The notes beneath the pieces are model-generated. The model ran no database searches. It saw only the letters and a list, made by a program, of their open reading frames with translations, and had not been told where the DNA came from. The position numbers were made by a program, and so were the translations under genes. A DNA stretch of 64,000 nt, taken from Rufibacter sp. DG15C. GTDB lineage: Bacteria > Bacteroidota > Bacteroidia > Cytophagales > Hymenobacteraceae. Positions 1 to 64,000 of the stretch are shown piece after piece. The stretch is from positions 3,348,001 to 3,412,000 of the forward strand of contig NZ_CP010776.1 in the NCBI RefSeq assembly GCF_001577755.1, read 5' to 3'. Positions within the stretch are counted from its first letter, which is position 1; each line of letters begins with the position of its first letter.

Positions 1-35
1 TACTGGTTAAAATTCACTTATTAAATACTTTAGCT

Positions 36-530
36 ATGAAATTAACATCCTTAAGTGATCTGTTCATCCATCAATTAAAAGACTTGTTCAACGCAGAGCA
101 GCAGCTTTTAAAGGCCATGCCAGACATGTTGGACAAGGCCTCCAATACCAACCTTAAAACTGCCATCAGTTCCCACATGAAGGAGACTGAGATGCAGATT
201 ACCAGACTACAGCAGTGCTTTAAAATCTTAGGCGTAGACGGAAACGGTGAGAAGTGCAAAGCCATGGAAGGCCTTTTAAGAGAGGCCAAAGAGTTCATGG
301 AACATGAGGCAGACGCCGAAGTAATGGATGCCGGGCTGATTGCCTGCGCCCAGCGCGTAGAGCACTATGAGATAGCCGGCTACGGTACTGCCTGTACCTA
401 CGCCAAGTTCTTAGGACACACAGACGTATTGAACCTTCTGCAAGAGATCTTAGGCGAAGAGAAAAAAGCCGATGAAAAACTGACCTTCATTGCAGAAACA
501 GCAGTAAACAACAGGGCAGAGAACCATTAA
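36..530 (+). CDS. YciE/YciF-type ferritin-like protein (DUF892)
   Basis: A 164-residue protein that matches the DUF892 (YciE/YciF) ferritin-like family along its whole length. The opening pattern (LSDLFIHQLKDLFNAEQQLL) with acidic residues in the first helix, then EHY near residue 110 and EEKKADEKL near the end, gives the Glu/His spacing expected of a four-helix bundle that binds a di-iron site. Members are usually stress-induced cytoplasmic proteins; the exact reaction is not established. No signal peptide is visible. The gene stands alone and is followed by its own hairpin terminator, so it is probably monocistronic. The window begins only 35 bases upstream, so its promoter is only partly visible. 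Confidence 0.9.
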   Translation: MKLTSLSDLFIHQLKDLFNAEQQLLKAMPDMLDKASNTNLKTAISSHMKETEMQITRLQQCFKILGVDGNGEKCKAMEGLLREAKEFMEHEADAEVMDAGLIACAQRVEHYEIAGYGTACTYAKFLGHTDVLNLLQEILGEEKKADEKLTFIAETAVNNRAENH

Positions 531-551
531 TAGAATCTCTATTTAGATAAG

Positions 552-585
552 AAAGGCCGACTGGGATTCACTAGCCGGCCTTTTT
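552..585 (+). terminator. Intrinsic terminator after the DUF892 gene
   Basis: The stem AAAGGCCG / CGGCCTTT encloses a loop of about 15 bases and is followed by a run of T. It lies 22 bases after the stop codon of the ferritin-like gene. Confidence 0.75.
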
Positions 586-603
586 ATTGCGGTTTCTATT
601 GAA

Positions 604-2544
604 TTATACACCCACCATTTCATCAAAGGTGCTGGTGGCCACCGCATGGTAGTTGGGTCTAGCTTTTTTGTAGAGCGCCTTGGCTCTTTGCTTGCCGTCA
701 GGCTGGGCTAACAGGGCTTTGTACAAAGGTACCAAAAACTTGCGCCGACCCACATGGGTTAGAAACTCCTCTAGTCGGGCATTGGCCGGTGTATAGTTAT
801 GGGTGATGGCATGTTGCAACCATACCGCCACAATCTCTGAATTGCCTGATTGGGTGAACGTAAAGGCTTGGTCCAGTTCCTCCATTTTAGCCAAGGTCAG
901 GGATTTAGATAAGCCCCTTAGAAAGTAGAGCCATTCGTGCGTGCTCCAGTGGTTGGTTTCCAGTTCTGAGGGGGGTGTGCCGGCTTCCCACTTTTGCAGT
1001 TGCTCTTTCACCTGATCAAACTTGCGGGCGTGCGGTGGTTCAATGCCTGCGGGTATGCCAGGTTCATACACCCAAGCGTTCGCATTGATTTGCTCACGTA
1101 GGGCGGCATCTCCATTTATGAGCTCTTTTTCCAGAATCTCCAGAAAACGAGTAGTATCCATGGACTGGAATTTATAGGTGTTGAAGTAGGCTTTTACAAA
1201 CTGGTCAAACCGTTCTTGTCCTACCAGTTTCTCAATGTGCCGCAGAAAGTAATTCCCCTTCTCATAGGCAATCTCGGTGAGCCCTTCGTCTGGGTCACTT
1301 CCTTGTAAATCTAGTTTTAGGCAAGTGTCTTTGGGGGTTGAGGCCAGATCATCTGTTAAAGCGTGCTGCAAGTCTTGGTAGCCCAGGGTGTGCAGCATCT
1401 CTGAATAGTCATGGCCGTAGAGCGCCTCCATGATGCGGCGTTCAAAGTAGACGGTAAAGCCTTCGTTCAACCAGAAGTCATTCCAGGTGGCGTTGGTGAC
1501 CAGGTTCCCTGACCAGGAGTGGGCAAGTTCATGCGCAATGAGACTAGTGAGCGAGCGGTCCTTGGTAATGATGGTAGGCGTGGCAAAAGTCAATTTAGGG
1601 TTTTCCATACCGCCAAACGGGAAGCTAGGCGGTAGCACCAGCAAGTCATACCGGCCCCAGAGGTAAGGACCGTAAAGTGCTTCGGCGGCTTCCAGCATTT
1701 TCTCTGTATCAGCAAACTCATAGGTGGCATCCTGGATGGTTTCTGGCTCAGCATAAACTCCGCACCGCTTGCCCACTGGCCTAAACTCTAGGTTACCCAC
1801 CGCCAATGACAACAGATAAGAAGGAATTGGCTGGTCCATCTTGAAAAAGTATTCGCCTTGGGCGCTCTTCTCTTGGGGGTTATCAGCGCTCATCAAGGGT
1901 AAGAGATGAGCAGGCACCTTGACTTTTGCAGTGTACGTGAACCGCACGCCCGGGCTGTCTTGGCACGGAAGCCAGGTGCGCGCCAGTATGGCCTGTGACT
2001 GCGTGAACAAAAAGGGATGGTGCTTGCCAGCCGTCTGCTCAGGTGTCAGCCACTGCAATGCGGCGGCTTGTGGCTTGGTTTCAAAGGCAATGGTAACAGT
2101 CCTAGTTTTCTTTTGCAAGGGAATGCGCAACGCCTGCCCCAGGTACTTGACTGGCGCCGAAAGCGTGAACTCCTGCTCTGAGGGGTCATCGTCTAGCTTT
2201 ACAGAATGGATGGTCAGGTCTCTTATATCCAAGACAATCTCCAGGCTGTGGTTGGTCTGTTCTATTCTGTAAATACCATTCCCAGAGATCTGTTTCTTGT
2301 CAAAATCTACCACCAAGTCCCAGTCCACGTGTTTGATGATGGCTTGTTGAGGCCTGGCAAAGCTGTGAGGGTCTTGGGAAAGGGCAACCGTTGCAGAAGA
2401 TTCTTGCGTCATAGTACTTTGGATTGTAGTGGTGGCTGCCAGAGCGGGTGAATGGATATCATGCTCCTGGCTTGTAATACATACTAAGTGATTCGGGTAA
2501 GGTTTCTTGCCTTGGCCAAGAGCAAGGTAAACACTGGTTGCCAT
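604..2544 (-). CDS. M1 family aminopeptidase, leukotriene A4 hydrolase type
   Basis: Zinc metallopeptidase of the M1 family, closest in pattern to leukotriene A4 hydrolase: it shares LQWLTPEQTAGK, the substrate-anchoring GGMEN motif (about residues 311-315) and the zinc site HELAHSW (338-344) with the downstream glutamate in WLNEG (361). It should remove N-terminal residues from peptides; an epoxide hydrolase activity is not predictable from sequence. The C-terminal helical domain is present, so the protein is full length. The start is uncertain: the frame is open upstream to a GTG at 2559, ATG codons lie at 2544 and 2411, and homology seems to begin just after 2411. None of the possible N-termini is a convincing signal peptide, although relatives in this phylum are often exported. 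It is transcribed away from the L,D-transpeptidase gene. Confidence 0.9.
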   Translation of the reverse strand: MATSVYLALGQGKKPYPNHLVCITSQEHDIHSPALAATTTIQSTMTQESSATVALSQDPHSFARPQQAIIKHVDWDLVVDFDKKQISGNGIYRIEQTNHSLEIVLDIRDLTIHSVKLDDDPSEQEFTLSAPVKYLGQALRIPLQKKTRTVTIAFETKPQAAALQWLTPEQTAGKHHPFLFTQSQAILARTWLPCQDSPGVRFTYTAKVKVPAHLLPLMSADNPQEKSAQGEYFFKMDQPIPSYLLSLAVGNLEFRPVGKRCGVYAEPETIQDATYEFADTEKMLEAAEALYGPYLWGRYDLLVLPPSFPFGGMENPKLTFATPTIITKDRSLTSLIAHELAHSWSGNLVTNATWNDFWLNEGFTVYFERRIMEALYGHDYSEMLHTLGYQDLQHALTDDLASTPKDTCLKLDLQGSDPDEGLTEIAYEKGNYFLRHIEKLVGQERFDQFVKAYFNTYKFQSMDTTRFLEILEKELINGDAALREQINANAWVYEPGIPAGIEPPHARKFDQVKEQLQKWEAGTPPSELETNHWSTHEWLYFLRGLSKSLTLAKMEELDQAFTFTQSGNSEIVAVWLQHAITHNYTPANARLEEFLTHVGRRKFLVPLYKALLAQPDGKQRAKALYKKARPNYHAVATSTFDEMVGV

Positions 2545-2662
2545 AGGTAGAAGCCCCACAATATATAAGATTGCTAATTATATTTTTTGTCCAATTTAGA
2601 ACTTGTTCGGTTTCCTAACTTTTTAGCCGTGGGTTTAGTATAAGGAGCACATTCTAAACAAG

Positions 2663-4342
2663 ATGAAAGCTCCTATGAAGTTTCCGAATATGTATTTCCG
2701 GCTCTTGCTATGCCTTGTGGTCGGGATTCTTGTGTTTAGCGCCTGCGCTAAGTCAAATGATAAAAAATCACAATCCAAGACCCAGACAGCCGCTCCCTTG
2801 CCACAGCAGACAGACAGCGTGTTTGTGACCAAGTACACTTTAAGCCAGCCAGCCTTTAAAGAACACCTTCCTTTAATGAAGCTATTCTACCGCGAAAGAG
2901 GGTACAAGTTTGCCTGGTTTAAAAACGGCGAGTTGATTCCGCAGGCAGGCAAGTTGCAAGAGGTCTTGAAAGGCGCCCACGCCGAAGGCTTGAACCCCCG
3001 CGACTACCAAGTGGTGGACATGGCTAGCCTGTTCAAAAACCTTGAGACCGCCAAAGATGATTCTGCCAAGCACAAGATCCAGCAGGAGATTGACGTGGCC
3101 TTAACGGGTACCTACTTTAACTATGCCTCAGACTTCTACAGAGGAACCGTGAACCCCAAGAACATGGACAACATAGAGTGGGAGGTAAAGAAAAACAAAA
3201 TCAAGCTGCACAAAGCCTTACAGACCATTTTGAAGGAGCGTGACAGCCGGTATCCATATTATGAGTTTGAAGCCTTGCACACAGGCTACATCCGGTTACG
3301 CGATGCCTTGAAGAACTACCGTGCCATTAAACAACAAGGAGGATGGCCTAGAATTGAATTAGCCAAGCCAATTAAGCCCGGCGATTCTGCTCAAGCCGTA
3401 GTGGCCCTGCGCCAACGCCTGCTGGGTAAAACCGCTGCTGCGGTAGCCAACGCCAACACCTATGACCAAAACCTAGCCACCGCCGTGAAGAAGTTTCAGG
3501 TGAACCACGGCTTAAAACCAGATGGCGTAGTAGGCGGCGAGACGCTTAAGAAACTGAACGTGACCATTGATGAGCGCATTGACCAGATCATCATCAACAT
3601 GGAACGCTGGCGCTGGGTACCCAAGCGTTTTGAAGACAAGTACGTCTTCGTGAACATTCCTGAGTACGTGATGCATGTGATGGAAAAGGACAAGGAAGTC
3701 TTGACCATGAAAGTGGTGGTAGGGAAGGAATTGAACGCCACCCCGGTGTTCAGTGACAAACTGGAGTACATTGTGTTCTACCCATATTGGAACATCACGC
3801 CAGACATTCTAGCCGAAGAGATTGCCCCAGCCCAAGCCAAAAACCCGAACTATCTTGCCAAAAACGATATGGAGGTGGTCAAGGACTTAGGCAACAACAA
3901 AGTAGAGGTGCTTTCTCCTTCTTCAGTAGACTGGTATTCCATTGACAACAAAGCTAAGATTAGAGTGCGCCAGAGACCAGGCAAGAAGAACCCGCTGGGC
4001 TACGTGAAGTTTATCTTCCCTAATGAGCACAACGTCTATCTGCATGACACACCCGCCGACCATTTGTTCAACCAAACAGAGCGCGGATTCAGCCACGGTT
4101 GTGTGCGTATTGAGAAGCCGTTTGAATTTGCCCAATACCTACTAAAGGATCAGAAGAAATGGACACCTTCTGCCATTCAAGCGGCCATGCACGGCGGTGA
4201 AGAGAAATACGTGAATCTATCTGCTAAAGTACCTGTGTATATGGTGTATTTTACGGCTTGGGTAGATGACGCCGGTGAGGTTCATTTTAGAGATGACGTC
4301 TACGGTCATGACCGCGATTTAGAGATGGCCTATTTTAGATAA
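2663..4342 (+). CDS. L,D-transpeptidase lipoprotein with peptidoglycan-binding domain (YcbB-like)
   Basis: A 559-residue envelope enzyme. The N-terminus is a lipoprotein signal (hydrophobic YFRLLLCLVVGILVF, lipobox FSAC with Cys28). A helical scaffold region is followed by a peptidoglycan_binding_1 domain at about residues 240-305 (AVVALRQRL ... GVVGGETLKKLNV) and a YkuD catalytic domain at about 320-500. The catalytic signature SHGCVR is present with the nucleophilic cysteine near residue 479, and HDTP precedes it. Domain order and length match the YcbB/LdtD class, which forms 3-3 cross-links in peptidoglycan or attaches proteins to it. It is single and ends at a strong terminator. A second, unrelated-subfamily L,D-transpeptidase is encoded at 41428-42240. 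Confidence 0.92.
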   Translation: MKAPMKFPNMYFRLLLCLVVGILVFSACAKSNDKKSQSKTQTAAPLPQQTDSVFVTKYTLSQPAFKEHLPLMKLFYRERGYKFAWFKNGELIPQAGKLQEVLKGAHAEGLNPRDYQVVDMASLFKNLETAKDDSAKHKIQQEIDVALTGTYFNYASDFYRGTVNPKNMDNIEWEVKKNKIKLHKALQTILKERDSRYPYYEFEALHTGYIRLRDALKNYRAIKQQGGWPRIELAKPIKPGDSAQAVVALRQRLLGKTAAAVANANTYDQNLATAVKKFQVNHGLKPDGVVGGETLKKLNVTIDERIDQIIINMERWRWVPKRFEDKYVFVNIPEYVMHVMEKDKEVLTMKVVVGKELNATPVFSDKLEYIVFYPYWNITPDILAEEIAPAQAKNPNYLAKNDMEVVKDLGNNKVEVLSPSSVDWYSIDNKAKIRVRQRPGKKNPLGYVKFIFPNEHNVYLHDTPADHLFNQTERGFSHGCVRIEKPFEFAQYLLKDQKKWTPSAIQAAMHGGEEKYVNLSAKVPVYMVYFTAWVDDAGEVHFRDDVYGHDRDLEMAYFR

Positions 4343-4386
4343 TAGGTGCTGTAGAGATTGAAGAAGTAATTGCCTAATTAATGTTG

Positions 4387-4438
4387 AAGAGCCGGACTAA
4401 TTGCCTGTAAAAAGGCAGCTAGTTCGGCTCTTTTTTTA
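4387..4438 (+). terminator. Intrinsic terminator after the L,D-transpeptidase gene
   Basis: Long stem AAGAGCCGGACTA / TAGTTCGGCTCTT (one G-T type mismatch) with an inner TTGCCT/AGGCAG stem, then seven T. It ends the upstream plus-strand gene. Confidence 0.85.
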
Positions 4439-5010
4439 TGGCCGTGACATTGGGGATAAGGGTAAAATACAAAACCACTTTAGAGGGTAATTGGCTGAGT
4501 AATCATATTTAATAGTTTGGTTCTTTCTGGAGCAAGAAAATGACTAGTCATGCTTGGGTTTTATGAGAGGCGGTTTCAGTTTTTTGAGTTAAGACATTTT
4601 AGAGGTTTGCATGAGACTGAAAGTTTGAAATGTTCTATACCCTTTAGGGGTGACAAATTGACTTGCATAGCTTTTGAAGACATGTGCGTGTACTAAATCC
4701 CTTTGAGCTTCTTTTACTGACTCTAGTTTCTTGCAAGATTTTATCTATGTGTGCCAGAAGGCTTAAATCTTAGAGTTTACAAATGTAAAACAATTGTAAA
4801 CTCTTTTGTAAATTGTAAACAGTGTTCAAAACTCCATGTAGTGTTTGATGATCGGTGGTTGCTTAAGGTAATAATAATAAGATAGTTGGAGCGGTTATCG
4901 TGAGTTAAGCTTCAATAGGTCATCCACAATCGGCTTTGTCTGCTGTAAAGCCATTGGTTTACAAATTGCAAATTGGACGGCGGACACGCTTTATTTTAAA
5001 CTGAACTTCT
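4439..5010. other. 572-base intergenic region with repeated TTGTAAAC sites
   Basis: No convincing coding region is seen. The DNA is AT-rich and holds the GTTTACAA/TTGTAAAC cluster described separately, plus one more GTTTACAA at 4957-4964 close to the start of the regulator gene. Confidence 0.6.
4776..4820. promoter_or_regulatory. Cluster of GTTTACAA / TTGTAAAC sites (candidate operator)
   Basis: GTTTACAA at 4776-4783 faces TTGTAAAC at 4794-4801, forming an inverted pair, and another TTGTAAAC lies at 4813-4820, preceded by TTGTAAA. A fourth copy, GTTTACAA, is at 4957-4964, about 50 bases before the XRE-like regulator gene. Repeated 8-base half-sites before a helix-turn-helix gene suggest autoregulation; this is an inference. 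Confidence 0.45.
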
Positions 5011-5454
5011 GTGACAGATCTGTTGCCTAGAATAAAAGAGTTACTGACCTGGGCCGGCGAAGGTCCTGCTGGCTTCGCGGATGCGATTGGCTTGCCCCGC
5101 CCTGTGATGAGCCACATCTTGGCTGGCCGCAACAAGCCAAGTCTAGAAGTAGTGCAAAAAATAATAGCGCGCTTTCCAGAGGTGCAAGCCCAGTGGTTGC
5201 TGCTTGGTGCCGGCGAAATGCTAACGTCTTTGGATAGTGACTCTCGAGGAAAATTTGGAGAGACTAACGCTAAGGTTGGAGAGTATTCAGATGAGCCTCC
5301 TTTGCATACTGAACAAAATGCAAATCCTGCTGTAGAGAAAGTCCATTCTTCTTCACCTGTCAATACGCTTTCTAATTATACGAAAAAGAAAGTAAAACAG
5401 GTATTGCTTATGTATGAAGACGGCACCTTTGAAAGCTTCTACCCTCAGTCTTAA
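5011..5454 (+). CDS. XRE-like helix-turn-helix regulator
   Basis: A 147-residue protein starting at a GTG codon. Residues 1-70 resemble an XRE/Cro DNA-binding domain: GFADAIGLPRPVMSHILAGR is a typical helix-turn-helix, followed by PSLEVVQKIIARFPEVQAQWLL, wording common in Bacteroidota phage-type repressors. A low-complexity linker leads to a short C-terminal tail (KQVLLMYEDGTFESFYPQ) seen in other small regulators of this phylum. There is no S24/LexA protease domain, so it is not a self-cleaving LexA. Inverted GTTTACAA sites lie upstream. It precedes dinB and a second dnaE on the same strand but is separated from dinB by 545 bases, so control of those genes is possible but unproved. Confidence 0.75.
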   Translation: MTDLLPRIKELLTWAGEGPAGFADAIGLPRPVMSHILAGRNKPSLEVVQKIIARFPEVQAQWLLLGAGEMLTSLDSDSRGKFGETNAKVGEYSDEPPLHTEQNANPAVEKVHSSSPVNTLSNYTKKKVKQVLLMYEDGTFESFYPQS

Positions 5455-5662
5455 TTGGTAGGGTAACACATTCAGAATAGGAGTGATTGCTTCTTACGAA
5501 TAAGGGAAAATGCTTTTTTAAGAGTAATGTTTTCTTTACCTAAGTAGCAGTGCCGGTTTCTTTTTCTGTGGGGGGATGTTGCAAAACAGGGCATTTCATA
5601 TCTCCTATAGCCGCTCTCCAAACGGTTGTTCTTGCCAATTCTTCTAGATGATATTCTAAAAC

Positions 5663-5700
5663 CGTTTTCAGCCTGTTTTCCAGAAAATAGGCTGAAAACG
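5663..5700. repeat. Intergenic palindrome, copy 1
   Basis: Variant arms CGTTTTCAGCCTGTTTTC / GAAAATAGGCTGAAAACG around CA. Paired changes (TTGG to TCAG matched by CTGA on the other arm) preserve the hairpin. Confidence 0.8.
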
Positions 5701-5877
5701 AATCTATGCTCACTACCTTTTTTATGAGCTGTGAATTCTAATATCAATAGGGAATTTGGGTGATTCGCCTTTGGGTGCCAAGCTAAGCTGTAAGTTTCTC
5801 TTTACTCAATAGCTTGTCAATCAGGGCCATCAGGTGTTAGATTATATAGTGGAACAACTATGTTGTGTGGATAAATG

Positions 5878-5890
5878 CTAACTATGTTAG
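5878..5890. promoter_or_regulatory. 13-base palindrome CTAACTATGTTAG upstream of dinB
   Basis: Perfect CTAAC-N3-GTTAG palindrome 110 bases before dinB, repeated with one change at 5952-5964. Candidate operator for damage-dependent control; the binding protein is unknown. Confidence 0.45.
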
Positions 5891-5951
5891 TAAGTTTGTG
5901 TATAAATAGCTCTCATATATTTAGCTTTTATATATTTATCTCTCGTATTTG

Positions 5952-5964
5952 CTAACATAATTAG
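5952..5964. promoter_or_regulatory. Second 13-base site CTAACATAATTAG upstream of dinB
   Basis: Same CTAAC-N3-RTTAG pattern as 5878-5890, spaced 74 bases start to start (seven helical turns) and 36 bases before the dinB start codon. Confidence 0.45.
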
Positions 5965-5999
5965 TTTTTTAGAGGCTATGAACCTTAGCTTATATCCAG

Positions 6000-7157
6000 A
6001 TGAATATGGTGGTAGCAGACAATAGAATCATTGCGCACTTAGACTTAGATACGTTTTTTGTTTCGGTGGAGCGCTTGCGTAACGCGCAGCTCAAAGAGAA
6101 GCCCGTCATCATTGGCGGCATGTCAGATAGAGGCGTGGTGGCCAGCTGTAGTTATGAGACGCGGTTTTACGGGGTGCACGCCGGCATGCCTATGCGAATG
6201 GCCAAGCAGCTTTGCTCTGAGGCCATCATCCTGCGCGGCGACATGGAAGCCTACAGCAAGTACTCCAATGATGTGACCAGCGTCATTGCCAGCCAGGCCC
6301 CGGTCTATGAGAAGGCGTCCATTGATGAGCATTACTTGGATGTGAGCGGCATGGACAAGTTCTTCGGGACGTGGCAGTGGACCAATGAACTGCGTCAGAC
6401 CATCATGAAGGAGACGGGACTGCCTATCTCGTTCGGGTTATCGGTGAACAAAACGGTTTCCAAAATTGCCACGGGGCAGGCCAAGCCCAACGGTGCACTA
6501 CAGGTGGGTAAAGACGAGATTAAACCGTTTTTGGCGCCGCTGTCCATCAAGAAAATTCCGGGGGTGGGGCAGAAGAACTACCAGCTGTTGCGCAACATGG
6601 GCATTCCCACTATTGAGGTGCTCACCATGGTGCCTGTGAAGATGATGCAGAAGGTGCTGGGCAAGGAGGGCGTGCACATCTGGGAGAAGGCCAACGGTAT
6701 TGACCGCGCGCCCGTGGTTCCATACACCGAGCAGAAGTCCATCAGCACGGAAAAAACCTTCGGGACTGACACCACCGACATAGAGTTTTTGAACAACCTA
6801 TTAGTCTCCATGACCGAAGGCTTAGCCTTTGACCTGCGCGCGCAGGGCAAGCTGGCCGGTTGCATCACGGTCAAAATTCGCTACGCCAACTTTGACACCC
6901 ATACCCAGCAGGTATCCATCCCTTACAACGCCTCAGACCATATTCTCATTAGAAGAGCCAAAGAGCTGTTCCAGAAACTCTACAACCGCCGCCTGCTCAT
7001 TCGGTTGCTGGGCGTGCGGTTGAGTAATCTGGTGCAGGGTTTTCAGCAGATAGACCTCTTTGAAGACACCACCCAGCACGCCAGCCTCTACCAAGCCATG
7101 GACAAAATTAGGTTTCGCTACGGCGGCGAAGCAGTCAAGCGGGCTGTGGGGATTTAA
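6000..7157 (+). CDS. dinB: Y-family DNA polymerase IV
   Basis: A 385-residue translesion polymerase. The palm carries the first metal-binding Asp15 in HLDLDTFF, with Phe20 as the likely steric gate, and SIDEHYLDVSG (108-118) supplies Asp110/Glu111; the usual alanine after SIDE is histidine here. IPGVGQK near 186-192 is the helix-hairpin-helix thumb motif, followed by a little-finger domain. QQIDLF at 349-354 near the C-terminus fits the beta-clamp-binding pentapeptide. The enzyme copies damaged templates with low fidelity. It lies before a second dnaE on the same strand, the arrangement of an inducible mutagenesis cassette, with two CTAAC-N3-RTTAG palindromes upstream. ATG at 6000 is used; the next in-frame ATG is two codons later. 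Confidence 0.93.
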   Translation: MNMVVADNRIIAHLDLDTFFVSVERLRNAQLKEKPVIIGGMSDRGVVASCSYETRFYGVHAGMPMRMAKQLCSEAIILRGDMEAYSKYSNDVTSVIASQAPVYEKASIDEHYLDVSGMDKFFGTWQWTNELRQTIMKETGLPISFGLSVNKTVSKIATGQAKPNGALQVGKDEIKPFLAPLSIKKIPGVGQKNYQLLRNMGIPTIEVLTMVPVKMMQKVLGKEGVHIWEKANGIDRAPVVPYTEQKSISTEKTFGTDTTDIEFLNNLLVSMTEGLAFDLRAQGKLAGCITVKIRYANFDTHTQQVSIPYNASDHILIRRAKELFQKLYNRRLLIRLLGVRLSNLVQGFQQIDLFEDTTQHASLYQAMDKIRFRYGGEAVKRAVGI

Positions 7158-7293
7158 GTAGGGTAAGAAATTGGCCATACCTGACTGCCAACTTAGCCCA
7201 ATCAATTCAATCTCTCAACCATTCAATCCTCACTTGTCATCCTGAAAGGACCTTGTGGGCCCGCTAGAAAGACTGAACCTAAAAGCTAATTAT

Positions 7294-7331
7294 CGTTTTT
7301 GACCTCTTTTCCAGAAAGCAGCCGAAAAACG
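7294..7331. repeat. Intergenic palindrome, copy 2 (inside the MITE-like element)
   Basis: CGTTTTTGACCTCTTTTC / GAAAGCAGCCGAAAAACG around CA; several mismatches in the stem, so partly degenerate. Confidence 0.65.
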
Positions 7332-7410
7332 TTCATAGCTCTTCCACAAGTTTTTTACCATTTGCCAAGCCAAGCAAGTTGAATGCTTAAAGCAGGGAAG
7401 GAAAGAAGAG

Positions 7411-7447
7411 CGTTTTGACTTACTTCTCAGAAAGTAGGCTAAAAGCA
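7411..7447. repeat. Intergenic palindrome, copy 3, degenerate
   Basis: CGTTTTGACTTACTTCTC ... GAAAGTAGGCTAAAAGC keeps the outline of the family but pairs imperfectly. It is also inside the terminal-inverted-repeat element. Confidence 0.5.
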
Positions 7448-7591
7448 CATGGCTCATAGCCGCCGACTTTCTGGCTGGCCCACAAGGTCCTTTCAGGATG
7501 ACAAGTGAGGGGAAAGGCAGTTCACTTATCCAATCACAGTTTTTGATTCATCATAATCACCAGCATCCACCAGTCTTGCGTCTCCTAAAAC

Positions 7592-10540
7592 ATGCTAGCT
7601 TTCGTCCATTCCTATTATAGCCTGCGGTACGGCACCTTGTCGCCAGAGGAACTGGTGACCGAGGCCAAGGCGAACGGCTATACGGCTTTGGCCTTGACGG
7701 ACATCAACTCCACCTCGGGGGTGTTTCCGTTTGTGCAGGCGTGCGTGGCGCAGGGGATTGAGCCGGTGGTGGGCATTGAGTTCAGAGTGGGCAATTGCTG
7801 GGTGTACACGGGCATTGCCCAGAACCAGGAAGGATTCAGGGAGTTGAACGAGTTTCTGAGTGGCTATCTGATCCAGCATCAAGCAGTGCCCGAGGTGCCA
7901 CCAGCTTTTTCGCAGGCGTTGATTATTTATCCGTTTGCCCGGGCCAAAGAATTCCAACACACGCTGCGCGAGAATGAGTATGTGGGCGTACGGCCGGCCG
8001 AGATAAACCAGCTGCTTTTCTCAGACCTCCGCAGGAAGAATAATGTGCGACTCATGCTCTACCCACTCTTCACCTGCAAAAGCCAGGAGGGCGAAGCCTT
8101 GCACCGGCACCTGCGGGCCATCGACCACAACATCCTGCTCAGCCAACTTGAACCTAGCCACGGACTTGCCCAGGAGCCCTGCTTCCAAACGGTACATCAT
8201 CTCCAAAAGCAGGTAAGCCACTATCCGGAGTTGCTCAACTACAATCAGCAACTGGCAAAGGAGGCGGGTTTTGCCTTTGACTTTAAAAAGCGCCGCAACA
8301 AGCTCTACTTCACCACCTGCGCCCAGGAGGACATCGTGCTTCTGAAGAAACTGGCCCTGGACGGCGCCACCCGGCGCTATGGGGCTGGTAATAAAGTGGC
8401 CAGACAGCGGGTCTTACATGAACTGGACATTATTGAAAAGCTGGAGTTTGGCGCGTATTTTCTCATCACCGAAGACGTCATCAGCTACGCCAAAAAGCGC
8501 AATTTCTACCACATTGGGCGGGGAAGCGGGGCTAACAGCGTGGTGGCCTATTGCCTGGGCATCACGGATGTGGACCCCATTGAGCTGGATTTGTACTTTG
8601 AGCGCTTCCTCAACCCCAAACGCACAAGTCCGCCCGACTTTGACATTGACTTCAGTTGGGATGAGCGAGACGAGGTCTTGGATTACATCTTCAAGCGCTA
8701 CGGCCGGGAGCATACCGCTTTGATGGGGGCCATGGTCACCTTTCAGCAGAGCTCCATCCTGCGTGAGCTGGGCAAAGTCTACGGCCTGCCCAAAACTGAG
8801 CTGGACGCGCTGGTAGAGCAGCCGCAGGCGCCCAGCAACGCCAATCATCTCACCAAGGAGATTTTCCGGTACGGCCAGCTGCTGACAGACTTCCCCAATG
8901 TGCGCTCCATCCACGCGGGTGGCGTGCTTATCTCTGAGGACTCCATCTACAACTACACCGCCCTGGATATGCCGCCCAAAGGCCTGCCCACCGCGCAATG
9001 GGACATGTATGTGGCAGAGAGCATCGGGTTTGAGAAGCTGGACATCCTGAGCCAGCGCGGCATTGGGCACATTAAAGAGTGCGTGCAGTTGGTGCACAAG
9101 AACCAGGGCATTAAGGTAGACGCGCATGAGGTGGCTAAGTTCAAGCAGGACGAAAAGGTGAAGGAGCAGCTCCGGTCCGGGGATACCATCGGGTGCTTTT
9201 ACATTGAGAGTCCGGCCATGCGGGGCCTGCTCAAGAAGCTGCGGTGTGACCATTACCTGTCCCTGGTGGCGGCCAGTTCCATCATTCGGCCGGGGGTGGC
9301 CAAGAGTGGTATGATGAAGGCCTACATTGAGCGCTTCCACCACCCCGAGAAAATTCAGCACCTGCACCCCGTCATGGCCGAACAGCTGGGCGAGACCTAT
9401 GGCGTGATGGTCTACCAGGAGGACGTGCTTAAGGTCTGCCATCATTTTGCCGGCTTGGACCTGGCCGACGCCGATGTGCTGCGCCGGGGCATGAGCGGCA
9501 AGTACCGGTCCAAAGCCGAGTTCCAGAAACTGGTAGACAAGTTCTTTGACAATTGCCGGGCCAAAGGCTATCCAGAGCATATCACCAAAGAGGTCTGGCG
9601 GCAGGTGGAGTCCTTTGCGGGCTACTCGTTTTCCAAGGCGCACTCGGCGTCGTTTGCCGTGGAGAGTTACCAGAGCCTTTTCCTGAAGACGTATTACCCG
9701 CTGGAATTCATGGTGGCCGTCATCAACAACTTCGGGGGCTTTTACCGGACGTGGGTGTACGTGCAGCAGACCCAGAAAGCGGGCGGCACCCTGCACTTGC
9801 CCTGCGTGAACCAAAGCACCTATTATACATCCCTTTCGGGCACCAATGTCTTTTTAGGGCTGGTGCACGTGCAGAACCTGGAGCAGAAAGTGGCTTATAA
9901 GATTGTAGCGGAGCGCGAAGAGAACGGGCCTTACACTTGTCTGGAGGAGTTCATTCATCGTACGCAGATTTCCTTGGAACAACTCTTGGTGCTCATCAGG
10001 ATTCAGGCGTTACGGTTTACCAACAAAGGCAAGAAGAACCTGCTCTGGGAGGCGCACCTGCAGCTGGGGCACAAAGTGAAAGCTACTACGTCTGAGTTGC
10101 TATTCCAGACGCCGGCCAAGACCTTCACGCTGCCCACGCTCACGCACACGGTGGCGGAAGACGTCTATGATGAGATGGAGTTGCTGGGCTTCCCGGTGAC
10201 CTGCACCTACTTTGATTTGCTGCAAACCGAGGAGCGCGGTGATGTGCCGGCCAAGGACTTACGAGCTTTTGTAGGGCAGAAGGTCCGCATGATAGGCGTG
10301 CTGGTAGCCACCAAATACGTGCGCACCGTGCGCGGCGACATTATGCAGTTTGGCACCTTCCTGGACGCCGCCGGCGATTTCTTTGACACCGTTCATTTTC
10401 CGCAGAGCCTCAAAACCTGGCCGTTTAAAGGCAACGGCGTGTACCTGCTACTAGGTAAAGTGGTGGAGGAATTTGATTTCCCTAGTATGGAAGTGGAAAA
10501 GATGGCGAAGCTTCCGTTTCAGAAGGACCCGCGGTATTAA
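7592..10540 (+). CDS. DNA polymerase III alpha subunit, short second-copy (DnaE2-like) type
   Basis: A 982-residue C-family polymerase, shorter than a replicative DnaE (about 1160). Order: PHP domain (1-200), palm with GRGSGANS (309-316) and the catalytic PDFDIDF (348-354, Asp351 and Asp353), fingers, helix-hairpin-helix region, and a C-terminal OB-fold (about 900-975). The PHP metal site looks worn: VHSYYS keeps His6 but LTDIN replaces the usual LTDH, so proofreading by this domain is unlikely. Position after dinB and the reduced length point to the error-prone DnaE used with Y-family polymerases rather than the replicase. The 434-base gap to dinB contains a MITE-like element. No ImuA/ImuB-like gene is present. 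Confidence 0.9.
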   Translation: MLAFVHSYYSLRYGTLSPEELVTEAKANGYTALALTDINSTSGVFPFVQACVAQGIEPVVGIEFRVGNCWVYTGIAQNQEGFRELNEFLSGYLIQHQAVPEVPPAFSQALIIYPFARAKEFQHTLRENEYVGVRPAEINQLLFSDLRRKNNVRLMLYPLFTCKSQEGEALHRHLRAIDHNILLSQLEPSHGLAQEPCFQTVHHLQKQVSHYPELLNYNQQLAKEAGFAFDFKKRRNKLYFTTCAQEDIVLLKKLALDGATRRYGAGNKVARQRVLHELDIIEKLEFGAYFLITEDVISYAKKRNFYHIGRGSGANSVVAYCLGITDVDPIELDLYFERFLNPKRTSPPDFDIDFSWDERDEVLDYIFKRYGREHTALMGAMVTFQQSSILRELGKVYGLPKTELDALVEQPQAPSNANHLTKEIFRYGQLLTDFPNVRSIHAGGVLISEDSIYNYTALDMPPKGLPTAQWDMYVAESIGFEKLDILSQRGIGHIKECVQLVHKNQGIKVDAHEVAKFKQDEKVKEQLRSGDTIGCFYIESPAMRGLLKKLRCDHYLSLVAASSIIRPGVAKSGMMKAYIERFHHPEKIQHLHPVMAEQLGETYGVMVYQEDVLKVCHHFAGLDLADADVLRRGMSGKYRSKAEFQKLVDKFFDNCRAKGYPEHITKEVWRQVESFAGYSFSKAHSASFAVESYQSLFLKTYYPLEFMVAVINNFGGFYRTWVYVQQTQKAGGTLHLPCVNQSTYYTSLSGTNVFLGLVHVQNLEQKVAYKIVAEREENGPYTCLEEFIHRTQISLEQLLVLIRIQALRFTNKGKKNLLWEAHLQLGHKVKATTSELLFQTPAKTFTLPTLTHTVAEDVYDEMELLGFPVTCTYFDLLQTEERGDVPAKDLRAFVGQKVRMIGVLVATKYVRTVRGDIMQFGTFLDAAGDFFDTVHFPQSLKTWPFKGNGVYLLLGKVVEEFDFPSMEVEKMAKLPFQKDPRY

Positions 10541-10608
10541 AGGGTACGCAGTTGAAAGAGAGGCTGGGTGCGAAGCCTTCGGAAACTCAATAGGCTACAT
10601 GAAAGCTG

Positions 10609-12300
10609 TTACTCAGTGCCGTACAAAGCAAAGAAGTTGTTCTCTGCTTCAACGGTCCCAATGAGAATGATTTCTCCGCCGGGTGGCAAAATCACCGTTG
10701 GTTCTGGGTTAATGTGCAACGCATCCCCATCCCTGACGGCAATGACCGTACAACCCGTTTCCTGCCTGATGGAAGAATCAGCAATGGAACGCCCTGCCAA
10801 GGGTTGAGGTACGGTTACCTGCAGCAAGTCCAGCCCTTCGGCCACCATTAGAATGTCACTGCGCTTGAGTAGGTTAAAGATGGTGTTACTGCCCATGGCG
10901 GCATAGGACATGACAAAGTCTGCGCCGGCCCGGTGCATGGTGGGCAGGTTGCGTTGCAGGGTAGAACGGGTAATGATCTGCATGTCTTTGCGCAGCCTGC
11001 GGCAATAGATGGTGAGGTACACGTTCACGTCATCATCATGGGTGGTAATGATCACGCAAGACGTCTCATTGATGCCAGCCGCCTGCAAGACCTCTATGTC
11101 TGCCGCGTTCCCCATGATGTAATGAGGCGTGGGTTTTATGCGGCTAGGGTCCTTTTCTACAATTCGGTAATCAAGGCCCCGCGCAGCCAAGGCCCGGCCC
11201 GTGGCTCTCCCCACGCGGCCCCCGCCAATGATGATGATAGGGTTGCTTTCATTGACGGGGTTGGCGTAGTGCTGATTGAAGGCCTCAATCTGTTCTTTTG
11301 AGCCAGCCAGCACCAACACCATGTTCTCGGTGATGACGGTCTCTGGTTGGGCGGCGTTGAATTTGCCCCTTTCCCAGATGCCCACAATGTTCACTCCAAT
11401 GCGCTCCCGCAACTGCGTTTCTTTGATGGTCTGGCCAGACAGCGAGGAGTTGGTCACGGTGGCCTCGGCAATCTGCAGTTCCTTGAACTCCCCAATGACC
11501 AAGGCAGAGGCGCCGCCACCACTGGCCCGTCTGGAGAAAAAAGAGCCCATGATGTCACTTAACTGCAGCACGTGGTTACTGCCGGCCAATTCTAATATAT
11601 CAACAGACACCTGGTAACTGCAGGTAGAGATGACGGGCACCTCGCTGCTGATTTCGCGCACCGTAAAGGACACGTTGGTGTTGACCTCATCTGATGAAGT
11701 GGTGGCTACCAGCGCCGCCTGCTTTACGCGCACCCGTTCATAGGTGTCAGGGTCATCCAGGTCGCCTAACATCACATTAAACCCGAGTCCGTGCAAGCGC
11801 AGCCCTTCTGTGATATCTGGCACCAACACCACGTAGGTATGGCCAAACTGCTCCAGCTTTTTGATGAGTGCCTCCGTGACGGGGTCAAGCTTCGTCAAGA
11901 CTATGTGCCCAGAGATGGTGGGAGGCAGCTCGCGCGGCACCTGGGCGTTTTCGCGGGCCTTCATCCAAGGAGCGTAAAAAAAATTGATGAAGATAAACGG
12001 GAAAAGGATAAGCAGCAGGACCATGCCTGAGCTAAGGACTAGAATAGAGAAAAGCCGGCCCATGTCACTATGGAACGTGATATCGCCAAAGCCCAGCGTG
12101 GACATGACCGTGAGGGTCCAGTACAGTCCGGTAATCCAAGAGAAAGTGCGGTCCTCCCGCAGCATGATCAGATGAAAAAAGAACGTGAACACCACCGTCA
12201 AAGCCACCAGAAACAAGGAGAACTTGAGCAACAGCTGCAGGTTGCGGCGCTCTGGCCGGTTCTTGAGGATGGCAAGCAGTTGGGAGGGCAGAAACTTCAT
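10609..12300 (-). CDS. Potassium channel protein with two RCK/TrkA domains
   Basis: A 563-residue inner-membrane protein. Two N-terminal membrane helices (about 24-45 and 83-110) flank a pore loop with the selectivity filter TLGFGD (68-73), the minimal 2-TM K+ channel plan. The cytoplasmic part carries two RCK units: the first starts at GHIVLTKLDPVTEAL (about 130) with a TrkA-C-like segment near 290-345, and the second at IIIIGGGRVGRATGRAL (about 352), a Rossmann nucleotide-binding motif, ending in another TrkA-C domain. Such channels gate K+ flow on nucleotide or ion binding. It is probably in a unit with the MATE gene upstream, although a palindrome separates them. Confidence 0.88.
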   Translation of the reverse strand: MKFLPSQLLAILKNRPERRNLQLLLKFSLFLVALTVVFTFFFHLIMLREDRTFSWITGLYWTLTVMSTLGFGDITFHSDMGRLFSILVLSSGMVLLLILFPFIFINFFYAPWMKARENAQVPRELPPTISGHIVLTKLDPVTEALIKKLEQFGHTYVVLVPDITEGLRLHGLGFNVMLGDLDDPDTYERVRVKQAALVATTSSDEVNTNVSFTVREISSEVPVISTCSYQVSVDILELAGSNHVLQLSDIMGSFFSRRASGGGASALVIGEFKELQIAEATVTNSSLSGQTIKETQLRERIGVNIVGIWERGKFNAAQPETVITENMVLVLAGSKEQIEAFNQHYANPVNESNPIIIIGGGRVGRATGRALAARGLDYRIVEKDPSRIKPTPHYIMGNAADIEVLQAAGINETSCVIITTHDDDVNVYLTIYCRRLRKDMQIITRSTLQRNLPTMHRAGADFVMSYAAMGSNTIFNLLKRSDILMVAEGLDLLQVTVPQPLAGRSIADSSIRQETGCTVIAVRDGDALHINPEPTVILPPGGEIILIGTVEAENNFFALYGTE

Positions 12301-12350
12301 AGCTATTTGCCTATACGAGAAAGACTTGTTTGGTTATGAGCGCCCGAAAT

Positions 12351-12402
12351 AGAAATCCGTTTTTGGCCTGTTTTAAAGAAAACAGGCCAAAAACGGATTT
12401 CT
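12351..12402. repeat. Intergenic palindrome, copy 4, with extended arms
   Basis: The core arms CGTTTTTGGCCTGTTTT / AAAACAGGCCAAAAACG flank AAAG, and pairing continues outward for seven more bases (AGAAATC / GATTTCT). It sits between the MATE and K+-channel genes, both on the minus strand. Confidence 0.85.
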
Positions 12403-12422
12403 AAAGCTTGGACACGTGGAGC

Positions 12423-13838
12423 CTACACCTTTACGGTTTTCCATTTGCCGCGCTTGAACAGGTAAATGCTCACCAAGGTAATAAAGGTCTCTGCTACCGG
12501 TATGGCAATAAAGACACCCAAGGGACCCAGCCCGAATGTCTTTGCCAACAGATAAGCTAAAGGAATCTGAAAGGCCCAAAAACCGCCCAGGTTCACCCAG
12601 GTGGGCGTCCAGGTGTCGCCGGCGCCGTTGAAGGTATTGATGAGTACCATCCCTATGCCATAGAAGATGTAGCCCACGCTCATGATCCTAATGGCTTGGA
12701 TGGCCACCGCCTGTACTTGTGCGTCATTGGTGAAGAAAGCCACGAAATACCCGGCGCCCACTAAGCTGATCATCGTCACAAAGGCCATGAAAATGACATT
12801 GTATTTGACGGTTTTCCAGACGGCCTGCTCGGCGCGGTCAATCTGCTTAGCCCCCAGATTCTGGCCTACCAGCGTGGCGGCGGCGTTGCTTAGGCCCCAG
12901 GCGGGCAGAATGAAGAACATAAGCAGGCGCAAGGCCGTCTGGTACCCGGCAGAGCCGTGGTCACCGCCGGTGGTAGCCACCAACTGCGCCAAAAAAATCC
13001 AGCTGCAGGAGGCAATCACAAATTGCAAAACCGCCGGCGAGGCAATCTGGACCAAGGCTTTTATCTGAACCATATCCGGCACGAAGTGCGCCAGCCGCAC
13101 CTGCAAGGCACCGTTACCTTTAATGAGGTGATACACTTGGTACGCCACGCCCAGTCCGCGGCCCAGCGTTGTGGCCATGGCCGCACCCGTCAATCCATAG
13201 GCCGGGATAGGCCCGAAACCGTTGATGAAAATAGGGCAGAGGATAATATTTGCCAAGTTGGCCACCCACAGACTTTTCATGGCAATGGCCGCGTTGCCGG
13301 CTCCCCTAAAGATACCGTTGATCAAAAACAGCAACATAATGAACAAGCTGCTTCCCATCATGAGCTGCATAAAGGGCGTTCCCACGCGAGCCACTTCGGC
13401 AGAGGCGCCCATCAGTAGGAGAATCTTAGTCGCGAATACTACGCCCAGCACGCTCAGCGCCAAGGTTATCACGCTGGCGATTAAGATGGCCTGCATGCCG
13501 GCCTTGGTAGCGGCTTCGGGGTCTTTCTCGCCAATGCGGCGGGCCACCACGGCGGTGGCGGCCATGCTAATCCCAATGGCCAGGGAGTAGATGACAGTCA
13601 GGACAGATTCAGTGAGCCCCACGGTCTGGATGGCGTAGGAACTGTTGTGCAGGTGCCCCACAAAATAGAGGTCCACCAGCGCGAAGACAGATTCCATGAT
13701 CATCTCCAGCATCATGGGTATGGCCAACAGCACCACTGACCGCCGGATGCTGCCCACGGTGTAGTCCAGCTCTTCGCCGTTCAGAGATTGTTTTATAATA
13801 GAAATGAAAGCAGTCAGCTTTGCTTGAGCAGAACCCAT
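12423..13838 (-). CDS. MATE family efflux transporter
   Basis: A 471-residue polytopic inner-membrane protein with twelve predicted helices in two similar halves, each starting with a MATE-type segment (LLAIPMMLEMIMESVFALVD near the start; IASPAVLQFVIASCSWIFLA for the second half). MATE proteins export drugs and metabolites in exchange for Na+ or H+. The ATG at 13838 (MGSAQAK) is chosen; the frame is open to an ATG at 13877 that would add 13 unusual residues. The substrate cannot be told. The 415 bases upstream carry a palindrome copy and no gene. Confidence 0.9.
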   Translation of the reverse strand: MGSAQAKLTAFISIIKQSLNGEELDYTVGSIRRSVVLLAIPMMLEMIMESVFALVDLYFVGHLHNSSYAIQTVGLTESVLTVIYSLAIGISMAATAVVARRIGEKDPEAATKAGMQAILIASVITLALSVLGVVFATKILLLMGASAEVARVGTPFMQLMMGSSLFIMLLFLINGIFRGAGNAAIAMKSLWVANLANIILCPIFINGFGPIPAYGLTGAAMATTLGRGLGVAYQVYHLIKGNGALQVRLAHFVPDMVQIKALVQIASPAVLQFVIASCSWIFLAQLVATTGGDHGSAGYQTALRLLMFFILPAWGLSNAAATLVGQNLGAKQIDRAEQAVWKTVKYNVIFMAFVTMISLVGAGYFVAFFTNDAQVQAVAIQAIRIMSVGYIFYGIGMVLINTFNGAGDTWTPTWVNLGGFWAFQIPLAYLLAKTFGLGPLGVFIAIPVAETFITLVSIYLFKRGKWKTVKV

Positions 13839-14253
13839 TTGTAATAGAATAAGAAATTCAGGATAAGACAATGTCATGCTGCAAAGTTTCTAGAAGTGAA
13901 ACCGCAGATGCAAGAGATAAGGAAGAGGACGTGCCCTGTTATTGGAAGCGGGCAGCTACTACAATCATGTGCGTACGCTTAGCTGACTGCAAGTATATAT
14001 AAATTTTAGGAGAGGGAACAGGAAGGATTAATCTTTTTATGGGCACGTTACCTTAGAGAAGCGTTGGCGTGCACACCGTTTTTGGCCCGTTTTCCAGCAA
14101 ACACCCCAAAAACGAGTGTTGGGGGTTAAGGCCCATAGCTTCTGCCGCCCAGTTTCAGTTGAGTTCAAAAACTGGTGAAAGGGCAGTTGTTACATATTAT
14201 ATTTGCCTAAAACCGCCTGGCGTCTCTTGCCTCTAAAAACAGCGTTCCAACAC
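13839..14253. other. 415-base divergent intergenic region
   Basis: Upstream region of both the MATE gene (minus) and the pseudouridine synthase gene (plus). It holds palindrome copy 5; no other structure is recognised. Confidence 0.6.
14077..14114. repeat. Intergenic palindrome, copy 5
   Basis: CGTTTTTGGCCCGTTTTC / GCAAACACCCCAAAAACG around CA; the inner stem has mismatches while the outer seven bases pair exactly. Confidence 0.7.
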
Positions 14254-14958
14254 ATGAAATCCCTAACCTCCTCCCTCCAGCATTTTGTGGTGCAGAAAGG
14301 GCGGCTTTCCAACAAAGAAGCCATCCACGCCATAGTGGGAGGGAGGGTGCTGGTGAACGGGCGGAAGGGGACCTTGCAGCAGCCATTGGCGGCTACAGAG
14401 GAGGTAACCTTAGACGGACAGGTTTTGAAAGCCCCACAGAAGTTTATCTACCTGGCTTACTACAAGCCGCGCGGGGTTGAATCTACGTTAAACCTACAAA
14501 TCCCGAACAACCTGCAACAAGCTCTGGGATTGGAAGAACGCGTGTTTCCCATAGGGCGCCTGGACAAAGAGTCTGAAGGCCTCATGCTACTCACCAACGA
14601 CGGACAACTCTACAACCGCATAGCCAACGCTGATAGCCACCAAGAAAAAGAGTACGTGGTAACGGTAGACAAGCCCTTAACGCCAGAGGCTCTTGCACAA
14701 CTGGCGGCTGGCGTGGTAATTATGGGCCAAATGACAAGACCAGCCCAAGTACAGCAGATGGGTGATATGTCTTTTTCTATTGTTTTAACCCAAGGCCTTA
14801 ACCGCCAAATCAGGCGCATGTGCTATAAGTTGGGATATGAAGTAGAGCGGTTAGTACGAGTGCGGATGGTGCGCTTGGAGTTGGGAGATCTGAAACCAGG
14901 AGAGTGGCAGGAACTGGGAGAGAAAGGTTTGAGCAATCTCTTAAGTTATATTTCTTAG
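14254..14958 (+). CDS. rluF: 23S rRNA pseudouridine synthase, RluF/RsuA-type
   Basis: A 234-residue RNA-modifying enzyme. An N-terminal S4 RNA-binding domain (about 1-55, VVQKGRLSNKEAIHAI...GGRVLVNG) is followed by the RsuA/RluB/E/F catalytic domain with GRLDKESEGLMLLTND, where Asp104 is the catalytic residue, and LNRQIRRMCYKLGY, the pattern typical of this subfamily. RluF modifies U2604 of 23S rRNA in E. coli; the exact target here is an inference. The ATG at 14254 is chosen because the S4 domain starts there, although the frame is open to 14203. It converges on the giant helicase gene with 19 bases between stop codons and no clear terminator. Confidence 0.85.
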   Translation: MKSLTSSLQHFVVQKGRLSNKEAIHAIVGGRVLVNGRKGTLQQPLAATEEVTLDGQVLKAPQKFIYLAYYKPRGVESTLNLQIPNNLQQALGLEERVFPIGRLDKESEGLMLLTNDGQLYNRIANADSHQEKEYVVTVDKPLTPEALAQLAAGVVIMGQMTRPAQVQQMGDMSFSIVLTQGLNRQIRRMCYKLGYEVERLVRVRMVRLELGDLKPGEWQELGEKGLSNLLSYIS

Positions 14959-14977
14959 TAGTATATAGAGGAATTTA

Positions 14978-17900
14978 TCAGCTTCTTGTAAATACTAAGC
15001 GCGGCAAAATGATCCGGAACTCCTTGTTTTCTTCTTGGCAGTACCATACTACAATATGGGCTACCTCTGCTGAATTGAAAATGTACCCTTGGTGCTTAAC
15101 AAGCCTTAAGCGTTCTTTAAATTTGTTTGAGAATTTCACTACGAATTGTCCGTCAAGTGAAAGTCCCTCTTCTATTTGTTCATTGCCAATTAGTGCATTA
15201 CCAGAGCGCACTTTCTTTACAGCTTTTTGGGTATCTAAATTCCGGAAGTAACTCAGAAACACGTCAGACATTCCCAATTCTAATTGAATAACATTTAAAG
15301 CAGGATAGATAGTAGAATCTGTGGCTATCTTCAAGTTCTGAACTGGGAACTGGTTAAAGTAGGTCTGATCTGTGTGGACGTGTAACGTTTTCTTAGCTCT
15401 AGTAATAGCTACATAAACTACCCTCTTTCTGGCTTCAGTGGTTAATTTAAAATTCTTAAGAAGTAAATACACATGATCAAATTCTTTTCCTTTGGCTTTG
15501 TGCATGGTTGATACCAATACTTTGTTACTGTCAGGGAAAAGATAATCCTCAGCCTTTGCTTCATGTAGATATGCTGTCCAGTCAGACCAATACCGCCGCT
15601 TGCCACTTGCTCTTTCAAAGACATTAATTACTTCTAGTGCAAGAGCCATATTAGCAGAGGTTGCAAACTCTTGTGCTACCTTTTTCTTATTTGCCAGCCA
15701 GGAATCATCAGTGATAAAACCTATTTCCTTTGAAATATCATGATAGATATAATGACTGAAAATTTTGAGCTCTAATAACTGGCAAAGCGAGTACCCATCT
15801 TGTGCTAACACTAACTTGGCTGGTATTTGGTGTTGCCTTAGAAGGCTTTGCACTAAAAGTGCTTCTTCATTAGTATGCGTCAATACGGCAGTAGTACCTG
15901 ATAAATCCTGGTTTAAAAGATCCTGTACTAGAGGGAGTACCAAGTCAGATTCTGGATGATGATTAATAATAACCAGTTGACCTAATTGAGTTTGTTGGGG
16001 CAATAGAGGCATGCCCGCCTTTAATCTTTCAGAAGCAAACAAGGACAAAAACTGATTTGAAAATTCTACCAGGTTTGCATGTGCTCTATAATTTTTGCTA
16101 AGAAAATAAGATTTGGCTTCTCTGTCTCTTTGGAAGCTGCGCATGAAAGCGACAGAGGATCCTCTAAATTCATAGATGTTCTGGTCATCATCCCCTACAA
16201 CAATCACCCGTACCTCCCCAGCTACCTCAATTAACGTCTTTAAAAAGTCGTATTCCTGTTGGCTTATATCCTGGTACTCATCTACTACAATTACGCTTTT
16301 ACTTTTTATCCTGTCTGAGGCTATTTCATCCTGCTGTAAGGCCAGCGTAGCCTGCTGTATAATACTGTCAGATTTCTCTAAATCACCTATTCTTCCTAAT
16401 AACTGGAATGCTAAACCATGATATGTAAATATATCAACATAGTGTCCTGCCGTACCTATTAACCCGTGTAGTCTTTCTTTAAATTCCATAGCAGCAGGCC
16501 TGGAAAAGGTGAGCATTAAGAATTGGTCGGCCTTAATGTCCTCCATCATCAACAAGGCCGCCACCTTATGTACTAGCACTCTTGTTTTCCCGCTTCCTGG
16601 TCCAGCGCCTATTAATATATTAGGGCTGGTTTTATCTTTTACCACTGCTAATTGCTCTTCAGATAAAGCCCCAAATATCTCTTTGAACTTCTTGTCGGTG
16701 ATGGGTCTCCTTAATTTTCCTCTTTGTCCCTGAAAATGCTTTTGTATAAATTGTTCATAGGGCATTTGGAAGTAATCATCCACAAACTTTAGAGCTTCAA
16801 CATGTTGATGCAATTGTTTGCGGGCATATTCGCCCATAATATGGATTTGCTCAGTTTTCTTCTCGTAGTGCCGTTCTAACTTGGCATAATCTTCCTTAGT
16901 GTACTGCTTTTTAGGGTTTTCTTCTACTTTAACAATGGTCATAGGATTGTAAAGCACAAATAGGCCGCCTTCCAATTTTATAGCACAAATGAAGTGCAAG
17001 TAAAGTAATACCCGTTCATATTCAATTAGCTCTGCATTTAATTGAAAAAGGCCGTTTCGCAAACTCTGCTGCATCTCCACCATAGAAAAAGCCAAAGCTG
17101 CTTCCTCTCTTTTTTGCTTACTAGCAATCAGAGCATTGTTTTGGTCAAGTAGCCAGCGGACCACGCCATTGGCTAAATCCTTTCTATGTCTTAAATCTTG
17201 TCTAATTTTTTCACGGTTCACTTTAAAAGTGATGCGATAAAATAAAGTTTGTGCTTCTAGCCGTTCCTTCTGGATGTAGTGTTGGTGCTGCCAAAAGTTT
17301 AGAAGGTTCTTTATAATCTCTATAGAGCTTACATCGCAGCCATGCTGCAATAAATGCTCATTAATTTCGCGCAGGTGAATTTGTATAACAGCAGGAGAAT
17401 CTTCTGTAGGTAGTAATGCATTCAACAAGGCATACTCTACTTGAGTACTCTGCTTAAAGCAACGCTCCGTATTTTTATTGCTTCTAGTAGGGTTAATTAA
17501 AGCTGTTAAGTCTTTAGTGTCACCTAAAAGTCCTAAGTCTTTAAAATGTAATAGGATACGTACTACTATATAATGATCAATACCCAAATCATCAGAGAGT
17601 TGGTCAGCATGGGTTGCGTCACGCGATATTAGGTATTGAAAGATACGAACGGCGTATTCCTCCTCTTTGCCGGGGAACCTGTAAAGATTATCTCTTATAA
17701 CTTTATTGGCGGCCTCTACATTTTTGACCAAAATACTGTTGGCAAAAATGCGGGGAGAGTTCATCTCCCTACGTAGATAACCTACATCTTCCAAGGCTGC
17801 TATGGCGGCTTTTACTTGGGTTTCCAAGTATTGGTTGTCGGTTTCCCAACCCGCACTTTTAGCTATCTCTAGTGCAGATTTAGAGAATTGTTTGCGCTTG

Positions 17901-19828
17901 AAATCTTTTACCGCCTTCCAAATCTGGCCTACTTCTTTTTGTGTGATTTTGGTTTGATTGAGTAGGTTGAAATGGGCATTTAAATCCTCTTCATCAAAGA
18001 GTAAATGGCAGTGTGCCTCCAAATCTGGCTTACGGCCGGCCCTTCCTGCTTCTTGTAGATAGTTTTCCAGAGAATCAGAAATATCATAATGCACCACCAT
18101 CTTTACATTCTCTTTGTCTACGCCCATCCCAAAGGCGGAGGTAGCCACAATGATGTTCATATGCCCGTGCATAAACGCGTCTTGCGTCCTTATCTTCTCA
18201 TCTACCTCCATTTGCCCATGATAGGCCGCGGCTCTAAACCCAGAGTTCTTTAGGGCCTCAGCTACCTTCACAGCGGTTTTGGTACGACTTACATAGACTA
18301 TAGAAGGTTCTTCTACTGTTTGCAGTAGATTCTGGAGTTTCTGCAACTTAATGTCTGGACTACTGGAAGGAGTGGCAAAATAGCTGAGGTTTTTACGGGT
18401 GGCTGAAGTCTGATAAATGTTTAAATGAATGCCTGCTTTTTGTTCAAAGTAATTTTGAATGTCTTGGATTACTTCTGGTTTAGCAGTTGCCGTAAAACAG
18501 GATACTGGAATAGGGGAGGGCAATTTCTTTGCTGCGGCAAGTTCTGTCAGAAACCTGCCAATGTATAAGTAATCTACCCTAAAGTCTTGGCCCCACGCTG
18601 AAAAGCAATGGGCTTCATCTATCACAAAACGGTCTATTAGTCTACCTTTCAGTAACGTCAAAATAGTCTTTGACCGTAAAGACTCAGGGGCTATATATAA
18701 CAATTGGGCGCCTCCTTCTCTCACCTTAGCAATAGTTTCAGCCCTTTCCAGCGGTGAAAGCAAGCCATTAATAAACACCGCATTGGTGATATCAAACCGG
18801 TGGCTTAGAACATCTACCTGGTCTTTCATGAGCGCTTGTAACGGTGATATGATCACCGTTAACCCACGCGTTGCTTCGCCCCGCATTAAGGCTGGTAATT
18901 GAAACGTAAGGGATTTACCACCACCGGTAGGAAAAATAGCCAACAAAGACTCTCCTTTCAAAGAGGCTTCTACTACCTGTTGCTGCAGGGGTATTTCTTC
19001 AGATTCGCTGAACTTCCTAAAGCCAGGGTACCCAAAGTACCGCTTTAACCCAGCCTGTGGTGTGTTATGCTTAGCACAGTACGCACAATCATCTTTATGG
19101 CAGGAAGTGCCTCTTAGCTGGTTAAGTAGTAATGGTAAATCTGGGTATTGGTGTAATAACCAGGGCGGTATGATGGAACTTGTATCGGGGGCTTTTAATA
19201 AGGATAGTACATAAGCTAACTGTACTGGCTTCTCTAAAATCAATGAATACAAGTCTGCATGTGTACAGACACCTTCATTAAAGTAAACAGAAATTTCTTC
19301 ACTTAGCTGCAGGAAATCAGGTGCCCGAGGTACATTGCCAAACAAGAGTTTAAAAAAACCACTGAATTTTCCGTCATGTTGTAACAAACCTTGTAAAATG
19401 TACTGCATGGAGCCATCCATTTGCAGCCAAGCCTGCAGGCAATCTTCCAACACTTCTTTAGCAAGTCCAGAATCATAGACTGGATTGTTGAATTCTGCTC
19501 TGTCTAAACGGTAGTCTTTTATTAATCTATGATATGGTTTGTTAGGAAAGAATAGGGGAGATAGTTGAAGAGTGTCAATACTGTTTTTTTGTAAAAACGA
19601 GTCTGCTATGCCAGCATTTTTTAAATACACCAAATCATGCAAAAGAATATTATGACCACACAAATAGGTGGCCTCTTTGCAGAAAACATCTAACTCATGA
19701 ATAGAAGTGCCATGCCAAGTCTTTTTCTGGTACAATGCCCCAATACTACTAATCTTATTTCTAGGCTGGGATATTTCTAAATCAAAGAAGGCAACCGCAT
19801 GTAAAGCCTGAATATGAGGATCATCCAT
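14978..19828 (-). CDS. Exonuclease-RecQ-UvrD fusion helicase (1616 residues)
   Basis: Three nucleic-acid modules in one chain. Residues 10-130 resemble a DEDD 3'-5' exonuclease (FFDLE with Asp16/Glu18, HNILLHD at 59-65, later Asp119). A Cys cluster follows (Cys243, Cys248, Cys251, His254). Residues 262-600 are a RecQ-type SF2 helicase: LKRYFGYPGFRKF, Walker A TGGGKS (301-306), DEAHCFSAWGQDFR (404-417), QEAGRAGRK (592-600), then winged-helix-like segments. Residues 1050-1600 are a UvrD/PcrA-type SF1 helicase: GAGPGSGKT (1074-1082), DEYQD (1193-1197), GDDDQNIYEFRGS, TMHKAKGKEFDHV, AITRAKK. Its DNA is visibly AT-rich (17 G/C in 60 at 16381-16440 versus 35 in 60 at 9001-9060), suggesting transfer. 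It lies just downstream of a type I R-M relic on the same strand. A role in repair or defence is inference. Confidence 0.9.
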   Translation of the reverse strand: MDDPHIQALHAVAFFDLEISQPRNKISSIGALYQKKTWHGTSIHELDVFCKEATYLCGHNILLHDLVYLKNAGIADSFLQKNSIDTLQLSPLFFPNKPYHRLIKDYRLDRAEFNNPVYDSGLAKEVLEDCLQAWLQMDGSMQYILQGLLQHDGKFSGFFKLLFGNVPRAPDFLQLSEEISVYFNEGVCTHADLYSLILEKPVQLAYVLSLLKAPDTSSIIPPWLLHQYPDLPLLLNQLRGTSCHKDDCAYCAKHNTPQAGLKRYFGYPGFRKFSESEEIPLQQQVVEASLKGESLLAIFPTGGGKSLTFQLPALMRGEATRGLTVIISPLQALMKDQVDVLSHRFDITNAVFINGLLSPLERAETIAKVREGGAQLLYIAPESLRSKTILTLLKGRLIDRFVIDEAHCFSAWGQDFRVDYLYIGRFLTELAAAKKLPSPIPVSCFTATAKPEVIQDIQNYFEQKAGIHLNIYQTSATRKNLSYFATPSSSPDIKLQKLQNLLQTVEEPSIVYVSRTKTAVKVAEALKNSGFRAAAYHGQMEVDEKIRTQDAFMHGHMNIIVATSAFGMGVDKENVKMVVHYDISDSLENYLQEAGRAGRKPDLEAHCHLLFDEEDLNAHFNLLNQTKITQKEVGQIWKAVKDFKRKQFSKSALEIAKSAGWETDNQYLETQVKAAIAALEDVGYLRREMNSPRIFANSILVKNVEAANKVIRDNLYRFPGKEEEYAVRIFQYLISRDATHADQLSDDLGIDHYIVVRILLHFKDLGLLGDTKDLTALINPTRSNKNTERCFKQSTQVEYALLNALLPTEDSPAVIQIHLREINEHLLQHGCDVSSIEIIKNLLNFWQHQHYIQKERLEAQTLFYRITFKVNREKIRQDLRHRKDLANGVVRWLLDQNNALIASKQKREEAALAFSMVEMQQSLRNGLFQLNAELIEYERVLLYLHFICAIKLEGGLFVLYNPMTIVKVEENPKKQYTKEDYAKLERHYEKKTEQIHIMGEYARKQLHQHVEALKFVDDYFQMPYEQFIQKHFQGQRGKLRRPITDKKFKEIFGALSEEQLAVVKDKTSPNILIGAGPGSGKTRVLVHKVAALLMMEDIKADQFLMLTFSRPAAMEFKERLHGLIGTAGHYVDIFTYHGLAFQLLGRIGDLEKSDSIIQQATLALQQDEIASDRIKSKSVIVVDEYQDISQQEYDFLKTLIEVAGEVRVIVVGDDDQNIYEFRGSSVAFMRSFQRDREAKSYFLSKNYRAHANLVEFSNQFLSLFASERLKAGMPLLPQQTQLGQLVIINHHPESDLVLPLVQDLLNQDLSGTTAVLTHTNEEALLVQSLLRQHQIPAKLVLAQDGYSLCQLLELKIFSHYIYHDISKEIGFITDDSWLANKKKVAQEFATSANMALALEVINVFERASGKRRYWSDWTAYLHEAKAEDYLFPDSNKVLVSTMHKAKGKEFDHVYLLLKNFKLTTEARKRVVYVAITRAKKTLHVHTDQTYFNQFPVQNLKIATDSTIYPALNVIQLELGMSDVFLSYFRNLDTQKAVKKVRSGNALIGNEQIEEGLSLDGQFVVKFSNKFKERLRLVKHQGYIFNSAEVAHIVVWYCQEENKEFRIILPRLVFTRS

Positions 19829-19900
19829 TTAATCTACCTAAGCACTAAATATACTTTTTCTTATAAAATATCAAAAATATTAGCCTATATAAATATTCTC

Positions 19901-20413
19901 TTACGCCACCTCAAACGCCCACACCTTATACCGTTCCTCTGCCTGCTCCAGAATCTCATCCAAAATCTCCTGCAGGTCTGCCTTTACTTTGAACCGCTGT
20001 ACCTTTTTCACGGCTAGCTGCAGCTGGGCCTTGGTGTCATCTTTCTTATACCAGTCTGGTTGGGCCGCGCTTTTCTTAACCCCAGCCAGTATCTTTTTCA
20101 CCAGCTCTTTAATGAGGTCAAAGTCCTGCACGGCGTTCTGCAGAAGGTAGTTCCAGGTGGCTTCCCTGGGCAGGCGGTACACGTTCTTGACTCTGGTACT
20201 CCAGCTCGTCTTCCAGCACCTCACTCTGCTGGTGGGCTTCTATGTTGTAATACTCAGAAGCGGGTTCCAGAAAAGATAATTGAATCTCCTGTTTGCGTAT
20301 CTCAAAGCGCTCAGAGAGGTGCTTCACAAACAGCAGGGAGAGGACGTAATTTTGTACTGGTTCTCGGCCACGGCGCCGCGTAGCTCGTTGGCTACGTCCC
20401 AGAGTTCTTCCAT
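19901..20413 (-). pseudogene. Type I restriction-modification relic: HsdM N-terminus joined to HsdR C-terminus
   Basis: Read on the minus strand from an ATG at 20413, the first codons give MEELWDVANELRGAVAENQY, the typical HsdM N-terminal pattern. A shift near 20345 is needed to continue into FVKHLSERFEIRKQEI...PASEYY, and another near 20200 to reach NVYRLPREATWNYLLQNA, all still HsdM-like. After that the sequence changes to DLIKELVKKILAGV...PDWYKKDDTKAQLQLAVKK...ILEQAEERY, which resembles the extreme C-terminus of HsdR, and ends at 19901. The central HsdM, all of HsdS and most of HsdR are missing. Two frameshifts and a large internal deletion make it non-functional. Family matches are from pattern recognition, not a search. 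Confidence 0.6.
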
Positions 20414-20463
20414 TCGGTTTAAAGACCGTTTAGGCCTTTATATCTTGAAAATAGAATATGTAA

Positions 20464-20502
20464 GCGTTTTTGGCCTTATTTCTGGAAAATAGACCAAAAA
20501 CG
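20464..20502. repeat. Intergenic palindrome, copy 6
   Basis: CGTTTTTGGCCTTATTTC / GAAAATAGACCAAAAACG around TG; opposite centre orientation to copy 1 (CTGG rather than CCAG). Confidence 0.75.
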
Positions 20503-20520
20503 CCGAACCTTTGAAGCATA

Positions 20521-20557
20521 AAAAAGAGGCTCCCTAGAAAGGCAGCCTCTTTTTTTA
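20521..20557 (-). terminator. Intrinsic terminator after the eRF1-like gene
   Basis: AAGAGGCT / AGCCTCTT stem with T runs on both strands, 17 bases beyond the stop codon of the minus-strand gene at 20574. Confidence 0.75.
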
Positions 20558-20573
20558 TGGAGTGCGGTACTAA

Positions 20574-20951
20574 TTAGTTAAACTGCTCCGTAACGTATTT
20601 TACCAGGTTCTCATCAGACATGTGGTTAGACGTGCTTTCTTTGGCTTCTGCGTTTTTGAACTGTGGCTGGTCTGCCAGAAAATGAATGAACTGCTCTTGC
20701 GTGATGCCAGTACCGGTCACATGCACAGCCTCAGCATTCTGCATAAACGCTGCTATCTCCTTGAAGAATTTTTGTTGCAATCCTTGCTCGGCATTATTGC
20801 CGGCGTTCTCATTGGAGTTGCTGCCTTGGCCATCGTTTTTGGCATGGCCTAGCACCACAAAATCACCAGTGTCTACTTCTTTTCTTCCTACTATGGTGGC
20901 TTGACTTGAGTCTAACCATACACCGAATTGCTTATTGTTTTTTACTGACAT
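20574..20951 (-). CDS. Conserved hypothetical protein, eRF1/L30e-like fold suspected
   Basis: A 125-residue cytoplasmic protein beginning MSVKNNKQFGVWLDSSQATIV. The opening (GVWLDS.QA.IV), a middle poly-Asn/Gly linker, and VHVTGTGITQEQFIHFL followed by SDENLVKYVTEQF resemble small Bacteroidota proteins with the domain-3 fold of the release factor eRF1/L30e group, sometimes annotated as translational machinery proteins. This is a weak recognition. In-frame ATG codons are at 20951, 20954 and 20981; the shortest is chosen. No operon partner; a gene of unknown family lies 76 bases upstream. Confidence 0.6.
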   Translation of the reverse strand: MSVKNNKQFGVWLDSSQATIVGRKEVDTGDFVVLGHAKNDGQGSNSNENAGNNAEQGLQQKFFKEIAAFMQNAEAVHVTGTGITQEQFIHFLADQPQFKNAEAKESTSNHMSDENLVKYVTEQFN

Positions 20952-21057
20952 CATCTTTTGTTTTAAATGTATTAGGTACACCAGGGGGCCAGCAAATGGT
21001 GAAGATCCCCTGTTGTGTTTATTAATATGAATTGAGTGAAATCACTGTACTGAAATT

Positions 21058-21738
21058 TTATGCAATTTCTGCTGGAATGGCTGCCGGTTTATATGCGCCT
21101 TCAAACTCCTGAGCCACCACGTCTTCATTGCTTAGCCAATAGGCTGAGGTAAGTAGAGAATAGGTGTGAATGCCAGTGCTCTGCAAGTCCCAGACTATGC
21201 ACTCAGCATCTGAGAAAGGCACCGTGCCCGCCATCTGCTCGCTAAACAGACGTTTAATCAGGTTGCTTTCAGACAGGCCTTGGCTCAATAAGCACAAAGC
21301 GCCCTCTTTAGAGAGCACAGCGTCCTGGGCAGGTTCCTGGGGTATGGCCGTGAAATGGAGGAGCGTGGCTTTGGCGTTCGGGAATTTGCCATTGAAGGCC
21401 TTGTACAGCAACTGGTTAATGTGAAACAAGGGAGCGTGCAGGCAAATATCAGGGTACTCTTCTGAAATTTTATCCAACAGCATGTCATTGGATATCTGCT
21501 GAATCTGCCCTTCGTTTAAGTGGTCTGCCAGCTTATAGTCTAACACCAGCGCCGCCGCCTCATTCGGTTCAAAATCTGTGATGGCCATAGCCAACAGGTC
21601 TGCCAAAGATTCTGGACTAGCCGATGCGGCATCTGGGAAATTGAATTTTTCTAAAAGTTGAATGTAGTCTTGGGAGGTCCAATATTCCGCCACTTCTTCT
21701 ATTGTGGAAGCACTGGCAATAGTGAGGGTATACTTCAT
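21058..21738 (-). CDS. Hypothetical protein, 226 residues
   Basis: Not recognised. An acidic, soluble protein with no signal peptide or membrane segment, starting MKYTLTIASASTIEEVAEYW. The codon use resembles the neighbouring chromosomal genes, so it is probably real. It contains no motif that I can assign. It precedes the eRF1-like gene on the same strand with 107 bases between, so joint transcription is possible. Confidence 0.6.
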   Translation of the reverse strand: MKYTLTIASASTIEEVAEYWTSQDYIQLLEKFNFPDAASASPESLADLLAMAITDFEPNEAAALVLDYKLADHLNEGQIQQISNDMLLDKISEEYPDICLHAPLFHINQLLYKAFNGKFPNAKATLLHFTAIPQEPAQDAVLSKEGALCLLSQGLSESNLIKRLFSEQMAGTVPFSDAECIVWDLQSTGIHTYSLLTSAYWLSNEDVVAQEFEGAYKPAAIPAEIA

Positions 21739-22258
21739 AAAATGATTTAAACAATGCGGTGGTTTGAAAAACAGGAGCTAGGGCTAAATCTTAAAGACAG
21801 GCTGAAAACCGCAATAATTTGGAAAAGAAAGAATCCGTGTCTGCCAAATAGACGATGAAATGCGTAAAGCTAGTCTTATAACGCAAAGGTGGTGCGCTGG
21901 CCAGGTGTGGTATGTAGTAGTAGAACGGCTTGGGATGGGGAAGGTTAGAAAAGAATCTGTAAATCAAGAAGTTCCTTTAAGGATGATGACTATTTTTATG
22001 TTACGATTAGTGCTTCGTTCAGCCCTGTTTTTTGTATTGGAATATTTAATAAAAGCCTTTAGACCCTTGAGAAATTGAAACTCTAACATAAGGCAGCCTC
22101 CCAATAAGGAAAGATTAGGGTAATTGGAAAACTGTGAATAGGTGTCTGGCCAACATGATTGAATTAAGGTGACAATGTCATATAAGGAAATAAGTGCTCT
22201 AGCTTTGTAAATATCAACTTATTTTGAAGCCTAAGAATAGAAACTCAGCAAAAAGATT
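21739..22258. other. 520-base intergenic region, nothing recognised
   Basis: Divergent spacer between the hypothetical gene (minus) and the MDR oxidoreductase (plus). An open frame at 21860-22078 has no recognisable product. A fragment near 21790-21812 (ACAGGCTGAAAACCGC) may be half of a decayed palindrome copy. Confidence 0.5.
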
Positions 22259-23281
22259 ATGCTAGAACGCCAGGTGTACCGTATGCCCAAAGCCGGTTCC
22301 ATTGACCATTTGACCTTGCAAACCGAACCGCTGAGCCCGCCGCAACCAGATCAGGTCTGCGTGCAGGTACACGCCGTTGGCCTCAATTTCGCCGATGTCT
22401 TTGCCATGCAGGGGTTGTATAGCGCCACCCCCGAAGGTTCCTTTATCCCGGGTTTGGAGTTTTCGGGCGAAATAATAGCCGTGGGCAAGGCCGTGACCAC
22501 CTGCCAAGTGGGAGACCGGGTGATGGGCGTGACCAGGTTTGGAGGCTATGTGTCTCATATCAATATTAACTTCAAATACGTGATTCCTTTACCTAGGGAG
22601 TGGAGCTTTGAGCAGGGTGCGGGGTTTCTGGTGCAGGGCCTGACCGCCTATTACGCTCTTAAGGAACTGGGGAATCTACAAAAAGGTATGACCGTGCTCA
22701 TTCACAGCGCGGCGGGCGGTGTGGGCATTCTGGCTAACCGAATCTGCAAAAAACTGGAGGCCTACACCATCGGAACCGTGGGCCAGGCCAATAAAGTAGA
22801 TTTCCTTAAGAAAGAAGAGGCATATGACCAAGTGATTCTGCGGGGTAAAGATTTTGAGGCGCAACTACAAAAAGCCTTGGGAGAAAAGCCGCTCAACCTC
22901 ATCATGGAATGCATTGGAGGCGAAGTGCTGTCCCAGGGATGGAAGGTTCTTGCGCCCATGGGCCGTATGGTAGTTTATGGCAACGCTAGTTTCTCCAGCC
23001 ACAGTTCTAAGCCCAACTATCCAAAGCTCATTTGGAAGTTCTTGCAACGTCCCAAGATAGACCCGTTGCGCCTGCCCACCGAAAACAAATCCCTAATGGG
23101 CTTCAACCTTATTTACCTCTATGAGCAAACCCAATTGATGCACCAACTCCTAGGGGAACTACAAGCCTTGAACCTCGCGCCCCAGCACATAGGCCATACT
23201 TTCCCGCATCAGCAGATTCTAGAAGCCATCCATCTTTTCCAGCGCGGAAAAACAGTAGGGAAGGTGGTGGTAACATGGTAA
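22259..23281 (+). CDS. Zinc-binding-dehydrogenase superfamily quinone oxidoreductase (MDR, VAT1-like)
   Basis: A 340-residue medium-chain reductase. A GroES-like N-terminal domain (VQVHAVGLNFADVFAMQGLY, IPGLEFSGEIIAVG) is followed by a Rossmann domain with the NADPH motif HSAAGGVG (about 151-158). Catalytic-zinc cysteine and histidine ligands of alcohol dehydrogenases are absent, which fits the quinone oxidoreductase/VAT1 branch that reduces quinones or enones with NADPH. The C-terminus is complete. It is a single gene; upstream 520 bases hold nothing clear. Confidence 0.88.
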   Translation: MLERQVYRMPKAGSIDHLTLQTEPLSPPQPDQVCVQVHAVGLNFADVFAMQGLYSATPEGSFIPGLEFSGEIIAVGKAVTTCQVGDRVMGVTRFGGYVSHININFKYVIPLPREWSFEQGAGFLVQGLTAYYALKELGNLQKGMTVLIHSAAGGVGILANRICKKLEAYTIGTVGQANKVDFLKKEEAYDQVILRGKDFEAQLQKALGEKPLNLIMECIGGEVLSQGWKVLAPMGRMVVYGNASFSSHSSKPNYPKLIWKFLQRPKIDPLRLPTENKSLMGFNLIYLYEQTQLMHQLLGELQALNLAPQHIGHTFPHQQILEAIHLFQRGKTVGKVVVTW

Positions 23282-23489
23282 ATATGTCTAAACCATTTTC
23301 TTGTCATGTGATTATTCTTATCAACGCCCTACCCTTTTAGTTTCCGTTTTTGTCCCCTATATATTTTTGGCAGTATTTTGGCTTATCATTAAGTAATGAA
23401 AAATAAAATGCGCGTCTTGCATACTATTTGGTTTAGTCTTTGAGTTATCTAACCTGTAATCCATTGAATGCCAGCACTTGATTGTACCC

Positions 23490-23687
23490 ATGACTACAGA
23501 TATAAAAATAAGCGCCCCAGTCACCGAGCTAGAAGAAACCCCTTGGACTTTACAAGACTTGCCTAGTGCTCAGGTGGCCATTGTAGAAGAAGGAGAACTA
23601 AAGGAAGAAAAGCTTCTCCATTTTTATGAAAGCTTCAGTTCAGCCTTAGATTTAACCGCCCCTGAGAATGTCTTAGAGAAAAGTTGA
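23490..23687 (+). CDS. Small acidic hypothetical protein, 65 residues
   Basis: Begins MTTDIKISAPVTELEETPWT and ends ENVLEKS; strongly acidic, no membrane segment or motif. The ATG at 23490 is chosen over an in-frame TTG at 23478. A very strong hairpin terminator follows 50 bases later, which supports a transcribed unit here, but no family is recognised and the gene could be spurious. Confidence 0.45.
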   Translation: MTTDIKISAPVTELEETPWTLQDLPSAQVAIVEEGELKEEKLLHFYESFSSALDLTAPENVLEKS

Positions 23688-23737
23688 TCATAACACATTA
23701 GTCCTACTCCGGCATTTTCTGCCTCTTTTATCAGGAG

Positions 23738-23793
23738 TACCTCAAAAACAGGAATGCCTGGCCACTTGGTCAGGCATTCCTGTTTTTGAGGTA
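23738..23793 (+). terminator. 56-base hairpin with 23-base perfect arms
   Basis: Bases 23738-23760 and 23771-23793 are exact reverse complements around a 10-base loop (GCCACTTGGT) whose inner bases can also pair. The descending arm contains TGTTTTTGAGG but no terminal U-tract follows. Likely transcription terminator or RNA 3' stabiliser for the small gene upstream. Confidence 0.6.
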
Positions 23794-24070
23794 TTAAGAG
23801 AGTTATCTCATGCTATAGCCAGTCAGTCTGTATCAAGTCAGGTATAGCAGTTATAATGCTTTATAGTTTAAGTTTAGAATTTGTATTTTCTTACACCTGC
23901 CATAATTGATGGTTACCTAAATTTTATGAATTGGTATGGAGATAAATAAACTTGAATTAGCTAGGTATGGATAAGTAACAGGAGATTTAATTTTGATAAA
24001 AAACGTTACATCATCCAGCAGCAAGGGATAATCAAATAGTTGTGCAAGCTCTTACATTTTGCGATAAAAA

Positions 24071-24100
24071 AATGGAACCCCACCGATGTGAGGTTCCAGT
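24071..24100 (-). terminator. Intrinsic terminator of the beta-barrel gene
   Basis: GGAACC...GGTTCC stem (24074-24097) followed on the minus strand by a run of seven T, 25 bases beyond the stop codon at 24122. Confidence 0.8.
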
Positions 24101-24121
24101 TACAGCTATTGAAAGTTAAGA

Positions 24122-24727
24122 TTATTTAAATTGATAAAAGAATCCCAGTTGACCTGCTCTGGTACGAGCGTGCTGGCCAGGATAAACATCCTTAGGATAA
24201 ATATTTGATAATCCCATATTATAGCGAACATCAACACCGAATCCAGATTGAGTTAAATATCCAAGACCGAAGGCCCAGGAGACATTACCGTTTTGGATAT
24301 CCGTTTTTCTAGTTTCATCATTGTTTGAATTCTCAAATTTGGTGCCTGTAAACAACCCAAACTGAGGACCCGTCTCAATTCTAAAACCAGGGCCCATCAT
24401 AAATTGAACAAGAATTGGAAGATTAACCGAGTTTAAATCAGTTTTTCCATTATAATTTGCTGATTCATATTCAGCTCCTTCTTTTGAATACATTAACTCA
24501 GGTTGTAGCGCCCAATTTTCACTCAGATGAAAATGAGTAAAGCCACCAACATGAAATCCCGGTCTGGGTGTAACACCAGAATCTTCTACTCTCTTTTCAT
24601 CATTAATGCTTGTCCAATTAAAGCCTGCCTTAAGCCCGAAATTTACATTATCACCAAACTTAATAGTCTGAGCAGAAGCCAATTGGATAGTGAATATACT
24701 GAATACTAGTAAACCTATTTTTTTCAT
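24122..24727 (-). CDS. Outer-membrane beta-barrel protein (PorT-like family)
   Basis: A 201-residue protein with a Sec signal peptide (MKKIGLLVFSIFTIQLASAQ, cleavage after SAQ). The mature part shows alternating beta strands typical of the Bacteroidota outer-membrane beta-barrel domain: FGLKAGFNWTSI, FHVGGFTHFHL, WALQPELMYSKEGAEY, LPILVQFMMG, FRIETGPQFGLFTG and a C-terminal strand QLGFFYQFK ending in the terminal aromatic residue common in outer-membrane proteins. Probably an eight-stranded barrel. The function of these small barrels is generally unknown. Codon use is a little more AT-rich than neighbours. Confidence 0.85.
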   Translation of the reverse strand: MKKIGLLVFSIFTIQLASAQTIKFGDNVNFGLKAGFNWTSINDEKRVEDSGVTPRPGFHVGGFTHFHLSENWALQPELMYSKEGAEYESANYNGKTDLNSVNLPILVQFMMGPGFRIETGPQFGLFTGTKFENSNNDETRKTDIQNGNVSWAFGLGYLTQSGFGVDVRYNMGLSNIYPKDVYPGQHARTRAGQLGFFYQFK

Positions 24728-25404
24728 TTTAAACCTTATATTAAATTAAAAAGAGTTGGGTAAAAGTAAGGGAAATTAACTTAAGAAAATCAAAGATTAT
24801 TGCTTTTGACCCAATGTGATGGAATGCATAATTATACCTTGTAGAAGGAGAGGTAATCATTTGTCGAGTAATTACTTTCGATATTTTAAAATCAGGGAGA
24901 AAATAAAAATATAAAGGACCTGTTCTTCATAAGAAAAGAGGCATGAAGATTTTTAATCAACAACCATCAAAATTTTCTCTCAGAATCACTTTGAAGGTTT
25001 ATCACTTCCTTAAATTCTTAAGAGATATACAGTTGTAAGCAGAAAAAGTTTTCAAGAGGTAAATACTTCACCAATCTGCCTTGCCAAGTTGTCACAAGTT
25101 GAAGATTGTCTTCTTCAGGATCTCGAAAACTATATAATGGTAAGTATTGAATAGTAGTAAGTTAGATAGCCAGCAACTTACTATCATGTATTACCATCGG
25201 GCATACGTGGCTCGTCCATCTAAGTCGGTCGCTATATGAAGAAGGGCCTCTGCTTCAATGATATATAAAGAAAAAGGCGTAATCAGGTTTTCTTTATTCT
25301 GAGAAGGCAATTCTCAATTTTGAGTCTCTTTAAAATTGAAGTTGATGGCATTGAACCAAATCAGATTGCGATTTGCGTAATTTTAATGGCTAGGCACTTT
25401 CACC
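24728..25404. other. 677-base AT-rich intergenic region
   Basis: No gene, tRNA or riboswitch recognised. A small AT-rich hairpin (ATAAAGAAAA at 25265-25274 with TTTTCTTTAT at 25288-25297) lies near the end and might help terminate the mnmE transcript. Confidence 0.5.
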
Positions 25405-26784
25405 TTACTTCCCGATGCAGAACTTGGTAAAGATGTTGTCCAGCAAATCATCTGTAGTGATGTCTCCTGTTATCTCTCCTAAGTAAAACAGACAGCGTCT
25501 AATGTCTGCTGCTAGCCAGTCACCGGTTAGGCCGGTGTCCAGGCCATGCAGTACTTCCTGCAAGGCCGTGGCGGTTTTTTGTAGGCTCTGGAAGTGACGC
25601 AGGTTGGTCACTATGGTACGGTCACTTGTGAGGGCTTCGTTGGCGTTTACCACTTCCAGCAAAGCCTGCTCCAACTCGCGCAAGCCGTCTTTGGTCCCCG
25701 CCGATAAGTACACCAGGTTCTCAAATCCGGCAAAGCTTTCCAATTGGGCGGGCGTGGCGAGGTCTTTTTTATTCGCAATCAAAAGGTAGGGCACCTGCGG
25801 CAGTTGCAGGGCTTCAATTTCTTCCTTGAGTTCTGCGGGCGTAGTAGTGGTTACGTCAAAGAGGTACAAGACCAGGGAGGCTTTCTGCAGCTGTTCCTTG
25901 GTGCGGGCCACGCCAATGGCTTCCACCGTATCCTGGGTTTCCCGGAGGCCGGCGGTGTCTATGAACCTGAACCGGATGCCGCCTACCTGGGCCTCGTCCT
26001 CAATCACGTCCCGCGTGGTGCCTGGTATGTCAGAGACAATGGCTTTTTCTTCGTTCAAGAGGGCGTTGAGCAGGGTGGACTTCCCGGCGTTCGGTTTGCC
26101 GGCAATCACCGTGGGCACCCCGTTCTTGAGCACGTTGCCCATTTCAAAGGACTTCAACAAATCTGCCACCAGTTGCTGCAAGGTGGTGATGAGCCTGCGC
26201 AGGGCGCTACGGTCGGCAAATTCTACGTCCTCTTCACTAAAGTCCAGTTCCAGCTCCACCATAGACGCAAAGTGGATGAGCTGCACGCGCAGGGCTTTAA
26301 TCTCTTGAGAGAAGCCGCCACGCATCTGTTTCATGGCCACCTGGTGGGTCAAGGCAGAGTCTGAAGCGATGAGGTCGGCCACCGCCTCGGCCTGGGCCAG
26401 GTCAAACTGACCGTTCAGGAAGGCTCGTTTGGTGAACTCGCCGGGCTCCGCCAGGCGCGCGCCTTTGCGCAGGAACAGCTTCAACAACTGTTCTGTGATG
26501 TATGGCGACCCGTGGCAGGATACTTCCACCACGTCTTCCTTGGTATAGGAGGCCGGGGCCTTAAACAGGGAAACAACCACCTCATCCAGAATCTTGTCCT
26601 CCTCCCGTATGGTCCCAAAATGCAGGGTGTGCGACGGTTGGTTATGCAGATTCTTGCCTTTGAATACTCCGTTCACAATAGAGATAGCCTCTGGCCCAGA
26701 CAAGCGGATGATGGCAATAGCGCCGTGCCCAGCCGCCGTGGCCAGGGCAATTATGGTATCTTTAGCGAGCGAAGTAGGTAGCAA
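25405..26784 (-). CDS. mnmE: tRNA uridine-5-carboxymethylaminomethyl modification GTPase MnmE
   Basis: A 459-residue protein of normal family length. Order: tetrahydrofolate-binding N-domain (DTIIALATAAGHGAIAIIRL), helical domain (EPGEFTKRAFLNGQFDLAQAEAVADLI), inserted G domain with GKPNAGKST (229-237), DIPGTTRD, DTAGLRE and NKKD, and the diagnostic C-terminus FCIGK whose cysteine is needed for modification. With MnmG it makes the cmnm5 modification at wobble U34 of certain tRNAs. The partner mnmG is not in the window. A palindrome copy lies just upstream of the start codon. Confidence 0.97.
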   Translation of the reverse strand: MLPTSLAKDTIIALATAAGHGAIAIIRLSGPEAISIVNGVFKGKNLHNQPSHTLHFGTIREEDKILDEVVVSLFKAPASYTKEDVVEVSCHGSPYITEQLLKLFLRKGARLAEPGEFTKRAFLNGQFDLAQAEAVADLIASDSALTHQVAMKQMRGGFSQEIKALRVQLIHFASMVELELDFSEEDVEFADRSALRRLITTLQQLVADLLKSFEMGNVLKNGVPTVIAGKPNAGKSTLLNALLNEEKAIVSDIPGTTRDVIEDEAQVGGIRFRFIDTAGLRETQDTVEAIGVARTKEQLQKASLVLYLFDVTTTTPAELKEEIEALQLPQVPYLLIANKKDLATPAQLESFAGFENLVYLSAGTKDGLRELEQALLEVVNANEALTSDRTIVTNLRHFQSLQKTATALQEVLHGLDTGLTGDWLAADIRRCLFYLGEITGDITTDDLLDNIFTKFCIGK

Positions 26785-26809
26785 AGCGAAAAGGTTCTAT
26801 AAGGAAAAA

Positions 26810-26851
26810 GCCGTTTTTAGCCTGTTTTCACAAAAGTAGGCTAAAAACGGC
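26810..26851. repeat. Intergenic palindrome, copy 7
   Basis: GCCGTTTTTAGCCTGTTTTC ... GTAGGCTAAAAACGGC; TTAGCC/GGCTAA replaces TTGGCC/GGCCAA on both arms, a paired change. Located 25 bases before the mnmE start. Confidence 0.8.
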
Positions 26852-26921
26852 AGAATTGGATGCATGCACTAGTAAATGCCTGAACGTCAAGCAAAAGAGG
26901 TGACTAATGTGAATCCTCTAA

Positions 26922-27413
26922 TTAATTGGCGGCGATATGCGTTAAAAGCTGCATAAAATCCTTGGCACCGTAATAGCCGGGCACCCGTTGCATGACCTGT
27001 TGTTTCTCATTCAAGAAAACGGTGGAGGGGTAGCTCATCTGTCCGTTGAGGAGGGACAGCGCCAGTTCATGCGCTTTGTATTTCTCCAGGTACTGGTAGG
27101 TTCTGCCGTTGATGGTGACCGGTTGGCGCTGTTCGGCGTTCAGCTTTACCACATAGTAGTCCTTGTTGAGCTTGGCGATAATGGCAGGGTCCTGGTAGAC
27201 TTGCTTGTCCATTTTCTTGCACCAGCCGCACCAATCTGTGTAAACGTCAATCAAAATCTTTTTTGGCTTGGCATTGCTTTTGGCCAGCGCCTGTTCCAAC
27301 GTCAACCATTGTATTGTCGCGGCCGGCGAGGTGACTTTAGTAGGGGAGGCCGGTAATTTTGCCTCCGGCGAATGCCAAAGCCAGCCGCTTATCAAAATAT
27401 AAAGGAGGAACAT
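26922..27413 (-). CDS. Exported thioredoxin-like protein (WCGWC)
   Basis: A 163-residue protein with a short hydrophobic N-terminus that serves as signal peptide or anchor (MFLLYILISGWLW). The thioredoxin fold carries the redox motif TDWCGWCK (Cys62, Cys65) and YPSTVFLN with the cis-proline expected opposite it. This DUF255/thioredoxin_7 pattern is common in Bacteroidota; it probably reduces or isomerises disulfides in the periplasm. It is flanked on both sides by palindrome copies and is on the same strand as mnmE and the metal-transport operon, but spacing suggests its own promoter. Confidence 0.85.
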   Translation of the reverse strand: MFLLYILISGWLWHSPEAKLPASPTKVTSPAATIQWLTLEQALAKSNAKPKKILIDVYTDWCGWCKKMDKQVYQDPAIIAKLNKDYYVVKLNAEQRQPVTINGRTYQYLEKYKAHELALSLLNGQMSYPSTVFLNEKQQVMQRVPGYYGAKDFMQLLTHIAAN

Positions 27414-27429
27414 GGAGTGAAAGGTATAG

Positions 27430-27469
27430 CCGTTTTTAACCTGTTTTACAAAAAAGAGACCAAAAACGG
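27430..27469. repeat. Intergenic palindrome, copy 8
   Basis: CCGTTTTTAACCTGTTTT ... AGACCAAAAACGG with a mismatch-bearing inner stem, 17 bases before the thioredoxin-like start codon. Confidence 0.7.
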
Positions 27470-27538
27470 TTCCTTCTCAACGCAGTAATTTCTGCCTTAG
27501 TATGGGAGAGGTTCCCCCCTAAACCTTTCCGCAAAAAC

Positions 27539-28426
27539 CTAAACGCCTGCCACTTTGGATAGCTTCCTGTTGCGTGAGACCAATCCATGGCTAGGGGACA
27601 GGACAAAGGCTAGCAGAAACTCTAGGCCAATAATCACGGAGATGGCCCCGGCCACTGACCCGTTCAACCAAACCGCCAGATAAAAGCCCAAAATAGAAGC
27701 TACTATGCCCAGCGCCGCAGAAATGATAAGCATCCGCTTCAGGTCATCGGTTAAAAGGTAGGCCGTGGCGGGCGGACCCACCAGAAACGCTACTACCAAG
27801 ATAGCCCCCACCGACTCAAAGGCGGCCACGGTGGTCAGGGAGACGGCGCCCATGAGCAGGTAATACCATACACTGGTTGAGATGCCAATGGCCACCGCGA
27901 AGGCCGGGTCAAAGGATGTTAAATACAGCTGGCGGTAGAAGACGGTCACAAACCCGACAATCACCAGCAAAACGCCGCCCATCAGCCACACGGTGCGCGG
28001 CCCCAGGTTCTGTCCGGCCTCGGTGAGCCAGATGTCTAGGGGCACGTAGGCAATCTCGCCGTAGAGCACGCAGTCCTGGTCAAGGTCCACTTTGCCCGCA
28101 TAGACAGAAATTAAGATGATGCCCAAGGCAAATAGCCAGGTAAACGTGACCCCAATGGAGGCATCTGACTGTACGCGTGCTTTCTTGTGCAGAAACTCAA
28201 TTAAAAAGGTACAGGCTACGCCCAGTGCGGCGGCGCCAATGAGCATGGTCCAGACCTCACGGGAGCCGCTGAAGAGAAAAGCCAGCACAATGCCGGGCAA
28301 CACCGCGTGGGAGATAGCATCGCCCACCATGGCCATGCGCCGAAGGATAAGGAAGCAGCCCAGCAGGCTGCAACAGATGGCCACCAAAGAGCCGGTCAGG
28401 ATAATCCAGAATGCGTCCAGGTTCAT
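27539..28426 (-). CDS. Metal ABC transporter permease (ZnuB/MntB family)
   Basis: A 295-residue inner-membrane protein with eight or so predicted helices and the ABC-3 family signatures GDAISHAVLPGIVLAFLF near the N-terminus and VGAILVVAFLVGPPATAYLL in the middle. It forms the membrane channel for Mn, Zn or Fe import together with the fused permease upstream. Its start overlaps the end of that gene by 4 bases (ATGA), indicating translational coupling. It is the last gene of the five-gene metal uptake unit. Confidence 0.93.
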   Translation of the reverse strand: MNLDAFWIILTGSLVAICCSLLGCFLILRRMAMVGDAISHAVLPGIVLAFLFSGSREVWTMLIGAAALGVACTFLIEFLHKKARVQSDASIGVTFTWLFALGIILISVYAGKVDLDQDCVLYGEIAYVPLDIWLTEAGQNLGPRTVWLMGGVLLVIVGFVTVFYRQLYLTSFDPAFAVAIGISTSVWYYLLMGAVSLTTVAAFESVGAILVVAFLVGPPATAYLLTDDLKRMLIISAALGIVASILGFYLAVWLNGSVAGAISVIIGLEFLLAFVLSPSHGLVSRNRKLSKVAGV

Positions 28427-29715
28427 GAGCTTTGCGGAATTTTGGTATGGTGAGGGTCAGTGGTAGGGTAGTCCAGGAGTTCTTCCAGGCGCTTTTCCAA
28501 TTCTGGAGTAAGCACGTGCTCAATGGATTCAGCGTCTTCGTGCACGTGGTCTGAGGCCACTTGCAGGTACTGCGTCAGGTACAATTCCCACAGACGGTGC
28601 AGACGCACCACCCGCTGGGCCTCTTTCTTGCCGCCCTCAGTGAGGGCCCAGCCTTGTTTGCTCTTCACAATCAGGCCTTGGCGGGAGAGGGTCTGCAACT
28701 CGGCCTGCATTTTTAACAGCGGCAACTGGCGGCGCTCCAGAATCTGTTTCTTGGAATAACTGTGTTGGTACTCCCCGGTGGTTTCGCCTAAGTGGAAAAG
28801 TGTTTTCAGGATATTCTCGCGCATCATCTGCCGGCGTACCCGGCGCTGGGACAAGTACCGGGACAGCAGCCCTTTGTTAGGAGCCAGGGTAAAGGAAATG
28901 ATGGCCAGCATGGACAAGAGCATCACAATCCAGGGGCCCGTGGGCATGGCAGGCGCCGTGAACGACACAAAGGCGCCGGCGGCTCCGCAGACGGCGCTCA
29001 TCACGGCGGCAATGATTACCATGGCGTCCAATCTATCGGTCCAGAAACGGGCCGCGGCGGCCGGGGTGATGAGCATGGCCGACATCAACACCACGCCTAC
29101 GGACTGGATGCCTACCACCACCGCCAACACAGTCAGCGTGGTGAGCAGTAACTCCAGGCGGCGCACCTGCAAGCCAATGGTGCGGGCGTAGGCAATGTCA
29201 AAGGAGATGAGCTTGAATTCTTTGTATAATAACACCACGCTTAATAAAAGCAAGACGGCCACCGCTCCAAACGTGTATAAATCCTGGCCCACCAAGGCGG
29301 CGGCGCTCCCGAACAGGAACTTGTCCAGACCGCTCTGGTTTTCATTGCCCGAGTGCTGGATGGACGTCAACAGCAAAACCCCGATTCCGAAAAACACCGA
29401 CAGCACCAAGCCAATGGCCGTATCTTCCTTAATTCTGCTCTTAGCCGTGATGACGTCTATGACAATTAAGGATAGCCAGCCCGTCAGAAAGGAGCCAATC
29501 AGCAGCACAATCGGGTTTTTCTCTCCGGTCAAGATAAAGGCCAGGCAGACACCCGGCAGCACCGCGTGGGCCACCGCGTCACCCACCAGCGCGCGCTTCC
29601 GGAGCACGGTAAAGCATCCCACCACCGCTGAGCTGGCGGCCAGCAAGACAGACCCGATGGTGACAAACCGCACGTTGGCATCCTGCATGCTTAGAAATTC
29701 CCAGAGGGTATTCAT
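28423..29715 (-). CDS. Metal ABC permease fused to a DtxR/MntR-type regulator domain
   Basis: Residues 1-290 are an ABC-3 family permease (GDAVAHAVLPGVCLAF at 45-60; VGVVLMSAMLITPAAAARFW at 206-225). After a basic stretch (QRRVRRQMMREN) residues 300-420 look like a DtxR-family regulator: a winged-helix region with SYSKKQILERR ... LSRQGLIVKSKQGWALTEGG, then the dimer/metal-binding part RLHRLWELYLTQYL ... HVHEDAESIEHVL. His392, Glu396, Glu399 and His400 match the metal-ligand spacing of the free regulator at 31638-32297 (His97, Glu101, Glu104, His105). A comparable permease-repressor fusion is known as YtgCR in Chlamydia. Overlaps the ATPase gene and the second permease gene by 4 bases each. 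The regulator part may sense metal or be released by proteolysis; both are inference. Confidence 0.9.
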   Translation of the reverse strand: MNTLWEFLSMQDANVRFVTIGSVLLAASSAVVGCFTVLRKRALVGDAVAHAVLPGVCLAFILTGEKNPIVLLIGSFLTGWLSLIVIDVITAKSRIKEDTAIGLVLSVFFGIGVLLLTSIQHSGNENQSGLDKFLFGSAAALVGQDLYTFGAVAVLLLLSVVLLYKEFKLISFDIAYARTIGLQVRRLELLLTTLTVLAVVVGIQSVGVVLMSAMLITPAAAARFWTDRLDAMVIIAAVMSAVCGAAGAFVSFTAPAMPTGPWIVMLLSMLAIISFTLAPNKGLLSRYLSQRRVRRQMMRENILKTLFHLGETTGEYQHSYSKKQILERRQLPLLKMQAELQTLSRQGLIVKSKQGWALTEGGKKEAQRVVRLHRLWELYLTQYLQVASDHVHEDAESIEHVLTPELEKRLEELLDYPTTDPHHTKIPQSS

Positions 29716-30515
29716 TTCTTGACGGGTTTGGTTTCTCTGATGGGGAAGTTCTTTTTCTGCAGCAATTCACTCACCCGGCTCAGCTCAGTCAAGCGGCCGC
29801 CGTAGGTTTTCTCCAACAGTTCTGTGGAAAGGGTCTCTGAGGTAGGACCCGAAGCCACCAAACGCATGTTAAGCAGAATCACCCAGTCAAAATAGTCCTG
29901 CGCCGATTGCAAATCATGGTGCACCACCACTACCGTTTTTCCGTCTTCGCGCATCTGGCGCAAAAGCTCAATGATGGCGGTCTCCGTGGCAATGTCCACT
30001 CCGGCAAACGGCTCATCCATCAGGTACAGGTCTGCATTCTGGGCCAGGGCCCGAGATAAAAACACGCGCTGCTGCTGACCGCCCGATAGTTGGGAGATTT
30101 GCCGGTTGGCGAAGTCCTGCATGCCCACTTTCTCCAAAGCTTCCATGGCCTGGGCTTTTTGCTTGGCGCCGGGTCTGCTGAACAGCCCTAACTTGCCGTA
30201 GGTGCCCATCATGGCCACATCCAGCGCCGAGGCCGGGAAATCCCAGTCCACCGATTCGCGCTGCGGGACATAGCTTACCTTTTGGCGCACTTCCTCCAAG
30301 GACTGCCCAAACAACTGCACATACCCGCTGTTGAGCGGCAGCAAGCCCATGATGGCTTTAATCAACGTGGATTTTCCCGCCCCATTCGGCCCAATGATGC
30401 CAATCAAGGCCTGCGAAGGAAGGGTCAAGTCTACATCCCACAGCACCGGCTTGCGCTGGTAACTCACCGTGAGGTCATGCACCTCCAGAACCGGGTCATT
30501 TACGTGTTGTATCAT
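29712..30515 (-). CDS. Metal ABC transporter ATP-binding protein (ZnuC/MntA type)
   Basis: A 267-residue ATPase with Walker A GPNGAGKST (42-50), Q-loop region SYVPQRESVDWDFP, signature LSGGQQQR (143-150), Walker B LYLMDEPF (Asp167, Glu168) and the switch histidine in VVVHHD. The SVDWDFP wording after the Q-loop is typical of Mn/Zn/Fe importers. The ATG at 30515 (MIQHVN) is chosen since the ABC domain starts just after; a GTG at 30596 would add 27 residues of no recognisable kind. A palindrome copy lies in the 155-base gap to the binding-protein gene, so the operon may be partly split there. Confidence 0.93.
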   Translation of the reverse strand: MIQHVNDPVLEVHDLTVSYQRKPVLWDVDLTLPSQALIGIIGPNGAGKSTLIKAIMGLLPLNSGYVQLFGQSLEEVRQKVSYVPQRESVDWDFPASALDVAMMGTYGKLGLFSRPGAKQKAQAMEALEKVGMQDFANRQISQLSGGQQQRVFLSRALAQNADLYLMDEPFAGVDIATETAIIELLRQMREDGKTVVVVHHDLQSAQDYFDWVILLNMRLVASGPTSETLSTELLEKTYGGRLTELSRVSELLQKKNFPIRETKPVKK

Positions 30516-30597
30516 TTGTTTGGTAGTATCAGGTTGCTGGTATCTAGTAGTGAGGCTACTTTGTCCAAAAGGCTTGTCTACTTGGTAAGTTATCACT

Positions 30598-30635
30598 CGT
30601 TTTTGGCCTTTTTTCCAGGGAATAGCCTAAAAACG
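30598..30635. repeat. Intergenic palindrome, copy 9
   Basis: CGTTTTTGGCCTTTTTTC / GGAATAGCCTAAAAACG; lies inside the metal-uptake operon between the binding-protein and ATPase genes. Confidence 0.75.
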
Positions 30636-30670
30636 GCTTTGCGACATTCTTATAAACATTCACTCATATA

Positions 30671-31615
30671 TCACCTCAAGGCTTTGGAGATTTTCTGAAC
30701 ATTGGCCTTTACCATGCCTATGTAGGTTCCGGCGGCGCTTTCTGGGCTACCCAATGCGTCTGAGTACAGGGTTCCGCCAAGTTTCACAGCGTGTCCTTTC
30801 TGCCGGCATCCTGCCAAGACCGCTTCAATGGATTTCTGCGAAACCGAGGTCTCCACGAAAATGGCTTTCACTTTGCGGTCCACAATGAAGTTGACCAACG
30901 ATGAGACATCCTGCAAGCCAAACTCAGACACTGTAGAAATCCCCTGCAGGCCCCGCACCTCAATTTTATAGGCATCGCCAAAGTATCCGAAGGCATCATG
31001 CGCAGTAATCAAAATGCGTTGTTGCACCGGGATGGCGGCTATCTCCTTTTCGGTCCACTGGTCCAGGCTGTCCAGCTGGGCCAAATAGCGCCGGGTGTTT
31101 TGCTCGTACTTTTGCGCGTTGGCACTATCCAATTTTTTCAGCTTCTGAGAAAGGTGCTCGGTCACTTGCCGCCAGAGCTGCACGTCAAACCAGATGTGGG
31201 GGTCATGACTGTCCTTGAACTCAGGGGGCGTGCGAAGCAGGCTTTCCGGAATACCTTCGGCGGCGGCCCAGACGGTCTTTTGGCGCGCCAGTTTCTCCAG
31301 CACTTCGCCCATTTTACCTTCCAGGTGCAGGCCGTTGTAAATGATGACATCCGCTTCTCGCAGGGTCTGCAAATCGCCTAGGGCGGCTTTGTACAAGTGC
31401 GGGTCCACGCCCGGGCCCATCAAGGCATCCACCACCGCGGCGTCTCCTACAATATTGGCCACCGCGTCTGCCAGGATACCGGTGGTGGTGACAATGTACT
31501 GTTTGCCCTGCTGGTGCGCTTTGGCGCCGTTGGTGTCTTTGGGATTGCAACCGGCGGCCAGCAGGAGCAGGGCCAGAGTAAGGACGGAGGACAGGCGTTT
31601 ATAGGCTAGTTTCAT
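30671..31615 (-). CDS. Metal-binding lipoprotein of ABC importer (TroA/ZnuA/MntC family)
   Basis: A 314-residue lipoprotein: signal with lipobox LAAGC (Cys23). The cluster A-I fold carries the four expected metal ligands His73 (DPHLY), His140 (DPHIWFD), His205 (TAHDAFGYFG) and Asp285 (YSDALG), the set seen in TroA, MntC and ZnuA. No long His-rich loop is present, which leans away from ZnuA toward Mn or Fe, but the metal cannot be fixed from sequence. The ATG at 31615 is chosen because it starts the signal peptide and leaves 22 bases to the upstream regulator gene. Confidence 0.93.
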   Translation of the reverse strand: MKLAYKRLSSVLTLALLLLAAGCNPKDTNGAKAHQQGKQYIVTTTGILADAVANIVGDAAVVDALMGPGVDPHLYKAALGDLQTLREADVIIYNGLHLEGKMGEVLEKLARQKTVWAAAEGIPESLLRTPPEFKDSHDPHIWFDVQLWRQVTEHLSQKLKKLDSANAQKYEQNTRRYLAQLDSLDQWTEKEIAAIPVQQRILITAHDAFGYFGDAYKIEVRGLQGISTVSEFGLQDVSSLVNFIVDRKVKAIFVETSVSQKSIEAVLAGCRQKGHAVKLGGTLYSDALGSPESAAGTYIGMVKANVQKISKALR

Positions 31616-31637
31616 GGAATCAGCGCGAAAACGCAAC

Positions 31638-32297
31638 TCAAGGGTTAATGACAAAAATCTTCTCCAGCACCTCTGAAGATAAAATCACGGACTTGTTCTT
31701 ATCTATGCTTATCTCCAGGGAGTTATCATAGGCTATCTTATCCAGCACTTGCAGGTGAGTGCCAATCTGAATGCCCACGCGGTTCAAGTATTGCAGGAAG
31801 GCCGGTTGGGCATCCTGCACGCGGCACACCACGCCTTCCTGGTCAACTTCAAGGGTGCTCAGCACCTGTTGTTGGGTCAGGCGTAGTTCTCCGTTCTCAG
31901 AGGGGATGGGGTCACCGTGCGGATCTACCTTGGGATGGCCCAGGAACGCATCCAGCCGCTGGATGAGCAGCTCAGACTTGACGTGTTCCATCTGCTCGGC
32001 CACCTCATGTACCTCGTCCCACGTGAAGTTGAGTTTCTGCACTAGGAAGGTCTCCCAGAGTCGGTGCTTTCTGATGATTTTAAGGGCCACGCGCTGGCCG
32101 GCCTCGGTGAGCTGGGCGCCGTGGTATTTCTCATAGTGCACCAACTGCTTGATGTTGAGCTTGCGGAGCATGTCGCTGACGGAGGCAGGCTTGGTTTCCA
32201 GCATCTCCGCCAGCGCTGTGGTGCTCACGGCTTGGGCACCGCTGCCAGACAACTTGAAAATGGCTTTAATGTAGTTTTCTTCGGCGGTACTGTACAT
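31638..32297 (-). CDS. mntR: DtxR/MntR family metal-dependent transcriptional regulator
   Basis: A 219-residue regulator. Residues 1-70 form the winged helix (STAEENYIKAIFKL ... STTALAEMLETKPASVSDML), residues 71-140 the metal/dimer domain with RKHRLWETFL and VHEVAEQMEHV giving His97, Glu101, Glu104 and His105, and residues 150-219 an SH3-like FeoA domain. Glu at the position of DtxR Cys102 fits manganese-type regulators. It should repress the uptake genes downstream when metal is plentiful. The ATG at 32297 lies 5 bases after the fabH stop codon, implying coupling; upstream extensions would overlap fabH. Confidence 0.9.
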   Translation of the reverse strand: MYSTAEENYIKAIFKLSGSGAQAVSTTALAEMLETKPASVSDMLRKLNIKQLVHYEKYHGAQLTEAGQRVALKIIRKHRLWETFLVQKLNFTWDEVHEVAEQMEHVKSELLIQRLDAFLGHPKVDPHGDPIPSENGELRLTQQQVLSTLEVDQEGVVCRVQDAQPAFLQYLNRVGIQIGTHLQVLDKIAYDNSLEISIDKNKSVILSSEVLEKIFVINP

Positions 32298-32302
32298 GTT
32301 GT

Positions 32303-33313
32303 TTACCAACGTATTAAGGCAGATGCCCAGGTAAAACCGCTCCCGAAGGCGGCCAGACAAATCAAATCGCCCTCCTTTATCTTGCCCTGCTCAAACGCCT
32401 CTGAGAAGGCGATGGGAATAGAGGCTGCGGTGGTGTTTCCGTATTTCTGAATGTTGCTCATCACTTTCTCCTCTGGCAAGCCCATCTTCTGCTGGATGAA
32501 CTGCGTGATGCGCAGGTTGGCTTGGTGCGGCACCAGCAAATCAATATCCGTGGCCTGAAGTCCGTTCTGGGTCAAGGCCTCATTGATGACCTCTGGGAAG
32601 CGAGTTACGGCGTGCTTGAAAACCGTGCTACCATTCATGTAAGGATAAATGGTGCCTTCGTCAATCATCTCGTGCGTAAGGCGCTGCGGCTTATTGCTGC
32701 TTGGGTCGGTAGCGGCCAATTCCTCGGCAAACTCGCCCTGGGCGTGCAAATGGGTTGAGAGAATGCCTTTTTCCAGGTTCTCTTCAGGCACCAACACTGC
32801 GGCACCCGCGCCATCCCCAAAAATAACCGACACGGCTCTACCGCGGGTAGTGAAATCCAAACCAGACGACTGTATCTCTGAGCCTACCACCAGCACGTTG
32901 TTGTACATGCCGGTCTTGATGAACTGGTCGCCCACAGAAAGCGCATACACAAAGCCAGAGCACTGGTTTCTTATATCCAAGGCCGGTGTGGTGGTCAAGC
33001 CTAGTTCACGTTGCATCAAAACGCCCGGACCAGGGAAGAAATAATCTGGGCTCAGCGTCGCGAAAATGATTAAATCTATGTCTTTGGCCTCCACGCCCGC
33101 CCGCTCCATGGCAAGTTGCGCTGCCCGGGTGCCCATGTTGGCGGTGGTGTCTTTACCAGGCTCAAAATAGCGGCGCTCATGAATACCTGTTCTCTCTACA
33201 ATCCAAGCATCTGAAGTGTCCATCAAACCTTCCAGGTCAGCGTTTTTCACTACTTTTTCTGGCACATAATGGCCTACTCCGGCAATGCGCGAATTTCTCA
33301 ATTGTTTAGTCAT
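32303..33313 (-). CDS. fabH: 3-oxoacyl-ACP synthase III (FabH family)
   Basis: A 336-residue condensing enzyme with the FabH catalytic triad: Cys118 in RNQCSGF, His in PHQANLRI and Asn in YGNTTAASIP. It condenses an acyl-CoA with malonyl-ACP to start fatty-acid synthesis. It is about 20 residues longer than E. coli FabH, with an insertion near LAATDPSSNKPQRLTHEM, a pattern seen in a second FabH class in Bacteroidota whose substrate may differ. It is the first gene before mntR and the metal transporter, an unexpected combination. A TAtaTTTG box lies at 33321-33328 just before the start codon. Confidence 0.9.
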   Translation of the reverse strand: MTKQLRNSRIAGVGHYVPEKVVKNADLEGLMDTSDAWIVERTGIHERRYFEPGKDTTANMGTRAAQLAMERAGVEAKDIDLIIFATLSPDYFFPGPGVLMQRELGLTTTPALDIRNQCSGFVYALSVGDQFIKTGMYNNVLVVGSEIQSSGLDFTTRGRAVSVIFGDGAGAAVLVPEENLEKGILSTHLHAQGEFAEELAATDPSSNKPQRLTHEMIDEGTIYPYMNGSTVFKHAVTRFPEVINEALTQNGLQATDIDLLVPHQANLRITQFIQQKMGLPEEKVMSNIQKYGNTTAASIPIAFSEAFEQGKIKEGDLICLAAFGSGFTWASALIRW

Positions 33314-33320
33314 AGCTGTG

Positions 33321-33328
33321 CAAATATA
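33321..33328 (-). promoter_or_regulatory. -7-type box TATATTTG before fabH
   Basis: Matches the Bacteroidota TAnnTTTG element on the minus strand, 7 bases from the ATG, so the transcript would have almost no leader. No clear -33 element seen. Confidence 0.4.
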
Positions 33329-33387
33329 AACGAGTTATTTAGATTAAAGTTTAGGTGTGTCTAAAAAAATAATTAGGTAACTATTGT

Positions 33388-34518
33388 TTACTGTAAGAGG
33401 TTTTGGAAAATGATAGTCAATTCTACCTCTTCGGTTTCCCAATAAACATCTTTAGGTAAGCCTAAAGAGTAGTACGTGCGGTTTAAAATTTCTTCAATAT
33501 TTTCTTTAGAAATAGGCGCAGTGAAATCTAGGCAGACGCCTGCGTCTTTTTCTTGGAGGATGTTTTGCCACAGGCGGTTCTGCTGCGCGATGATCACCAA
33601 CCCGTTAGCCAGATACTCAAACAACTTGGTAGGTACACAGCCAAAGGTGCTGGGGTGCGGCTGGTAGGGCATGAGGCCCACCTGGCAATTCCGCTCCATT
33701 TGTAATATCTGAGAATGGGGTACCAAGTGATCGCCGCCAATTAATTGTATATAGGCAAGGTCTTTGATTCTGGCTCTTACCTTCTCTAAGAAACCGGTGT
33801 CGGGGGCATAACCTATGATGGTCAAGCTGGTAGATGGATTTATGGTATGGATTTGCTCAGCAAATGATATCGCCTGCAGGACGCCATAAAGTTCTGAGAG
33901 GGTGCCTGAGTACAGAAGCTTAAGGGGAGCTGCCTCATGTAAATGCACGGGAATTTGTCTTTCAAATTGAATTACAGATGCTGGGGCTTTGTATTTGTTT
34001 TGAAGGATGGTACCCCGGTTTTCAATAAATGGCAACTCCTGGGCATAGGAAGCCTCTGCCAACAGGAAATGGTCTACTTGCGGCGCTATTAACGTCTCAA
34101 CAAACCGTACCAATTTGCCCAGCAATTTCCCCATGACGGAGCCATACACTAGTTGGGTTTCTAAATTAAGCTGGTAGTTTTCCTGAATGTCATAGACTAG
34201 TTTGCCTCCGTGCCTTTTCTTGTAGAACCAAGCCAAGGGCAACAACTCATGCGTGCACACCACCAGCACCTCGGGATTTACTTGTTTAAGCAGTTTCCAG
34301 AAGGACCATTGGGCAGCAAGCCTGCCCCAGGAAATTCTTTTGAAATTAAAAATAGGGTGGAAGGTGATAGGGCTTTGTTCAGGAACAGTGGCAGTAAAAC
34401 CGACGATATGCACCTCTGCGGCCGCTAGCTTGGTTAGGCTTAGTCCCAGTTTGGCATACATACGGGTGTCATTCACTGGCTTTAAAAGCGAGGCCAGCAG
34501 AATTCGTTTTCTGAACAT
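33388..34518 (-). CDS. Glycosyltransferase, family 4-like
   Basis: A 376-residue GT-B glycosyltransferase. The N-terminal half has alternating strands and helices with VLVVCTHELLPLAW and KLVYDIQENY, and the C-terminal half carries the donor-binding pattern LLYSGTLSELYGV, then QVGLMPYQPHPSTFGCVPTKLFEYLANGLVII with the glutamate of the E-x7-E-like motif. It should transfer a sugar from a nucleotide donor, likely in cell-surface polysaccharide synthesis; donor and acceptor are unknown. It is alone, divergent from dapD, with 47 bases between start codons. Confidence 0.85.
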   Translation of the reverse strand: MFRKRILLASLLKPVNDTRMYAKLGLSLTKLAAAEVHIVGFTATVPEQSPITFHPIFNFKRISWGRLAAQWSFWKLLKQVNPEVLVVCTHELLPLAWFYKKRHGGKLVYDIQENYQLNLETQLVYGSVMGKLLGKLVRFVETLIAPQVDHFLLAEASYAQELPFIENRGTILQNKYKAPASVIQFERQIPVHLHEAAPLKLLYSGTLSELYGVLQAISFAEQIHTINPSTSLTIIGYAPDTGFLEKVRARIKDLAYIQLIGGDHLVPHSQILQMERNCQVGLMPYQPHPSTFGCVPTKLFEYLANGLVIIAQQNRLWQNILQEKDAGVCLDFTAPISKENIEEILNRTYYSLGLPKDVYWETEEVELTIIFQNLLQ

Positions 34519-34531
34519 TGCGTTAAATTAA

Positions 34532-34539
34532 TACTTTTG
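34532..34539 (+). promoter_or_regulatory. -7-type box TACTTTTG before dapD
   Basis: Fits TAnnTTTG, 26 bases before the dapD ATG, within the 47-base divergent spacer. No -33 element at the usual spacing. Confidence 0.4.
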
Positions 34540-34565
34540 TACACGATTTCTTTCACACATACCAA

Positions 34566-35381
34566 ATGAACGATTTAAGAGAAATAATTGAGTCTACCTG
34601 GGAGAACCGGGAGCTCTTGAAGCAGTCTAATTCACAAGAGGCCATTAGAGCCGTGATTGAGCTGTTAGATAAAGGCCAGATAAGAGTAGCCGAGCCCATC
34701 ACTGACGGCTGGCAGGTAAACGAATGGGTGAAGAAGGCCGTCTTGATGTACTTCCCAATCCAGACCATGGAAACCATTGAGGCCGGTCCGTTTGAGTTCC
34801 ATGACAAGATTCCATTAAAGCGCAACTTTGCCGAGCAGGGCGTACGCGTAGTGCCTCATGCCTTGGCCCGTTACGGTTCTTATTTAGCTAAAGGCGTGAT
34901 CTTGATGCCGTCTTATACCAACATTGGTGCCTACGTAGACGAAGGAACCATGGTGGATACCTGGGCGACGGTTGGATCTTGCGCACAAGTGGGCAAGCAC
35001 GTGCACTTGAGCGGCGGCGTTGGTTTGGGCGGTGTATTAGAGCCTGTTCAAGCCGCTCCGGTTATTATTGAGGACGGCGCCTTCATAGGCAGCCGCAGCA
35101 TCTTGGTAGAAGGTTGCCGGATTGGCAAAGAGGCCGTGATTGGCGCCAACGTGTGCATTACCGGCAGCACCAAAATCATTGACGTGACCGGTTCTGAGCC
35201 GAAGGAATACAAAGGTTACGTGCCACCGCGTTCCGTGGTGATTCCAGGATCTTATACTAAACAGTTCGCGGCGGGTTCTTACCAGGTTCCTTGCGCCCTG
35301 ATCATTGGCCAGCGTAAAGAAAGCACCGATTTGAAGACTTCTTTGAACGATGCGCTCCGTGAAAACGAAGTAGCCGTTTAA
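34566..35381 (+). CDS. dapD: 2,3,4,5-tetrahydropyridine-2,6-dicarboxylate N-succinyltransferase
   Basis: A 271-residue enzyme of lysine/diaminopimelate synthesis that transfers succinyl from succinyl-CoA to tetrahydrodipicolinate. An N-terminal helical domain is followed by left-handed beta-helix hexapeptide repeats (MPSYTNIGAYVDEGTMVDTW, VGSCAQVGKHVHLSGGVGLG, IEDGAFIGSRSILVEG), the signature of DapD. Length and ends match the family. It supplies diaminopimelate for peptidoglycan. Single gene with a strong terminator 30 bases after its stop. Confidence 0.95.
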   Translation: MNDLREIIESTWENRELLKQSNSQEAIRAVIELLDKGQIRVAEPITDGWQVNEWVKKAVLMYFPIQTMETIEAGPFEFHDKIPLKRNFAEQGVRVVPHALARYGSYLAKGVILMPSYTNIGAYVDEGTMVDTWATVGSCAQVGKHVHLSGGVGLGGVLEPVQAAPVIIEDGAFIGSRSILVEGCRIGKEAVIGANVCITGSTKIIDVTGSEPKEYKGYVPPRSVVIPGSYTKQFAAGSYQVPCALIIGQRKESTDLKTSLNDALRENEVAV

Positions 35382-35406
35382 GGGCAGTCTTTTAGGAAAT
35401 AGGCAA

Positions 35407-35446
35407 AAAACAGAAAGAGCGGGCATTTGCCCGCTCTTTCTGTTTT
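35407..35446 (+). terminator. Intrinsic terminator after dapD
   Basis: CAGAAAGAGCGGGC / GCCCGCTCTTTCTG perfect 14-base stem with an ATTT loop, followed by TTTT. Confidence 0.85.
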
Positions 35447-35502
35447 AAGAGATAATGGCTGGGAAAGTAAGTGAACTAAGCCATTAAGAAATCTTAGAAT
35501 CA

Positions 35503-35538
35503 ATTTTGGTTTGGTTTGTAGAAAATAGGCCAAAAACG
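35503..35538. repeat. Intergenic palindrome, copy 10, degenerate
   Basis: The right arm GAAAATAGGCCAAAAACG is intact; the left arm has decayed to TTTTGGTTTGGTTTG. Confidence 0.6.
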
Positions 35539-35539
35539 C

Positions 35540-35577
35540 AAAGAGCCGCTCTAATTAGTAGAGCGGCTCTTTTTACA
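35540..35577. terminator. Bidirectional terminator between dapD and the hydroxyacyl-CoA dehydrogenase gene
   Basis: AAGAGCCGCTCT / AGAGCGGCTCTT stem with a 7-base loop, A run on the left and T run on the right, 20 bases past the stop codon of the minus-strand gene. Confidence 0.8.
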
Positions 35578-35594
35578 TCATCAATTCTTGATGG

Positions 35595-36482
35595 CTATTT
35601 CTTAAAGCCGTCTGCCACAATAAGGTCTTTGGTGCCGTGGGTGTAGCTATAGAATCCTTGGCCGCTTTTCACGCCCTTGTGTCCGGCTTGTACCATGTTC
35701 ACCAACAGCGGGCATGGCGCGTATTTAGGGTTCCCAAAACCGTCATGCAGCACGCGCAGGATGGAAAGGCACACGTCCAGACCAATGAAGTCGGCTAGTT
35801 GCAACGGTCCCATAGGGTGGGCCATGCCCAGTTTCATGATGGTGTCAATTTCCTCTACGCCCGCCACGCCTTCAAACAAAGAATAGATGGCCTCATTGAT
35901 CATCGGCATGAGAATGCGGTTGGCCACAAAGCCTGGGTAGTCATTGGCCTCTGCCGGAATCTTACCCAATTGCTTGGACAGGTCCAAAATCTGAGAGGTC
36001 ACAGCATCACTGGTAGAATAACCTCTAATTACCTCCACCAATTTCATCACCGGCACGGGGTTCATAAAGTGCATGCCAATCACCTTGTCTGGACGCTGGG
36101 TCACGGACGCAATCTTGGTGATGGAGATAGAAGAGGTGTTGCTGGCCAGAATGCACTCTGGTTTGGTGAAGGCATCTAGGTTGCGGAAAATCTCTAGTTT
36201 CAGGTCTACATTCTCCGTGGCGGCTTCTACCACTAAATCTACGTTCTGCACGCCGGCTTTCATGTCAGTGAAAGTAGTGATGCGGGAAAGGGTTTCGGCT
36301 TTCTGGTCCTCGGTTAGGGTGCCTTTGGTCACCATGCGGTCCAGGTTTTTACCAATGGTAGCCAAGGCGCGGGATAAAGAATCTTGAGAAATATCAATGA
36401 GGGAAACTTGGAAGGAGTTCTGCGCAAATACGTGGGCAATGCCATTGCCCATAGTGCCAGAACCAATAACGGCTATGTTCAT
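35595..36482 (-). CDS. 3-hydroxyacyl-CoA (3-hydroxybutyryl-CoA) dehydrogenase
   Basis: A 295-residue NAD-dependent dehydrogenase. N-terminal Rossmann domain with VIGSGTMGNGIA; LASNTSSISITKIA and IGMHFMNPVPVMKLVEVI contain the catalytic Ser/His region with Asn following; the C-terminal dimerisation domain (DYPGFVANRILMPMINEA) is complete. It oxidises 3-hydroxyacyl-CoA to 3-oxoacyl-CoA in beta-oxidation or butyrate-type metabolism; as a stand-alone protein without a crotonase domain it is of the PaaH/Hbd type. No partner gene of the pathway is adjacent. Confidence 0.92.
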   Translation of the reverse strand: MNIAVIGSGTMGNGIAHVFAQNSFQVSLIDISQDSLSRALATIGKNLDRMVTKGTLTEDQKAETLSRITTFTDMKAGVQNVDLVVEAATENVDLKLEIFRNLDAFTKPECILASNTSSISITKIASVTQRPDKVIGMHFMNPVPVMKLVEVIRGYSTSDAVTSQILDLSKQLGKIPAEANDYPGFVANRILMPMINEAIYSLFEGVAGVEEIDTIMKLGMAHPMGPLQLADFIGLDVCLSILRVLHDGFGNPKYAPCPLLVNMVQAGHKGVKSGQGFYSYTHGTKDLIVADGFKK

Positions 36483-36726
36483 ATATGAATAGGGTAGGTA
36501 AGAATCTTGTCACAAAACTAAGATTTTTCTTCTTGTGCCCAAGTGATTGATTTTCATAAGCCCTGCAATGATTTGGCTGCTTCAAAAAACACAAAAATTA
36601 AACATATTATATGCCTATATAAATCTTTTGGAATACTGTTGCGTACAAGCTAAAAATTCCATAAGGAAACATGTGATGTGTGACCGGCGGAAGGAAACTA
36701 AACAAAAACTAAACACAACTAAAACT

Positions 36727-36879
36727 ATGGGAAATCTATTGTATATCATCGCGGTAGTGCTAGTAATCATCTGGCTAATCGGATTCTTAGGATTCGGAGA
36801 TCAAGTGGGTGGCATCATTCACATTTTGTTAGTAATTGCTGTGATCGCAGTGGTTCTTCGTTTGATACGCCGAGCCTAA
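36727..36879 (+). CDS. Small membrane protein, lmo0937 family (first of two)
   Basis: A 50-residue peptide with two hydrophobic segments split by a short FGFGDQVGG turn: MGNLLYIIAVVLVIIWLIGF then IIHILLVIAVIAVVLRLIRR. This is the lmo0937 small membrane protein pattern, of unknown function, often stress-related. The ATG at 36727 is chosen to match the paralog that follows; the frame is open further upstream but that sequence shows no signal or homology. Its near copy starts 56 bases after the stop. Confidence 0.85.
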   Translation: MGNLLYIIAVVLVIIWLIGFLGFGDQVGGIIHILLVIAVIAVVLRLIRRA

Positions 36880-36934
36880 ATCTAGTTATTGTTACATCTG
36901 CGGTGCCTTAGCGTAGCGCACAAACCAAATGCGT

Positions 36935-37084
36935 ATGGGAAATTTGCTGTATATCATTGCTGTGGTTTTGGTGATCCTTTGGCTGATTGGCTTTTTAGGA
37001 TTCGGTGACTCAGTGGGCGGAATCATCCACGTGCTGTTAGTTATTGCCATTGTGCTGGTATTGCTTCGCCTGATAAGGGGATAG
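36935..37084 (+). CDS. Small membrane protein, lmo0937 family (second of two)
   Basis: A 49-residue paralog of the preceding peptide: MGNLLYIIAVVLVILWLIGF ... FGFGDSVGGIIHVLLVIAIV. The protein is nearly identical while many codons differ at third positions, so the duplication is not recent. An in-frame ATG at 36929 would add two residues. The short length makes it easy to overlook. A bidirectional terminator follows. Confidence 0.85.
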   Translation: MGNLLYIIAVVLVILWLIGFLGFGDSVGGIIHVLLVIAIVLVLLRLIRG

Positions 37085-37106
37085 CTTGTTGACCTACCAT
37101 ATAAAA

Positions 37107-37135
37107 ACAAAGGGCGCCCTGTAAGGCGCCCTTTG
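37107..37135. terminator. Bidirectional terminator between the lmo0937 pair and the ABC-F gene
   Basis: AAAGGGCGCC / GGCGCCCTTT perfect 10-base stem around CTGTA, with A-rich and T-rich flanks. Confidence 0.8.
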
Positions 37136-37143
37136 TCTTTAAG

Positions 37144-37174
37144 CTATTTTCTGGATAACAGGCCAAAAACGGCC
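37144..37174. repeat. Intergenic palindrome, copy 11, right half
   Basis: CTATTTTCTGGATAACAGGC followed by CAAAAACGG retains the centre and right arm; the left outer arm is missing, replaced by the terminator just upstream. Confidence 0.55.
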
Positions 37175-37180
37175 GTACCC

Positions 37181-38809
37181 TTACGCGATGGATTTCTCTT
37201 TGTACATCTGGGCTCTTACCGTCTTGATGTCATCATTGGTCAGGTACTCATCATAGCTCATGCGCTTGTCAATGATACCGCTTGGCGTCAACTCAATGAT
37301 TCGGTTGGCAATGGTGTCCACAAACTGCAAGTCATGAGAGCTGAACAGCAATGATCCTTGGAATTCTTTCAGGCCGTTGTTCAAGGCCGTGATGGACTCT
37401 AGGTCCAAGTGGTTGGTAGGCTCATCCAACACCAGCATGTTGCCGCTTTGCAACATCATGCGGGACAGCATACAGCGCACTTTCTCCCCTCCAGACAACA
37501 CACTGGCTTTCTTGAGAGACTCCTCGCCTGAGAACAACATGCGTCCCAAGAAACCTCTAATGAAGCTCTCGTCTTTCTCTACTGAGAACTGACGCAACCA
37601 GTCCACCAGGTTCAAGTCTGTCTGGAAGAACTCGTTGTTGTCTTTAGGGAAATACGCCGTACTGATAGTAGTGCCCCATTTGAACTCACCTTTGTCTGGC
37701 GTGGCCTCACCCATGATAATCCGGAAGAAGGTGGTGGCGGCCAGGTCATTGCGGCTAATCACGGCAATCTTGTCGTTTTTGTCCACCATAAAGGAGACGT
37801 TTTTGAACAAGACGCCGTCTTCATTGCTCACAGACATATTGTCTACCTGCAGCAACTGGTTACCGGCTTCGCGCTCCTGCTTGAACTGGATGTATGGGTA
37901 CTTACGGCTAGAAGGCTGAATGTCTTCCAACGTCAGTTTCTCCAATAGTTTAGCACGTGAAGTGGCTTGCTTTGACTTAGAAGCGTTCGCGCTGAAACGT
38001 GCAATGAAAGCCTGCAGTTCTTTGCGCTTGTCCTCAGTCTTGCGGTTGGCGTCTGTGCGTTGCTTAGAGGCCAATTGGCTGGACTCATACCAGAACGAGT
38101 AGTTACCAGCGTATAATTTGATTTTACCGTAATCAATGTCGGCCACATGCGTACACACGGCATCCAAGAAGTGACGGTCGTGACTTACTACAATCACGGT
38201 GTTTTGGAAATTGTCCAAGAAGTTTTCCAGCCACATGATAGACTCTGCGTCCAAGTGGTTGGTAGGCTCATCCAGCAACAGAATGTCTGGGTTGCCAAAC
38301 AAGGCCTGCGCCAAGAGCACGCGGATCTTCTCATTACCGCCCAAATCCTTCATCAAGGTGTAATGCATGTCTGGCTGAATGCCCAGACCGCTCAGCAACT
38401 CGCCGGCTTCATATTCTGCGTTCCAGCCTTCCATGTCGGCAAAGTCAGCTTCCAATTCAGAGGCCCTGATGCCGTCTTCCTCAGTGAAGTCTTCTTTGGC
38501 GTAGATGGCGTCCTTTTCGTTCATGATCTCATACAGGCGCTTGTGGCCCATGATCACGGTCTGCAATACCGGGAAATCATCATACTCATAGTGGTTCTGC
38601 TTTAGAACCGCCAAACGCATTTTAGATGGAATGTCTACGGTTCCTGTGTTGGGATCTATCTCGCCAGAAAGGATTTTAAGAAACGTAGATTTTCCGGCTC
38701 CGTTCGCGCCAATAAGGCCGTAGCAGTTGCCAGGGGTGAACTTAATGGTAACGTCTTCAAAAAGAGTGCGCTTGCCGTATCTAAGACTAACGTTTGAGGT
38801 ACTAATCAT
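37181..38809 (-). CDS. ABC-F family ATPase (YbiT/YkpA-like)
   Basis: A 542-residue soluble protein with two ABC ATPase domains and no membrane segment. Domain 1 has GANGAGKST (34-42), LGGNEK in place of LSGGQ, and LLLDEPTNHLD. Between the domains is the positively charged P-site linker (QRTDANRKTEDKRKELQAF ... SKSKQATSRAKLLEKL). Domain 2 has a worn Walker A (SRNDLAATTFF) but an intact LSGGEK and LVLDEPTNHLD; this wear is also seen in the YkpA/YbiT branch. ABC-F proteins act on the ribosome E site. A TAATTTTG box on the minus strand (38844-38851) lies 35 bases before the start codon. Confidence 0.92.
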   Translation of the reverse strand: MISTSNVSLRYGKRTLFEDVTIKFTPGNCYGLIGANGAGKSTFLKILSGEIDPNTGTVDIPSKMRLAVLKQNHYEYDDFPVLQTVIMGHKRLYEIMNEKDAIYAKEDFTEEDGIRASELEADFADMEGWNAEYEAGELLSGLGIQPDMHYTLMKDLGGNEKIRVLLAQALFGNPDILLLDEPTNHLDAESIMWLENFLDNFQNTVIVVSHDRHFLDAVCTHVADIDYGKIKLYAGNYSFWYESSQLASKQRTDANRKTEDKRKELQAFIARFSANASKSKQATSRAKLLEKLTLEDIQPSSRKYPYIQFKQEREAGNQLLQVDNMSVSNEDGVLFKNVSFMVDKNDKIAVISRNDLAATTFFRIIMGEATPDKGEFKWGTTISTAYFPKDNNEFFQTDLNLVDWLRQFSVEKDESFIRGFLGRMLFSGEESLKKASVLSGGEKVRCMLSRMMLQSGNMLVLDEPTNHLDLESITALNNGLKEFQGSLLFSSHDLQFVDTIANRIIELTPSGIIDKRMSYDEYLTNDDIKTVRAQMYKEKSIA

Positions 38810-39117
38810 GCTGTGTTTGTGTGCTTATATAGGATATAGGTGGCAAAATTACCAAAAGAAACCGGAAAGACCGGCATTGCCCTGTCTTTTAAAGAGAAAG
38901 GTCTTTTTTACAGACAATCAATTGCTTAAATCAGTTCAGGGTGGACAGTCCTTAATAGGAGTGGAGTCCCCGCTTAGGACTTATCCTAAAAAATTGCCCT
39001 GAATCACAACAAGCCCACCTGATATTAAGTATATAATTAATCATATCTATAACACAATCAGAAGACGCAGCCGGCTTCTTCACTAAACTAAGAACCCACA
39101 CAAAATAAAACTACAAC
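38810..39117. other. 308-base divergent intergenic region
   Basis: Upstream of the ABC-F gene (minus) and the DUF4199 gene (plus). Apart from the -7-like box at 38844-38851 nothing is recognised. Confidence 0.5.
38844..38851 (-). promoter_or_regulatory. -7-type box TAATTTTG before the ABC-F gene
   Basis: Minus-strand match to TAnnTTTG, 35 bases before the start codon at 38809. Confidence 0.4.
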
Positions 39118-39585
39118 ATGGAACAACGTCGTACAACGGTGCAAAGAACCGGAACATATTATGGCTTCCTGACAGGTATTGCCGCTATCATCTACATAGT
39201 ATTGGTGAAGCTACTTGGCTTAATTGAAAATGTTGGCCTGCATTTCTTGATAGGTCTAATCTTAGTGGTTGGCGTGGTCATGGCCATCAAGCATCATAAG
39301 TCTGTCAAACACGGGCACATTAATTATTTAGAAGGCATTGGAGTTGGCTTTGTGGTGGGCCTGGTGGCTTCTATCATTTACATCATCTTCCATGTAGTCT
39401 CTAATTATGTATTTGACAACGCCTTCTCTTACCCATACATGGCAGACAACACGTACGGGGTTCAGCAAGGCATCTGGATTGTGGCATTTATCTGGTTATT
39501 GATGGGCGTAGTGATTGGCACCTTTGTAGGCTACATTGCAATGCAATTCTTCAAAAGGCCAGATCATAAGCTATCTGACTCCTAG
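39118..39585 (+). CDS. DUF4199 membrane protein
   Basis: A 155-residue protein with four predicted membrane helices (about 12-34, 40-58, 73-100 and 122-147) and short loops, matching the DUF4199 family that is almost confined to Bacteroidota. The start GTYYGFLTGIAAIIYIVLVK and the later segment LEGIGVGFVVGLVASIIYII are characteristic. Function unknown. A terminator follows 18 bases after the stop codon. Confidence 0.85.
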   Translation: MEQRRTTVQRTGTYYGFLTGIAAIIYIVLVKLLGLIENVGLHFLIGLILVVGVVMAIKHHKSVKHGHINYLEGIGVGFVVGLVASIIYIIFHVVSNYVFDNAFSYPYMADNTYGVQQGIWIVAFIWLLMGVVIGTFVGYIAMQFFKRPDHKLSDS

Positions 39586-39603
39586 GATTCTATTAGTAAG
39601 ATT

Positions 39604-39636
39604 AAAAGCCCATCTTAAAAAGGACGGGCTTTTTTT
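39604..39636 (+). terminator. Intrinsic terminator after the DUF4199 gene
   Basis: AAAAGCCC ... GGGCTTTT stem followed by seven T. Confidence 0.8.
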
Positions 39637-39994
39637 GTGCTTTCTAAATAGTGAATAATATGACAATAGTATAAATCAAATTAAGAAAGGTCTTGAAAGC
39701 TAATATAGAAGGTTCTTGAGGGCTAGAAATATTGTAAAGGGAAGGTATTGTAAAGCCTAAATATAACTATATAAAAATGTAAAGGCTTGATTATGAGTTA
39801 ATGTAGGCTAGAAAGTACTGTGATAAGGTGGGAAAAATCATATACGAAAGGCAGCTGAGTGATTGAAATAGCCTAAATAATGCAATCACTAAATTGTAAA
39901 ATTCCTATAACTTTGAAATGGCGTGGGCGTTAAAGGATATATAAACAAACTGCAAGATTTGTTTTCCCAAACTCTAACCTAAGCGTCAAATATC
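39637..39994. other. 358-base AT-rich intergenic region
   Basis: No gene recognised. It contains the -7-type box at 39908-39915 that probably serves the next gene. Confidence 0.5.
39908..39915 (+). promoter_or_regulatory. -7-type box TAACTTTG before the Lys-rich secreted protein gene
   Basis: Matches TAnnTTTG; would give a leader of about 70 bases. No -33 element at the normal spacing. Confidence 0.45.
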
Positions 39995-40813
39995 ATGAAA
40001 AAATTATTACTTTCCGCCCTGTTTGTAGGAGCAATGTTTTCTGCTCAGGCACAAACTAATTTAACCGCTTCTGCAGCTACTACAAGAGCGGTACTCTCTA
40101 TGAGCGCTACTGAGATGGCTCGCCAGATGTACAATGACCTTAAATTGAACGAAGGCCAGTACATCAAAATCAAGTCTCTAAACCAAACCAGAATTGACCG
40201 TTACTCAGAAGTAGAGCGCATGTATTCCAATGATGCACAGATGCGCGATGCTAAAATCAGAGAAATCGATTCTCAACTAGATGAAGAGTTTGCGGCCATT
40301 CTATCTCCTGAGCAATTCACGGCTTATATAGAAATGGGACGACGTCCGGCAAGCACCAGCACTGTTCCTGCAGATGGCGCTACTGGTTCTAACCTTTCCA
40401 CTACCACTTCAACAACCTCGTCTACTAGCACCAATATGGGAGCGGTAGTTACCTCAGATTCAACCACCAAAGGCAATGTCACTAAATACAAGAAAGGTGA
40501 CATGGAGCAAAAAATGAAGCCTGGTGAGCAAAAGATCAAAGAGGGCGACCGTAAAGTAAAATCTGAGGACGGCAAGTTGAAGATTGAAGACGGCGACAAC
40601 AAAACCAAGATTGAGTCAGATAAAATGAAAATGGAATCTGCCTCTGGCGAAATGAAAGTGAAGAACGGAGTAGAGAAACTTAAAACTGACTCTGTCCGCT
40701 ACAAGTCATCTGAAAACGAGACGAAAATAAAAACTGCCGCCGGTAAAACTAAAATTGAGTCTGACAAGGTGAAAACCAAAACAGACACTGCTAAAAAGAA
40801 AGTGAAAAACTAA
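39995..40813 (+). CDS. Secreted protein with Spy/CpxP-like region and Lys-rich seven-residue repeats
   Basis: A 272-residue exported protein. Signal peptide MKKLLLSALFVGAMFSAQAQ (cleavage after AQA or AQAQ). Residues 35-115 are helical and resemble LTXXQ/Spy-like domains (LKLNEGQYIKIKSLNQ ... ILSPEQFTAYIEM). A Thr/Ser-rich linker (SNLSTTTSTTSSTSTN) leads to about 105 residues built from units of the type x-K-[IVLM]-K-x-x-[DES], for example QKIKEGD, RKVKSED, GKLKIED, DKMKMES and TKIKTAA. The C-terminal part is strongly charged, possibly a beta-rich or envelope-binding tail. Function unknown; a role in envelope stress is suggested only by the N-terminal region. Confidence 0.7.
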   Translation: MKKLLLSALFVGAMFSAQAQTNLTASAATTRAVLSMSATEMARQMYNDLKLNEGQYIKIKSLNQTRIDRYSEVERMYSNDAQMRDAKIREIDSQLDEEFAAILSPEQFTAYIEMGRRPASTSTVPADGATGSNLSTTTSTTSSTSTNMGAVVTSDSTTKGNVTKYKKGDMEQKMKPGEQKIKEGDRKVKSEDGKLKIEDGDNKTKIESDKMKMESASGEMKVKNGVEKLKTDSVRYKSSENETKIKTAAGKTKIESDKVKTKTDTAKKKVKN

Positions 40814-40830
40814 CATTTGACGCTTGCCTA

Positions 40831-40865
40831 GAAAGCCGCCCCATTAATGGGGCGGCCTTCTTTTT
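40831..40865. terminator. Bidirectional terminator between convergent genes
   Basis: GCCGCCCCAT / ATGGGGCGGC perfect 10-base stem (40835-40856) with a TA loop, then CTTCTTTTT; 14 bases from the stop of the minus-strand lipoprotein gene. Confidence 0.85.
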
Positions 40866-40870
40866 GCCCG

Positions 40871-41278
40871 TTAATACGTGTCGTGGAGCATAATCTCGCG
40901 CACTTTGCCTAAGGCGTCAAACCTCACAGACAAGGCTTTTTGATTCTGGCCGTCTTTGTTGCCATTAGCGCACTTAGGACCCGGCGAGATATAGTAGATG
41001 TAGATCTTTTGACTGCGCTCCAGCAATTCTTCGGCGTCTGGCTTTCCAAACAATCCGCGTATTACATATTCCTTTCTGGTAAGCAATTTCATCCTGAAGG
41101 TTTCTACTTGCGGGGTTAGTTTGACACGATCACCTTTGCAGCCGTTCAAATCGTTTTTCCAGGATTTGTCATCAAAATTAAACTCCTTGGCGCTGGAAGA
41201 ACAGGCTGTTAGTGCTGCTGTTACCATGAGAGCCATAACTACCTGTTTAGCAATACGTAGAAATATTTTAACATCCAT
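40871..41278 (-). CDS. Hypothetical lipoprotein, BamE/SmpA-like
   Basis: A 135-residue lipoprotein: hydrophobic QVVMALMVTAALTACSSS with lipobox TAC (Cys26). The mature part contains LLTRKEYVIRGLFGKPDAEE and then SQKIYIYYISPGPKC, a helix followed by a GKPD turn and strands as in BamE/SmpA-fold lipoproteins, though the match is weak. Two later cysteines could form a disulfide. It is divergent from the second L,D-transpeptidase gene. Confidence 0.65.
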   Translation of the reverse strand: MDVKIFLRIAKQVVMALMVTAALTACSSSAKEFNFDDKSWKNDLNGCKGDRVKLTPQVETFRMKLLTRKEYVIRGLFGKPDAEELLERSQKIYIYYISPGPKCANGNKDGQNQKALSVRFDALGKVREIMLHDTY

Positions 41279-41355
41279 TTGGTACTTGATTAAGTAGGCT
41301 TACAATAATTCTTGAGGTATAACTTCTCCTTCTTTAGAACAGAAAGAAATAGACT

Positions 41356-41363
41356 TATATTTG
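41356..41363 (+). promoter_or_regulatory. -7-type box TATATTTG before the second L,D-transpeptidase gene
   Basis: Exact TAnnTTTG, 65 bases before the ATG at 41428. This supports the 41428 start, because an in-frame earlier start (41392) would leave a leader of only about 20 bases. Confidence 0.45.
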
Positions 41364-41427
41364 ACAAAACGGAACAAAAGTAGGGAGCTATTTGGTTATA
41401 AGGTCGAAATTTGGAAAGAATTTAGGT

Positions 41428-42240
41428 ATGAATAGAATAATTCTTGCACTTGCGTCTCTGTCAATTTTATCTTTCGTTTCTCCTGCTACCAGTGATCCTT
41501 CAAAATATAGAGGAATTCCTGCTACTGCCCCGGTAGTAAAGGCCTCTGTTGCGGCAGATGGTAAGAAAGATGCCTCTTTTGATAAATTCCTGGAAGAACT
41601 CTATGATGATGCTGACCTAAAACAAGCTGACCTTAGCTTTGATGTTTTTAAGAGAGCCGCTGTAGGGTATTATAACCTGAAAGACCTGGGCAAGCTTAAC
41701 AAAAACAAGAACCTGTTAACGGTGATTGATTTTGGCAAACCAAGCCGCGAGAAGCGTCTTTGGATCATTGACCTAAACAAAAAGAAGGTGTTGTACCATA
41801 GCCTGGTAGCCCATGGTAGAGGTTCTGGAGATGACAGAGCCGTTAAGTTCTCAAACGTAGAGAATTCACATATGAGCAGCCTAGGTTTCTATGTTACCAA
41901 AAGCACGTATACTGGCAAACACGGACTTTCCTTGAAAATGGAAGGATTAGATAGAAACCACAATACCAACGCCTATCAGCGGGCTATTGTAGTACATGCA
42001 GCTGACTATGTGAGTGAGTCGTTTGTAAAGCAACATGGTAGACTTGGCAGAAGCCACGGTTGCCCGGCCTTGCCGCCAGACATCAACGCGCAAGTGGTGC
42101 AGTTAATCAAAGATGGCACGTGCCTATACATTGATGCGGCCCATGCCAATTACCAGTCAGCTTTCCTTAGCCCAGATAAAGCCATCAAAAGCTTTGAAGC
42201 TCAAATCATGCAGAGACAGGCAGAAATGCTTAGCAAATAA
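41428..42240 (+). CDS. Murein L,D-transpeptidase catalytic-domain protein (YkuD_2 type)
   Basis: A 270-residue exported protein. A signal peptide (MNRIILALASLSILSFVSPA) is followed by a single L,D-transpeptidase-like domain of the YkuD_2 class: LLTVIDFGKPSREKRLWIID, LVAHGRGSGDD, IVVHAADYVSESF and the catalytic SHGCPAL with the nucleophilic cysteine. No peptidoglycan-binding repeat is present. It probably modifies peptidoglycan cross-links in the periplasm. A 50-base perfect palindrome after the gene ends transcription from both sides. Confidence 0.88.
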   Translation: MNRIILALASLSILSFVSPATSDPSKYRGIPATAPVVKASVAADGKKDASFDKFLEELYDDADLKQADLSFDVFKRAAVGYYNLKDLGKLNKNKNLLTVIDFGKPSREKRLWIIDLNKKKVLYHSLVAHGRGSGDDRAVKFSNVENSHMSSLGFYVTKSTYTGKHGLSLKMEGLDRNHNTNAYQRAIVVHAADYVSESFVKQHGRLGRSHGCPALPPDINAQVVQLIKDGTCLYIDAAHANYQSAFLSPDKAIKSFEAQIMQRQAEMLSK

Positions 42241-42260
42241 AGAAGTACCTGTGTAAGGGT

Positions 42261-42310
42261 ATAAACTAAAAGAGGCCGGTTCTGTACAGAACCGGCCTCT
42301 TTTAGTTTAT
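42261..42310. terminator. 50-base perfect palindrome, bidirectional terminator
   Basis: Bases 42261-42285 and 42286-42310 are exact reverse complements with no spacer. The core AGAGGCCGGTTCTGT is followed by a T-rich tail on each strand. It lies between convergent genes. Confidence 0.85.
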
Positions 42311-42323
42311 AGAAGGGTAAACC

Positions 42324-42530
42324 CTATGCGTGGTCTTTGGTGGCCTTTACCAAGCTAATACCGGTAAAGAAGAAAATCAATCCTACTACAAAGGGAACCG
42401 CCGCAGAGAATTTATTGACAGATACATCTCCTACAGATCCTCCGCCAGCTAAAAAGGCATAAGCACCCCATATAACGCCTACAATCCCTAGGATTGTCAA
42501 GATTGCGCCGAAAGTTCTTTTCAGGTTCAT
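42324..42530 (-). CDS. Small two-helix membrane protein
   Basis: A 68-residue protein with two predicted membrane helices (TFGAILTILGIVGVIWGAYAF and VPFVVGLIFFFTGISLV) around a glycine-rich loop. Similar short proteins are common in Bacteroidota genomes; function unknown. The ATG at 42530 is chosen because the earlier in-frame start adds 21 charged residues of no clear kind. Confidence 0.7.
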   Translation of the reverse strand: MNLKRTFGAILTILGIVGVIWGAYAFLAGGGSVGDVSVNKFSAAVPFVVGLIFFFTGISLVKATKDHA

Positions 42531-43123
42531 AGTTTCATTGTTTAGTGAATGGAAGCATTTAGACAGCTTCTTTGGCTTCTTACGTATGTGCAATAAAAAT
42601 GATATAGAAAGTATGCTATATGCTTTAATTATTTTAGAAAGGACCCTTGCGGTAAATACGTAACCAACCTTCCAGAAACCCGTTCATCTGAGGAGTATGC
42701 GTTCATAGCATCAATCAGCTAAGAAGGTAGAATAAGCGTTCTCCCTTAATAAATTCCTAAAATGATAAGCTCTATTTAGATATGACATTGATATCCTGAT
42801 TGACATGTTTTTTTTGGGTATTTATGGGTGAAACAGACTATAGTATCCAATAACCGGCGTGATTCAGCATAAAGGCATAACCACTGATGAGGAATTCGAC
42901 TTAGGTTTACAAACGGATGCTTTTGCTTTGCCTTTCGGGCAGACATTTATTACAGCGGGTCTTTTAAAGCAACTTATTACCCGAAACAGAACAGACCATC
43001 AATGAATAATTTGCCAATGGCGTACTTTTCGGTTTCACTCAATAAATTCAAATCCGTTTTTGGCCTCTTTTCCAGAAAACAGGCCAAAAACGGCGTTCTT
43101 AATCTGTACCGTTTCCCAGCAAA
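42531..43123. other. 593-base intergenic region
   Basis: Contains palindrome copy 12. A 48-codon open frame (GTG 42859 to 43005, starting VIQHKGITTDEEFDLGLQTD) has protein-like composition but no recognised family; it may be a gene remnant. Confidence 0.5.
43054..43093. repeat. Intergenic palindrome, copy 12
   Basis: CCGTTTTTGGCCTCTTTTC / GAAAACAGGCCAAAAACGG around CA; one inner mismatch. 30 bases before the lipid kinase start codon. Confidence 0.85.
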
Positions 43124-44023
43124 ATGAAGAAGATATTATTTGTAGTAAACCCCATTTCTGGAGACATAGATAAACAGGATCTGGAAGAAACCTTGAAGGG
43201 CTTCTGCCTTAACCAGAAGATTTCAGCTGAGTTTTATAAAACCACGGGTGAACAGGATGAGGAAAAGCTTAAGGAAAAGATAAATTCCTTTAAGCCAGAA
43301 GCCGTGGTAGCCGTGGGTGGAGACGGCACGGTTAGTTTAGTGGCCAAACAGATCATCAATACTAAAATTGCCTTAGCCATTATTCCGCAGGGTTCAGGCA
43401 ACGGGTTGTCTAAAGATTTAGATATTCCGCAGACATTTGAGGAGGCCTTGCAGGTCTTGGTAGATAACCGGGTCAAAGCCATTGACACCTTAGACGTGAA
43501 TGGCGAAGTATCCATCCATATCTGTGACATGGGCTTTAATGCCCTGGTGGTAAAACGATTCTGTGAAGGAGAAACCCGTGGTCCCGGTGCCTATGCCTGG
43601 ATTGCCATGCAAGAATTCATGGGATATACTACCCATAGGTACATCATCAAATCAAAAGGGCAGGTGCTGTTTGAGGGAGAGGCGTTTATGGTAACGGTTA
43701 CCAATGCAAAAGCCTTCGGGAGCAATGCTGCCATTAACCCTAATGGGATTATAAATGATGGCTGTTTTGAAGTTTGCGTCATGGAGCCTTTTCCAAAAAC
43801 CTCCAGCTTGGGTATTCTTTACCGCCTGTACACAGACAGCATTGATGAATCTGTGTATACCCAACGGTTTAGCTGCCAGGAAGTCATCATAGAAAACTTG
43901 GACGATGCCCAAATTCAGATAGACGGAGAACCCATAGAACCAGTCAAGCAGCTTACCATTAAGGTGCAGCCACGCACGTTAAATGTATTATTGCCCAACC
44001 CTATTGAGCAGGAGAGTGCGTAG
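43124..44023 (+). CDS. Diacylglycerol/sphingosine kinase-like lipid kinase (YegS/LCB5 family)
   Basis: A 299-residue kinase with the DAGK catalytic signature: NPISGD near the start, VVAVGGDGTVSLVA (GGDGT at 65-69) and IIPQGSGNGLSKDL (nucleotide-binding GSGN at 90-93). The C-terminal beta sandwich with AFGSNAAINPNGIINDGCFEV and the DGEP motif is complete. It should phosphorylate a membrane lipid head or sphingoid base; sphingolipids are common in this phylum, but the substrate is not fixed. Its 3' end overlaps the convergent metallophosphoesterase gene by 23 bases. Confidence 0.9.
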   Translation: MKKILFVVNPISGDIDKQDLEETLKGFCLNQKISAEFYKTTGEQDEEKLKEKINSFKPEAVVAVGGDGTVSLVAKQIINTKIALAIIPQGSGNGLSKDLDIPQTFEEALQVLVDNRVKAIDTLDVNGEVSIHICDMGFNALVVKRFCEGETRGPGAYAWIAMQEFMGYTTHRYIIKSKGQVLFEGEAFMVTVTNAKAFGSNAAINPNGIINDGCFEVCVMEPFPKTSSLGILYRLYTDSIDESVYTQRFSCQEVIIENLDDAQIQIDGEPIEPVKQLTIKVQPRTLNVLLPNPIEQESA

Positions 44024-45215
44024 CCTGATAAATGCGCTTGTGGTAGGCTAAAATCGGTTCATCTCCCGTTAGGGCGGGCTCTAATACCCTAAGCCACACA
44101 TCACCGTTCTGGTATTGGTCCAGCACCATAAAGCCCTTGTTCTCATGGGTAAATGATGCGCGTCCGCCTTTAGCCACAAAGTTGGTCTTGCTACCGGCTC
44201 CACTCACGGCAAAATGGCTGCCTTTCACTTTAAAGTACTGTAGGTTGTGGTCATGGCCTGCCACGTAAAAAAAGCCTGGGTATTTATGCAGCACCTTTAA
44301 AAGCTTTTTTCTAAACCTCCTGAACGGCGGGTAGGACATATCCTCGGCAGCGCCCACATATTTGCGGTAGAGCTGGTATAAGGTCCCAGAAATGGGCAGT
44401 GGTATCATGGCCCGCTTGTGCACAAAAGTCAATGGGAACAGATGCTGTTTCACGGTAAAATTACCCGCGTGCAAGGCATTGCTGTACAAGGGATGATGAC
44501 CACAAATGACCACCATGCGATGGCGGTTAGCACCCAAAATTTCCTCTAGCTGTTTAAAGAAATCACTAGGCAGTTCTAAGGAGCAGCCAAACTTCTTGCC
44601 CAACGGCCTAAACCCTCTTTGCACCCACCACTGCGAGTTAATAATGACCAGTAAAAGCTGTTCGTTGATTTCCCTGGTGACGGGTCCCAGACAGCCATCC
44701 TTAGGCAGATAGGCTTCTTCATCTTGTAAAAAATCTAGGACAAATTTCTGCTGGCGCAGGAGGTAGGAGTGACCATCTTTTCTGCCTTTGTTCCAGTCAT
44801 GGTTGCCCCCTAGATAAATGGCCTGGGTGGGATAGGCCTTTAAGAGCTCTAATTGATGGGTGAGCTTTAATACTGCCGGGGCATGGTGGCGATGACCTTC
44901 AGGAGGAAGGCCCACTGGGTAGACATTATCCCCTAAAAAAACGGCAGTGCTAGGAATGTTGCTTACCTCCTTCAGCCAGACGTCAAGGGTTTTAAGGACC
45001 GGATCATCATTCACAGACCCAGCGTTGCCAATGTCTCCAACCAAGGCAATGGAATGGATTCTCTCTTGAGCAGGTGGGGCCTGTTGCGTGCGCCAGCCTA
45101 TGTCTGTCAAGGTGTAGAAGGGCTTTTTTCTGTATTTGCGCTCCCGCCAGTAGGACCGGAGTAACCAGATGGCAGTAGCAGCAAGAAATAGAATAAGCAC
45201 AAGGTAGTAGGGCAT
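44001..45215 (-). CDS. Membrane-anchored calcineurin-like metallophosphoesterase
   Basis: A 404-residue protein with an N-terminal membrane anchor (MPYYLVLILFLAATAIWLL) and a basic stretch after it. The phosphoesterase motifs are in order: GDIG (60-63), FLGDNVYP (93-100), GGNHDW (136-141), ICGHHPLYS and VAGHDHNLQYF. It hydrolyses a phosphoester with two metal ions, probably on the outside of the inner membrane; the substrate is unknown. The ATG at 45215 is chosen over a TTG at 45227. Its last 23 bases overlap the lipid kinase gene on the other strand, so antisense interference is possible. Confidence 0.88.
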   Translation of the reverse strand: MPYYLVLILFLAATAIWLLRSYWRERKYRKKPFYTLTDIGWRTQQAPPAQERIHSIALVGDIGNAGSVNDDPVLKTLDVWLKEVSNIPSTAVFLGDNVYPVGLPPEGHRHHAPAVLKLTHQLELLKAYPTQAIYLGGNHDWNKGRKDGHSYLLRQQKFVLDFLQDEEAYLPKDGCLGPVTREINEQLLLVIINSQWWVQRGFRPLGKKFGCSLELPSDFFKQLEEILGANRHRMVVICGHHPLYSNALHAGNFTVKQHLFPLTFVHKRAMIPLPISGTLYQLYRKYVGAAEDMSYPPFRRFRKKLLKVLHKYPGFFYVAGHDHNLQYFKVKGSHFAVSGAGSKTNFVAKGGRASFTHENKGFMVLDQYQNGDVWLRVLEPALTGDEPILAYHKRIYQATHSPAQ

Positions 45216-45259
45216 GGCACGTAGCAAGGTATCTTCTTACAGTGTACTCGCTAGCGCTT

Positions 45260-45895
45260 TTAAAAGTTAGGCGGAAGCAAGTGTTTAAAGTGCCCGTTCA
45301 GCTTAACGCGTTCTTTTAATTGCTCGGTCTCCAGGATGATGGGTAGAATATTGGTGAGGTGGTCCAGGATCATGTCAAACCGCTCCTCCTCCGTAGGGCA
45401 GATCAATAGTTGGTATTCCTGCTCAATGGACAGGCCCAAATGATGCGCAATGTCAAAAGACTTAAAGTCCGGGGCCAGGGTCAGCATCAAGGATTGCAAG
45501 CCCAGCGCGTGGTAAAGCTTTTTGAGGAGCTCCTCAATTTTCTGACGTTTAACAGGCACCTCTTCCAATTGCAAAGGCACTTCCTCTACCTCGCCACCGG
45601 CATACAGGCGTCCTGGCATTTGTTTGTGAAAGTGCTTGATCTTGAAAATACCCATGCCTCTGGTTTTAATGTCCATTTCACCGCCCGGATATTTCTTCTC
45701 TATGCTTAGGATTTTAATTTCGGTGCCGTAGTCGGCAACGCCTTTCTCCAGGTACACCGGTATCCCGAAGGTGGTGTCATTGGCCTGGCATTCTGTGACC
45801 AGTTGGCGGTAGCGGTGTTCAAAGATGTGCAGATTCAATTTTTCCCCCGGAAAAACGACAATGTTCAATGGAAACAATGGGAGGAATCTACTCAT
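45260..45895 (-). CDS. LON peptidase N-terminal substrate-binding-domain protein
   Basis: A 211-residue protein consisting of the LON substrate-binding domain: LPLFPLNIVVFPGEKLNLHIFEHRYRQL is the typical opening, followed by a beta-barrel and helical end. The ATPase and protease domains of Lon are absent. Such stand-alone proteins are widespread; they may act as substrate adaptors. It is followed 45 bases later by the metallophosphoesterase gene, so co-transcription is likely. Confidence 0.85.
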   Translation of the reverse strand: MSRFLPLFPLNIVVFPGEKLNLHIFEHRYRQLVTECQANDTTFGIPVYLEKGVADYGTEIKILSIEKKYPGGEMDIKTRGMGIFKIKHFHKQMPGRLYAGGEVEEVPLQLEEVPVKRQKIEELLKKLYHALGLQSLMLTLAPDFKSFDIAHHLGLSIEQEYQLLICPTEEERFDMILDHLTNILPIILETEQLKERVKLNGHFKHLLPPNF

Positions 45896-45963
45896 GGTCT
45901 AGGTTGGTTACCGCTTCTGTGTACTAATTTAAGAAGACTCCCTGCAAGCTCATACTAATTCTT

Positions 45964-45971
45964 TATTTTTG
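45964..45971 (+). promoter_or_regulatory. -7-type box TATTTTTG before mtgA
   Basis: Matches TAnnTTTG, 44 bases before the mtgA start; no clear -33 element. Confidence 0.4.
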
Positions 45972-46015
45972 TCTGATATATCCTCTACAGAAACGCTATT
46001 TGGCGTACAGGTACC

Positions 46016-46756
46016 ATGGCTAAAAACCAAAGCACTTCGTCGTTTACGTGGGCAGACGCCCGATGGCTTTTCTTGAAGCTATGCATCACGCTTTTTCTGG
46101 TGACTGTCTTGTGGGTACTAGCCTATAGATGGATTGATCCGCCTGTTACGCTGTACATGCTCTCAAAGCGCTCAGAACCAGCCCCAAAAACGCAAAAGAC
46201 TGAAGAAATACAATACAAGTTCGTGGAACTGGAGGAGATGTCCATGCAGCTGCCTTTGGCTGTCATTGCCGCCGAGGACCAACTCTACCTCACCCACAAC
46301 GGTTTTGATTTCAAAGCCATAAAAAAGGCGTTTGAGACCAACATCAACAGCAAGAAAACGGTAGGCGGCAGCACCATTAGCCAGCAGGTAGCCAAAAACG
46401 TCTTTCTTTGGCACGGCCGTAGCTATCTGCGCAAAGGCGTGGAGATGTACTTTACCTTTCTCATTGAAGTGCTCTGGGGAAAGGAACGCATCATGGAAGT
46501 CTACTTGAACATAGCCGAAATGGGGGACCATGTCTTTGGTGTGCACGCAGCCTGCCAGAAATTCTACAACACCACCCCAGAAAAAATAGGCAGACAACAA
46601 GCCGCTTTGATTGCCGCCTCCTTGCCCAACCCCATCAAATACTCGGTGGCAAATCCTAACGGGTACATGCTGCGCAACCGCCGGCGCATTGTGCGCAACA
46701 TGGGCAGGTTAGGAGGTACCGAATACATTAATAAATGGCTCCAATGGAAAAAATAA
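46016..46756 (+). CDS. mtgA: Monofunctional biosynthetic peptidoglycan transglycosylase
   Basis: A 246-residue glycosyltransferase of family GT51. One membrane helix (about 18-40) anchors it; the catalytic domain has the family motifs AVIAAEDQLYLTHNGFD with Glu87 as the catalytic base, GGSTISQQVAKNVFLW, KERIMEVYLNIAEMG and AALIAASLPNP. It polymerises lipid II into glycan strands and has no transpeptidase domain, in line with MtgA. Its stop codon overlaps the start codon of the following lipoprotein gene (TAATG), so both are translated from one mRNA. Confidence 0.95.
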   Translation: MAKNQSTSSFTWADARWLFLKLCITLFLVTVLWVLAYRWIDPPVTLYMLSKRSEPAPKTQKTEEIQYKFVELEEMSMQLPLAVIAAEDQLYLTHNGFDFKAIKKAFETNINSKKTVGGSTISQQVAKNVFLWHGRSYLRKGVEMYFTFLIEVLWGKERIMEVYLNIAEMGDHVFGVHAACQKFYNTTPEKIGRQQAALIAASLPNPIKYSVANPNGYMLRNRRRIVRNMGRLGGTEYINKWLQWKK

Positions 46757-47205
46757 TGCGCTCCCGTCTTACCCTGACGTCTCTTGGCTTGCTACTGTGC
46801 TTTAGCCTGAGTTTCTGTACTACAAAAGTGCCCTCCGTTTCTACAGTGCAGCCAGAGATTCAACGCATCATGGATGACCAAAGCCAAGCCTGGAACCGCG
46901 GCGATTTGGAAGGCTTTATGGCTCATTACTGGAAGTCTGACTCACTTGTATTCATCGGCAAAAGCGGACCTACCTATGGATGGCAGAAAACCTTGGAGAA
47001 TTATCAGAAAGGCTATCCCAACAAAGACGCCATGGGGCAACTGAAGTTTACCTTACTTAAAACAGATGTCCTTAGCCCCGAAACGCTTTTTGTGGTGGGC
47101 AAATGGCACTTGACCAGAACCATTGGAGATGTGGGTGGCCACTTTTCTTTGGTATTCAAAAAAATCAATGGCCAATGGAAAATTATTGCTGACCATTCTA
47201 GTTAA
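46756..47205 (+). CDS. Lipoprotein with SnoaL/DUF4440 (NTF2-like) domain
   Basis: A 149-residue lipoprotein: MRSRLTLTSLGLLLCFSLSF followed by the lipobox cysteine. The mature part (IQRIMDDQSQAWNRGDLEGFMAHYW ... LVFIGKSGPTYGWQKTLENY ... WHLTR) has the NTF2-like cone fold of DUF4440 proteins, which bind small molecules or act as simple enzymes. The start at 46756 shares one base with the mtgA stop codon and gives a clean signal peptide; earlier in-frame ATGs would spoil it. Confidence 0.82.
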   Translation: MRSRLTLTSLGLLLCFSLSFCTTKVPSVSTVQPEIQRIMDDQSQAWNRGDLEGFMAHYWKSDSLVFIGKSGPTYGWQKTLENYQKGYPNKDAMGQLKFTLLKTDVLSPETLFVVGKWHLTRTIGDVGGHFSLVFKKINGQWKIIADHSS

Positions 47206-47306
47206 CTACCTAGGCTTCTGTACTAGTTGTGGTTTCTAACGATATGAAAGGGAAGGAGCCATTTATTCATTTTTCAGGCTTTCATTTACCAAATAGCTTG
47301 AAATAA

Positions 47307-47362
47307 AACTGCCTCGTTTTTGCCTTGATTTCTAAAAAACAGGCCAAAAACGAGGCAGTTTT
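47307..47362. repeat. Intergenic palindrome, copy 13, with long extended arms
   Basis: Core arms as in the family; outside them AAAACTGCCT pairs with AGGCAGTTTT, giving a stem of about 28 bases with some inner mismatches. It occupies the spacer between two convergent genes and ends in TTTTT, so it could also terminate transcription. Confidence 0.85.
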
Positions 47363-47377
47363 TCATTATGTGATTTC

Positions 47378-48574
47378 TTAACCTTTGATTCCCCGGGTGT
47401 CTTTGCTGACAGGGGCAGGGGTTTGCGTGGTGGAGGTACCGGGCGCATCACTGGTGTCAATGTCTTTCTGCTCTTCCACTTTCTGTATTTCTTCTTGGAA
47501 GATAAGACCCGTGTCTGCCGCGTGCTTGGCAGCAGCGGCGGTGTCTTTGACTAAGATCATATCCACGGTGCCTTTCAATTCTTCCGTGATCACGTTTACA
47601 ATCTCGGCACGCTCTGGCAACTCAACATCCCGTATGTACACGCAAATGATTCTGCCCGGAAACTCTTTAATCACTTCCTTGTAAATGGGGGCGTCCTGCT
47701 GACCACTATCGCCAATTAAAACAAAGTTGAGGTGCGGATAGGTGAGCAGGATGTTCTGTATCTCCTTGAACTTGTGGCTCATGTGGTCACTGCCAAAGAA
47801 CTTGTTCTGCATCAGGCCAAAATCGCGCAACAATAAAGGCCCCGCCGGAATGTCATTGATGTCCAGGAAATCATGCAACAGGTCATACATGTTCCAGGGG
47901 CTGCTGCTCACATAAAAGAAAGGATTGTTGCGCTTGCCGTTTTTACCTAGTTGCAAGGAACGGTAAAAGACAGAAACTCCGGCAAACGGTAGCCGCGTGC
48001 GGGCATTGTTCATGAACACGTGCTTTGACATCATCATCACGTCTGTGGCAGAGGTTAGCACAATGGTGTCATCAATGTCTGAGATGATGCCGTATTCGGC
48101 GTCTGGCGGCGGCACCAGCACGTGGGCTTTGGCCATGACACCAGGCTCAAAGGAAGCTACGTTGGCAGCGTGCAACTCTACTTCCATCTCATGCCAGATA
48201 TCCTCCAGTTGCAGAGGCGTCTTCGGCTCCAGGTTTAGCATAAAATACCCTTCGCGGTCAGTTGAGATGGTGTATTCCTGCTCCTGGAAATTCACCTTGA
48301 TGGTGGCATCCCGCACTTCGTCACTTTCAAAACGGCGGTACATGTTCTCCAGGTTCTTCCAGAGGGTGTCATTGTCTTCTGCAGCCGTAACGCCTTTGTT
48401 GGCCAGCACGCGCCCTTTCAAATAAAGGCGGTTTACGGTGCCGTAGCTTCTGTAAGGTACAATATGCAAAGGCTTATACAGATCCAGGCTATTGCGCAGG
48501 CGCTGCATCAAATTATCCAGGGAATCGTCTGTTTTTTGTAAATAGCTACTGAGGGATTTTTTCCAATCTAGCAT
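47378..48574 (-). CDS. App1-like phosphatase-domain protein (DUF2183)
   Basis: A 398-residue protein of the phosphatidate phosphatase APP1 catalytic-domain family. The HAD-like nucleophile motif ISDIDDTIVLTSAT (Asp166-Thr170) is followed by YVSSSPWNMYDLLHDFLDIN and FVLIGDSGQQDAPIY, the later HAD motifs. N-terminal residues form a beta-rich domain. It should dephosphorylate phosphatidate or a related lipid phosphate. The ATG at 48574 (MLDWKKSLSS) is chosen; the open frame continues to 48970 but would overlap the peptidase gene and shows no homology. A Pro/Thr-rich tail ends the protein. Confidence 0.87.
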   Translation of the reverse strand: MLDWKKSLSSYLQKTDDSLDNLMQRLRNSLDLYKPLHIVPYRSYGTVNRLYLKGRVLANKGVTAAEDNDTLWKNLENMYRRFESDEVRDATIKVNFQEQEYTISTDREGYFMLNLEPKTPLQLEDIWHEMEVELHAANVASFEPGVMAKAHVLVPPPDAEYGIISDIDDTIVLTSATDVMMMSKHVFMNNARTRLPFAGVSVFYRSLQLGKNGKRNNPFFYVSSSPWNMYDLLHDFLDINDIPAGPLLLRDFGLMQNKFFGSDHMSHKFKEIQNILLTYPHLNFVLIGDSGQQDAPIYKEVIKEFPGRIICVYIRDVELPERAEIVNVITEELKGTVDMILVKDTAAAAKHAADTGLIFQEEIQKVEEQKDIDTSDAPGTSTTQTPAPVSKDTRGIKG

Positions 48575-48663
48575 AAGGGCACGTGTCTGGTTGATAGTTG
48601 AAAGAGGTACGCAACAGCGAATGGTAAAGATATTTCTGTTACTATAAGAGAGGTAAGGACGTT

Positions 48664-48701
48664 CGTTTTGGGCCTGATTTCTAGAAAACAGGCCCAAAAC
48701 G
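48664..48701. repeat. Intergenic palindrome, copy 14
   Basis: CGTTTTGGGCCTGATTTC / GAAAACAGGCCCAAAACG around TA; TTGGGCC/GGCCCAA is a paired change from the consensus. Confidence 0.8.
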
Positions 48702-48710
48702 AAGTAGAAA

Positions 48711-49556
48711 CTATAGCAATCCCAAGTCTCGTTTAAACTGGTTGTAATTGGCCTTTGCCTTAGGCGTAGTGCTGCAACCTGCTTCTTTGGCGCGGGCCTG
48801 TATCTCTGCAATGCGGTTGTCTGGATTAGGGTGGGTGCTGATAAACTCTGGAATGTTGCCACTCTGCGCCAGGGATTGCATTTTCTGGAAGAAGCCAGCC
48901 GCTCCATCACAGGCGTAGTACTTGGTGGCAGCCAGGTATTTGACAGAATAATCATCAGACTCGCGCTCATAGTCCCGGCTGAATTTAAGCCCGGCTAATC
49001 TACCCGCCACCTGTCCAGCTATCTGTTGCATTTCACCAGAGCTTTCATTCAAGACCAAGGATAGCAAAAAATTGATGCCGTATTGTTTCTGCAGTTGTTT
49101 GACCGTATGACGCTGATCTGCGTGGGCAATCTCATGGCCCAATACCCCAGCCAACTGGTCCTCGGTGTCCAGGTACTTGATGAGGCCGGTAAAGACATAA
49201 ATATGACCGCCAGGTGTGGCAAAGGCGTTTAGGTTTTCGGGGTCATTGATGATTTTCACATCCCAGGCAAATTCGTCCTTGTAGCTAACGGCGCCTGAGG
49301 CCAGCAAACGGGCCACCATTTTGTCTAAATGTACATAGGCGCGTTGTACGCCAGGGTTGGCCGAGTTTCTATCCAACAATTGGCCGTTGGCGCGGTACGT
49401 GGAATCTACTTCCTGAGACACCTGGGCTCCCAATTTTACATCATTGTCAATCCCGAATAGGACGCGGTCACCATTTTTATCTGAGGAGCAGCTGGTCGTG
49501 AAGAAGGCTAAAGTTAGAAGGCAGCAGGAGGCAAGCCGAAGAATATTCTGGTGCAT
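48711..49556 (-). CDS. M48 family metallopeptidase lipoprotein
   Basis: A 281-residue lipoprotein (lipobox TTSC, Cys23). The M48 zinc site HEIAHADQRH (His141, His145) and the downstream glutamate in RDYERESDDYSVKYLA are present, followed by STHPNPDNRI. These periplasmic proteases of the BepA/LoiP type degrade misfolded outer-membrane or envelope proteins. No TPR domain follows. Flanked by palindrome copies on both sides; likely its own transcription unit. Confidence 0.92.
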   Translation of the reverse strand: MHQNILRLASCCLLTLAFFTTSCSSDKNGDRVLFGIDNDVKLGAQVSQEVDSTYRANGQLLDRNSANPGVQRAYVHLDKMVARLLASGAVSYKDEFAWDVKIINDPENLNAFATPGGHIYVFTGLIKYLDTEDQLAGVLGHEIAHADQRHTVKQLQKQYGINFLLSLVLNESSGEMQQIAGQVAGRLAGLKFSRDYERESDDYSVKYLAATKYYACDGAAGFFQKMQSLAQSGNIPEFISTHPNPDNRIAEIQARAKEAGCSTTPKAKANYNQFKRDLGLL

Positions 49557-49656
49557 GGCGCAAGTACGTTTGAATAAGAAGATATAGGTTGTGCCCTATG
49601 TACGCAAAGAGCCCAAGAAAGATAGAAGTAGGGTCCAGGAAGAATGCCGAGAGAAA

Positions 49657-49695
49657 CCGTTTTTGGCTTGTTTTCTGGAAATGAGGCTACAACCG
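49657..49695. repeat. Intergenic palindrome, copy 15, partly degenerate
   Basis: Left arm CCGTTTTTGGCTTGTTTTC intact; right arm GAAATGAGGCTACAACCG has drifted. Confidence 0.65.
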
Positions 49696-49753
49696 ATAGG
49701 CAAAACTTTTGAGGGCTCAGGCAGTTTAAGAGTAGAAATTCAACTGGTTCCTT

Positions 49754-50821
49754 ATGGCAACATCCTTGACGCACGCCGAAATTTACGCTGACGTAGCCGC
49801 TTCTGCCCAGCAGGCTGGCTTACGCTACCTGCCAGACACCAAACCGGGCATTACCAGGCAAGCAAAAGGCAAGAAAACCGAGTACTTCTCTGCCAAAGGC
49901 GAAAAGATCACGGATGAGAAAACCTTGGAACGGGTGCAAAAACTGGTTATTCCGCCGGCTTGGACGGATGTCTGGATTTCGCCTTCGCCCAATGGGCACA
50001 TACAAGCCACGGGCCGGGACGTGAAAGGCCGCAAGCAGTACGTGTACCACCCAGAGTGGCAGCAGACCAGGAGCGTCAATAAGTTTGGCCGCATGATGGC
50101 TTTTGCAAAGGCCTTACCGGGTATTAGGGAGCAGGTTGAAAAAGACCTCAGGCTGAAGAAATTGGAGAAGCGTAAAATTTTGGCCATTGTGGTTGAACTG
50201 CTAGACCATTCTTTTATTAGGATAGGCAACAAGACCTACGCCAAGGAAAACAAATCCTTCGGGCTGACCACCTTGCGCGACCGCCACGCCACCATTGAAG
50301 GCGACCACCTGCGGTTGGAGTTTGTGGGCAAGAAGGGAATCAAGCATGAGATCAGCATCAAAGACCGAAGACTGGCCAGATTGGTTAAGCAGTGCCAGGA
50401 GATACCGGGGTATGACCTGTTCCAATATTATGACGAGGAAGGCAACCGACAGACCCTGGAATCTGGCGACGTGAATGAGTACCTGCGTTCTCTAAGCGAG
50501 GAAGAGTTTACGGCCAAGGACTTCAGGACTTGGGGCGGCACGGTCACCATGGTAGAATGCCTGGAAACGGTTTTAGACCAGCACCCCGAAATTGAGAAGG
50601 AAGCCTCTGTGAAGGAAGCGGTGAAAATGGTAGCCAAAGAGCTCGGCAACACGCCCACCGTGTGTAGCAAATACTACATTCACCCAGAGGTAGTCAACCT
50701 GTTTAAGCAAGACAAGCTGATTGATTATTTGCGCAAGCATGATGCTAAAAAGAAGAAAGAGAATCCCTATCTTACCCGTACCGAAGAGTTTGTCATGAAG
50801 ATGCTGCAAGAAGTGAAATAG
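49754..50821 (+). CDS. DNA topoisomerase IB (poxvirus-like)
   Basis: A 355-residue type IB topoisomerase. The N-terminal domain (LRYLPDTKPGITRQ ... IPPAWTDVWISPSPNGHIQA) and catalytic domain (RIGNKTYAKENKSFGLTTLRDRH, then WGGTVTMV) match bacterial enzymes of the poxvirus type. The nucleophile is expected to be Tyr308 in CSKYYIHP, with Arg and His partners in the preceding segments. It relaxes supercoils by nicking one strand through a 3'-phosphotyrosine bond. Bacterial copies are common in Bacteroidota. It is bracketed by two palindrome copies. Confidence 0.93.
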   Translation: MATSLTHAEIYADVAASAQQAGLRYLPDTKPGITRQAKGKKTEYFSAKGEKITDEKTLERVQKLVIPPAWTDVWISPSPNGHIQATGRDVKGRKQYVYHPEWQQTRSVNKFGRMMAFAKALPGIREQVEKDLRLKKLEKRKILAIVVELLDHSFIRIGNKTYAKENKSFGLTTLRDRHATIEGDHLRLEFVGKKGIKHEISIKDRRLARLVKQCQEIPGYDLFQYYDEEGNRQTLESGDVNEYLRSLSEEEFTAKDFRTWGGTVTMVECLETVLDQHPEIEKEASVKEAVKMVAKELGNTPTVCSKYYIHPEVVNLFKQDKLIDYLRKHDAKKKKENPYLTRTEEFVMKMLQEVK

Positions 50822-50836
50822 CGCAAACTCTACTTG

Positions 50837-50878
50837 GTCGTTTTTGGCTTGTTTTCTGGAAAGCAAGCCAAAAACGAC
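50837..50878. repeat. Intergenic palindrome, copy 16
   Basis: GTCGTTTTTGGCTTGTTTTC / GAAAGCAAGCCAAAAACGAC; GGCTTG/CAAGCC is a paired variant and two extra flanking bases pair. Confidence 0.85.
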
Positions 50879-50926
50879 TGTACGCCACCTCCCCCTTTCT
50901 ATTCAAGTTTTATAAAAAGTTAGGGA

Positions 50927-51445
50927 ATGATTCCTCTTGAAAACGCGCGCCTTGTGCTGCAGCCGCTCACCAAAGAGCAGCTGAGCTTGTATCTTTTGAA
51001 CGACGGATCCTTAGAAAAACAACTAGGAGTGGGCTATACTCCCAAAGCCATCAACCACGACCTAAAGGACGGCTTAGAACGGCATTTTCTGCCCTTAGTG
51101 GGCAGCCACCCTACAGACTTTTATTTTTACACGCTGTGGTCCATTGTGCTCAAAGAAGAAAATGTCCTGGTAGGCGACCTCTGTTTTAAGGGCGCGCCAG
51201 ATGAAGAAGGACACATTGAGATTGGCTATGGCACCTATGACCATTACCAGAACAAAGGCATCATGACCGAGGCCGTTGCCCTGCTGCTGACTTGGTGTAA
51301 AACGCGCCCAGAGATTAAAACCGTCCTCGCCGAAACGGAGACGGGCAACACTGCCTCAGAGAAAATCCTACAGAAAAACGGCTTCACCTGCTATCACAAA
51401 GGCCGCGACAACAGTTGGTGGAAAATTTCCTTACGAAACCAGTGA
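50927..51445 (+). CDS. GNAT family N-acetyltransferase (RimJ/RimL-like)
   Basis: A 172-residue acetyltransferase. The acetyl-CoA-binding segment is IEIGYGTYDHYQNKGIMTEA, where QNKGIM replaces the usual QGKGYG-like loop, followed by LAETETGNTASEKILQKNGF, the motif B region of RimJ/RimL-type enzymes. It transfers acetyl from acetyl-CoA to an amine, perhaps a protein N-terminus or small molecule. Its stop codon abuts the end of the convergent gene (51446) with no spacer, so there is no room for a terminator. Confidence 0.9.
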   Translation: MIPLENARLVLQPLTKEQLSLYLLNDGSLEKQLGVGYTPKAINHDLKDGLERHFLPLVGSHPTDFYFYTLWSIVLKEENVLVGDLCFKGAPDEEGHIEIGYGTYDHYQNKGIMTEAVALLLTWCKTRPEIKTVLAETETGNTASEKILQKNGFTCYHKGRDNSWWKISLRNQ

Positions 51446-53038
51446 TTACAGTCCTTCGCGATCAAAGGCGTGGATGGAGACGTCTCTGGTTTTCTTGACT
51501 TTGGTTTCCTTGCCACCTTCTACTTCAATGCCGATGCGGGTGTCATAGACCCTGGTTTTTTTGCTTGCGCCGCTGACTGAGGACTCGTCTTTGACCTCAT
51601 CTTCAGCCACGCCTCCGTAGATGTTGACCAAGATGCCTTTTCTGGCTTTACCGGTGAGCTTGAAATTGTCTTTGCCGCCTAAGCCATGCAAGGTGATGCT
51701 TTTAGTTTCTTGGGGCAGAAACGTGCGTTCATAGGAGAGGACGGGCTTTTTCTTGTCATCCTCGGGTACTTGAAACACCTGCACCTTGGTTTTTCCGTCT
51801 TCCTGGCGCTCCACTACAAATTCTTCCACTTGGTCGGTGCCCGGGACTAATACATGTTGGGCGTACAAGGCGTACATCTGTTCCGCTATCTGCGGCAGCT
51901 GGTCTCTTCTTGATTTAAGGTTGCTGGTAATTTCTTCGCCGGTAAGATTATAAACTGCCAGTGGAAGTTCTGAGACTGCTTTTTCAATGACTGCATCCGT
52001 TAATTGGCTTTGCAGTTGTTTTGCCTGGGTTTGCCATTGCTCCAGGGTCATTTCATTTAAACATTGGTTGTCTATGAAGTGGGCGTTTTGCAAGTAGCCT
52101 TTGACGTTGGAGACGCCTGGCTTGAAGGTTTTCATTTTACTGAGCGGCGCCCAGCTTCTGCTGGCCAACCACGGCACAATGCCGTCGCTAAACTTAAAGA
52201 AAGCCTGGTCGCGGTCTTTGGGAACAGGGGCATAGGTATACTTATCACCGTTTTCATAAACAGCCCACTGCCACTGGCCCTGGTGTCGGTCCCAATCACC
52301 TATGAGTACATCAAATAAGCGGGCTTTGGCGAAGGCGTTTTGGTCTGGGAGGTGGCCATGTTGGGTGAACCTGTTTTCCAAAAACTCCTCAGAACTGACC
52401 AGGTTTTTGGCCTTCCCAAAATAGTCTGTCAATGACTCCTTGCCTTCAAATTTTTCCTCTAGCAGAAAAACGCGGTCACTAAACTCTGACACATTCTCCA
52501 CTAGGCCTTTCACATCCTTAGGCACATAAAAATAAATAGGATGGCTATGCGGAATCTTAGCCCCGATGGCCAAAGAAGAAACCACTGCCGCACCAAAAGG
52601 ATGGGCCGCCGAAGTCTGGTCCCTTAAAATATTGGTGAGAAAGGTGTTGCGTAAGCCTTTGGGGAGGATGTCAGCTGGGTTCTTATCTACGGAGCGTAAT
52701 GCGTACTGCCGGCCGTCTTTGTTTTTAAGAGTGAGACTGGTGGTTTGAAAACCGCCGCCCAATTCATCTGGAGTGAGGCCACCGTGCGTTTTGGCTAAGT
52801 CTAGGACAGGAAGCGTCACGGGTTGGGCCCACACCTTGCGGTAGTGCTTTCCCCACCAGAGGCGGTGCCACCAGCCTTTATCATATTGTTTTCCGGCCAC
52901 CACCAAAGCAGAGTCATAAGTGGCTCCTGGGGTACGCACTACATTGCCTGCCAGCGCTGTTTCTTGGAAATAGTTTTTCTTGGCACACCCCGTTAGCAGG
53001 GCTCCCACCAAAAAAAGAAAGAGTAGGTATTTCAGCAT
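51446..53038 (-). CDS. Lipoprotein with possible kinase-like catalytic motifs (paralog A)
   Basis: A 530-residue lipoprotein (hydrophobic LLFLFLVGALLTGC, lipobox Cys18). Not a named family to me. It is clearly paralogous to the divergent gene at 53187: both have [FW]WGKHYRKVWA.PV ... (residues 61-73), QTTSLTLKNKDGRQYALRSVDK, RDQTS..HP(F/Y)GA, LFDVLIGDWDRHQGQW (241-256) and PVPKDRDQAFFKF (271-283). The D-W-D-R-H loop followed by D-R-D recalls catalytic and metal-binding loops of atypical kinases such as HipA and CotH/Fam20C, with a Lys or Arg in ALRSVDK as a possible ATP contact; this is inference. The C-terminal part is beta-rich (HGLGGKDNFKL ... NIYGGVAEDEV). The ATG at 53038 is chosen over a TTG at 53056. 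Ends without the beta-barrel I recall in longer relatives. Confidence 0.65.
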   Translation of the reverse strand: MLKYLLFLFLVGALLTGCAKKNYFQETALAGNVVRTPGATYDSALVVAGKQYDKGWWHRLWWGKHYRKVWAQPVTLPVLDLAKTHGGLTPDELGGGFQTTSLTLKNKDGRQYALRSVDKNPADILPKGLRNTFLTNILRDQTSAAHPFGAAVVSSLAIGAKIPHSHPIYFYVPKDVKGLVENVSEFSDRVFLLEEKFEGKESLTDYFGKAKNLVSSEEFLENRFTQHGHLPDQNAFAKARLFDVLIGDWDRHQGQWQWAVYENGDKYTYAPVPKDRDQAFFKFSDGIVPWLASRSWAPLSKMKTFKPGVSNVKGYLQNAHFIDNQCLNEMTLEQWQTQAKQLQSQLTDAVIEKAVSELPLAVYNLTGEEITSNLKSRRDQLPQIAEQMYALYAQHVLVPGTDQVEEFVVERQEDGKTKVQVFQVPEDDKKKPVLSYERTFLPQETKSITLHGLGGKDNFKLTGKARKGILVNIYGGVAEDEVKDESSVSGASKKTRVYDTRIGIEVEGGKETKVKKTRDVSIHAFDREGL

Positions 53039-53186
53039 TCTAGTAATATTCGCCAATGGCTATACTTTGCCATGGCCGTAAAGGTTGTCTAATGCCCAAC
53101 AATACAGATGCGTTTAGGTTTTTACCCAAGCTTACAGTGAAGGAAGCAAAACTTGTGTATAGGGATTCTGGTATAAGTACGTATTC

Positions 53187-54776
53187 ATGAAAAAGGCTTC
53201 TACTTTAAACCGGCTCTGGGCTAGGTTCACTTTTATAGGCATTGTCCTAACTCTTTCGCTAGGCAGTCAAACTCCCGCTTGGGCTCAAGCTTCCAAAGAC
53301 TCTACCATTGTGGTGGCGGCTGCCGCGCACTATCTAAAAAACCCGTTTCATAGATTTTGGTGGGGAAAGCACTACCGCAAGGTGTGGGCAGAGCCTGTGC
53401 AAGTACCCGTATTGCGCTTGGACCAAATGCGCAGCGGCTTAATTCCTTTAGAACAAGGCGGAAGCTTCCAGACCAGAACCCTTCGGCTGAAGGATAAGGA
53501 GGGGAAGGAGTATGTGCTACGCTCCATTGACAAAGACCCGGCGCGCGCCTTGCCAGAGTTCTGGCGGAAAACCTTTCTGGCGTCGGTGATGCGGGATCAG
53601 ACCAGTGTCATTCACCCGTACGGGGCCTTTCTGGTACCTGCCTTGGCCAGTGCTGCCAAAGTCAACCACACCAACCCACAACTGGTGTACATAGCAGATG
53701 ACAAAGCCTTAGGAGAGTTCCAGGGAGTGTTTGCCAACCAGTTGGCTTTGTTGGAAGAGCGACCAGAAGGCCCCTGGCCAACGCTAGAAAGCTTCGGGAA
53801 TGCCAAGGAGGTCATCAGTTCTAGCAAAGCCTTTGAACAGCTCATCAAAGATCCTAAATTCCAGGTAGATGCCAAGCGTTATCTGCGGTCCAGGCTATTT
53901 GATATGTGGGTAAGCGACTGGAGCCGAAGGGAAGACCAGTGGCGCTGGGGCGTGCACAAGCAAGGCAAGCAAACTATCTTTGAACCTATTCCCAGAGACC
54001 GTGACCACGCCTTCTTTAAGTTTAAGGACGGGGTGCTCACGTCTATTATCACGCTCTTCAAAGCTAATTACCAAAGCTTTGACCATACCATTAGTAGAAG
54101 TAATGTGAATGGCCTTACCAAGAGCTCCAGAAGGATGGATGCTTATTTTCTGGCGTATCTAACCGAGCAGGATTTTAAGGAAGTGGCGCAAGAACTGCAA
54201 GGTAATCTGACTGACCAAGCCATTGACCAAGCTATTGCTCAATGGCCCTCCCAGATACAGGCTTTGTCTGGGCAGGAATTCTCTCAAAAGTTAAAAGAAA
54301 GGAGAGCCGACCTACCCGAAGCCGCGAATGCTTTTTACAAACTAATCAATCAGGAGGTGCTGCTGCCCGGCACCGATGAGAAAGATGTGTTTGAAATTGA
54401 GTTGCATCAGAACGGCGACCTGACGGTAAAGGTCTTCGCCCAACACAAAAAAGACAGCACGCAGCTTATCCATCAAAAAACGTTTAAGCCTCATGAAACC
54501 GCTTCTTTGTCTATCTATGGATTAGGTGATGAAGACATGTTTCTTGTCAAAGGACAAGGCAAAAACCAAATCAAAGTGAAGCTGTACGGCGGTGAAGACG
54601 AGGACCAGGTCAAAGCTACCGAATCCTGGAAACCAACCGGTCAAAAGATTCTCATCATGGATGAGGAGGATGGCAACCAATACCCCAAGGTGAAAGGCAT
54701 AGACATCAAAGAGCACACCCCAGTGGCTGACGAGTTCACTGGGAAAGGTTGGCTCTTGCGGCACAGGTTGCACTAA
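53187..54776 (+). CDS. Secreted paralog B of the kinase-like pair, altered active-site motif
   Basis: A 529-residue exported protein with a Sec signal (cleavage near AWAQA, residue 35). It shares the framework of paralog A: HRFWWGKHYRKVWAEPVQVP (55-74), TLRLKDKEGKEYVLRSIDKD, RDQTSVIHPYGA, PIPRDRDHAFFKF (267-279) and a beta-rich end (YGLGDEDMFLVKG ... LYGGEDEDQVKA). The catalytic-looking loop reads SDWSRREDQW (243-252) instead of GDWDRHQGQW, so the second Asp and the His are replaced by Ser and Arg. If the family is enzymatic, this copy may be inactive or differently tuned. It is divergent from A with 148 bases between starts, pointing to shared control. Confidence 0.62.
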   Translation: MKKASTLNRLWARFTFIGIVLTLSLGSQTPAWAQASKDSTIVVAAAAHYLKNPFHRFWWGKHYRKVWAEPVQVPVLRLDQMRSGLIPLEQGGSFQTRTLRLKDKEGKEYVLRSIDKDPARALPEFWRKTFLASVMRDQTSVIHPYGAFLVPALASAAKVNHTNPQLVYIADDKALGEFQGVFANQLALLEERPEGPWPTLESFGNAKEVISSSKAFEQLIKDPKFQVDAKRYLRSRLFDMWVSDWSRREDQWRWGVHKQGKQTIFEPIPRDRDHAFFKFKDGVLTSIITLFKANYQSFDHTISRSNVNGLTKSSRRMDAYFLAYLTEQDFKEVAQELQGNLTDQAIDQAIAQWPSQIQALSGQEFSQKLKERRADLPEAANAFYKLINQEVLLPGTDEKDVFEIELHQNGDLTVKVFAQHKKDSTQLIHQKTFKPHETASLSIYGLGDEDMFLVKGQGKNQIKVKLYGGEDEDQVKATESWKPTGQKILIMDEEDGNQYPKVKGIDIKEHTPVADEFTGKGWLLRHRLH

Positions 54777-54780
54777 AGTA

Positions 54781-54828
54781 AAATTCGTTTTTGGCCTGTT
54801 TTCATGGAAACAGGCCAAAAACGAATTT
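54781..54828. repeat. Intergenic palindrome, copy 17, with extended arms
   Basis: AAATTCGTTTTTGGCCTG ... CAGGCCAAAAACGAATTT; five extra flanking bases pair on each side. It fills the whole 50-base spacer between two convergent genes. Confidence 0.9.
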
Positions 54829-56224
54829 AGAAAATCAGAACTTTGTCCGTGTGTTTGGTTCTCAGGTAACCTCTCAAAATCTGCTGGGTGTCTTTGTTGT
54901 CATTGTAACGTTTAATGACATCCAGAAAATCTTCCAAGCTAGAGGCGCTAAAGGACTCATCCACGTACCCGAAGCCCCGGTAACTACCATTCTCCACTAC
55001 TACTACCGACTTCTCGTCTGGCTGCCGTCCTTTGCCTATCACCACAAAATTGTCATGGTCATATTTGAAGGCGTCTAAGGCCATCTGCACGCGCTTGTTG
55101 TATTCTTCTGGGGCTTCCTTGCCAATACAGGCGCCGTTGCACTGGTGCACCTGGTAATCAAAACAAGCCCCATTGGATTTATACAGATCACAGAGCTTCT
55201 GGCAAAGGTTAAACTTGGCCACCCGACTGAACAAAAAGTTCTTGGCCTGGAATTGGTTGGCCAGCGTGATGACCGGCGCCATTTCAGTTTTGGCCTTCTG
55301 AAAGGTCATGCGCAGGTAACCGTCCTGGTCTGTGTAAGTGAAAATACCCGAATGATAGACACTGCGGCGTTGGGCACGGTTGTAAAAAGGTTTGCGCTTC
55401 TTAATCTCATCAGACTCAAATAACAAGGCCACCAACTCGCTGCCCGTGCGCTCATAGGTGATGCTGGCAATGCGGTTCTTGAACTCAATGGACTTCTTGC
55501 TCTTAAAGTCAATGCTAAAATGCTGGATAATCCGTTTTCTGATGCTCTTGCTTTTACCCACGTAGATAATCTCACCACTCTCATCATGAAAGTAATACAC
55601 ACCCGCCTCCAGGGGCAGTGCGTCTACCATTTCTCTAGAGATATTGGGTGGCAGCAGCGATGTTTTAATCTCCTTGGTCAAGGCAGAACCGCCATCCAAT
55701 TTGTCATCCTGGTCGGCGTCAACTTTGGCTTGGTCTATTTTTAGAAGGCGGTCAAATAGAACGGCCGTCGCCTCAGCGTCGCCAATGGCGCGGTGACGCA
55801 GACGCAAGGGAATGTCAATGCTTTTGCAAAGCTTTCCCAGACTATAAGAAGGCAAACCAGGCATCAATTTCCGGCTAAGGCGCACGGTGCACAAGGTCTT
55901 CCGCTGAAAGTTAAACCCCAAGTCTGAGAATTCTTTTTTCAGGAAGGAATAGTCAAAGCGTACGTTATGGGCCACGAAGACTTTACCGTCAGTGATCTGC
56001 ACAATGTCTTTGGCCACCTCATGGAACTTGGGCGCATCGCGCACCATCTCATCTGTGATGCCCGTGAGCTGGGAGATAAAGAAGGGGATGGGCCTTCCTG
56101 GGTTTATGAGCGTAGAATATTGGTCTACCACCTGGTTGCCGTCATGGATGAAGACTGCTATTTCAGTGATTCTGTCGTCTGAGGGTTGGCTACCAGTGGT
56201 TTCTATGTCTATGATGGCGTACAC
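54827..56224 (-). CDS. DnaQ-like exonuclease fused to GIY-YIG (UvrC-type) nuclease
   Basis: A 465-residue two-domain nuclease. Residues 1-165 form a DEDDh exonuclease (IIDIETTG with Asp6/Glu8, VFVAHNVRFDYSFL, HRAIGDAEATAVLFDRL). After a linker residues 200-280 form a UvrC-like GIY-YIG domain: LPLEAGVYYFHDESGEIIYVGKSKSIRKRI, with the later ELVALLFESDEIKKRKPFYN typical of UvrC. A C-terminal region with a cysteine set (LCQKLCDLYKSNGACFDY...CNGACIG) resembles the Cys region seen in Cho-like nucleases. It probably makes the 3' incision or trims DNA in repair; the partner is unknown. Stop codons of this and the preceding gene are separated by palindrome copy 17. Confidence 0.88.
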   Translation of the reverse strand: MYAIIDIETTGSQPSDDRITEIAVFIHDGNQVVDQYSTLINPGRPIPFFISQLTGITDEMVRDAPKFHEVAKDIVQITDGKVFVAHNVRFDYSFLKKEFSDLGFNFQRKTLCTVRLSRKLMPGLPSYSLGKLCKSIDIPLRLRHRAIGDAEATAVLFDRLLKIDQAKVDADQDDKLDGGSALTKEIKTSLLPPNISREMVDALPLEAGVYYFHDESGEIIYVGKSKSIRKRIIQHFSIDFKSKKSIEFKNRIASITYERTGSELVALLFESDEIKKRKPFYNRAQRRSVYHSGIFTYTDQDGYLRMTFQKAKTEMAPVITLANQFQAKNFLFSRVAKFNLCQKLCDLYKSNGACFDYQVHQCNGACIGKEAPEEYNKRVQMALDAFKYDHDNFVVIGKGRQPDEKSVVVVENGSYRGFGYVDESFSASSLEDFLDVIKRYNDNKDTQQILRGYLRTKHTDKVLIF

Positions 56225-56332
56225 GCAACAAGGATTGGTGGTAAGGTAGCGGTGCTTCCGCTAGAGTTATAACCGAGGAATAGGCAATATCGTTTCATCT
56301 TGATATTACAACATGTACGGGAAAACGTCATA

Positions 56333-56362
56333 AAAAAAGCAGCCACCAGGGCTGCTTTTTCT
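56333..56362 (-). terminator. Intrinsic terminator after the DUF2383 gene
   Basis: AAAAAGCAGCC / GGCTGCTTTTT perfect stem around ACCAG, with T run on the minus strand; 32 bases beyond the stop at 56394. Confidence 0.8.
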
Positions 56363-56393
56363 GTCTCAAAAGGAGACGTACTATATCCAAATC

Positions 56394-56864
56394 TTAAATG
56401 CCGTTTTTCAGGCTGGTAATGGTCTGTTTAGCGGTCTGAATCTCCTGCTGCTGTTTCTGGATGATGTTTTTCACATCCATCGGCAATGCAGTGTCATTCA
56501 AGGCGTTGCTATAGGCTTTCAAAGCGGCCTCATCGCCGTTTTCGCATTCAGACAAGATGGCCTTGCTGTCATTGCCGCCAATAGCTGATTTTAAGTTGAT
56601 CCAACCGCGGTGTACGGCACCGGCTGCTTCCATGGCAATGCCTTCTACGGTGGTGGTGTTAGAGGTGCTTCCGCCTAACTGTTGGGCTTTGCTTTCTAAC
56701 TCGCTAACAAAAGAAGCGCGTTGCTGGGCAAGTCTTTCCAACTCTGATTTTACTCTTGGGTTGTCTACCGCACCGGCGGCCGTCTCATATCCTTTTCTAC
56801 CGTCGCGGGCAGTTTCTACTAGGTCATTTAAGGTGTTAAGAATCTTATCATTTGGGTTATTCAT
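56394..56864 (-). CDS. PA2169-type four-helix-bundle protein (DUF2383)
   Basis: A 156-residue helical protein matching DUF2383: LNDLVETARDGRKGYETAAGAV opening, then ELERLAQQRASFVSELESKA, HRGWINLKSAIGGNDSKAIL and ECENGDEAALKAYSNAL. These ferritin-like bundles have Glu/His residues on the helices but are of unproved function; they are often found with stress genes, like the DUF892 protein at the start of this window. Soluble, no signal peptide. Confidence 0.9.
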   Translation of the reverse strand: MNNPNDKILNTLNDLVETARDGRKGYETAAGAVDNPRVKSELERLAQQRASFVSELESKAQQLGGSTSNTTTVEGIAMEAAGAVHRGWINLKSAIGGNDSKAILSECENGDEAALKAYSNALNDTALPMDVKNIIQKQQQEIQTAKQTITSLKNGI

Positions 56865-56976
56865 AGTTGTATTCTGTTTGGTAAAACATTGTTGAACCTG
56901 CTCTTTACTTTTAAGACAAATGTCTAAGAAGCATGAGCGTCTGTTCTTTTACTTGTCAGAAATACAATTAGTTGCA

Positions 56977-57017
56977 CCGTTTTTGGCCTGATTTTCAGAA
57001 AAGAGCCCAAAAATGAC
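56977..57017. repeat. Intergenic palindrome, copy 18
   Basis: CCGTTTTTGGCCTGATTTTC / GAAAAGAGCCCAAAAATG with three mismatches; in the spacer between two minus-strand genes. Confidence 0.7.
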
Positions 57018-57021
57018 TTTC

Positions 57022-58119
57022 CTATTCTTTACGTTTTCGCTTGAGCTTCTTGAGGAGTTTTAGTTCACGAGGTTCGCGGTGAATGTCTCCCAGCAAAAAC
57101 GCGAATGGTTTCAAGGGCGCGTACTGATCTAGTAGAACCTTGAGGATGGCAATGAGCGGGATGGATAAGATCATGCCCGCAGCTCCCCAGATTTCGCCGC
57201 CCATGATCAAGGCAATGATGGCCGCAAACGGGTTGATGCTCACCTTAGAGCCCACCACGTTGGGTGTAATGAAATTGCCTTCCAGAAACTGTACAAACGC
57301 AAAGATGGCCACCACAATTAGCATGTTGGTCACAGAGCCGGTGTTCACTAGCACATACAGCGCGGGTAAGGCAGCGCCCAGCATGATGCCTATGTAAGGA
57401 ATAATGGTCAAAATGGCGGCAAAGGCCCCGAAGAAGATGGCATATTCAATGCCCATGATCATCAAGCCAATGGAGTTGAGAATTGACACAATCACTATCA
57501 CTATCACTAAGCCTGAGATGTAGCTCTGCACTACCTGCTGTATATTGTCAATGGTGTTTAGAATGCTTTCACGTTTACTAACGGCAATAAATTGGAAGAT
57601 GAATTGCCGCAAGTGGTCGCGGTAATACAGCATACAAAAGACATAGATGGGGATGAGCGTGATGACAGTGAGGGCGCCAGTGGTCAAGGAAATGGTACTT
57701 CCCACAAAAGCGGTACCCGTCTGGCTGATGTTGCCCAGTGCTTTTTCAATGAATTCTGAGCGGTTGGTGGGTTTGATGCCAAACTTATTAAATAGAAACA
57801 TCTGGATCTTGGAGATCAGGATGGACAGCTTAGCGGAGATGTCGTTCAACTCTGCCGTAAAATTCCCGATCTGCATGGAGAAAAAGTAGATCATCAAAGC
57901 CACCACCAGAATCACTAAAATCAAGCTTAGGAGCGTGGCCATGGACCGAGGCATCTGGCGTTCCAACCGTGTGCTGATGGGCAAAAGGAGTAGGGCAAAC
58001 AAACCGGCAAAGCTCAACGGAATCAAGATGGACTTGAATGTCTGCATGAAATACAATAGCAGAAACAGGCCCAACAGGATAACTGTGTACTTAAAATAGG
58101 AGGGTAATTTTAATTCCAT
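57022..58119 (-). CDS. AI-2E family transporter (PerM-like permease)
   Basis: A 365-residue inner-membrane protein with about eight predicted helices. The family pattern includes an N-terminal helix pair (YTVILLGLFLLLYFMQTF, LIPLSFAGLFALLLLPI), a long cytoplasmic loop and the C-terminal block IPYIGIMLGAALPAL ... FITPNVVGSKVSINPFAAII, typical of the AI-2E/PerM family. Despite the name, substrates differ and are mostly unknown; some members export small molecules or Na+. A basic tail ends it. It is divergent from parE. Confidence 0.92.
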   Translation of the reverse strand: MELKLPSYFKYTVILLGLFLLLYFMQTFKSILIPLSFAGLFALLLLPISTRLERQMPRSMATLLSLILVILVVALMIYFFSMQIGNFTAELNDISAKLSILISKIQMFLFNKFGIKPTNRSEFIEKALGNISQTGTAFVGSTISLTTGALTVITLIPIYVFCMLYYRDHLRQFIFQFIAVSKRESILNTIDNIQQVVQSYISGLVIVIVIVSILNSIGLMIMGIEYAIFFGAFAAILTIIPYIGIMLGAALPALYVLVNTGSVTNMLIVVAIFAFVQFLEGNFITPNVVGSKVSINPFAAIIALIMGGEIWGAAGMILSIPLIAILKVLLDQYAPLKPFAFLLGDIHREPRELKLLKKLKRKRKE

Positions 58120-58454
58120 GCCCTAGGTTGGGTTCAAGTAAATATTTAAAGCTGAATGCGTTGAGGTTATATTGCTAAAAATAATAGCACAAATTAGTAG
58201 TTAACGATAAGTCAAAGTTAAAATGTGCTAAAAAAATAAGCATTCAATGTCTCTTTGAATGAACTGCAAAGCCCTATATTTGGTTACAAAAGGGAAAATA
58301 CGTAAGTGCCTCGCCTGTTAATTTCAGCGCCACCAATGGCCTATCTTAGGCCTTACCAACTGATAGAAAAAATTGGGTTCAGGAGCCTAGACATGGCAAA
58401 GTACACGCATTTTTTCATTTATTTTACCGAATTCTACTAAAAGCAGCTTGCCCC
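58120..58454. other. 335-base divergent intergenic region upstream of parE
   Basis: AT-rich spacer between the permease gene (minus) and parE (plus). A small hairpin CATTCA...TGAATG near 58241-58261 is the only structure noticed. Confidence 0.5.
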
Positions 58455-60326
58455 ATGGCAGAACAGATTAACGTAAATTACAACGAGGATAGCATTCGTT
58501 CCCTAGACTGGCGTGAACACATTCGGTTACGTCCGGGTATGTACATCGGTAAACTGGGCGACGGTTCTTCACCCGACGACGGAATTTACATTCTTGTGAA
58601 AGAGGTGATTGACAACTCCATTGATGAGCACATGATGGGGTTTGGCCGAACCATTGAAGTAAAAATATCTGACCATAAAGTGGTAGTGCGGGACTACGGC
58701 CGCGGTATTCCGTTGGGCAAGGTCATTGACTGCGTAAGCAAGATCAACACCGGTGGTAAGTATGACAGCCGCGCCTTTCAGAAGTCGGTGGGTTTGAACG
58801 GGGTAGGTACCAAAGCAGTGAATGCTTTGTCCTCGCAGTTCAGAATACAGTCCGTGCGGGATGGCAAAACCAAAGTAGCCGAGTTTGAGCGCGGTGAGTT
58901 GGTGAATGATGAAGCCTTGCAGGACACCACTCAGCGCAATGGTACCACCACAGTGTTTGTGCCAGATGACACCATTTTCAAGAACTACCATTTCATTCCT
59001 GAGTTCCTGGAGAACCAGATCTGGAACTACGTCTACCTGAACGCTGGTCTTACCATCCATTTCAATGGGCAGAAGTATCTGTCTGAAAATGGGTTGAAGG
59101 ATTTGTTGGCCCGCAAGATTGATGAGGAAAGCATGCGCTATCCTATCATCCACCTGAAGGGGGATGATATTGAGTTTGCGCTCACCCACGGTAATGACTA
59201 CGGTGAGGAGTATTATTCCTTTGTGAACGGCCAGTACACTACGCAAGGCGGTACACATCTAGCAGCCTTTAGAGAGGCTGTGGTGAAGACGCTGCGGGAG
59301 TTTTATAAGAAGGACTATGATGCAGCAGACATCAGAGGCTCTATCGTCGCAGCGGTGGCTATACGGGTGCAGGAGCCTGTCTTTGAAAGCCAGACTAAGA
59401 CCAAGCTAGGGTCCATCAACGTAGCGCACGAAGGACCCACTGTCCGCAACTTCGTGAACGATTACGTGAAGGAGCACCTGGACAACTACCTGCACAAAAA
59501 CCCAACGGTCGCCGAGTCGCTTAAAAAACGAATTGAGCAGAGTGAGCGGGAGCGCAAGGACATGGCCGGTATTAAGAAACTTGCCAACCAACGCGCCAAA
59601 AAAGCCAACCTGCACAACAAAAAACTGCGCGACTGCCGTTTCCACTTCGCTGAAAGCAAAGACCTGGAGAAAGAGGCCTTGACTACTTTGTTTATCACAG
59701 AGGGTGACTCAGCGTCAGGTTCTATCACCAAGTCCCGCAATGTGGAGTTAGAGGCGGTGTTCAGCTTGCGGGGTAAGCCTTTGAACTGCTTTGGTCTTAA
59801 GAAGAAGGTGGTGTATGAGAATGAGGAGTTCAACCTCTTGCAACACGCCTTGAATATTGAAGAAGGATTGGAAGGCCTGCGCTACAACCGCGTGGTGGTC
59901 GCCACTGATGCAGACGTGGACGGCATGCACATCCGGTTGCTTTTGATGACCTTCTTCCTGCAGTTCTTCCCTGACCTGGTAAAGAACGGCCACTTGTACA
60001 TCTTGGAGACGCCTTTGTTTAGGGTGCGCAACAAGAAGGAAACTATTTACTGCTACAATGAGCAGGAAAAGCAGAATGCCATGCGCAAGCTAGGCAAGAA
60101 CCCTGAGATCACCCGCTTTAAAGGATTGGGGGAGATCTCGCCAGAGGAGTTTGGTAAGTTCATTGGCGACAACATACGCTTGGAACCAGTGATCATGGGG
60201 AAGACGGAGCAGAACATCCAGAAAATCCTGTCTTACTTCATGGGAAAGAACACGCCAGAGCGCCAGCAGTTTATCATTGAGAATTTGAAGATTGAAAAAG
60301 ATATAGTAGAGGAAGTTTATGCTTAA
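58455..60326 (+). CDS. parE: DNA topoisomerase IV subunit B
   Basis: A 623-residue type IIA topoisomerase ATPase subunit. GHKL ATPase with [37 protein letters not shown] and [14 protein letters not shown]; a transducer domain; and a TOPRIM domain with [17 protein letters not shown] and [15 protein letters not shown]. The length and short spacing in the TOPRIM region fit ParE rather than GyrB. Its stop overlaps the ParC start by 8 bases, so the two subunits are translationally coupled. With ParC it decatenates replicated chromosomes. The assignment as ParE rather than GyrB rests on the adjacent subunit and length. Confidence 0.9.
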
Positions 60327-63066
60327 CGAAGAATTGGATAACGAGAACAACTTAGAACTGGGCACTGAACTGGAGGGCGATGAGGCCATCCATGACATTA
60401 CCTCGGTTTCTGGTTTGTACGAGAACTGGTTTCTAGACTACGCCTCTTACGTAATTCTGGAGCGTGCCGTACCGGCGCTGGAAGACGGGTTCAAGCCCGT
60501 GCAGCGCCGCATCATGCACGCCATGAAAGAAATGGACGATGGTCGCTTTAACAAAGTGGCCAACGTGATAGGGCAGACCATGCAGTATCACCCGCACGGT
60601 GATGCCTCTATTGGAGATGCTATTGTGAACCTGGGCCAGAAGGACCTGCTCATTGAAACCCAGGGAAACTGGGGAGACGTGCGCACGGGTGACAGCGCTG
60701 CCGCGCCTCGTTACATTGAGGCCCGTCTAACCAAGTTCGCCTTAGACGTAGTGTTCAATGGACAAACTACTGAGTGGCAACTGAGCTATGATGGCCGTAA
60801 GAATGAGCCGGTGACTTTGCCGGTGAAATTCCCCTTGCTATTGGCACAGGGTGTGGAAGGGATTGCGGTAGGTTTGTCTACCAAGATCATGCCTCACAAC
60901 TTCCGGGAGTTGATTAAAGGCTCTATTGATGTCTTGAAAGGCCGTCAAACTACTTTGCTTCCAGACTTCCCAACGGGTGGTATGGCAGACTTCTCCAACT
61001 ACAACGGCGGGGGCAGAGGTGGTAAAATTAGGTTGAGAGCAACTATTGAGAAAGTAGACAAGTCCTTGCTGGTGATAAAGGATGTGCCTTATGGCACCAC
61101 CACTACCGCCTTGATGGAGTCTATTGTCAAGGCCAGCGAGAACAATAAGATCAAAATCAAGAAGGTAGTAGATAATACAGCCGCAGCGGTTGAAATTCAG
61201 GTTCACATTCCACCGGGGATTTCACCTGACTTGACTATTGACGCGCTGTATGCCTTTACAGACTGCGAGATTTCTATCTCACCTAATACTTGCGTCATCA
61301 TTGAAGACAAGCCTCGCTTCCTGAATGTGGATGAGCTCTTGCGCATGTCTACTTTGAAAACCGTGAGGTTGCTGGAGCGTGAGTTGGAGATTAGAATGGG
61401 CGAACTGGAAGACAAGTGGCACCAGTCCTCGCTTGAGAAAATCTTTATTGAGAACCGCATCTACCGTGACATTGAAGAGTGTGAAACCTGGGAAGCGGTA
61501 TTAGAGGCCATTGACAGAGGTTTAGATCCATACAAACCCATCCTTCGCCGCGAGGTAACGCAAGAAGATATCATCCGCCTAACGGAGATAAAGATCAAGC
61601 GTATCTCTAAGTTTGACGCATTCAAGGCAGACGAGTTTATCAAGAAGCTGGAGGATGAAATGGCTGAGGTGGCAGACAACCTGGCCAACCTTACCCGTTA
61701 CGCCATCAGCTATTTTGAAGGTCTATTTGCCAAATATGGCAAAGGCAAGGAGCGCAAAACCCAAATCAGAACCTTTGACGTAGTGTCTGCCCAAAAGGTG
61801 GCCATTGCCAACCAGAAGCTGTACGTGAACCGCAAAGACGGCTTTGTAGGCTATGGTCTCAAGAAAGACGAGTTTGTCACCGACTGCTCTGACATGGACG
61901 ACATCATTGCCATACGCAAAGACGGCAAGTTTGTAGTAACCAAGATCAGTGACAAGACCTTTGTGGGCAAGGACATCTTGTATACCGCCGTGTATAACAA
62001 GAACGATGAGCACATGGTCTACAACATGATCTATGTGGATGGAAAAACGGGCGTGGCCTATGCCAAGCGTTTTGCCGTGACGTCCATCACCAGAGACAAG
62101 GAGTATGACTTAACCAAAGGCGAGAAAAATTCTAAGATTATCTACCTCACGGCCAACCCTAACTCTGAGTCTGAGTTGGTGAGCATTCAGTTGCAGCCGG
62201 CCAGCACGGCTCGCGTGAAGCAGTTTGACTTTGATTTTGCAGAGTTGTTGATCAAAGGCAAAGGCTCACAAGGAAATATTGTGACTAAGTACCCTATCAA
62301 AAAGGTAACGCAGAAAGCGCTGGGTGAATCTACCCGCGGAGGACGTGAAATCTATTATGATGAAGTGATTGGTCGTTTGAACACGGAGAGCCGTGGTCGT
62401 TACTTGGGTAGCTTCAATACAGAGGATACCATTTTGGTCTTGTTCAAAGACGGGTCTTATGAGTTGACGTCCTTTGACTTGACCAACCATTATGATGTGG
62501 CCAACATAGAAGCCATTCATAAGTTCTCGCCAGAGTTGGTGGTATCTGCATTGTACACTGAAGGGGAGACCAAGGTGACCTATGTGAAGCGGTTCTTAAT
62601 TGAGACTACTACGGTTGGCAAACGCTTTACTTTCATCAGTGAGTCTAAAGGCTCTAAATTGTTGGCTGCCTCAGTAGCAGCAGAACCTAAGGCTGAAATT
62701 AAATTCCAGCGGGATAAAAAGTCAGAGAAGGAATCTGAGGTATTGCTTCTGAATGAATTCATTGATGTGAAAGGCTGGCGCGCCATGGGAAATAAGCTCA
62801 ACTACTTTAAAATCTTTGGGGTAACCATTGCCAAAGATGAAAAAATGGAGGTGGTGAAACCTAAGAATGGTACTAAAGCAATAAAAGCTGTAAAGGTAGA
62901 GCCAAAATTAGCTGAAAAAATATCCTCAGGATATGAATCTGGAGCGGAAATAAACTTTGATATTTTGCCTACACAACCTGTAAAGGAGTTGCCCGTAGAA
63001 AGTGGACAAACGGAGGATCTACAAAAGCCACCTAAAAAGGAGAAAAAGCAATTGAATCTCTTTTAG
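60319..63066 (+). CDS. parC: DNA topoisomerase IV subunit A
   Basis: A 915-residue cleavage/rejoining subunit. The winged-helix domain carries the catalytic Tyr132 in [12 protein letters not shown]; the quinolone-pocket helix reads [13 protein letters not shown] (91-103), with Ala96 and Asp100 where E. coli ParC has Ser80 and Glu84. Long coiled-coil and C-terminal beta-pinwheel blades follow ([20 protein letters not shown] ...). The protein is about 160 residues longer than E. coli ParC, through a charged C-terminal tail ending KKQLNLF, which resembles a beta-clamp-binding pentapeptide. Starts inside the parE stop region. Confidence 0.92.
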
Positions 63067-63125
63067 GAAATTTCAAAGAAAAGCTGTAGATTACCTTTTG
63101 TTGGACCCACGAATCTGAGAGGATC

Positions 63126-63911
63126 ATGACAAACATTACCAGGTACTTCTATCTACTTATACTATTTGTAAGTCTTCCGAGCCTACACGCCTTTGCGGGC
63201 GGTGTAGGCTCGGATCAGCTTTTATGGGAAGCAAACCAGCTGTTCAAAGAATTTAAAGACGCAGAAGCCCTTGAAAAATTTGAACAGCTTATTAAAGAAC
63301 AGCCTAATCACCAAGAAGCACTTTGTAAAGCATCTGTTTTAAGTACGCGTATTGGCGGAAGATTTGATGATGATACCCGCAAAGGGCAATATTTTGAAAA
63401 AGCTCTTTCACTTTCTTCAAGAGCCATAGGGGTAGACAGCACCAAAGCAGAAGCGAACTATGTGCGTGCTTTAGCTTTAGGAAGCATGTCGCAAGTGAGC
63501 GGTTTTAAGGACAGGTTGCTATATCTAGTTACCTCCAAGAGATATATTGACAGAACCTTGGCCATTGATGACAAACACGCGGGCGCCTGGCACTTGCAAG
63601 GCCGTTGGAGCTACAAAGTGGCTAATTTGACCATAGCTGAGAAAGCTGCCAGTAAATTTTTAATGTCCTCTGGCACACTGCCTATTGCCTCTAACCAGGA
63701 TGCGCTCAGTGCTATTTCTAAGGCCATTGATCTAGACCCTTCTAATTTGCTGTATTACTTTGACTTGGCTAGGGTACAGAAGGACGTTGACTTAAAGAGC
63801 GAGTGCATAGAAACGCTGCAAAAAGCATTAGACCAAAAACTAGTCACTACAGAAGATTTAGAATTAAGCAGAAGATGCAAGCTGCTGCTACAGCAAGTTC
63901 TTAAAGTGTAA
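63126..63911 (+). CDS. Exported TPR-like protein
   Basis: A 261-residue protein with a signal peptide (FYLLILFVSLPSLHAFAG, cleavage near AFA). The mature part is helical with tetratricopeptide-like repeats: ANQLFKEFKDAEALEKFEQLIKEQPNHQ, SRAIGVDSTKAEANYVRALA and SAISKAIDLDPSNLLYYFDL. Related Bacteroidota proteins act as scaffolds or have no known role. It follows parC by 59 bases on the same strand and may share its transcript, although no functional link is evident. A strong terminator follows. Confidence 0.8.
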   Translation: MTNITRYFYLLILFVSLPSLHAFAGGVGSDQLLWEANQLFKEFKDAEALEKFEQLIKEQPNHQEALCKASVLSTRIGGRFDDDTRKGQYFEKALSLSSRAIGVDSTKAEANYVRALALGSMSQVSGFKDRLLYLVTSKRYIDRTLAIDDKHAGAWHLQGRWSYKVANLTIAEKAASKFLMSSGTLPIASNQDALSAISKAIDLDPSNLLYYFDLARVQKDVDLKSECIETLQKALDQKLVTTEDLELSRRCKLLLQQVLKV

Positions 63912-63924
63912 AACACCCTATTTT

Positions 63925-63970
63925 ATAAATCAGAAAAGGCCTCGTCAACACGGGGCCTTTTCTGATTTAT
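63925..63970 (+). terminator. Terminator after the TPR-like gene
   Basis: ATAAATCAGAAAAGGCC / GGCCTTTTCTGATTTAT 17-base perfect stem with a 12-base loop that can also pair. Confidence 0.85.
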
Positions 63971-64000
63971 AGGAAAATATAATAGCCCCCTTGTAGGGGA

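Follow-up and report, generated by a model that had tools for sequence, protein, structure and literature searches.

Exonuclease-fold domain, cysteine site, and RecQ- and UvrD-type helicase cores in one 1616-residue protein of Rufibacter sp. DG15C: architecture, distribution, and possible function

What a bacterium gains from a protein that joins two helicase motors and an exonuclease-like domain in one polypeptide, and how it came by the gene, are the questions raised by a locus in Rufibacter sp. DG15C. We analyzed a 64,000-nucleotide stretch of contig NZ_CP010776.1 (hereafter the window) in which this gene lies, and compared it with relatives in genomes, plasmids, and viral contigs.

Domain architecture

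The open reading frame is intact and begins with ATG; its domains, together with other features of the window, are listed in Table 1. Searches against Pfam gave four matches above cut-off: DEAD (E 1.6e-29, residues 280-456), Helicase_C (E 2e-23, residues 494-599), UvrD-helicase (E 4e-34, best stretch 1056-1146), and UvrD_C (E 2.9e-19, residues 1427-1485). The first 260 residues matched no Pfam family. For conservation we used an alignment of 82 full-length sequences, comprising the window protein, three genome loci, eight plasmid loci, 69 loci from the collection genome_contigs, and one viral contig. All four exonuclease carboxylates and the tested ATPase residues of both helicase cores are present in every one of them (81 relatives plus the window protein), which argues that the architecture did not arise by chance; with the frame intact and the same layout throughout the aligned set, a chance or artefactual origin was ruled out. 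The initial annotation had proposed an exonuclease-like domain, a cysteine cluster, a RecQ helicase, and a UvrD helicase in this one chain, and Pfam, NCBIfam, fold comparison, and conservation all agree with it. Plasmid-borne relatives are labeled in RefSeq only as “RecQ family ATP-dependent DNA helicase”.

Table 1. Features of the window, in window positions.
Feature	Position	Strand	Basis or remark
Whole gene: exonuclease - Cys site - RecQ - winged-helix block - UvrD, 1616 aa	14978..19828	-	
DEDD-fold exonuclease domain, residues 1-162: D16, E18, N60, D65, D119; Asn114/Asn115	19343..19828	-	model, VIA-align, conservation, profile match
Helical region with four-Cys site, residues 163-278: C188, C243, C248, C251	18995..19342	-	
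RecQ-type SF2 helicase core, residues 261-645	17894..19048	-	Pfam, NCBIfam, motif residues 82/82
Predicted winged-helix block, residues about 630-967	16928..17941	-	model of residues 600-1060
UvrD-type SF1 helicase core, residues 1054-1490, short motif spacing	15359..16669	-	
C-terminal region, residues 1491-1616, fold unassigned, weakly conserved	14981..15358	-	
Type I R-M scrap (HsdR C-terminus; HsdM-like fragments, shifted frames)	19901..20437	-	72 bp upstream of gene, same strand
Palindrome copies	12358-12395, 14077-14114, 20465-20502, 43055-43092, 50839-50876, 54786-54823 and others		

The RecQ-type core also passes the NCBIfam model recQ_fam (TIGR00614) with 282.2 bits against a cut-off of 219.8, and its DEAH box (D404, E405, A406, H407) and the arginines of its GRAGR motif (R596 and R599) are found in 82 of 82 sequences. 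Its closest solved helicases are bacterial RecQ, followed by human RECQ5 and BLM; the helicase core of WRN is also among the solved matches (E 2e-37). The same genome holds three more strong RecQ-core matches. In the UvrD-type core, six residues of Walker A, the DExxD box, and further motifs (K1081, D1183, E1184, Q1216, R1248, and R1477) are likewise invariant (82/82). DNA helicase II and PcrA are its closest solved relatives, with Gabija GajB further down (E 1.6e-16). Its motif spacing looks short for a UvrD helicase (1135 to 1183; 1246 to 1441), and the 1B and 2B inserts may be less than full size. Run on the whole protein, PADLOC matched mostly DpdF models in the RecQ part and GajB models in the UvrD part, and no single model among the best 25 of 68 listed covered both cores.

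Between the two motors, a structure model of residues 600-1060 (pLDDT 81.2, pTM 0.60) supports two winged helices, and the order of predicted helices and strands suggests that two further winged-helix units may be present. Residues 187-298 of this model match CAP, CodY, and PadR proteins (Z about 8 to 9.9) and residues 101-174 match PerR (Z 8.4) and Fur (Z 7.5), so that the modeled winged helices after the RecQ core resemble transcription-factor folds; the Z values of the matches listed (7.4-9.9) are modest by the tool's own note. Foldseek on the same residues gave a best E of 1.4e-3 and otherwise weaker values, with low TM. The C-terminal region beyond the UvrD core is absent in one relative (L011).

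Exonuclease-fold domain and cysteine site

Residues 1-278 were modeled with AlphaFold from 61 sequences (window and fetched loci), giving a mean pLDDT of 92.5. Searches of Pfam and of PDB sequences with the N-terminal domain returned nothing significant, and plain Foldseek with the model had no match at E <= 0.001; the call of an exonuclease fold is based on VIA-align, which realigns Foldseek candidates, together with a profile link. Among the 50 VIA-align matches listed, the RNase H-like DnaQ fold is present with Z 10.3-13.2 over 115-222 residues. The best solved relative is S. aureus DinG (Z 13.2, 217 residues aligned, rmsd 4.0), followed by the DnaQ domain of S. thermophilus (Z 11.6), E. 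coli Pol II (Z 11.1), T7 DNA polymerase (Z 11.1, 21% identity), and RNase T (Z 10.6). The profile link is to the exonuclease domain of T7-like phage polymerases, the sole family met by sequence profile for this domain (hhalign 96.8%, E 2.2e-10, over 104 columns that span Exo I and II only). These polymerase relatives are seven viral proteins (L127-L133), one of which, checked against solved chains, matched T7 DNA polymerase at E 4e-77; six of the seven, without L128, were used in the polymerase alignment.

Five residues of the predicted active site (D16, E18, N60, D65, and D119) are invariant in all 82 full-length sequences. Four of them, D16, E18, D65, and D119, are the metal-binding carboxylates of the three Exo motifs, and the loss of exonuclease residues in homologs that the initial annotation had considered was not seen. 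Because most loci were fetched with patterns around GHN..HD and PYHRLVKD, the invariance of N60 and D65 is favored by the choice of loci, whereas D16, E18, and D119 lie outside these patterns. DEDDh enzymes carry His five residues before the last Asp of Exo III (HxAxxD) and DEDDy enzymes carry Tyr four residues before it (YxxxD); this His or Tyr positions the attacking water. The T7-like polymerases have YxxxD in 6 of 6 sequences. In the helicase family the motif reads NNPxxD or NDPxxD, with neither the DEDDh His nor the DEDDy Tyr: 80 of 82 sequences have Asn, and the other two Ser, at the position five before D119, and at the position four before it 75 have Asn and seven Asp. To our knowledge, such an Asn-type fifth residue matches no described DEDD group. 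As judged from its residues, then, the metal site is intact and the fifth residue is non-standard. The initial description as a DEDD exonuclease stands for the fold and the carboxylates and fails for a standard DEDD enzyme, given Asn at the His and Tyr positions. With Asn in place of the water-positioning residue, the exonuclease may be weak or dead, and we speak of a putative nuclease. The Asn-type site would offer a direct test of the role of the fifth residue in DEDD enzymes.

The helical region that follows contains a fourth conserved cysteine, C188, beside C243, C248, and C251. All four occur in 80 of 82 sequences, and one sequence lacks C243 only. In a member from an Aliarcobacter plasmid (L040), C188, C243, and C248 are lost together, and joint loss is the pattern expected of a structural metal or Fe-S site; the cysteines may thus be ligands of a metal, such as zinc, or of an Fe-S cluster. 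This plasmid member (L040 9857-14653) keeps the exonuclease motifs though the aligned Cys cluster is missing. The cluster is also unaligned in three cyanobacterial members (L196, L197, and L198, two of them nearly alike), which keep DxE, GHN, and NNPxxD and have cysteines at other positions; a relocated site is possible in these three. Canonical RecQ proteins have a four-Cys zinc site (RQC) directly after the core. Here, C607 is the one position from 600 to 1130 at which half or more of the 82 sequences have Cys; up to residue 1130, then, the core is not followed by the canonical RecQ zinc cluster. The conservation pattern therefore bears out the remark, made before any comparison, that a Cys cluster before rather than after the RecQ core is unusual.

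Distribution and genomic neighborhood

Full-length relatives were found in three of 58 relatives searched. Only one of 15 congeners carries the gene, at another place, and 14 are without it. Among genomes of completeness at least 90, carriers number 15 of the 291 others searched in the order (with the gene split or partial in two) and 14 of the 391 others searched in the phylum. The family as a whole is large: genome_contigs, with one genome per species, yielded at least 595 matching stretches, and in at least 547 the encoded sequence is related to the N-terminal region. Of the best 80, 69 lie in full-length proteins, from Bacteroidota, Bacillota, Lentisphaerota, Balneolota, and Aminicenantes; the other 11 were dropped for want of an ORF of at least 1480 aa (contig ends or split genes). 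Three loci (L059, L065, and L088) have two ORFs or an internal deletion and look frame-shifted or deleted, through either sequencing error or decay. Scans of genome_contigs and viral_contigs with the single protein detected no relative, whereas alignment-based scans did. No near DNA match was found in E. coli genomes, a search that covers close relatives only.

The gene tree mixes Bacteroidota and Bacillota, with 6 changes of phylum label against a least possible 3; it was built with FastTree and has long branches, which leave its deep nodes unsure. The window protein groups with Cesiribacter (support 94) and not with the copy in its own congener (G004), which is 63% identical and lies more than 500 kb from the best match to the pseudouridine-synthase gene that flanks the gene in the window. 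In a second congener (G013), the flanks are kept, with MatE and pseudouridine-synthase genes on one side and an alcohol-dehydrogenase gene on the other, and the interval between them measures 3.1 kb, compared to 7.3 kb in the window, and contains a symporter and an outer-membrane protein gene. For a third (G012, 18 kb fetched), the left flank alone was seen, with other genes beyond.

In nine plasmid records, 80% or more of the protein is covered at a single place; plasmid hosts are from Bacteroidota, Campylobacterota, and Alpha- and Gammaproteobacteria, with Bacteroides finegoldii among them. On the Aliarcobacter plasmid the gene adjoins parAB, with replication genes near. Nine predicted viral contigs also carry relatives; the end of the contig truncates one of these, and another has a shortened ORF. 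They are IMG/VR contigs, within which host DNA is possible. None of 50,697 phage records has a place that covers 80% of the protein. The wide vertical distribution with the same neighbors that the initial annotation had weighed was not found, as carriage is patchy and the neighbors vary. Our best reading of this patchy and partly mobile distribution is horizontal movement as one gene.

Base composition fits this picture less generally. The gene has a GC content of 40.4% (GC3 38.5%), compared to 52.2% in the 10 kb to its left and 47.8% in the 10 kb to its right, and there are further AT-rich stretches elsewhere in the window. Across 65 loci (those with less than 6 kb of flank were omitted), gene GC is below that of the flanks in 39 (Wilcoxon p 0.11). 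The observation that the gene differs from its neighbors in composition thus holds in this genome and not as a family property, and AT-richness as a family-wide mark of foreign DNA is unsupported. The dead type I restriction-modification (R-M) system reported beside the gene shrinks to a remnant: a scrap of about 0.5 kb adjoins it, with a T1RH-like_C match (E 7.9e-8) and HsdM-like fragments in shifted frames that were judged by eye, and a whole system is not there.

No convincing att-like repeats surround the gene, and the longest direct repeat, a candidate att site, was rejected as part of a genome-wide palindrome. This is a 38-base near-perfect palindrome (CGTTTTTGG ... CCAAAAACG) with 14 copies in the window at up to 2 mismatches, against 0.01 expected, and 704 copies in the whole 4.14 Mb genome at up to 1 mismatch, against 0 for a reversed control. 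Related copies occur in congeners, and one copy folds as a full hairpin.

A partner gene was sought among 559 neighbor ORFs in 92 loci. No family recurs, and a fixed partner was rejected; the largest cluster, of ABC ATPases, comes from 9 loci at varying positions. Restriction-type genes were searched with a panel of queries, one of them taken from a test locus (L160), and lie near 6 of 29 loci (window included) compared to 0 of 34 control stretches, 20 of which are from genomes without the gene (Fisher p 0.007). The remaining 23 loci had no panel match, and the R-M scrap of the window was unmatched at E 1e-6. Two of the six loci have weak or generic matches (L165, HsdR query E 8e-10; L231, HNH), and setting them aside leaves 4 of 29 (p 0.04). 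When the controls are restricted to the 14 stretches from carrier genomes, p rises to 0.08 with six loci and to 0.19 with four. An excess of restriction genes near the gene is suggested; it is soft, and weakened by the stricter counts.

Individual loci illustrate the possible association. At L160 (754-12746), an operon-like run of HsdM, HsdS, and two GmrSD-type ORFs lies downstream of the gene in the same orientation and begins after 112 bp. L172 has a GmrSD-type ORF 238 bp upstream. Downstream of the gene, again on its strand, lie an HNH protein at L231 and an HsdR-like protein at L232. PADLOC and Pfam scans covered 132 of 163 test neighbors (17 genomes) and 132 of 150 control proteins (14 carrier-genome stretches). 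PADLOC matched 201 models among the test neighbors and 14 among the controls, figures that count models and not proteins, as one protein can match many. Of the test members, 4 matched GmrSD-type models and 2 to 4 matched models of type I methyltransferases; control matches included PglZ, PD-Lambda-1, and others, with no GmrSD or type I R-M. Immediate neighbors were taken from 82 loci (135 of 137 proteins, after two fragments of the focal gene were removed), and these matched 80 PADLOC models, 74 of them in one protein each. Among the best 25 of 134 Pfam families listed for these 135 proteins, most are ordinary, with many housekeeping families; Fic (3), McrBC, MrcB, and TOTE primase (1 each) appear, and no phage structural or plasmid replication family does.

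On the viral contigs, where selected ORFs were scanned, DNA methylase or restriction genes lie beside the gene on at least four of nine (L126, L233, L236, and L240), and a ResIII-domain protein is nearby on another (L237). On L126 (427-15067), the homolog adjoins an N6/N4 DNA methylase, with a GpA-type terminase some 7.5 kb off and transporter genes on the other side, and the contig looks like a prophage edge. On L238 (28-8093), two large serine recombinases lie directly beside the homolog. The suggestion of a defense or mobile-island origin gains some contextual support from the plasmids, the viral contigs, and the restriction genes; it is unproven, and its defense part is weakened by the stricter counts.

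Possible functions and likeness to known systems

The reading we favor, to which we give an even chance, is that the protein is an ATP-driven helicase-nuclease with RecQ and UvrD motors that travels as one gene and most likely acts against invading DNA. For the function by itself, defense or the processing of foreign DNA, we hold the balance to be equally poised. RecQ and UvrD helicases translocate 3'-5' along the bound strand, and DEDD exonucleases trim strands from the 3' end, so that motor-fed 3' trimming is the simplest reading of the combined domains. In the mechanism that we infer, including its polarity, substrate, metal, nuclease activity, and defense role, a cysteine-based module (zinc or Fe-S) would keep the exonuclease-fold domain beside the RecQ motor. 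The machine would load on DNA ends, gaps, or forks, the two motors would separate the strands, and the exonuclease domain would trim the freed 3' strand. The protein could in this way serve against phage or plasmid DNA, either alone or by finishing DNA cut by neighboring restriction enzymes.

The same domains could also belong to a DNA-repair or fork-rescue enzyme without a defense role, a bacterial functional analog of human WRN gained by some lineages. WRN likewise has its exonuclease ahead of RecQ in a single chain, and the immediate neighbors are mostly from ordinary Pfam families (best 25 of 134 listed). In fold, the N-terminal domain comes closest to DinG, which is a helicase-nuclease of repair type (PMC12525004). 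We nevertheless regard this account as rather unlikely, since carriers make up a few percent of genomes, 14 of 15 congeners do without the gene, the genome already has its three other RecQ-core matches, and the gene is carried on plasmids and viral contigs, with restriction genes as neighbors at some loci. An unlikely role, for its part, is that of a factor that has lost nuclease activity, in which the N-terminal domain serves to bind or guide 3' single strands and the work is left to the motors, for example to strip protein or to unwind foreign DNA for another nuclease; this would fit defense or repair. The Asn residues that replace both the DEDDh His and the DEDDy Tyr speak for a dead exonuclease fold, and a DinG subgroup with a pseudo-exonuclease domain (PMC11981726) is a precedent. 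Nonetheless, all 82 sequences, from several phyla, retain the four carboxylates, and a domain that only bound DNA would probably have varied at these positions.

Carriage on mobile DNA could instead mean that the protein serves the plasmids and phages themselves, in replication, establishment, or counter-defense. The plasmid copies fit such a role, above all the Aliarcobacter copy beside parAB and near replication genes, as do the prophage-like edge with a terminase (L126) and the serine recombinases beside the gene (L238). Against it stand the 50,697 phage records, with 0 places covering 80% of the protein, and the 135 immediate neighbors, whose best 25 of 134 listed Pfam families include no phage structural or plasmid replication family; we consider this role distinctly improbable. 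At the other end, a helicase-nuclease directed against invading DNA might represent a new family of single-gene immune machines, with two motors and an Asn-type DEDD subtype, that destroy invading DNA without partners. This stronger form of our favored reading is itself somewhat unlikely. If the protein is defensive, it would be a compact candidate system, of which PADLOC matches only the parts, mostly to DpdF or GajB and one core each.

Among the open-access matches listed in literature searches, PMC9122126, PMC11981726, and PMC5512222 included, no description of this architecture was found. In its likely working the protein resembles helicase-nucleases of the WRN, DinG, or RecBCD kind, and it has the defining features of none of them. 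Two defense systems share one core each with it. In Gabija, the OLD-family nuclease GajA is encoded next to GajB; GajB resembles the UvrD part (E 1.6e-16), and a scan of ORFs near the gene in the window showed no GajA-type neighbor, nor was there a recurrent partner in the 92 loci. In Dpd, the likeness is of DpdF models to the RecQ part. The proofreading domain of T7-like polymerases is related through the profile link and the fold match (Z 11.1), but is attached to a polymerase and has YxxxD, in contrast to the helicases and the NNPxxD or NDPxxD found here.

ExoDinG (DinG with a DEDDh exonuclease and an XPD-like SF2 helicase) likewise joins an exonuclease domain and a helicase in a single chain, with the best fold match (Z 13.2); it has one XPD-type helicase, whereas the present family has RecQ plus UvrD, with the catalytic His replaced. 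WRN consists of a DEDDy exonuclease, RecQ, RQC, and HRDC, and is alike in placing the exonuclease domain ahead of a RecQ core in one chain, with cores that match at E 2e-37. Unlike WRN, the family adds an SF1 motor, places a Cys site ahead of the RecQ core, and has Asn for the catalytic Tyr, and it lacks the RQC zinc site after the core that also marks canonical RecQ proteins; HRDC was not listed by Pfam. RecBCD and AddAB combine two motors or motor folds, UvrD-type included, with a PD-(D/E)XK nuclease in several subunits. They share with the present protein two motors, one of UvrD type, and a nuclease (here putative) for DNA ends, but are multi-subunit and RecQ-free, in contrast to a single chain with a DEDD fold and RecQ, for which Pfam scans gave no PD-(D/E)XK nuclease domain. 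If its N-terminal domain is a nuclease, the protein would be a single-gene counterpart of RecBCD and other multi-subunit machines, and the coupling of its two motors could be studied within one polypeptide.
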